This document shows positions 1 to 32,574 of a DNA stretch of 32,574 nucleotides, piece after piece. Both the position numbers and the translations under genes were made by a program. The DNA comes from Nitrosomonas sp. (GTDB lineage Bacteria; Pseudomonadota; Gammaproteobacteria; Burkholderiales; Nitrosomonadaceae). How positions within the stretch are numbered: the stretch's first letter is position 1; each line of letters opens with the position of its first letter. Where the stretch lies: assembly GCA_021774155.1 (NCBI GenBank), contig JAJFJH010000355.1:1-32574 (forward strand). Direction: 5' to 3'. The notes below the pieces were generated by a model. It saw nothing but the letters and a program-made list of their open reading frames with translations. It was not told the DNA's origin and did not search any database.

Positions 1-2
1 GT

Positions 3-398
3 GGCAGCGAATATCAACCTCGCCTACTGACAATAAATAATATTGTTGAGAAGCCCTCTCCAGAAACAGCACCGAGCACATTAGCGGTGGTTGGACGATA
101 TATTTTAAGCAACGCCATTTTTGACGAAATCAGAAATCAACAACCTGGCGTTCAGGGTGAAATTCAACTAACCGACGGAATCGCTAGCTTGTTGAAGAAA
201 GAACAAGCCTATTCATATCGATTCGATGGAAAACGTTATGATTGTGGTAGCAAAATCGGATTTCTAAAAGCGACTGTCGATCTAGCAAGCTGTCATCCGG
301 AGGTTAGTGAGTCATTTAATAGTTGGCTAATCAATAGAGATGAGTCTACGCAGGTTATAAACCCAGGCCGGAAACTAAAAATCGCCTCAAGCAACTGA
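3..398 (+). CDS. galU: UTP--glucose-1-phosphate uridylyltransferase, C-terminal part (5' truncated by window edge)
   Basis: Frame 3 is open from the window start ([64 protein letters not shown]...[17 protein letters not shown]), matching the GalU C-terminal motifs. Confidence 0.93.
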
Positions 399-613
399 AA
401 TACAAACATAATTTATTTATAAGTTGTGCGATTGTTAATAAAAAAGAGAAAACACAATGAAAAGGTTTTTTTATCCATTTTACTCTTGTGTATAACAACG
501 ACACTGGTGAACAGTGCCTGAGATCAAAAAATATAGACCACTTGTCTGAAATTTGATCCAGTGCAAAAAACACGGACAGCTTGTCATTTTCAATGACCTA
601 CTGTTAGCGATTA

Positions 614-630
614 TGCGTCAATTTGCCACA
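614..630 (+). promoter_or_regulatory. Candidate dyad operator, site 1 (TGCGTCAATTTGCCACA)
   Basis: Shared with sites at 1843-1859, 12762-12778 (minus) and 16278-16294; each directly abuts a -35-like TTGNNN. Confidence 0.7.
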
Positions 631-658
631 TTGTTATCTCAGCTTTTTTCAGGATAAT
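631..658 (+). promoter_or_regulatory. Candidate sigma70-type promoter (TTGTTA-N16-GATAAT)
   Basis: Same architecture and 16-nt spacing as the promoters at 1860-1887 and 12734-12761 (minus). Confidence 0.65.
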
Positions 659-683
659 TACTACTACACAAAACAACGATCAA

Positions 684-755
684 GCCACCCTTGCTGCAAA
701 GCAAGTCCGGAAAGCCTTTGGGTCTCTTACTGAGATGGCCGGGTTGCCTCCTTTG
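684..755 (+). ncRNA. Structured 5' leader, candidate c-di-GMP-I (GEMM)-like riboswitch, copy 1
   Basis: CTTGCT-GCAA-AGCAAG hairpin with GNRA loop, then CGGAAAGCctttGGGTCTC...GAGATGGCCGGGTTGCC. The AAAGC-GG-CT and GCCGGGTTGCC blocks resemble the GEMM core. Two further copies in the window precede PEP-CTERM genes. Confidence 0.55.
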
Positions 756-919
756 AATGATGGGGAGAAACTGAATCAACTGACAATAAGAAACATGTCA
801 ACCTGATTTCAGTTCATTATTCACAAGCGATGCGCCCGAAGCTAATTTATTTATGTTCTTTTTTTATCTAGCCGATGACGCACTCATTAAGTAAAAACTC
901 GTTCATAAGGAGAGAAAAT

Positions 920-1741
920 ATGCGAAAGCTAACATTTTCTATCAAGAAAAAAATACTAGTTCCAGCAACAATTATTTCTATTACCGCTTTACTCAGCACC
1001 AATGTATATGCAGCTGGTGCAACAGCAATGGATGATACAGCTCAACTCCATGCGGGTAGCTCTGCTACCTTCTCTAGTGCTGGCCAGAAAAGCTCTTATT
1101 CAGACAACCCAAGTCTTAGTAATTCCTCTTGGGCTCACACGGGCGCTTGGTTTACCTTCCAGAATCATGATGCAGGTGATGTCACTGTATCAGTACTCGG
1201 AGATGCGGGTTTTGTACCAGGCGTTTCAGTCTGGGCATCAGGTAACACAGAATTTGACGGTGGCACCGAGTCTTTCGGTGGAGAAGTCAGTTCGGCAGGA
1301 TGGGGCACACCGCACTCATTTAATTCAACCGGTGCTATGGGAGATTCTGGTACCTTATGGATGGCCAGCGGTCAGGGCGGCAATATCCAAGAAACTTTGG
1401 GTTATGCGGTATCCGGCCCTACACACCTGAATTCGACGACGGGTTGGGGCGAAGATATTGTTACTGGAGCACATGACGTAAGCCTTACAAACACCTATGA
1501 GAGTGGCGTAACTGGCAGCACTGGTGCAAACACTGCGTCACTTGCATTCGATGACTTGGCTGCGGGCTGGTATACCGTGTATGTTGGTGGCACTGATCAT
1601 GCATCGGCTGGCGGACAATATGACTTGGTTATTAGTGCAGTACCAGAAGCAGAAACCTGGGCTATGCTGCTAGCAGGTTTGGGCCTTATTGGCTGGCGCT
1701 TAAGAAAGCAGGAAAATGAGCCGAATATGCTTCCAGCTTAA
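920..1741 (+). CDS. PEP-CTERM sorting domain-containing secreted protein (paralog A)
   Basis: Start at ATG 920 with AAGGAGAG upstream rather than 875. Signal peptide. C-terminal VPEAETWAMLLAGLGLIGWRLRKQ exosortase-type tripartite signal. Confidence 0.9.
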   Translation: MRKLTFSIKKKILVPATIISITALLSTNVYAAGATAMDDTAQLHAGSSATFSSAGQKSSYSDNPSLSNSSWAHTGAWFTFQNHDAGDVTVSVLGDAGFVPGVSVWASGNTEFDGGTESFGGEVSSAGWGTPHSFNSTGAMGDSGTLWMASGQGGNIQETLGYAVSGPTHLNSTTGWGEDIVTGAHDVSLTNTYESGVTGSTGANTASLAFDDLAAGWYTVYVGGTDHASAGGQYDLVISAVPEAETWAMLLAGLGLIGWRLRKQENEPNMLPA

Positions 1742-1760
1742 TTTAATCCACTAATCATGG

Positions 1761-1796
1761 AAAAAGGGAATGCTTCTACGAAGCATTCCCTTTTTT
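1761..1796 (+). terminator. Rho-independent terminator after PEP-CTERM paralog A
   Basis: AAAGGGAATGCTT-ctac-GAAGCATTCCCTTTTTT perfect stem followed by a T tract. Confidence 0.9.
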
Positions 1797-1842
1797 GGCT
1801 TTTAACTACATTTAATTGCTTTCAAAAAACCACAACCCGAGG

Positions 1843-1859
1843 TGCGACAATTTGACGCA
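1843..1859 (+). promoter_or_regulatory. Candidate dyad operator, site 2 (TGCGACAATTTGACGCA)
   Basis: Same 17-mer consensus as site 1, directly abutting the -35. Confidence 0.7.
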
Positions 1860-1887
1860 TTGTGTTTATAGTACTTCTTTATATAAT
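1860..1887 (+). promoter_or_regulatory. Candidate sigma70-type promoter (TTGTGT-N16-TATAAT)
   Basis: Consensus -10 TATAAT with 16-nt spacer. Confidence 0.7.
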
Positions 1888-1900
1888 ACCTATCTAGAAA

Positions 1901-1978
1901 ACCACCCTTGCTGCAAAGCAAGTCCGGAAAGCTGCGGGTCTCTACACACAAGATTGAGATGGCCGAGCTGCCTCCCCT
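1901..1978 (+). ncRNA. Structured 5' leader, candidate c-di-GMP-I (GEMM)-like riboswitch, copy 2
   Basis: CCACCCTTGCTGCAAAGCAAGTCCGGAAAGC identical to copy 1, then GGGTCTC-loop-GAGATGGCCGAGCTGCCTCC with a longer loop. Confidence 0.55.
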
Positions 1979-2138
1979 AAATCATGTGGAGTGTCCTGTT
2001 CGGAATGTACCCTTAGTACCAAACCGATTTCAGACCATCATCTACTAATGCAACACTCGATTTCGTTTTGTGGCATGTTTCCAACCAGCTGACAGTGCTG
2101 TCTGTGTTCTTGCCATAAGCTACTTTTAAGAGAAAAAA

Positions 2139-2978
2139 ATGCCTACACAATCAAACAGCAAGAAGACAAACGTGCTGATTGCAATAACAATTTCAACTAT
2201 TACTATGCTAGTCAATACAAATGCATATACGGCTGATGCGGTAGCAATTAATGCTTTTAATGACACTAATCACGTTCATTCAGGTGACGCTATAACCGTA
2301 ACTAGCTTTGCTCTGCCAAGTTCCTATTCAAACAATCCAAATTTCAATTACTCCGCCTGGGGTGACACTGGTAGTTGGTACACTTTCATGAATCATGACG
2401 TAACCGATGTTACTGTATCAGTTCTCGGAGATACGAATCTTGCGCCAGGTATTACAGTCTGGGCAACCGGTGGATCGGAATTTGACGGTGGAACGACAGC
2501 TTTCGGTTTTGAGACCAGTACAGCAGGATTTTTTTTAACACCAGCCTCTTTTAATGCAACAGGCGTCATTGGGAATACAGGTACTTTATGGATGGCCGAT
2601 GGAGCAGGCGGCAATACGATAGAAACCCTAGGTTATGCCGTTTCTGGCCCTACGCACCTTAATTCTACTGCTGCGACTGGCTGGGGTGAAAATATTGTTA
2701 CCGGCGCGCATGACGTGAGCCTCACAAATACTTTTGAAAATGGCGTAACGGGTAACACAACGGCAAACTCAGTGTCACTCTCGTTCAATAACTTGGCCTC
2801 GGGCTGGTATACCGTCTATGTTGGCGGAACGGATCATTCCCTAGTAGGTGGAGATTTTAATTTGGTCGTCAGCGCAGTACCGGAAACAGAAACCTGGGCC
2901 ATGCTGCTGGCAGGACTTGGACTTGTTGGCTGGCGTTTGAAGAAGCAACAAAAAGAATTGAATGTAGCAACAGCTTAG
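2139..2978 (+). CDS. PEP-CTERM sorting domain-containing secreted protein (paralog B)
   Basis: Strong full-length similarity to the 920-1741 product (LGYAVSGPTHLNST..GWGE.IVTGAHDVSLTNT). C-terminal VPETETWAMLLAGLGLVGWRLKKQ. Confidence 0.9.
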   Translation: MPTQSNSKKTNVLIAITISTITMLVNTNAYTADAVAINAFNDTNHVHSGDAITVTSFALPSSYSNNPNFNYSAWGDTGSWYTFMNHDVTDVTVSVLGDTNLAPGITVWATGGSEFDGGTTAFGFETSTAGFFLTPASFNATGVIGNTGTLWMADGAGGNTIETLGYAVSGPTHLNSTAATGWGENIVTGAHDVSLTNTFENGVTGNTTANSVSLSFNNLASGWYTVYVGGTDHSLVGGDFNLVVSAVPETETWAMLLAGLGLVGWRLKKQQKELNVATA

Positions 2979-3165
2979 TAACGCTCAAGCGGCAACAGAA
3001 AAGCAGTGTTTCTTGGAATCACCTTGTTTTTTCGAAAATAAATGATGCACTAAGTTGCCACATGAACTTCACACAATATTGCGGCTAATCTTGTGTATAA
3101 GAGAACCCAATCGGCTTGCACTCAAAATATTCTGACGTTCATGCCGATCAGTATGGAGTATTATC

Positions 3166-5373
3166 ATGCTTAACAATATCAAAAAAATTATAATTACCAT
3201 AGCCAAGGTAGTTTGCCTTACGATTTTTACCGGCTCAGCTTTGCAAGCGCATGTTGGTTTCGGGCCGCTTCCTACATCCCTGAAAGATGCACCGGTACCC
3301 GAAGTGCCCGGCTTGCTTGATGGTCATGACCCCATTATTATTAACAAAGAAAAGGCCATTGAGCTAGGCAAAGCTTTATTTTGGGATATCAATGTAGGGA
3401 GTGACGGCGTGGCATGTGCAACCTGCCATTTTCACGCCGGCGCAGATCGGCGCACCAAAAACCAAATTGCACCAATCGGTAGAAACAGTAACTTGTCAAC
3501 GGAATTTTCATTGGGAGGCGACGGAACCCCGCGTGGGCCAAATTCAGACTTGAAAAGAAGCGACTTCCCATTTTTTAAAACCGATAACCCACTTAATCCC
3601 CTGGGTAATATCATTTATAACAGCGATGACGTGGTTTCTTCCGCAGGGTCTTTTGGCGGCACCTTTCATGATGTTGAATGGTTCCATGAAGAAAACGACA
3701 ATTGTGATCGTAGCGCCGACCCGGTTTTTCATGTTGGGGCAAAAGGCACACGCAGAGTTGAGCCACGTAACACACCAACTGTCATTAATTCCGTTTTTAA
3801 CTTTCGTAACTTTTGGGACGGCCGTGGCAACAATATTTTTAATGGCAGTAGCCCCTGGGGAGACCGCGACCCAGAAGCTGGCGTATGGGTAAAAAATGCC
3901 GACGGCACTGTCACCAAAGAACGTTTAAGCTTGCCCAATTCTTCGCTTGCTTCTCAATCGGTCGCCCCTCCTGTAGACAACGTCGAAATGTCTTGCAATG
4001 ACCGTACTTTTTCAGATCTTGGACGCAAACTGTTGTATCGTAAACCGTTAGAACATCAAAACGTGCATTGGAATGACAGTGTGCTTGGAGACTTGGCAAA
4101 CAGCACGGAAGGCAATTTACAGCAGGGATTGGATACTTATTACTTTCGATTAATCATGGAAGCATTCAGTCCGAAGTATTGGTCTAATTTCAGCCGCGGC
4201 CAGTATGGTGCGCCGCCCCCTAGCTCAGCGACAAACCGCTTACCGTATATGCAGGCTGAAGCAAATTTTGCCATGTTCTTTGCGCTTGCAACGCAAATGT
4301 ACCAATCAACTTTAATCTCCGATGATTCACCTTTTGACCAAAGTGCTCGTAATAGTGATGGCGACGCTATTGATTTAAGCGAATCAGCACAACGCGGGAT
4401 GGACATTTTTCGTGATGCGCATTGCGCCCTCTGTCATATCGGCCCCAACTTCACATCATCAGCGGTCGTAACAAACAGTATTTTACAAAAAATCAACCCA
4501 GAAGCATTTGGCAATGTCACTTTTCATATCAGTACCACCAACGTTGTAACCCATACGCCTTTAAACGCTGGCATGATGTTTCAAGATACCGGTTTTTCCG
4601 GTACTGGTGTCACACCAGCAGAAAACGACCCTGGCTTGGGCGGCACTGATCCATTTGGTAATCCATTATCATTTGCCGACCAATATATGCAGCTTTTAGC
4701 AGGCAATGAAGCTGGTGTGGTCGACCCCTATGTAGCAGATGTCCGACCTTGTGACCTGGATACACCTATTGCACTAGATCGTGACGAACCACATGCTCTA
4801 TTATTTACACACGCGGATGGACTGCAATCACAGCAACAAGATACGGTTGATTGTTTTACTCCAGCAGGCACATTGATTCCAACAGTCGATGCTGCACTGG
4901 CAGAGTTGGAAAAACCAGAGAGAAGGCGTTTCTTAAGCGCAGCTACCGGTTCATATAAAATCCCATCATTAAGAAACATCGAATTGACCGGACCTTATAT
5001 GCACAACGGTAGCATGGCTACGTTAGACGAAGTATTAGAGTTCTACATTCGAGGCGGTAATTTCGAAACGGACGCAAAAGATTTTGGTAAGGTTTTTTCA
5101 CTGCCTGAGCTGCGGTTTCTGCCACAACAGCGCGTAGACTTACTCAATTTTCTAAAAAGTTTAACGGATGAGCGTGTGCGTTTTGAAAAAGCGCCGTTTG
5201 ATCATCCTGAGTTGATTATTCCACACGGCCACACTGGTGATAATGTGTCAATTAATGACGCTCACTTCATTAGTAACTCACTTGCGGCAGATGAGTTCTT
5301 GATGATTCCAGCTGTCGGAGCCGAAGGAAGAACAGAACCGTTGCAAGCATTTGACACCTATTTACAAGAATAG
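3166..5373 (+). CDS. Di-haem cytochrome c peroxidase/MauG-family secreted protein
   Basis: Signal peptide, two CXXCH motifs (CATCH, CALCH), and conserved NTPTVINSVFNFRNFWDGR, YKIPSLRNIELTGPYMHNGSMATLDEVLEFY segments. Confidence 0.88.
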   Translation: MLNNIKKIIITIAKVVCLTIFTGSALQAHVGFGPLPTSLKDAPVPEVPGLLDGHDPIIINKEKAIELGKALFWDINVGSDGVACATCHFHAGADRRTKNQIAPIGRNSNLSTEFSLGGDGTPRGPNSDLKRSDFPFFKTDNPLNPLGNIIYNSDDVVSSAGSFGGTFHDVEWFHEENDNCDRSADPVFHVGAKGTRRVEPRNTPTVINSVFNFRNFWDGRGNNIFNGSSPWGDRDPEAGVWVKNADGTVTKERLSLPNSSLASQSVAPPVDNVEMSCNDRTFSDLGRKLLYRKPLEHQNVHWNDSVLGDLANSTEGNLQQGLDTYYFRLIMEAFSPKYWSNFSRGQYGAPPPSSATNRLPYMQAEANFAMFFALATQMYQSTLISDDSPFDQSARNSDGDAIDLSESAQRGMDIFRDAHCALCHIGPNFTSSAVVTNSILQKINPEAFGNVTFHISTTNVVTHTPLNAGMMFQDTGFSGTGVTPAENDPGLGGTDPFGNPLSFADQYMQLLAGNEAGVVDPYVADVRPCDLDTPIALDRDEPHALLFTHADGLQSQQQDTVDCFTPAGTLIPTVDAALAELEKPERRRFLSAATGSYKIPSLRNIELTGPYMHNGSMATLDEVLEFYIRGGNFETDAKDFGKVFSLPELRFLPQQRVDLLNFLKSLTDERVRFEKAPFDHPELIIPHGHTGDNVSINDAHFISNSLAADEFLMIPAVGAEGRTEPLQAFDTYLQE

Positions 5374-5472
5374 CGTATCAGTAAATGTAATCGCAGATAA
5401 AATCACCATACTGACTTGTTGTCTGGGTCAATAAATAACATTGATATCGCTCAACAAGACAGTATCCGCTAA

Positions 5473-5501
5473 ATCACCCTCCGGCTATGTCGGAGGGTGA
5501 T
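5473..5501. terminator. Hairpin after the peroxidase gene, probable transcription end
   Basis: 11-bp perfect stem ATCACCCTCCG-gctatgt-CGGAGGGTGAT; no clear T tract. Confidence 0.55.
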
Positions 5502-5598
5502 GTCATTCAGACAAAGTGCAATGCAACCTTAAATTTTCCATTTCCCGCAAGGATTTCCAATTTATCTTGGAACAAATCCACCGTAATATAACTTTTCC

Positions 5599-6705
5599 AT
5601 GAATCAAAATAAAACTTTAAGAATACTTGGTACTCGGGGCGTGCCCGCGCAACATGGCGGCTTTGAAACGTTTGCCGAACACCTTGCGCTTTATTTAGTT
5701 GAGAAAGGATGGGATGTAACGGTTTACTGTCAGGATGAAGATGACAGCCTACGATATGAGAACGAATGGCGAGGTATTAAGCTCATACACTTCCCAATCA
5801 GCAATAAAGGAGCACTAGGTACCATATTTTTTGATTGGAAAACGACATTACATGCTGCACGTCATCAAGATCGTATATTAACTTTGGGCTATAACACAGC
5901 CATTTTTTGTTTACTTTATCGTTTAAGGGGACAAAAAAATATTATTAATATGGATGGTCTCGAGTGGAAACGTAATAAGTGGTCAACGCTTGCTAGACTG
6001 TGGCTTTATTTGAACGAAAGAGCCGGGTGTTTACTTGCCAACCATCTAGTAGCCGATCACCCAGAAATAAAAAATCATCTTGCAACCCGTGTCCATCCAG
6101 ATAAAATAAGTATGATCCCATATGGTGCAGATGTTATTAATCATGCTGACGTGGCTCTTCTAGCTCCGTATGGGCTGCAGCCTCAGCAGTATATAATTGT
6201 TATCGCTCGCCCCGAGCCTGAAAACTCTATCTTGGAGATTGTCACGGCATTTTCTGAGCAACAGCGTAACAAAAAATTGGTGGTACTGGGAGATTTTAGC
6301 AAAGCCAACCCGAAATACCGGGATCAAGTTTTTGCCATCGCCAGTAGCGAAGTGATATTTCCCGGCGCAATTTATGACCAACAAGTGGTAAAAGCGTTAC
6401 GTTTTTATGCCTGTCTTTATGTTCATGGCCACCAAGTTGGCGGCACCAATCCGTCTCTAGTAGAATCGCTCGGTGCAGGCAACCCGGTACTGGCACATGA
6501 CAACCATTTTAACCGATGGGTAGCAGGCGATAGTAATGCCTACTTTTCCAATACATGTGAATGCGCGCAAACCTTTGAATACTTGCTGAATAATGTAACG
6601 CTATTGCAGTCTATGCAGCAAAAAAACCGACAGCGTCACCTAACCACTTTTACTTGGAACAAAATACTCGGACAATACGAGCAAATGTTACTTGAAAAAC
6701 GATAG
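5599..6705 (+). CDS. DUF1972-type glycosyltransferase family 1/4 protein
   Basis: N-terminal ILGTRGVPAQHGGFETFAEHLA typical of the DUF1972 glycosyltransferase family; MDGLEWKRNKWS; GTNPSLVESLGAGNPVLAHDN. Confidence 0.88.
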   Translation: MNQNKTLRILGTRGVPAQHGGFETFAEHLALYLVEKGWDVTVYCQDEDDSLRYENEWRGIKLIHFPISNKGALGTIFFDWKTTLHAARHQDRILTLGYNTAIFCLLYRLRGQKNIINMDGLEWKRNKWSTLARLWLYLNERAGCLLANHLVADHPEIKNHLATRVHPDKISMIPYGADVINHADVALLAPYGLQPQQYIIVIARPEPENSILEIVTAFSEQQRNKKLVVLGDFSKANPKYRDQVFAIASSEVIFPGAIYDQQVVKALRFYACLYVHGHQVGGTNPSLVESLGAGNPVLAHDNHFNRWVAGDSNAYFSNTCECAQTFEYLLNNVTLLQSMQQKNRQRHLTTFTWNKILGQYEQMLLEKR

Positions 6706-6727
6706 AAAAATACTGACCCAAGTACAC

Positions 6728-6855
6728 CTCTAAAAATCCAGATTTCATCTCAATTGCTGCGTTGCCGGAAAAATTTCTTGCTTACATCAATCATATGCCG
6801 CGCTACAAAATTTTTCCCGCACTTTACATTTGGGCGAACTCTGAATTTTTAGAGA
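6728..6855. repeat. Intergenic inverted-repeat element (about 128 bp)
   Basis: Outer arms CTCTAAAAATcCAGA / TCTGaATTTTTAGAG (one mismatch) and inner arms GGAAAAATTT / AAATTTTTCC, between convergent genes. Confidence 0.7.
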
Positions 6856-6860
6856 CACTC

Positions 6861-7883
6861 TCAATTACTACGCTTATAAAAAGGCGCAGCTAATGGTTCA
6901 CCAACAAACAAACCTTGCCCTGGCCAGGCGACGCTTTTCCAGTATGCTTCGATTAATGATTCACCGCGTGTGTAACGTTCAATTAAAATACCCGGGTTAG
7001 GAAATTTCTGTGGGAAAGCACAAGGTTCAACCACCGTGCCATAACTTGCTGTTGCACCGGCATCCAACCACTTCAGCACACTCATCTGTCGAACACCAAA
7101 TAAGACACCACCTGCTGAAGTCAGATGATCTGCAACGGCACCTGGCAAGTAGTGATTGGTTTCCAGATCATCTACTTCTGTCTTACCGGTAAAATAAAAC
7201 AACACATCTTCTTTATTGCTCAATACATCAGCTTCAATCTTTTCAATTTTTATTCGATCGGACAACAACGCCATAATCGCATCATAAGCTCTTGACCGTA
7301 CGTTCCGCGCTGTGTCAGTTGTACTCATCAGATAAGCAGTGCCTTCTGGAAAGGTTGCATCTGATTGAACCCCTCGATCGATCATGTTTTTTACTTGTTG
7401 AATGTCGCTACCTGCTAGCATCATGGTCGGGCGAATTTTAAAATCAACGAAAGGTGTCCTCGTATTGGCATTGAAATACTCACTACGCTCAGTCGATGCA
7501 CAACCCTCAGCACAAAAAGTGCGGTCAAATCCAAATGTCATGGCACTGGTTATTGACATACAGGTAACCCGATATGGCTGTGTCCACGCTAAAGCATAAA
7601 ACTGAACATGTTCAGGGGTTAACAATATGATTTGCTTTCTTATCGCGCTGAACAAAAACCTGTCCATCGTATCAGTAACAGGAAACCGAACCTTGATGAT
7701 GTTCTCTGGGGGAATATTTCGTTTTTGCTGATAGTACTTGGCAGTTTCTACACTACGACTATCTTGTGTGTTTACAATAACTGCAATTTGTTCTGGCAAA
7801 ACGGCTGCGTACAGTGTTGAAATAGAAAGCAAACTCCAAGCAACGAATGGCAAAACAAAACGCAGTGCAAGTTTAATGGGCAT
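6861..7883 (-). CDS. TIGR03790 family secreted protein
   Basis: Start moved to ATG 7883 (CTGGAGAATAATTTGT-ATG). Signal peptide, then LPEQIAVIVNTQDSRSVETAKYYQQKRNIPPENIIKV typical of TIGR03790. Confidence 0.8.
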   Translation of the reverse strand: MPIKLALRFVLPFVAWSLLSISTLYAAVLPEQIAVIVNTQDSRSVETAKYYQQKRNIPPENIIKVRFPVTDTMDRFLFSAIRKQIILLTPEHVQFYALAWTQPYRVTCMSITSAMTFGFDRTFCAEGCASTERSEYFNANTRTPFVDFKIRPTMMLAGSDIQQVKNMIDRGVQSDATFPEGTAYLMSTTDTARNVRSRAYDAIMALLSDRIKIEKIEADVLSNKEDVLFYFTGKTEVDDLETNHYLPGAVADHLTSAGGVLFGVRQMSVLKWLDAGATASYGTVVEPCAFPQKFPNPGILIERYTRGESLIEAYWKSVAWPGQGLFVGEPLAAPFYKRSN

Positions 7884-8041
7884 ACAAATTATTCTCCAGA
7901 ATTTTTGTTCGCCCAGCATTGTGGTCGAAGACAGACTTAAAAAATCTCTGCTCCCATCTGTTTAAAGTTTAAAGGCTCTAGCCCAATGGACCAAAGCTTT
8001 CAGACAAACGCCCCGTCGTCAGAACATGGCTTAATTTTTAA

Positions 8042-8497
8042 TTAAGGCAAACCAAATTGTGTCACATCAATATCTGTCCCGACATGACTGTCGTCGGCAG
8101 AATTACAATGGTATTCTATAACAAATGCTCTAGCGCCCTCATCGGTTTTATTCACCGATATCGCGTATTCACCACCACCATTCACTAATTTAACGAATGG
8201 AGAATAGTCTGCATCACCTGAAACCGTATCAGATATAACGATTGACTTCCCATTCTTAAAAATTTGCAGGTTTACCAGCAGGCCAGGCACTGGCGGGGAA
8301 TCATCTCTGATTCTGGCCTTCAAACTATTCGCTATCTGGCCTGCATCATCAAAACAGTTAACATATGCCACAGCGGTAAAACTTCTCTCAGCACCCAGAA
8401 TTGCACCCGCGGTATGTGCGCTACTGATGCCAGCATAACCGACTGTGAAGATAATGAAAGTCGTTATCAAAACTTTGTTTAAAAATTTAGTTTGCAC
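8042..8497 (-). CDS. Small secreted protein of unknown function
   Basis: Complete 151-aa ORF with N-terminal signal peptide (LITTFIIFTVGYAGISSAHTAG) and an AGGAATTAAT-type upstream region. Confidence 0.65.
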   Translation of the reverse strand: MQTKFLNKVLITTFIIFTVGYAGISSAHTAGAILGAERSFTAVAYVNCFDDAGQIANSLKARIRDDSPPVPGLLVNLQIFKNGKSIVISDTVSGDADYSPFVKLVNGGGEYAISVNKTDEGARAFVIEYHCNSADDSHVGTDIDVTQFGLP

Positions 8498-8620
8498 AAT
8501 TAATTCCTCTTTAGATTAATTTTCGCACACGCCAGCAGATCTTTAGCTGACGCATACGATATGGCACTGCCTATGAGTAAAAATATAAAACTCAAAGCCG
8601 AGCGTCATTAAAACAAAACG

Positions 8621-10297
<1,677 letters not shown>

Positions 10298-10659
10298 ATC
10301 TATCTCCCTGTATAAACAGGAGCTCATCCTAATATAATTATATAGCTGAGCTTCCAAGCCAAAAATAAATTCAGAACTTAAATACCACAGCAATATTTGT
10401 AAAATAAAATCGACCTAGCCGTCATCACCGTCTCACCCTCAAATTTTCCCGGTGGAATGTATATTAAAACTCGCTATCCACTCTAATCCGTTTGTTGACA
10501 TCCTTTCTAATTTGCGCGCCAGAGCTGATATGACCCGAATGATGACAAACGAAAATCACTGGCATAAAACCATCCCGGCGCGAACTAGGAAAATAAGGTG
10601 TAAAAAGTCTGCAGCACTTTATGAATAACAGTAGAAAGTGGGTTTCGCATCCAGCTTTT

Positions 10660-10941
10660 TTAGTGGGCCGAAACCAACAGACTGAAAGTATGTGAATTAA
10701 TATCCCAGTTACCGTCCATGCAATACAGGTAATCTAGAGGAATAAATGCATCCAATTGCGGCACATATTGCATTAAGTATTTGAAAATAGGCCCGATACA
10801 TGTACCAGGCCTGCTCTCATGAAAAACTTCGATTCCAGCGGATATCAAATTGGTTGCGAAATTGAGTGCTTTGGTAACTGAGGCACTATGTAGTTGCATG
10901 CCGACTCGCATACGGTCGTTGCCTTCTAGGTAGGCGCGCAT
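10660..10941 (-). CDS. Small hypothetical protein
   Basis: 93-aa ORF with GAGGAG upstream of ATG 10941; no recognised family. Confidence 0.3.
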   Translation of the reverse strand: MRAYLEGNDRMRVGMQLHSASVTKALNFATNLISAGIEVFHESRPGTCIGPIFKYLMQYVPQLDAFIPLDYLYCMDGNWDINSHTFSLLVSAH

Positions 10942-11006
10942 AGCGATAATTTTGTCTCCTCAACGGAGTTCAACGTTTATTTTCACACTCAAACATACTC
11001 AGCAGT

Positions 11007-11041
11007 ACAAGAGCCGCCGTAATCAAAGCGGAGGCTCTTGT
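11007..11041. terminator. Hairpin at the 3' end of the minus-strand PEP-CTERM gene
   Basis: ACAAGAGCCGCCG...CGGAGGCTCTTGT inverted repeat (one mismatch) directly after the stop codon; no clear U tract. Confidence 0.5.
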
Positions 11042-11586
11042 TACAGCCGCAGCCGCCGGCCCCGTGCTGCAAAACCAACTAGACACAATCCTACCAATAA
11101 CATCGCGTATGTTTCTGGTTCCGGAACAACGGACACAATAGTGATGCTTCCAGCATACCCACCACTTGTATGTCCAGAATTTAGCCCCCCCGTCAGGACA
11201 ATGTCATAATCGTGTCCGAACGATAATCCTGTAAAACCTGCCAAGCCTGCAACCCCGCCGGGAGTGAGGATTCCAGGTGCCACGAGTGTGGTAGTAGTAA
11301 CATCCCATAACTCTATGGAATCGAAATGAACATCGAATCCCACGGGACTGAAACTGAAATCGCTGACCACACTCAATGCGCCAGGGCCTAATATAGGAGG
11401 CGTTGCATTGAATGTAAAGTGGTCAACAAATGGCGATGTAACCGAATCATTCCCAAAAATGGCGCTAATGACAGGGCCAATTTCGATAAAATCTGAATCT
11501 ATAGGGCCGGGCGAGAGCGCGTTCGCTGCACCACTACTTAAACTGAGCCACATCACTATGGCTATTGTACTAATTGAGTTTTTCAT
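11041..11586 (-). CDS. PEP-CTERM sorting domain-containing secreted protein
   Basis: Signal peptide; C-terminal VPEPETYAMLLVGLCLVGFAARGRRLRL. Confidence 0.9.
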   Translation of the reverse strand: MKNSISTIAIVMWLSLSSGAANALSPGPIDSDFIEIGPVISAIFGNDSVTSPFVDHFTFNATPPILGPGALSVVSDFSFSPVGFDVHFDSIELWDVTTTTLVAPGILTPGGVAGLAGFTGLSFGHDYDIVLTGGLNSGHTSGGYAGSITIVSVVPEPETYAMLLVGLCLVGFAARGRRLRL

Positions 11587-11782
11587 TCTTTCCCCAATTT
11601 TTTATTTAGATTATAAGGTACGTTACATGTCCTGCTATTATCTTCCTGCTGCCGCTATTCGTCATAACGGCAATGATTCATGTACAGAAGTCAGCGAAAC
11701 CCAAACTCATTCAACAGCAGAAGGATATGCCGAGAAAACTTCCGTACATGGGCCATTTTAATAACAGAAAGAAAAAAGATTT

Positions 11783-12466
11783 TTAGTGATGAGTTCTGCG
11801 ACGATTAGCGGCAAAACTTACTAGCCCCAGTCCCACGAGTAACATGGCATATGTTTCTGGCTCAGGCACAGCTGGAATAGCGTCGTTAAATGTCACGTTA
11901 TCGACTTCGGCAAGCAAGTTTAGCAAACCAACACCTGCCGCTGGATCTTCACCTCGCCCTGGCAACTCAAACCAATACTCAACCAGATCGACATTACCAA
12001 AAGCTGCGCCAAAACTAACAGTCGTCCCAGCAGCCGCACTAGTCAGTATTGTTTCAGCAACTTGTGCGCCATCATCAAAACCTACGACATGTAAATTCGA
12101 GACCCCACCCGTGGTAACAGCTGTATCCAAAGTGGGCATGTCCCAACTTGTAAAGGCAAAATTGTCGCCCGATGTGGCTCTGAATATGGCACCACCCGCA
12201 TCCGCTTCTAGTTGCGAAACACGACTACCCGTACCCAAATTTAGTGCACCATGAATATGACTGGTAGGATTGGCTAGATCGTTGAAAGCGATTGAAGTCG
12301 TTTCGAAACCATCTTCAATATGGATTCCACCAAACCCACCAAATACCGCCGCTGGCATTAGAGGTGTATCAAAATCCATGATTACTGTATCTGCGTGCGC
12401 TTGACCCAGATGAAAAACGACGAGTAATGCTGACATGGCCAACATGGTATTTTTAATTTTAGGCAT
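11783..12466 (-). CDS. PEP-CTERM sorting domain-containing secreted protein (single copy of the MDFDTPLMPAAVFG module)
   Basis: TTGGAGATAAGCA-ATG start, signal peptide, module homologous to the two modules in the 8621-10297 product, C-terminal VPEPETYAMLLVGLGLVSFAANRRR. Confidence 0.92.
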   Translation of the reverse strand: MPKIKNTMLAMSALLVVFHLGQAHADTVIMDFDTPLMPAAVFGGFGGIHIEDGFETTSIAFNDLANPTSHIHGALNLGTGSRVSQLEADAGGAIFRATSGDNFAFTSWDMPTLDTAVTTGGVSNLHVVGFDDGAQVAETILTSAAAGTTVSFGAAFGNVDLVEYWFELPGRGEDPAAGVGLLNLLAEVDNVTFNDAIPAVPEPETYAMLLVGLGLVSFAANRRRTHH

Positions 12467-12643
12467 TGCTTATCTCCAAAAAAATAGAAAGATCACTTAT
12501 ACAGCACTGTATTTTAAAGCAGTGAAGCATTAATGCCCGCCTTAGACACGACACCGTACATGTAATGTAACGTAGCGATCTGAAATCTAGCCAAAATAAT
12601 TCTTCTTTCTTTGATTTCAGATACTCCCTATTAATTATCCTGG

Positions 12644-12725
12644 GAGGCAACCCGGCCGTCTCGCAAACCAACTAACGAGACCCAAAGCTTTCTGTGCCTG
12701 CCTTACGACAAACGTAGCTTTCGCA
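12644..12725 (-). ncRNA. Structured 5' leader, candidate c-di-GMP-I (GEMM)-like riboswitch, copy 3
   Basis: Minus strand: CAGAAAGCtttGGGTCTC-loop-GAGACGGCCGGGTTGCCTCC, same core as copies 1 and 2 with a divergent 5' hairpin. Confidence 0.55.
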
Positions 12726-12733
12726 ACTAGTAC

Positions 12734-12761
12734 ATTATCCTAAATTACATATTAATATCAA
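12734..12761 (-). promoter_or_regulatory. Candidate sigma70-type promoter (TTGATA-N16-GATAAT)
   Basis: Same spacing as the two plus-strand PEP-CTERM promoters. Confidence 0.65.
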
Positions 12762-12778
12762 TGTGACAAATTGCCGCA
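12762..12778 (-). promoter_or_regulatory. Candidate dyad operator, site 3 (TGCGGCAATTTGTCACA on the minus strand)
   Basis: Matches the 17-mer consensus and abuts the -35. Confidence 0.7.
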
Positions 12779-12906
12779 CTTATACTGCCAACTATTCTTA
12801 TACAATTACAATTCGCTATAAGATGAAAAAACAGGCCATGATAGGTCCGTTATAAAAATTCGCATGTATTACGTTTAATCGCAGCTGGAGAAATAGTAAA
12901 TAACTC

Positions 12907-13242
12907 ATGATCACTCAAATTGATTCCTCATACACCCGGGCGCGGCCCTGGAAATCCTGGAGTCGGTTTGGTGAGCTATGCTTTGTTTGCAGGTAGGCCT
13001 TTAACGACACGGGGACATTTCCTGATGCCAAATTTCTTTTTCTCACCCGTGATGGTTGGGAGACCTGTTATTCAATTAATCATTGGTTTGATCAATTGGG
13101 TCAACAAACAGAAAATGACACATAATTTTTTCAATATGCGGCAGAAACCCTACAACCAACGACAGCCAATAAATCGTTTAATTTAAATCCGTTAATTGAA
13201 AAATCATTTCTAAAAACCATGCGCGATCTAGGCTACGAGTAA
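12907..13242 (+). pseudogene. Decayed sulfotransferase-family gene remnant
   Basis: Frame 1 MITQIDSSYTRARPWKSWSR, then frame 2 LVSYALFAGRPLTTRGHF, then frame 1 PDAKFLFLTRDGWETCYSINHWFDQLGQQTENDT*FFQYAAETLQPTTANKSFNLNPLIEKSFLKTMRDLGYE*: frameshifts plus an in-frame stop. Confidence 0.6.
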
Positions 13243-13269
13243 AACGCGCGCCATAGATACAGATATTAA

Positions 13270-14625
13270 TTGTGTCCGATCAAATTGATAATTACATCAT
13301 TTAAACAACAGAGTTTGAGGCAGTACCATTTTAACGAATTCACTTATAAAATACGCAACATCGGCAAATCAAAGCTTATAAGAAATATTGTTACGTGCCT
13401 TTTAAGAAAAAATAAAATAAAAACTTATCTGGCAAGCACCGCAGTCTTGCTGTTTTTATGTCACCCATCCCATGCTTCCATCGTCGGCAAAACGATCCGC
13501 CCCTATGCGAGCTATACCATGCTGGCAGATGACAATATATTGCGCATACGCGACCAAATAAATGCTAAGGATCTGCCGGGTATTAACACTAATAATTTAT
13601 TCGACATTTCTCATCGTTTAACAGGAGGGGCCGTTTTTGACAAAAGAATTAGCCGGCAGCATTTAAGTGCCAATGGAAATTGGAGCCACACACGATTTGA
13701 GAAATTCCATCACATCAACAATACAGCCATCGACCTGCGTGGTAATTGGAATTGGTTTTTAGGTAATCATTTGGAAGGAAACATGGGAGCAAAGTTTGAT
13801 AAGGGGCAAGCACCATTTTTGTTTCAACCCGCCATAAAAAACATAACAACCCGACAAACTGAATTTTTTAATTTTTCATGGCGTTTCCATCCGAGCTGGA
13901 AATTGCACGGAGAATATACACGTTTCAATTTTAAATCAGACAATCGATTACTAGAATTCCAGAATCGCATAGAAAATAGGTTTGAAAGCGGCTTTGATTA
14001 TGTGGCCAGCAGCGGCAGTACAATCGGCATTCAATACCGCAATATTCAGGGAAAATTCACGCGGCCAATTCAAATATCAAATGAAATATTTACTAAAAAT
14101 AATTACGATCAAAATGAAATCAAAGGAAAGATTAATTGGCTATTAACCGGAAAATCACGTGTTGAATTCCTAGGTGGTTGGGTAGAAAGAAAGAATACAT
14201 TCCTTTCATCCAATGATTTTAGCGGGCTCAATGCACGACTAACCTATGCCTGGCAACCAACCAGCAAGATCGGCTTAACATTGAGTGGCAGGAGAGAAAC
14301 TGTCGCCATACAAAGCCAGAACGCAAATTTTAGCGTTATAACCGGAATGACTGTTTCGTCGAACTGGCAGTTGACCGAAAAAACAAAGATATCAGGAAAT
14401 TTTTCCTACCTTTCGCAAAAACTTGATCGTCTTACCGATCAAAACTCCAGCGGCAATCATAACAACATTATCACTGCATCAATAGGATTAACCTACGCGC
14501 CATATCCTGGCATTGAAGTCAACACTTCAGCCCTACATAATAGCCTGACCACGAATTCACCTCTGGGAGGCTTTAATGCCAATGGCGCAACAATTAGTAT
14601 TCGTTATATTTTAGGAAGACCATGA
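13270..14625 (+). CDS. epsL: XrtB/PEP-CTERM-associated polysaccharide biosynthesis outer membrane beta-barrel protein (EpsL-like); start codon uncertain
   Basis: RPYASYTMLADDNILRIRD...LFDISHRLTGGAVFDKRISRQHLSANGNWSHTRFEKF, alternating beta-strand pattern, overlaps epsB by ATGA. Confidence 0.8.
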   Translation: MCPIKLIITSFKQQSLRQYHFNEFTYKIRNIGKSKLIRNIVTCLLRKNKIKTYLASTAVLLFLCHPSHASIVGKTIRPYASYTMLADDNILRIRDQINAKDLPGINTNNLFDISHRLTGGAVFDKRISRQHLSANGNWSHTRFEKFHHINNTAIDLRGNWNWFLGNHLEGNMGAKFDKGQAPFLFQPAIKNITTRQTEFFNFSWRFHPSWKLHGEYTRFNFKSDNRLLEFQNRIENRFESGFDYVASSGSTIGIQYRNIQGKFTRPIQISNEIFTKNNYDQNEIKGKINWLLTGKSRVEFLGGWVERKNTFLSSNDFSGLNARLTYAWQPTSKIGLTLSGRRETVAIQSQNANFSVITGMTVSSNWQLTEKTKISGNFSYLSQKLDRLTDQNSSGNHNNIITASIGLTYAPYPGIEVNTSALHNSLTTNSPLGGFNANGATISIRYILGRP

Positions 14626-16001
14626 CAGCAAACGATTTACCTATAGTCGCTTTTTTTAAGTATATATTTGACCCCACTATAATCTGGAGCTTATTGTTAC
14701 TGTCGATCTGGATACACGACGAAACCTTTACCAGTCAATATCTGGTATTGATCATTATTGTATTTTTTATTTCCAATTATGTTTATGAGCAAACTTCCCT
14801 CTATCATAATTGGCGCCGTGGCGTGTTGTTAGCTTACATACGCGACACAATAACAGGCTGGATAATTATTGTCGCCATTTTGCTTTTTTTAGGTCATGTC
14901 ACCCAATTTTCAGAACATTTCTCTAAACAAGTTATCTTGTCATGGATCATCGTTACCCCACTCATGCTTATTGTAAGTCATCTAGTCGTGCGAGGAATCA
15001 TCAGCATCCAACGCAGCAGAGGTAAACTACGTTTTTCAGCAATTATTGGAGCCAACGATATCAGCTCAAGAATACTGCGGCATATCTCAATGCAGCCATT
15101 ATTATTTATCGAAAATCGCGGATATTTTGATGATCGAATGGAAAATCGAATCAATAACGACTACGGATCACGGCTTGGCAAAACAGAAGATATTATTTCT
15201 TACATTAAGAATAATAGAATTGATATCGTTTTTATCAGCCTGCCAATGTCTTCCCAGCCGCGAATCCTACGAATCTTAGAAGAGCTATCAGACACCACCA
15301 TCTCTATCTTTTTTTTACCCGACACCAACATTTTTGATTTGCTTCAGGCTCGTGTAGATCATATAGGTAGCATACCCGTAGTTTCATTCAGCCAATCGCC
15401 GCACACAGGTATTGATGGTGTTGTCAAAATAGCTAGTGATTATATACTCGCCATATTCTTCCTTGTTTTACTCTCACCACTAATGTTGTGTATTGCTTTA
15501 GCCGTCAAGCTAACCTCTCCAGGCCCCATCATCTTCAAGCAACGACGGTACGGTGATAACGGAGAAGAAATTGTCGTATATAAATTTCGCTCCATGACTG
15601 TCGCAGAAGATGGCGATAGTGTCGTACAGGCAACAAAAAATGATCAGCGGTTTACTAAGATTGGCTCTTTTTTACGGCGCACATCATTAGATGAATTGCC
15701 ACAATTCATTAATGTATTGCAAGGACGAATGAGCATTGTCGGCCCACGTCCACACGCTGTAGCTCACAATGAAACTTACCGCAAGCTAATTAGAGGCTAC
15801 ATGATGCGTCACAAAGCGAAGCCTGGAATTACAGGTTGGGCCCAGGTAAATGGATGGCGCGGTGAAACCAAAGAGCTTGAAAAAATGAAAGCGCGTATCG
15901 AACATGACCTTTACTATCTAAATAACTGGTCATTGTGGCTGGATATGTGGATTATTATTCGCACAGCATGGGTCGTATTGCGCAGGAACAATGCGCACTA
16001 A
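14622..16001 (+). CDS. epsB: Undecaprenyl-phosphate glucose phosphotransferase (bacterial sugar transferase)
   Basis: Multi-TM N-terminus and sugar transferase core KLTSPGPIIFKQRRYGDNGEEIVVYKFRSM...RRTSLDELPQFINVLQGRMSIVGPRPHAVAHNE. Confidence 0.93.
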   Translation: MTANDLPIVAFFKYIFDPTIIWSLLLLSIWIHDETFTSQYLVLIIIVFFISNYVYEQTSLYHNWRRGVLLAYIRDTITGWIIIVAILLFLGHVTQFSEHFSKQVILSWIIVTPLMLIVSHLVVRGIISIQRSRGKLRFSAIIGANDISSRILRHISMQPLLFIENRGYFDDRMENRINNDYGSRLGKTEDIISYIKNNRIDIVFISLPMSSQPRILRILEELSDTTISIFFLPDTNIFDLLQARVDHIGSIPVVSFSQSPHTGIDGVVKIASDYILAIFFLVLLSPLMLCIALAVKLTSPGPIIFKQRRYGDNGEEIVVYKFRSMTVAEDGDSVVQATKNDQRFTKIGSFLRRTSLDELPQFINVLQGRMSIVGPRPHAVAHNETYRKLIRGYMMRHKAKPGITGWAQVNGWRGETKELEKMKARIEHDLYYLNNWSLWLDMWIIIRTAWVVLRRNNAH

Positions 16002-16277
16002 ATTTTTTATGATGTCGTTCAACGCTGACAAATTTCCATTGGGAACCATTTATTTGGCGTAATGAAAAACACATTTCTGCCAATTTTCAGCTTTCCATTA
16101 ACAAACAATATCTGATCATTTCGTTTTTTTCTTTTCGAATTACGGGATCAACTTAAACAGGAAATACTCCTGAGTTAATATTCATACAAAGCTTTTAGTG
16201 CCCCCCCGCTCAAAGAACACGGTTATCTAAATTCTAATATATTCACTTTGTTTTAACAGCGAACTAAATATATAGGC

Positions 16278-16294
16278 CGCGACATATTGTCGCA
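16278..16294 (+). promoter_or_regulatory. Candidate dyad operator, site 4 (CGCGACATATTGTCGCA)
   Basis: Perfect GCGACA-TAT-TGTCGC palindrome in the same register to the -35 as sites 1-3. Confidence 0.72.
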
Positions 16295-16323
16295 TTGAAA
16301 TGTGATCATCAAACAGAGATAAT
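16295..16323 (+). promoter_or_regulatory. Candidate sigma70-type promoter of the epsD-epsI operon (TTGAAA-N17-GATAAT)
   Basis: -35/-10 match directly downstream of operator site 4. Confidence 0.62.
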
Positions 16324-16496
16324 GGGCAATTAAAAAATAGTTCTGGTCGTTAATTTTAGGAATTTGTAGCTCTGAAATCTAAATCAATAAAGTTAATCCT
16401 CTTGCAAAACTTCAGCTGACCCAATTTCTTCAACATCCTAATTTATAAAATAAAATTAATTCAATATCTTACTTTTACTTACATGCATAAATATTT

Positions 16497-17465
16497 ATGA
16501 ATAAAAAAAACTTTGTAATTTACAAGCATATTTTGCTTGGCGCTTTAGTATTGGGCTCTGTCGTAGTTTTGTCTGCATGTGGCAGTGAACAAATAGACAA
16601 GGAGCCTGGCCAGGCACTGGTTAGCGTGGATGGTGAAGAGATAACCATGCTACAACTAAATGATGAATTGAGTCGTACCAAAATACAACCTGAGCAGCTT
16701 GAAAGTGTAAAAAAACAATTACTGGAATCGATAGTCGACCGCCAATTAATGAAGGCAGAAGCACAACGCAATAAACTTGATCGCACGCCTCATGTCATGC
16801 AAGCTATCACACGTGCTAAAACACAAATTATTGCGCAAGCGTATTTACAAAACATTGCCAGTGAGATTGAAAATCCCACTCCTGTTGAAGTTAATGAATT
16901 TTACCAAGGCCATCCAGAATTTTTTGCTCAACGTAAAAAGTATAACTTAAGCATCGTTCGCTTTGCTAAGAATGAATATAACGATGAACTAAAGTCAGCA
17001 TTTAGTGCTGCAAAATCACTGAATGATGTCACGAAGTGGTTAGATAAACATAATATTCCATATTTACATGAAGAGATAACACGCGATACAGCTCAAATGC
17101 CGCGAGAAATGAGCGCAAGGCTACAGCAACAGAAAAAAGGCGATATGTTTCACATCAGTGAGAATGAAGACGATTTACTGGTCTCTATTGATGTTATCGA
17201 GGAACAACCGATTTCCGCTGAAGTAGCTAAGGCACGTATTGAAATGCATTTACTCAACAACAAGCGCCGCGAAACCGCTGAAGCAGCAATAGCGCGCTTG
17301 CGTTCTTCTGCAGAAATTAAGTATTTTCACGCTTCCGCAGACAGTGTTGACCAAGCCACTCCCCAACCAACAACTCAGATAACGACTGAAACTGACGACA
17401 ATAATCCATCGGGCGATTTACTGCATAATGAATCAATCGAACGTGGCATGACAGGGCTAAAGTAA
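16497..17465 (+). CDS. epsD: EpsD family peptidyl-prolyl cis-trans isomerase lipoprotein
   Basis: Lipobox LSAC; VDGEEITMLQLNDELSRTKIQPEQ..KKQLLESIVDRQLMKAEAQRNKLDRTPHVMQAI; position directly before epsE. Confidence 0.88.
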   Translation: MNKKNFVIYKHILLGALVLGSVVVLSACGSEQIDKEPGQALVSVDGEEITMLQLNDELSRTKIQPEQLESVKKQLLESIVDRQLMKAEAQRNKLDRTPHVMQAITRAKTQIIAQAYLQNIASEIENPTPVEVNEFYQGHPEFFAQRKKYNLSIVRFAKNEYNDELKSAFSAAKSLNDVTKWLDKHNIPYLHEEITRDTAQMPREMSARLQQQKKGDMFHISENEDDLLVSIDVIEEQPISAEVAKARIEMHLLNNKRRETAEAAIARLRSSAEIKYFHASADSVDQATPQPTTQITTETDDNNPSGDLLHNESIERGMTGLK

Positions 17466-17491
17466 TTTCGGGTTGATGACAACAAAATATT

Positions 17492-18295
17492 ATGAAAGCT
17501 ATTAGATTAATCATTTGCGCACTCTCATTATGTTTAACCACCAGCGCAAGTTTCGCCGATCCAGGAGATATAAAGCATAGTGTGCTTGGTTCAGGTGATG
17601 TACTGAAAGTATTTGTTTATGGCAATCCTGATCTTGCCACTGAAACAAGGATTAATGAGGAAGGCAAAATAACTTTCCCATTACTTGGCGAGGTAGCCAT
17701 TGATGGTCTGACACCTACTGCGGCTGAAAAAAAGATAGCTGGCCTGCTAGAGAACGGTGGTTTTTTGCGTAAACCTCAAGTCAGCATCTTCACTCTTTCA
17801 GTAAATAGCCAACAAATATCTGTACTCGGCTTTGTTCGCAATCAGGGCCGCTATGCAATTGAAGGCCAACGTAGTCTAACCGATGTGCTTGCCATGGTGG
17901 GTGGAATTAGCCCAGATGGCGGTAACATTGTTACTCTGATACGTGCACAAAATAATGACTTTGTTAAAAAAGAAATTAATGTACTTGAAATGATACGCTC
18001 CGGTGATATGAGCGTGAACCATAATATACGCAGCGGAGACCTTATTTATGTAGAATCCGCTCCCCGTTTTTATATATATGGCGAAGTACAACGCCCTGGT
18101 TTTTTCCGACTTGAACCTAACATGACTGTCGTGCAAGCACTTTCTGTTGGCGGCGGATTGAATCAGCGTGGCACCGAACGTGGTGTTCGTATACAACGTC
18201 GGGACGGAGAAGGCGTTTTACAAGTTATAAAAGTTAAACCAGATGATTTAGTACAACCGGATGATGTTGTCTATATTCAGGAAAGTTTATTTTAA
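17492..18295 (+). CDS. epsE: Polysaccharide export protein EpsE (Wza/SLBB family)
   Basis: HSVLGSGDVLKVFVYGNPDLATETRINEEGKITFPLLGEVAIDGLTPTAAEKKIA...; SLBB-type repeats. Confidence 0.92.
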   Translation: MKAIRLIICALSLCLTTSASFADPGDIKHSVLGSGDVLKVFVYGNPDLATETRINEEGKITFPLLGEVAIDGLTPTAAEKKIAGLLENGGFLRKPQVSIFTLSVNSQQISVLGFVRNQGRYAIEGQRSLTDVLAMVGGISPDGGNIVTLIRAQNNDFVKKEINVLEMIRSGDMSVNHNIRSGDLIYVESAPRFYIYGEVQRPGFFRLEPNMTVVQALSVGGGLNQRGTERGVRIQRRDGEGVLQVIKVKPDDLVQPDDVVYIQESLF

Positions 18296-18330
18296 ACCCG
18301 GCATGCCTTATTGAGTGATTAAGGGGTTCA

Positions 18331-19695
18331 ATGAATTTATTGCAATTTGTTCGCATTTTACTAGCCCGCTACAAATTTGTTTTATTTGTATTTCTTGTAA
18401 CAATACTAACGACTTTAGTTGTTAGCATGTTACTTCCAAAATCATACAAAGCAACCGCGACCGTGTTATTAACAAATAAAGGTACTGATCCTGTTACCGG
18501 GCTTACCTTGCCCACTCAACTAACGTCTGGCTTTTTGGCTACACAACTAGATGTCATATCAAGTACCAGGACCGCTCTAATAGTCGTGGATCAACTGAAG
18601 ATGGATCAGAATCAAAGCGTCAGAAAGCAATTCGAAGACAGTGGCGTAGAAGGCGACATCCGTCACTGGCTAGCAGCCTTATTCCTTAAAAATCTTAATG
18701 TTGAACCTTCGCGCGCGAGTAACATGATTACTATTAACTTCAAAGGCGCTGACCCAGCGTTTGTTGCGACGATGGCAAATGCTTTTGCCAGAGCCTACCA
18801 AGAAATGAGTATCCGACTTACAGTGGAGCCGTCACAACAAGCTGCTGCCTATTTGACAAACCAGATTAATGTATTACGCGACAGACTGGATATGGCGCAG
18901 AAAAAAGTGTCACGATTCCAACAGGAAGAAGGAATCATTGATGTCGATAATCGTCTTGATGTAGAAACAAGGCGATTGAATGAACTTTCCAGTCAATTGG
19001 TTGCAGCACAAGCCGAAATAATGGGGTCTGAACAGAATGATAATGATACGTCCAAAGGAGGACATAGTGTTGTTACCAATTCGTTGATTAATGGACTTAA
19101 AGTAAACTTGGTTCAGGCTGAAGCTAACCTGGCAGATGCAGAGCAAAGAATGGGGAAAAATCATCCTGGCTATGAAGGCATCAAAGCGCAGGTTAATAAA
19201 TTTCGAATGGAGCTGGCAAGACATACTCAATCGACTTCTCGAAATGCAGTCAGTCGTGAGGAGGAAACACGTGCAGCCTTGGAAGCACAGAAAACACAAG
19301 TGCTCGCTTTAACACAGGCTCGCGATGAACTTAAGCTATTATTACGTGAAGTGGAAGGTGCACAACACGCCTACGAAAATGCCTTACATCATTTAAATAG
19401 AACCAGTCTTGAGGGCCACTCCAATCTATCAAGTGTTTCCATACTTGACCTAGCTACACCACCGGTTGCGCATAACAGCCCTAACTTACTTCTTAATATG
19501 GTGCTCTCAGTATTTTTAGGCAGCTTACTCAGTGTAGCTTTTGGTTTATTAATTGAAATGTTTGATCGGCGTATACGTACTACTGAAGACTTAACGAGTT
19601 TATTGTCGGCACCTGTTCTTGGCGACTTAGATTGGCGCAAATCGAAACCGTTACGCTTGCGCCTACCTTTTATGCAACATTCACACAAAGTATAA
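18331..19695 (+). CDS. epsF: Chain length determinant protein EpsF (Wzz/polysaccharide co-polymerase)
   Basis: Two TM segments flanking coiled coil; SYKATATVLLTNKGTDPVTG...GKNHPGYEGIKAQV. Confidence 0.92.
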   Translation: MNLLQFVRILLARYKFVLFVFLVTILTTLVVSMLLPKSYKATATVLLTNKGTDPVTGLTLPTQLTSGFLATQLDVISSTRTALIVVDQLKMDQNQSVRKQFEDSGVEGDIRHWLAALFLKNLNVEPSRASNMITINFKGADPAFVATMANAFARAYQEMSIRLTVEPSQQAAAYLTNQINVLRDRLDMAQKKVSRFQQEEGIIDVDNRLDVETRRLNELSSQLVAAQAEIMGSEQNDNDTSKGGHSVVTNSLINGLKVNLVQAEANLADAEQRMGKNHPGYEGIKAQVNKFRMELARHTQSTSRNAVSREEETRAALEAQKTQVLALTQARDELKLLLREVEGAQHAYENALHHLNRTSLEGHSNLSSVSILDLATPPVAHNSPNLLLNMVLSVFLGSLLSVAFGLLIEMFDRRIRTTEDLTSLLSAPVLGDLDWRKSKPLRLRLPFMQHSHKV

Positions 19696-19699
19696 AAGT

Positions 19700-20602
19700 A
19701 TGTCAGTGCCGCCAAAAACAAAGTTTATAGAAAAGCCTGATGCAATTCCATCTGCAGTTCCTATGCAAGCTCATACATTTCATATGGGTCGTATTCTTCT
19801 GGAAATGGGGAAAATTACACCGGAGGATACAGAGAGAATACTGCAGTTACAAAAACAAAACGGCATACTTTTTGGTGAAGCTGCCCGGCAACTAGGCTTG
19901 ATTTCGGATATTGATATTCAGCAAGTACTGGCCTATCAATTTGAACATCCTTATTTATTACCAGAACAACAAAAATATTCGCCGGAACTAATGGTAGCTT
20001 ATCAGCCATTCTGTGCTCAAGTAGAATCAATGCGTGCCGTACGCAGTCAATTAATCATGCGGTGGTTCTCAACGGACAAAAAATCAATCACTGTCGTCAG
20101 CCTTAACTCCGGCTGCGGGTCAAGTGCTTTCGTCGCCAATCTTTCAGTTCTTTTTTCACAATTGGGTCAACGCACACTGCTTGTCGACGCTAATTTAAGG
20201 CACCCTGCCCAACACGATATTTTTAATTTACAAAGTAAACAAGGCTTGTCTGATGTCCTGGCAGGGCGTGTTGAATTATCTAATGTGACATCAAGACTGG
20301 AACCGTTCGTAGATCTTACTGTTCTGACTGCCGGGACGCTTCCACCCAACCCGTCAGAGCTGTTAAGTCGTGGTGCCTTTATTGACGCTCACAAACATTT
20401 TGTAAGCCAATACGATATTGTTTTATATGATACTCCGGAGTTTATCAGCAGTACTGACGCCCTTTTAATTGCTGCTCGTACTGAGGGTGTATTACTGATA
20501 ATACATAAAAACAAAACCCGCTTTGCTGACATTAATGCCATTAACGATGAGATTAATAGTAATGGTATTAAATTAATTGGTACTGTTTTAATCGACTTAT
20601 AA
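19700..20602 (+). CDS. epsG: Chain length determinant protein tyrosine kinase EpsG-like (degenerate P-loop)
   Basis: MGRILLEMGKITPEDTERILQLQKQNGILFGEAARQLGLI; LLVDANLRHPAQHDIFNL Walker A'; DIVLYDTPEF; SGCGSS in place of GEGKS/GEGRS. Confidence 0.88.
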   Translation: MSVPPKTKFIEKPDAIPSAVPMQAHTFHMGRILLEMGKITPEDTERILQLQKQNGILFGEAARQLGLISDIDIQQVLAYQFEHPYLLPEQQKYSPELMVAYQPFCAQVESMRAVRSQLIMRWFSTDKKSITVVSLNSGCGSSAFVANLSVLFSQLGQRTLLVDANLRHPAQHDIFNLQSKQGLSDVLAGRVELSNVTSRLEPFVDLTVLTAGTLPPNPSELLSRGAFIDAHKHFVSQYDIVLYDTPEFISSTDALLIAARTEGVLLIIHKNKTRFADINAINDEINSNGIKLIGTVLIDL

Positions 20603-20617
20603 ATAACTACACAGTCT

Positions 20618-21511
20618 ATGTCTTTTATCATAACCAAATCACTTCGCCCGAAATCCATGATGTTTACATGGTTGCCTGTTCTGTTGGGCCTGTTAGCAAT
20701 GTATGTCCCTACTTTCTATGATCTCGCAAATGGATTATGGACTGAAGACGAGCAGATGCACGGCCCCATCATTCTTGGACTTTCTCTTTGGCTTATTTAT
20801 CGTAAATGGCCGCGTATGATTGAACTTAGCGAAGGCAAGCCTTCTTCTCGCATCGGCTGGTTTATTTCTGTTATCGGGTTAGCACTTTATATTATTGGTC
20901 GTTCTCAGCAAATCCTTATATTTGAGATTGGGTCCTTTATTTTGATGCTAGCAGCCATTCTATTGATCAAGCGTGGGCATACGGCACTTAAGGTCTTATG
21001 GTTTCCTTTCTTCTTTATGCTGTTTATGATTCCGCTGCCCGGGCCAGTGGTCAGTATCCTTACCATGCCTATGAAAATGGCTGTGTCCTACGTTGCTGAA
21101 CAGATTTTGTTTTGGGCAGAATATCCCATCGCCCGTAATGGCGTCATCTTACAAATTGGGCAATATCAACTACTTGTTGCAGATGCTTGTGCTGGACTAC
21201 AAACGCTTTTGACTTTAGAAGCGCTAGGATTGTTTTATCTGAACCTAGTTCAGCATACCTCAGCTTTACGTAATATCACGCTAGCAATCCTAATCATACC
21301 CATTTCTTTCACCGCCAATGTCATTCGCGTCATTGTACTGACGCTGATTACTTATCATTATGGTGATGCGGCAGGACAAGGATTCATGCACGGTTTTGCC
21401 GGTATGGTCTTATTTATTAGCGCTCTAATTTTAATTCTAAGCGTAGATTCAGTTTTACAGTTCTTTTTTAAAACACAACCTATAAATCCTGTTTCTCCCG
21501 CAAGAATTTAA
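20618..21511 (+). CDS. xrtB: Exosortase B
   Basis: Multi-TM protein with conserved catalytic Cys (VADACAGLQTL), Arg (TANVIRV) and His (GFMHGFAGM). Confidence 0.95.
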   Translation: MSFIITKSLRPKSMMFTWLPVLLGLLAMYVPTFYDLANGLWTEDEQMHGPIILGLSLWLIYRKWPRMIELSEGKPSSRIGWFISVIGLALYIIGRSQQILIFEIGSFILMLAAILLIKRGHTALKVLWFPFFFMLFMIPLPGPVVSILTMPMKMAVSYVAEQILFWAEYPIARNGVILQIGQYQLLVADACAGLQTLLTLEALGLFYLNLVQHTSALRNITLAILIIPISFTANVIRVIVLTLITYHYGDAAGQGFMHGFAGMVLFISALILILSVDSVLQFFFKTQPINPVSPARI

Positions 21512-21538
21512 ACAAAATCCATAATATTAGGAAACTCA

Positions 21539-22225
21539 ATGAAAAAGCCATTAATCGCAAGTATTACGCTGAGCATACTCATGATATCCACCGCTGCTTT
21601 TACCACGGTGGTAACACCAACCAATAAAATTGCGGATCAGCGGAATATACTGAATTTAGAAACACTGATCCCATCAACTTTTGATGATTGGAAAATCGAC
21701 AAATCGATCATACCGCTGCAAGTTGATTCGAAAACTCAGGCCCAACTTGATAAATTGTACAATCAAACGCTGGCAAGAACTTATGTTAACTCACAAGGTG
21801 TACGTGTGATGCTTTCAATTGCTTATGGCGGAGATCAAAGCGATCAACTGGCATTACATAAACCAGAAGTTTGTTACCTGGCACAAGGATTCGCCATAAA
21901 GAAAAATATTGCTAGTGAGCTTTCCACGCAATATGGCAATTTGCCGAGTAGGCGCATACTAGCTGTTCGAGGCAACCGTAACGAACCAATTACTTATTGG
22001 GTCACCGTGGGTGACAAGGCTGTTTTATCCGGCATCAATCAAAAATTACAACAAATTCGCTACGGTTTATCTGGAAATGTACCTGATGGTATGTTGGTCC
22101 GTGTATCTACTATCGGTATTAACGAGGATCAATCCTATCAGCTACATGAAGCTTTTATCCAGAATATGTTGTCAGCAATTGAAGCCAAAGAGCGTGCCCG
22201 GCTAATAGGAGTTTTGGAAACATAA
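21539..22225 (+). CDS. epsI: Exosortase-associated protein EpsI
   Basis: IPSTFDDWKID...; HKPEVCYLAQGFAI motif typical of EpsI; directly after xrtB. Confidence 0.92.
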   Translation: MKKPLIASITLSILMISTAAFTTVVTPTNKIADQRNILNLETLIPSTFDDWKIDKSIIPLQVDSKTQAQLDKLYNQTLARTYVNSQGVRVMLSIAYGGDQSDQLALHKPEVCYLAQGFAIKKNIASELSTQYGNLPSRRILAVRGNRNEPITYWVTVGDKAVLSGINQKLQQIRYGLSGNVPDGMLVRVSTIGINEDQSYQLHEAFIQNMLSAIEAKERARLIGVLET

Positions 22226-22289
22226 TGCAAGGCCTTTTTTTAACAGGCGCTGTGTGCGATAAGTATTCTATTTCAAATTCATTTTCCAA

Positions 22290-23786
22290 GTGAATATTGC
22301 CACATTCAATGGATTCAGAGATAGGGCGCACACAGGTTTTCTTGTTCTAGCCATTCTACTCGCTTTTCTACTTGCTCTGATTAGTGGCATGCTGGCTGCC
22401 ATACCTGTGTTGGGCGGTCTGTTCGCTATACTCATTACTGGGCTAGTCATTGCCCCATCTAGCGTTCTGTTATTGGGTTCATGCCTCTTTATGTCTCTGA
22501 TAGCCACAGGCCTAGCTCAACTCTATTTTCCTTCTTTTGGTTTGATCCGTTGGCTTCCACCTCTCATTGCCAGTCTACTTCTCGTGCATATTTTTTGGGA
22601 AAGCATGAGGGATCGACGACACAAGTTGCAGCTACCTTGGAGTTTGCGCTGGGCGTTATTTTTTCTATGCATCGTATTGGTAAGCTCGCTCATCAATTGG
22701 CAGGGCGCCCTTAATTTTATTCAAGGATCCAAGCTTTATTTTTCAATGTGGGGTTTGTTTTTCGGCCTTGCTCTACTTCGCTGGCAGCCTAGCACTCTAG
22801 ACAACGCACTGAAGTTCGTATTATTGATTGCCCTGATCCAATTGCCTTTTGTACTTCAGCAATATATTTATATCGTCCCGGAACGCGTATTCTTATGGAG
22901 AAGCGGCGTTGTGCCTCTCGATGTGGTAGCAGGCACAATGGGGTCCGAACGTTATGGTGGGGGCCGCAACATGGTGCTTAGTATGTTCTTGGTGATCTGC
23001 TTCACTACTCTAACGGCTATGTGGCGACGCCGAGCGCTCAAATGGTGGGTGTTGCTGGTCGCTACACCACTTTTGCTAACACCGCTCTTCCTGAATGAAA
23101 GCAAGTTTGCTTTTATTTTACTCGTCGTTAGCTTGGGGTATGTATTCCGTTGGGATATTGTGCACAAACCTTTGCGCTTCCTGGGAATTGTTATTTTCAC
23201 CATAACAATTTCCATCGCTTTGCTAGTCTCGTATACCGCCAGTTTTGGCGAAGACGGAACTATTTTTGAGACAATTGATTTTGCTCTCACAACCAATTTA
23301 GAAGACACAGGACATGCAGGGAGAATATTAAATCGCTTAACTGTACTTACCTTTTGGGCAGAACAACATGGCTTCGATGACATTACAGGCACCTTGATAG
23401 GGCATGGCTTGGGTGCATCGCATGAAACATCAGAAAGTGTACTTTCGTCTGTTAAGAACTTAGCGTCTACCCGATATGAAGGCTATGGGATTGGCTTAAC
23501 AAGCCTTTCCTCGTTACTGTGGGATACAGGCTTACTTGGCACAGCGGCTATGTTTAGCATACTTGCAACTGCTTTTTTTTCAGCCCGGCGGTTAGCTGAG
23601 AAACACTCGAGTAATGCCGGGAGAATGGGTTTGTTTGAAGGAATGCAGGCTGCTATTTTGTCAATTGCGCTGATGCAGTTACATAGTAACTATTTCGTAC
23701 TTGACCCAACCTTCCAAACGCTTGCGTACCTATTGCTTGGATATCTAGCTTATTGGACGATTCGCGATTCGGATGCCGCTCATTAG
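22290..23786 (+). CDS. O-antigen ligase/polymerase-like multi-TM protein
   Basis: About 10-12 hydrophobic segments with a large loop; GTG start at 22290; context between EpsI and flippase. Confidence 0.75.
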   Translation: MNIATFNGFRDRAHTGFLVLAILLAFLLALISGMLAAIPVLGGLFAILITGLVIAPSSVLLLGSCLFMSLIATGLAQLYFPSFGLIRWLPPLIASLLLVHIFWESMRDRRHKLQLPWSLRWALFFLCIVLVSSLINWQGALNFIQGSKLYFSMWGLFFGLALLRWQPSTLDNALKFVLLIALIQLPFVLQQYIYIVPERVFLWRSGVVPLDVVAGTMGSERYGGGRNMVLSMFLVICFTTLTAMWRRRALKWWVLLVATPLLLTPLFLNESKFAFILLVVSLGYVFRWDIVHKPLRFLGIVIFTITISIALLVSYTASFGEDGTIFETIDFALTTNLEDTGHAGRILNRLTVLTFWAEQHGFDDITGTLIGHGLGASHETSESVLSSVKNLASTRYEGYGIGLTSLSSLLWDTGLLGTAAMFSILATAFFSARRLAEKHSSNAGRMGLFEGMQAAILSIALMQLHSNYFVLDPTFQTLAYLLLGYLAYWTIRDSDAAH

Positions 23787-23804
23787 TATCAAATACGGAC
23801 TTAT

Positions 23805-25367
23805 ATGAATCTCTATTCGGCAGATAATATCCGAACAGGTATCCATGATTTCATGCTTGGACGGATGTTCGCAGCTTTTTTTAGCTTTGCCGTTAATATT
23901 CTTCTTGTCCGTATACTGGTGGAAGAAGATTACGCTAATTATGTCACTTTAACTGGGCTGCAGTTAACGTTATTACTTGCTGTTTCTCTTGGGTTAGAGC
24001 GAGCCGTCGCTCGCTTTGCTAGCGAAGGTGCGATTCATTGGCCTCAAGATAGACTGGTAAAACTATTGTGCGGTGCTTTGTCGTTACGTGTACTACTGCT
24101 TGTGCTGATAGCGCTCATCCTAACGCTAACCTCACTATCGGATTGGCTTGAGCAAGCGTTCCACCTGCAAGATTGGCAGCAAGTTGCGTTAGCATTCTGG
24201 ATTTACACCATCACCTTTGGGTTTTATACACTGCTTCAGATAATGGCCCAATGCTTTATGCTTCAAAGTTCGATCAGAACTAGCCTGTCTATCCAATGGG
24301 GTCTGCGTTTCCTATTGGTGCTTGCTATGGTATTGGGGTACGGCTCACTCAATCTAATTGAAGTGCTATGGGTTTTCGCATTAACCGCCACCATGTCATG
24401 CCTAGTCCTCATTATTCCAATTAGAAACCACGTGCTTTGTCGACCTACGAAAATAGATAACGAAACGTCCTATGGATATGACGCACACCCAATCGTTCGT
24501 TTAGCCTGGCACAACTATTTAGAGAAACTGTCTAGTTTGCCGACGAGTGCTGGTTTTTTACGATTGCTAGCCGCTAATGTGTTGCCTACCATGGCTACGG
24601 CGAGCTACGGCTTCTACCAAATGCTCGCTAGCGTTATCCAGCGCTATATGCCAACTAGCATGGCGCAGGGAATGCTAGAACCCGCTGTTGCCGGACGCTA
24701 TGCCGCGGGAGAGAGCACCACTAAACTGGGAGCGATTCTTTCAATCGTATTTAAGGTTAATTTAATTGTATTGGCACCCATCTTAGCTTGGCTTGCAGTA
24801 AGCGGAGAAGACTTCGTTAGCTTGTTAACAGGGGGTAAATATGTGGATACGGCATGGGTATTGGTATTACTCTCCTTTTCTTTAGTGCCGGGTAGTTTAT
24901 GGCAAATACTGATTGCATACACCAATGCAATCTCCAGAAGTGAGATCTTGGCAGGCACTTCTGTTCTTACTGCTTTATGGGTTATTCCTTTGGCCTGGGC
25001 GGTGAAAACTTACCCGGAACATGGCTTGCTGCTACTAGCTTCCGCAGTACCACTATTGGGAACGTTTCAGGCGATATTAGCATTGGTAAGACTAAAAAAA
25101 CTGGGTCAATCTTGTCGATTAGATTTTATTGGGGCAGCACGTGTTGTAATGGCTGCTGTTTTGTCAGCATCATTGGCATGGTTGTTACTTTATCACCTTG
25201 AACTATCTACTCAAATTCTCCGAATCTTTGTCTCGAGTGGTGTTATAGCGCTTTCTTTTGCTATTTTATGTTTTCAGCTCAAGGTATTAGGAAATCAAGA
25301 GATTGACATGTTGGCACGATTAAGTCCGCATTTAGCTAAATTTCTGAACTTTCTAAAACACAATTAA
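23805..25367 (+). CDS. Oligosaccharide flippase (Wzx-like polysaccharide biosynthesis protein)
   Basis: GRMFAAFFSFAVNILLVRILVEEDYANYVTLTGLQLTLLLAVSLGLERAVARFASEG; multi-TM. Confidence 0.85.
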   Translation: MNLYSADNIRTGIHDFMLGRMFAAFFSFAVNILLVRILVEEDYANYVTLTGLQLTLLLAVSLGLERAVARFASEGAIHWPQDRLVKLLCGALSLRVLLLVLIALILTLTSLSDWLEQAFHLQDWQQVALAFWIYTITFGFYTLLQIMAQCFMLQSSIRTSLSIQWGLRFLLVLAMVLGYGSLNLIEVLWVFALTATMSCLVLIIPIRNHVLCRPTKIDNETSYGYDAHPIVRLAWHNYLEKLSSLPTSAGFLRLLAANVLPTMATASYGFYQMLASVIQRYMPTSMAQGMLEPAVAGRYAAGESTTKLGAILSIVFKVNLIVLAPILAWLAVSGEDFVSLLTGGKYVDTAWVLVLLSFSLVPGSLWQILIAYTNAISRSEILAGTSVLTALWVIPLAWAVKTYPEHGLLLLASAVPLLGTFQAILALVRLKKLGQSCRLDFIGAARVVMAAVLSASLAWLLLYHLELSTQILRIFVSSGVIALSFAILCFQLKVLGNQEIDMLARLSPHLAKFLNFLKHN

Positions 25368-25381
25368 TTAAGGATTTCAAC

Positions 25382-26389
25382 ATGCTTGTCGAATCGCATG
25401 ACACTCAAGCAGCTCCCATATTTGTAGTGGGTATGAATGGGTCGGGAACAACTATGCTTGCAGATTGCTTGGGACAGCACTCCCAGATATATGCATTCAT
25501 ACATGAAACGCGAGTCATTCCCCACATAATTCAGCATGCTAAGAAATATGGGAATTTACATGATGACCCTTCTTTATTGGCTCTATGGGAAGATTTAGTC
25601 AAAATTCCAGGCATTGGAATTCAACTTGCAGGAAAAACTGAACTTCCAGAAGGCTGGCGAGATTGGCCTCGCACTGTAGCCGGTGTCATTGATGGTTTAT
25701 TTCGATATTTAGCGGCTCAAGCGGGAGAGAAAAAGGTTCGTTGGTGCGAAAAAACACCGATGCATGCGTTGCATATGATTCAGTTAAGCGAAACATTTCC
25801 AAATGCTAGATTCATACACATTATTCGCGACGGAAGAGACTGCGCAGCTTCATTCCATCGCCGCTGGAAAAGAACGCCAGAACTTACAATCTATCGTTGG
25901 CGAGAAGTTCTGAAGAAAGCAAGGATTCAGTCCAAAAACATATCGGGGCGCTACCTGGAGATTAGATTCGAGGAGCTTACCGAATTTCCAGAGCGTACAC
26001 TTCAGAAGATATGCCAGTGGTTAAACATTCCTTACGAACCAACGATGCTTGTTACGCGTCGCCGCCAGAAAACCAATCCGGGGCGAGATAAAATTGAGAA
26101 AAATAGTGGCCTATGGTGTTCGCATTTTAGCAAGAAAAAGCTAGATAAGTTGGAGTGGATCTCTGGTGGAAGCTTGGTTGACAATGGCTATCAAATCGAG
26201 ATGTTCGATGAAGATCATAACCCACCGAGATGGCGCCTGAATCTTTGGGTGATGTTAGATTATGGTCGACAGTTTGCAAGAGAATTTAGGGAACAGCTAT
26301 CTGGTGATACTTACCGCCCGTCTTGGTCTGTGTTTTTTCGGCATGTACTGGATGCTTTACGTCAATTCAAAACCAATCGTTTTCCTTAA
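25382..26389 (+). CDS. Sulfotransferase family protein
   Basis: PAPS-binding-like IFVVGMNGSGTTMLADCLGQHSQIY and FIHIIRDGRDCAASFHRRWKR. Confidence 0.9.
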   Translation: MLVESHDTQAAPIFVVGMNGSGTTMLADCLGQHSQIYAFIHETRVIPHIIQHAKKYGNLHDDPSLLALWEDLVKIPGIGIQLAGKTELPEGWRDWPRTVAGVIDGLFRYLAAQAGEKKVRWCEKTPMHALHMIQLSETFPNARFIHIIRDGRDCAASFHRRWKRTPELTIYRWREVLKKARIQSKNISGRYLEIRFEELTEFPERTLQKICQWLNIPYEPTMLVTRRRQKTNPGRDKIEKNSGLWCSHFSKKKLDKLEWISGGSLVDNGYQIEMFDEDHNPPRWRLNLWVMLDYGRQFAREFREQLSGDTYRPSWSVFFRHVLDALRQFKTNRFP

Positions 26390-26505
26390 GCCATGAATAA
26401 ATACAGATTTGTAATCGCGTCATTTCAACAATTCAAAATTTATTCGTGAGTCGCATTATACGATGATAAAAACAACCTAGTTATAACAGACAGAGAGGCT
26501 ATCAA

Positions 26506-27378
26506 ATGAGTAGTGCCATTGTTAACTTCGTTGGAATCGGCGGACAGAAATGTGCATCGACGTGGTTATATGACATATTGGAGGATCATCCTCAAGCATG
26601 TCTAAGTAGTGAAAAAGAATTAGATTTTTTTTCCAATTATTGGGATCGTGGGTACGAATGGTACGAATCGAAATTTCATTGCAAAAGTTCCGATAGGAAA
26701 GTGGTCGGGGAAGTTTCACCATCTTACCTGTGCACTAAGGAAGCCCCTGTTAGACTGAAAAAATATAACGCAAATACAAAAATAATTGTCATTTTGAGAA
26801 ATCCTGTTGAGCGTGCATATTCAAATCACAAACATAATGTGAGGCAAGGATTTGTATTGAGTGACAATTTGACTTTTGAAGCGGCAATCAAAAACAACTC
26901 AACCTATGTCGAACATGGGTTTTATGGCGAAAATTTGAGTTGTTGGCTGACTGCGTTTCCAAGAGATCAAATATTGGTTTTGCTTTTTGATGATATTTTA
27001 AACAATGCGCAAGCTGTCGCTCAAAATGTCTATCAGTTTCTTGACATTAGCACTGACCATGTTTCTTCTTCACTATATAAAAAATCTAACGAAAGTGTTG
27101 CTGTTTCCAATGTTCCCTTAGCGCTATTTGTTGACAAACTGAGGCAGTTTTCAAGAAAAAATGGGCTAATAGGTGGCTGGGATTTCTTGAGACGTATTGG
27201 CATACGGTATGTCTACAGATTATTCAACCAACAGAACGTCGACGTCGCCATCCCTAAAATGCGCAGTGAGACTCGACAGGAATTGTTTGAAATTTTTAGG
27301 AAAGATATTGAATCATTGGAATCTCTTTTGAACATAAATCTCGACTCATGGAAAACGAACAAAGGCGCAACACGATGA
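26506..27378 (+). CDS. Sulfotransferase domain-containing protein (heparan-sulfate-type)
   Basis: FVGIGGQKCASTWLYDILEDHPQACLSSEKELDFFSNYWDRGYEWYESKF; KIIVILRNPVERAYSNHKHNV. Confidence 0.92.
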   Translation: MSSAIVNFVGIGGQKCASTWLYDILEDHPQACLSSEKELDFFSNYWDRGYEWYESKFHCKSSDRKVVGEVSPSYLCTKEAPVRLKKYNANTKIIVILRNPVERAYSNHKHNVRQGFVLSDNLTFEAAIKNNSTYVEHGFYGENLSCWLTAFPRDQILVLLFDDILNNAQAVAQNVYQFLDISTDHVSSSLYKKSNESVAVSNVPLALFVDKLRQFSRKNGLIGGWDFLRRIGIRYVYRLFNQQNVDVAIPKMRSETRQELFEIFRKDIESLESLLNINLDSWKTNKGATR

Positions 27379-28310
27379 TGAAGAACAACGACTCATTGGC
27401 TTGCAGTATCGTAATCGCAAGCTTTAATCGTGCTCGCCTTCTCGGCGAAACACTAGGTAGTCTGCAGCAGCAACGTGTATTAGAGTCATGCAAAAACGGT
27501 CGTTGCGAACTAATCATCGTTGATAACAACTCGACTGACGATACACAAGCTGTTGCAGCGTCTTATGCCGCGCGCCTTGACAATACTAAAGTCTATTTCG
27601 AACCCCGCCAGGGTCTATCTCATGCACGAAATAAGGGAGTTGAAGTTGCTGCTGGCAAGGTTGTGGTGTTCCTTGATGATGATGTTGAGGTGGCAGAAGA
27701 TTGGCTTATGCAGCTATTAAAACCATTCGATAACCCACATGTGGGTGTAGTCGGAGGAAGAGTTCTGCCTTTTGGGAGTGCGACGCTCCCTGATTGGCTG
27801 CCACGTGAGTATGCCTTTTTGGCGAGTGTTTTTGACCCTTCCAATGAGCCTTGTAGCCTCGGAAAAGTGATGGGAGCAAATTTTTCGGTCAGACGCTCTG
27901 TGCTGGATCAAGTTGGCGTATTCGATCCAAGGTTGGGACGTAAAGGGAGCAAATTGCTGGGCGGAGAAGAAGTCGAACTATTTAAGCGTATAACGGATGC
28001 AGGGCATTGCGTTTGGTACACGCCGCATGCAATCGTGTGGCACAAAATAGCCGATAAACTTAAGCATGAATATATGGAGGATTACGCTTATTGGCTGGGC
28101 GTGTCAGAGGCGTTGATTGACAAAACGGTCATTAGCAAGATGCGTTACGTTATGAAATATGTGCGTTCTGCAATCTTTCCTTGGGTGGTGTATCCCATAC
28201 AGCACTTGCTTTCTAATGATGTGGCAGCCCCAACTCGATATTTGATCAAGAAACAATACTCTCGTGGTTATTTGGCTCATGCACGGGAGCTAATGGGGAA
28301 GCAAGATTGA
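27375..28310 (+). CDS. Glycosyltransferase family 2
   Basis: SIVIASFNRARLLGETLGSL...LIIVDNNSTDDT...VVFLDDDVEVAEDWL; start moved to ATG 27375 (ATGA overlap with upstream stop). Confidence 0.92.
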   Translation: MMKNNDSLACSIVIASFNRARLLGETLGSLQQQRVLESCKNGRCELIIVDNNSTDDTQAVAASYAARLDNTKVYFEPRQGLSHARNKGVEVAAGKVVVFLDDDVEVAEDWLMQLLKPFDNPHVGVVGGRVLPFGSATLPDWLPREYAFLASVFDPSNEPCSLGKVMGANFSVRRSVLDQVGVFDPRLGRKGSKLLGGEEVELFKRITDAGHCVWYTPHAIVWHKIADKLKHEYMEDYAYWLGVSEALIDKTVISKMRYVMKYVRSAIFPWVVYPIQHLLSNDVAAPTRYLIKKQYSRGYLAHARELMGKQD

Positions 28311-29473
28311 AAATTGTATTACTCGTCCATCAATCTTCTGAAATGTACGGCTCAGACAAGGTGCTACTTTTTCTCGCACAGGGCTTACGATCAAGGAGTA
28401 ATTTTCAACCTATCGTTGTGTTGCCAAAGGATGGGCCGCTACGTGTTGCGCTACAGGTAGCTGGAGTCGAGGTGCATATCGCCGAAGTTGGAAAAATTAG
28501 TCGTTCAATCATGACACCTACCGGGCTTATCCGCCTCGTGTGGAGCACGTTGATCGGAATGCGTGCGCTTGACAAAATTGTCGGAAAACGCAAAGTAGCA
28601 TTGGTTCACTCGAATACCCTAGCTGTACTTTCAGGGGCCATTTGGGCATTCATGCGCCGGAGGCCGCATCTCTGGCATGTCCACGAAATCATCCTTTCAC
28701 CAAAGCTCGTGAGTATGGGCTACCCAAGGTTAATTCGCATGTTGTCAGATCGTGTCATGTCGAATTCGACACTGACGGAACGCTGGCTTTTGTCGAAGCA
28801 ACCCTCCCTAGCATCTCGTTCAGTTGTTGTATTCAATGGGTTGCCGGAAGTAGTAAGCCCAACGAAGGATGCTATTCAAGCCTTTCGTGCAAGAGTTGGA
28901 GCAAGTGAAGATGATACGGTCGTCATGTTGGCTGGCCGAATTAACCGCATGAAGGGTCAGGAGCTATTGATTGAAGCGGCAGCCGAACTGCAACGTCGAG
29001 GCAGAATTGAGGGTATGCGGTTCGTGATTATTGGAGACACAGCACCTGGGTTAATGTATTTATCGGCCCAGTTAAAAGCACAAGTTACATCGTTATGCTT
29101 GGATGCACACTTCACATTCTTATCCTTTATCGACGATATGTGGCCGGTGTGGTTTGGTACAGATATTGGCGTGGTTCCATCAACGGAACCAGAGTCGTGT
29201 GGGATGGTGGCAATTGAGGCAATGGCTGCGGGCGTGCCGGTTATTGCGGCTGGACATGGCGGTTTGCTTGATATTGTCGTTCATGAGGAGACAGGCTTAC
29301 TCTTCCCGCCACGTAATGTGAATATGCTGGCTGACGCACTAGAACGTCTGGGATCAGATAGTATGCTTCGCAAGGCATTGGGAGCAGCGGGCGTAACGAG
29401 ACAACAAGAGTTGTTCTCGGTGGAAAGCCAAGTCACACATGCAGTAATGATCTATGAGGAGATGACGAAATGA
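28307..29473 (+). CDS. Glycosyltransferase family 4 (TTG start)
   Basis: GSDKVLLFLAQGL; VVMLAGRINRMKGQELLIEAAAEL; EPESCGMVAIEAMAAGVPVIAAGHGGLLDIV. Confidence 0.92.
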   Translation: MKIVLLVHQSSEMYGSDKVLLFLAQGLRSRSNFQPIVVLPKDGPLRVALQVAGVEVHIAEVGKISRSIMTPTGLIRLVWSTLIGMRALDKIVGKRKVALVHSNTLAVLSGAIWAFMRRRPHLWHVHEIILSPKLVSMGYPRLIRMLSDRVMSNSTLTERWLLSKQPSLASRSVVVFNGLPEVVSPTKDAIQAFRARVGASEDDTVVMLAGRINRMKGQELLIEAAAELQRRGRIEGMRFVIIGDTAPGLMYLSAQLKAQVTSLCLDAHFTFLSFIDDMWPVWFGTDIGVVPSTEPESCGMVAIEAMAAGVPVIAAGHGGLLDIVVHEETGLLFPPRNVNMLADALERLGSDSMLRKALGAAGVTRQQELFSVESQVTHAVMIYEEMTK

Positions 29474-30093
29474 GTATTTATTCACTATTATGCTGGGATT
29501 TCAAATGGTTACACTCTACACTACGCAGGTAAACTTCGACTGATCATAATGAATTTTCTCCGCGCGTTCTGCACCTATCCCCGCAGCAAGACTGCGGGAT
29601 ATTTCGGCACAGAAACCAAAAACAGCGCACTACGCTGACTTCAAAAAACACAAACTATAATCCTCTCCTTGGTAAGACTACATGGAATCGCAAGTTGAAG
29701 GAAACAAGCCGAAAGTTTTGGAGCAACCACCAAGGAATTAATTGATGACGCTCAAGTGTTTGCTCGCGAAGAAGAACTACCCTGGCATCTATTTTTTCGC
29801 AGGAACTGGCGCTTACTTACCCATGATTGAAGCCTATTCTAAGGACGCCGGTTACTCTGCATTCGACAAAGGATATTAAACGCATTGGCAGCGGTTCGCT
29901 ACTATGGGAAGCAGCCTGTCTTTGATTGTGCCGATAACACCTGACTAGGGCAAACGATCATGGGGAGGTAACAAAAACTCACTTCATAATAATTCACTAT
30001 CCACACCCAATGAGTTTAGGAAACACCTCGTCGCTGCAAAGATGTCCATGAATGCAAACCCGGGTTTGACACAGCAAATGGGCCTTATTTGTT
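28891..30093 (+). repeat. Tandem duplication, copy 1 (GT4 3' half + decayed GH99-like gene)
   Basis: Collinear with 30094-31526: AAGAGTTGGAGCAAGTGAAG ... GATGACGAAATGAGTATTTATTCACTATTA ... TTATTTGTT. Confidence 0.92.
29470..30093 (+). pseudogene. Decayed GH99-like gene copy
   Basis: Begins ATGAGTATTTATTCACTATTATG as at 30503; later blocks (GGAAACAAGCCGAAAGTTTTGGAGCAACCACCAA, GCAGGAACTGGCGCTTA) match the intact gene with deletions, stops and a foreign insert. Confidence 0.92.
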
Positions 30094-30506
30094 AAGAGTT
30101 GGAGCAAGTGAAGGTGGTAAGGTCGTCATGTTGGCTGGTCGCATTAACCGCATGAAAGGTCAGGCGCTATTAATTGAAGCGGCGGCCGAACTGCAACGTC
30201 GAGGCAGAATTGAGTACGTGCGGTTTGTGATTGTTGGAGATACGGCACCTGGACTAACGTATTTGTCGGCTCAGCTAAAAACAAAGGTTGCATTGCTATG
30301 CTTAGATACACTTCACATTCTTACCCTTTATCGATGATATGTGGCCAGTGTGGTTTGGTGCAGATACCGGAGTGGTTCCATCAACGGAACCAGAGTCGTT
30401 TGGGATGGTGGCAATGGCTGCGAGCGTAACGAAGCAACAAGAATTGTTCTCGGTGGAAAGCCAAGTCGCACAAGCAGTAATGGTCTATGAGGAGATGACG
30501 AAATGA
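30094..30506 (+). pseudogene. Decayed glycosyltransferase family 4 fragment
   Basis: RVGASEGGKVVMLAGRINRMKGQALLIEAAAELQRRGRIE matches the intact GT4, then -2 frameshift and internal deletions. Confidence 0.92.
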
Positions 30507-31526
30507 GTATTTATTCACTATTACGTTGGAATTTCAAATGGTTAAATTCTTTATACCATGCAGGTAAACTCCGACTGATCATAATGACATCTTTGCTTAT
30601 GTTCGGTGGTACGTCTTACGGCGATAATTATCAAATTGGTGTGTATTACTTCCCAGGATGGAAGGATGAGCAGATCGGCGCACCTGCGTCACTACCTTGG
30701 GAGCGGATTAAGGCATTTCCCGAACGAAAACCGATGCTCGGTTGGTACGACGATGGTTCCGACTATGTCATGTGGCAACAAATCGATTGGATGCAATCCT
30801 ACGGGATTGATTTTGTCGTCTTTGACTGGTATTTTGGCCAGGAAAAGCAGGTTATGCTTGAACATGCGTTAGCCGCATACATGCAAGCACCCAATCGTAC
30901 AAAGCTAAAGTTTTCGATTCTTTGGGCCAACCATAATGGGATGCCAAAGAGTATAGATGATTGGCACGTCATGGTACGTTATTGGGTGAGACATTACTTT
31001 CCTCGTCCTGAGTTTTTACTTAACGACGGCCACCCAGTTGTATTTGTATTTTCGGCGGATAAATTAAGGAAACAAGCCGAAAGTTTTGGAGCAACCACCA
31101 AAGAATTAATAGATAGCGCTCAAGTACTTGCTCGCGAAGAAGGGCTACCTGGTATCTATTTTGTCGCAGGAACTGGCGCTTATTTACCCATGATTGAGGC
31201 CTATGCTAAAGACGCCGGTTACTCTGCCTTTTCGGCATATAACTACCATCAAGGACCAACCTTCCCTTATAACACGCCGTCGCATAGTTTCGCAGAACTC
31301 GACAAAGGGTATCAAGCGCATTGGCAGCGGTTTGCTGCTGAGGGAAGCCTTCCTTTGATTGTACCGATGACATCTGGCTGGGACAATCGACCATGGGGAG
31401 GCAGCAAAGATCCATTTCATGATAATTCACTATCCACACCCAATGAGTTTCAGAAACACCTTGACGCTGCAAAAACGTTCATGAATGCGAACCCGGAGTT
31501 GACACAAAAGATGGGTGTTATTTGTT
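30094..31526 (+). repeat. Tandem duplication, copy 2 (decayed GT4 3' half + intact GH99-like gene)
   Basis: See copy 1; junction reads TTATTTGTT|AAGAGTTGGAGC. Confidence 0.92.
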
Positions 31527-31630
31527 GTTGGAATGAATTCGGAGAAGGCTCTTTTATCGAGCCGACAGAGATAATGGGCACCAGTTATCTTGAGCAAATA
31601 CAAAATGTTTTTAGTAGTGAGTCACAATAA
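30503..31630 (+). CDS. Glycoside hydrolase family 99-like (WbsX-type) secreted protein
   Basis: QIGVYYFPGWKDEQIGAPASLPWERIKAFPERKPMLGWYDDGSDYVMWQQIDWMQSYGIDFVVFDWYF...WNEFGEGSFIEPTE. Confidence 0.85.
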   Translation: MSIYSLLRWNFKWLNSLYHAGKLRLIIMTSLLMFGGTSYGDNYQIGVYYFPGWKDEQIGAPASLPWERIKAFPERKPMLGWYDDGSDYVMWQQIDWMQSYGIDFVVFDWYFGQEKQVMLEHALAAYMQAPNRTKLKFSILWANHNGMPKSIDDWHVMVRYWVRHYFPRPEFLLNDGHPVVFVFSADKLRKQAESFGATTKELIDSAQVLAREEGLPGIYFVAGTGAYLPMIEAYAKDAGYSAFSAYNYHQGPTFPYNTPSHSFAELDKGYQAHWQRFAAEGSLPLIVPMTSGWDNRPWGGSKDPFHDNSLSTPNEFQKHLDAAKTFMNANPELTQKMGVICCWNEFGEGSFIEPTEIMGTSYLEQIQNVFSSESQ

Positions 31631-32061
31631 TCTTTGAAATGATTTAGTTAAATCGAATAGCATGGGCCTGCGGGAAAACACGCAATGATTTGAGATAATA
31701 TGCAAGATAGTCGATGTTGGATTGTTAGATGAGCAAAAGAGAACAAGGCGACCTATTTCTTGCTCTAGATGCCGTTAGCATCACAAATCTGAACAATTAT
31801 TTCTCGATAGCGACTCTGAATATCTCCCTTCGAAACCGGACATCAATATCTCGCGACAAAAACCAAATGCACTATTAAGCTTGTAATCGTATGCCCATTC
31901 CACCTTTTCTCACTCATATACTGCAGAATAGCATAATGAGTAGCAGCTAAAGCCTTGCACTAAAGAGCATAGTTTTGAACTGATCTGGGACAATTAAACA
32001 ACGATTAATATCCGCTAAATTTAACAACAAAACAATATAAAAAACAGGCAGAATAGGCAAT

Positions 32062-32574
32062 ATGAATGCGACTACTGCCACGCTTACCTCAAAACAGCGT
32101 TATCAAAAAATTCGAAAGGTTACGTTGATCGGATCTGCTGTCGATTTTCTACTAGGTATCACTAAAATTACGGTGGGTTCGCTAGCTCATTCGCAAGCAT
32201 TAGTTGCCGATGGCATTCATTCATTATCTGATCTAGTCACCGACTTTATTGTGCTCTATGCCGCCAAGCATTCTCACAAAGCAGCCGACGAAGATCACCC
32301 CTATGGTCATGGCCGAATAGAAACACTGGCGACGATTGCGTTAGGCACTATGTTAATCATTATCGCAACCGGCATTGCTTATGACGCGGTAATGCGGCTC
32401 AACAACCCAACCGAGTTACTCGTACCTGGTTTGCTGACATTAATCGTCGCTATTATTTCAGTGATTTCCAAAGAATGGATCTATCGCTACACAATGGCCG
32501 CTGCACGTCGTTTACGCTCAGAAATGTTGATGGCCAATGCTTGGCATAGCCGATCAGATGCCATTTCATCTATT
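32062..32574 (+). CDS. Cation diffusion facilitator family transporter, N-terminal part (3' truncated by window edge)
   Basis: 171 open codons to the window end: ALVADGIHSLSDLVTDFIVLYAAKHSHKAADEDHPYGHGRIETLATIALG, the classic CDF motif. Confidence 0.93.
   Translation, partial: MNATTATLTSKQRYQKIRKVTLIGSAVDFLLGITKITVGSLAHSQALVADGIHSLSDLVTDFIVLYAAKHSHKAADEDHPYGHGRIETLATIALGTMLIIIATGIAYDAVMRLNNPTELLVPGLLTLIVAIISVISKEWIYRYTMAAARRLRSEMLMANAWHSRSDAISSI

Follow-up and report, generated by a model that had tools for sequence, protein, structure and literature searches.

A dyad fused to the -35 box as a putative RegB/RegA-type operator of matrix and metal-related genes in Nitrosomonas

A regulatory element described upstream of PEP-CTERM genes is the PrsK/PrsR sigma54 box, which has -24(GG)/-12(GC) elements and a distant motif, and Haft et al. 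(2006) noted that more PEP-CTERM regulators and DNA motifs were still to be found (PMC1569441). For the RegB/RegA two-component systems (PrrB/PrrA, ActS/ActR, RegS/RegR), the sites of the response regulator have been described as degenerate (PMC4263372; PMC5506826). In Acidithiobacillus, no RegA motif was found and RegA binds mostly upstream of the -35 box (PMC5506826), while a ChIP-seq table for R. capsulatus RegA lists 33 sequences, including GTGACAATTTGTCCC (cydA) and GCGTCAATATGGCGC (PMC5359404). The quinone motif of RegB has been defined as GGxxNPF (PMC8191878), and Cys156 of R. capsulatus RegA (a group 1 RegA) is subject to copper-driven dimerisation/disulfide control (PMC9147068). Here we describe a Nitrosomonas locus in which a dyad abuts the -35 box ahead of PEP-CTERM and EPS genes. 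We think it probable that XrtB-sorted matrix proteins are controlled by a RegB/RegA operator at -35 and a c-di-GMP-I riboswitch at about +1, and that the same operator coordinates copper and iron acquisition.

Dyad promoters and riboswitch leaders in the window

The window, meaning the whole stretch of 32,574 nucleotides that was analysed, is contig C285 of a fragmented 3.88 Mb assembly (475 contigs, 96% complete). Its relevant features are as follows.

614..630, plus strand: putative dyad operator TGCGTCAATTTGCCACA (matrix 24.1 bits)
631..658, plus strand: sigma70-type promoter TTGTTA-16 nt-GATAAT abutting the dyad (sequence; register statistics)
674..751, plus strand: c-di-GMP-I (GEMM) aptamer, starting 43 nt past the dyad (Rfam RF01051, 40.5 bits, cut-off 35)
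920..1741, plus strand: PEP-CTERM-type protein gene 1 (NF038126, 50.6 bits, cut-off 50)
1843..1859, plus strand: putative dyad operator TGCGACAATTTGACGCA (matrix 26.1 bits)
1860..1887, plus strand: promoter TTGTGT-16 nt-TATAAT (sequence; register statistics)
1891..1975, plus strand: c-di-GMP-I aptamer (RF01051, 45.1 bits)
2139..2978, plus strand: PEP-CTERM-type protein gene 2 (NF038126, 46.3 bits, under the cut-off of 50; C-terminal PExETWAMLLAGLGL)
11041-11586: fourth PEP-CTERM gene, after gene 3 (NF038126, 73.2 bits)
11783..12466, minus strand: PEP-CTERM protein gene 3 (TIGR02595, 20.4 bits, cut-off 16)
12643..12728, minus strand: c-di-GMP-I aptamer (RF01051, 38.9 bits)
12734..12761, minus strand: promoter TTGATA-16 nt-GATAAT (sequence; register statistics)
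12762..12778, minus strand: putative dyad operator TGCGGCAATTTGTCACA (matrix 26.8 bits)
16278..16294, plus strand: putative dyad operator CGCGACATATTGTCGCA, upstream of the epsD operon (kept in four related species)
16295..16323, plus strand: promoter TTGAAA-17 nt-GATAAT (sequence; kept in four related species)
16497..17465, plus strand: epsD, which opens the epsDEFG-xrtB-epsI block (TIGR02925, 160.3 bits, cut-off 108.9)
20618..21511, plus strand: xrtB, exosortase B (TIGR03113, 422.8 bits, cut-off 275)
21539..22225, plus strand: epsI, B-type (NF045609, 293.4 bits, cut-off 220)

The four dyads share the consensus TGYGNCA-NNN-TGNCRCA and each abuts a TTGNNN -35 box, with -35/-10 spacers of 16, 16, 16, and 17 nt and -10 boxes GATAAT, TATAAT, GATAAT, and GATAAT (sites 614, 1843, 12778 on the minus strand, and 16278, respectively). 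The pattern TGCGNCAATTTGNCRCATTG had three perfect matches in the window, the 16278 site being the fourth with three mismatches; 0.15 sites were expected, and none of 100 shuffles reached four or more. A preliminary description of this DNA had reported a recurrent dyad fused to the -35 box, followed after 16-17 nt by [T/G]ATAAT, with PEP-CTERM genes behind three copies and epsD-xrtB-epsI behind the fourth. Every site, promoter layout, and downstream gene was located as it had been given, and its proposal of a dimeric regulator touching RNA polymerase is consistent with a dyad fixed against a sigma70-type -35 box.

Both the XrtB exosortase and EpsI-B were over their profile cut-offs, which identified an XrtB/PEP-CTERM system. 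Among the three PEP-CTERM-type proteins led by a dyad, one passed TIGR02595, one passed NF038126, and one fell just short of the latter (46.3 bits). The epsD dyad, together with TTGAAA and GATAAT, was present in the window genome and four relatives (G072, G056, G063, G002), among which the spacers had diverged. These five genomes accounted for all in-register dyads at the 30 epsD promoters that were read; the remaining 25 carried none in register and scored at most 10.0 bits, counting as dyad-less the L241 promoter (10.0 bits), which has no promoter elements.

All three window aptamers exceeded the RF01051 gathering score of 35 (38.9-45.1 bits), and in five species a total of 12 GEMM aptamers had a dyad 31-55 nt upstream, three of them in the window and nine in four related species. 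A PEP-CTERM ORF directly followed 10 of these 12, and other ORFs followed the remaining two (L338:1136, L336:5255). The 34 other GEMM leaders that were scored, which served as internal controls, had no dyad (2.6 bits or less). At least one of these (L264) has a PEP-CTERM protein behind it as well, and for several others the downstream reading frames run off the fetched piece. At the three window GEMM promoters, transcription is predicted to start at or next to the first aptamer bases, so that c-di-GMP would come into play afterwards, on that one message. This suggests two-input control, with initiation responding to redox state and the RNA to c-di-GMP.

Two further observations concern the riboswitches of the genus. 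In most PEP-CTERM GEMM leaders, the 3' end of the aptamer (CCTCC) is followed by a tract AATGATGGGGAGT..TGA, located at 752-775 and 1976-1995 of the window and in the GEMM leaders of L336-L342; it is complementary to CCTCC, can encode a peptide of 4-6 residues, and is a candidate expression platform. Other Nitrosomonas loci (L261-L290, L343, L344) contain high-scoring, often tandem GEMM-I/GGC aptamers without a dyad, ahead of proteins of 380-450 aa, many of which end in CP[TS]..SSC. These aptamers would form a separate c-di-GMP regulon.

Distribution of the dyad and the RegB/RegA candidate

Genome sites were found by pattern search and from the stretches around the matches. With up to one mismatch, TGYGNCAWNWTGNCRCA had 29 sites in the genome against two for a reversed control pattern, and when the spacer was set to WWW and no mismatch was allowed, there were 18 against zero. 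Dyad matches were found in all 73 genomes of the genus that were searched (1-21 each, control 0 or 1); these genomes are not independent of each other, though divergence is seen in their flanks and spacers. Elsewhere in the order (Burkholderiales), most genomes had zero sites and many had few or none. A relaxed NNN spacer gave many matches in G+C-rich genomes across the order, near control level, and we therefore claim no operators there. The preliminary description had named, as support for its proposal, an enrichment of matches in this genome and its relatives ahead of other PEP-CTERM, GEMM-led, or eps genes; the matches stood far above control rather than at background, and the enrichment ahead of these genes was supported.

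The 18 exact sites, which were found without using the -35 box, served as the sample for the register. TT lay immediately 3' of the dyad in 16 of 18, compared to 1-11 for the remaining offsets. Hexamers agreeing with TATAAT at five or more of six positions lay at offset 22-23 in 13 of 18 (0-2 elsewhere). These statistics indicate that the dyad belongs to a sigma70-type promoter of fixed layout, with its centre about 44 bp ahead of the expected transcription start.

Clustering of all the genes around exact dyads in unrelated genomes brought out two recurring neighbours, a sensor kinase and a short response regulator whose HTH is of the Fis type. Among some 58 loci outside Nitrosomonadaceae, about 14 had regBA within about 8 kb of a dyad, compared to a chance expectation of about 0.15 (8 kb in about 3 Mb). 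RegA was near the dyad in ten of these (L087, L089, L097, L116, L138, L151, L163, L178, L186, L191) and RegB stood at the edge of the piece in four more (L125, L131, L162, L181); three loci whose response regulator read as OmpR-type (L099, L149, L195) were left out of the count. The neighbourhoods came from Porticoccaceae, Psychrosphaera, Thiomicrorhabdus, Mariprofundus, and Oceanisphaera. Together with the comparisons below, these data provide several largely independent lines that make it very likely that in Nitrosomonas a redox two-component system of the RegB/RegA type (PrrBA/ActSR) uses the dyad as its operator, with RegA as the predicted binding protein.

The window genome encodes its regBA pair outside the window, on the minus strand of contig C8 (5957-7779), as an adjacent Fis-HTH response regulator and RegB-type kinase (L041, 1958-2521 and 2521-3780). 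Their best families were ActR_PrrA and ActS_PrrB; RegA reached 200.7 of 250 bits and RegB 267 of 350, both under the NCBIfam cut-offs (NF033791 / NF033792), and we therefore call the proteins RegB/RegA-type rather than equivalog members. A regB gene was found in 72 of the 73 genomes of the genus. Of 67 readable Nitrosomonas regB promoters, 60 had a dyad scoring 14-29 bits, which exceeds the top score among 50 shuffles; it mostly stands 57-90 bp 5' of the start codon and keeps the same register (TAGCCA-17-TAATGT). The other seven had none, and in the window genome itself the dyad close ahead of regB is weak (14.1 bits).

The HTH of Nitrosomonas RegA (NMHRRTLQRKLAK) and that of Rhodobacter PrrA (NMHRRTLQRILAK, 1umq) have nearly identical recognition helices, with MHRRTLQR nearly invariant among 12 RegA proteins. 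The cysteines of Nitrosomonas RegA lie in the receiver part, with none in the HTH region and no equivalent of Cys156. RegB contains the quinone motif GGSTNPF at 96-102, the H-box HELGTP at 215, and Cys255 at H+40, which we take to be the equivalent of the cytosolic redox cysteine Cys265. From the quinone motif, the H-box, and a cysteine 40 residues on, a quinone/redox input to RegB appears likely, judging by the published motif (PMC8191878).

Scored on the core of the Nitrosomonas matrix, the 33 ChIP sequences of R. capsulatus RegA averaged -3.1 compared to -34.0 +/- 1.8 for shuffles (z = 16.8). They fit in the same register only, every other register averaging -22 or lower, and the dyad carries the GCG-type inverted repeat of a RegA operator in register with them. 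Unlike the degenerate RegA sites of the literature, the putative Nitrosomonas operator is regular.

Metal-related genes, proposed mechanism and alternatives

The preliminary description had proposed an EPS/PEP-CTERM regulon. Those genes are included, but the definition was too narrow, as metal-uptake and copper-type genes lie behind the majority of sites in the genus, and the EPS/PEP-CTERM set is one arm of a wider set. Contig C178 overlaps positions 1-141 of the window (L017:1-141) at 100% identity and places galE and galU directly upstream, with a dyad promoter facing galU. Elsewhere in the genome, dyads precede another PEP-CTERM gene, TonB receptors, and multicopper-oxidase-domain genes. 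Four fecI-fecR sigma/anti-sigma operons have a dyad promoter (L020:1029, L031:682, L034:4852, L035:1877; contigs C282, C165, C322, and C399 of G000), which presumably places a RegA input above several iron-siderophore circuits. A TlpA-DUF4266-DUF3570 cluster carries five dyads (contig C180; L028:345-7280). In other genomes, dyads stand ahead of MbnP copper proteins (TIGR04052, 245.9 bits) and of TonB proteins that resemble copper receptors.

Several observations accompany these loci. The repeated secreted proteins behind dyads have a predicted mature N-terminal histidine (AHTRLE.., AHTAG.., AHEGEPN..) and no Pfam or NCBIfam match. They adjoin TlpA, DUF4266, and DUF3570 genes in L028 and in many Nitrosomonas loci (L064, L077, L088, L106, L154, L194), and the set looks like an undescribed copper-related module. 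The MbnP-type dyad loci (L099, L151, L168, L186, L199) come from Psychrosphaera, Gayadomonas, and a gammaproteobacterium; regBA lies a few kb from the dyad in L151 and L186, which links RegBA to copper handling outside Nitrosomonas. Typical Nitrosomonas dyads also occur on short metagenome contigs filed under Chlamydiae, Phycisphaerae, and Saprospiraceae (L083, L130, L150), which are probably mis-binned Nitrosomonas DNA.

In the mechanism that we propose, the quinone pool or another redox cue would activate RegB, and a RegA dimer would bind the palindrome, which is centred some 44 bp before the start and adjoins a poor -35 box, and would help sigma70 RNA polymerase to use that box. Transcripts from the three PEP-CTERM promoters would start at the c-di-GMP-I aptamer or right beside it, so that redox state would gate initiation and c-di-GMP would then gate the message. 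At epsD, the operator would act alone, without the riboswitch layer, and the dyad ahead of regBA itself would be an autoregulatory site.

A role for RegA as a repressor or dual regulator that blocks RNA polymerase in one redox state is unlikely, though it would suit a dyad that abuts the -35 box, and in the R. capsulatus RegA table activated and repressed genes share the motif (PMC5359404). Against it, the promoters combine good -10 boxes with -35 boxes that are poor after TT[G/C], and the dyad sits 5' of the hexamers without covering them. This layout favours an activator, and RegA of Acidithiobacillus likewise binds mostly upstream of the -35 box (PMC5506826). RegA most likely acts as an activator at the dyad promoters.

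The regulators named in the preliminary description fared less well than its operator on a sigma70-type -35 box, which stood. The half-sites TGYGA/TCRCA resemble those of CRP and the genome encodes seven CRP/FNR proteins, but the half-site spacing is N7 rather than the N6 of CRP (TGTGA-N6-TCACA type), no dyad stands at any of the seven loci for these proteins (8.1 bits at most), and CRP genes do not recur beside dyads in other genomes. As the RegA match accounts for the motif base by base, an activator of the CRP/FNR family is highly improbable. The LuxR-type EpsA of XrtB systems is scarcely credible as the binding protein: an XrtB/EpsD/EpsE/EpsI-B/EpsL locus is the right kind for EpsA, but no TIGR03020 match exceeded the cut-off in the 96%-complete assembly (best 46.8 compared to 170 bits, HTH only), and most dyads, here and in other genomes, stand ahead of genes unrelated to XrtB. 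Several copies lie close together, five of them in contig C180, as a repeat or mobile sequence that is no operator might; the chance of this is negligible, since flanks differ between copies, the sites keep a fixed register to -35/-10 and lie ahead of genes, and the epsD dyad is kept in four other species despite diverged spacers.

Relation to known systems

With RegA as a named, testable regulator, the dyad supplies for the XrtB branch a motif of the kind that Haft et al. (PMC1569441) had foreseen, and the operator is regular enough for the RegA regulon of Nitrosomonas to be predicted by pattern search. If our reading is true, a single regulon of ammonia oxidisers joins respiratory state with metal uptake and matrix building, and aggregation in these organisms may thereby be linked to their redox state and metal supply; this would be relevant to nitrifying wastewater biofilms.

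The dyad promoters resemble the PrsK/PrsR system in having a common upstream element for PEP-CTERM genes and long leaders. They differ in having -35/-10 boxes in fixed register with an adjacent dyad, an XrtB rather than XrtA context, and a RegA-type rather than NtrC-type response regulator as the candidate. As with other c-di-GMP-I riboswitches, aptamers over the Rfam gathering score lie in the 5' leaders of surface or matrix genes, but the promoters of the 12 dyad-led leaders add a putative redox operator 31-55 nt upstream, for two inputs on one message; the operator is missing from those other GEMMs of the genus that we read. Control of EPS genes where c-di-GMP matters is shared with BerA/Bcam1349 (CRP/FNR, c-di-GMP; Burkholderia EPS), for which we found no published box in open papers. 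That regulator belongs to another protein family; here, RegA is the most likely regulator at the DNA, and c-di-GMP would act on RNA.

The closest likeness is to RegB/RegA, in the adjacent regB-regA genes, the quinone motif, the redox cysteine, the near-identical recognition helix, a GCGNC-N5-GNCGC core in the same register, and the autoregulatory site. Compared to R. capsulatus RegA, the Nitrosomonas protein is without the Cys156 equivalent, and the pair scores under the NCBIfam curated cut-offs. Compared to RegB/RegA elsewhere, the putative operator in Nitrosomonas is far more regular and is locked to the -35 box, and its predicted targets are matrix proteins, EPS, FecIR/TonB, and copper-type genes.
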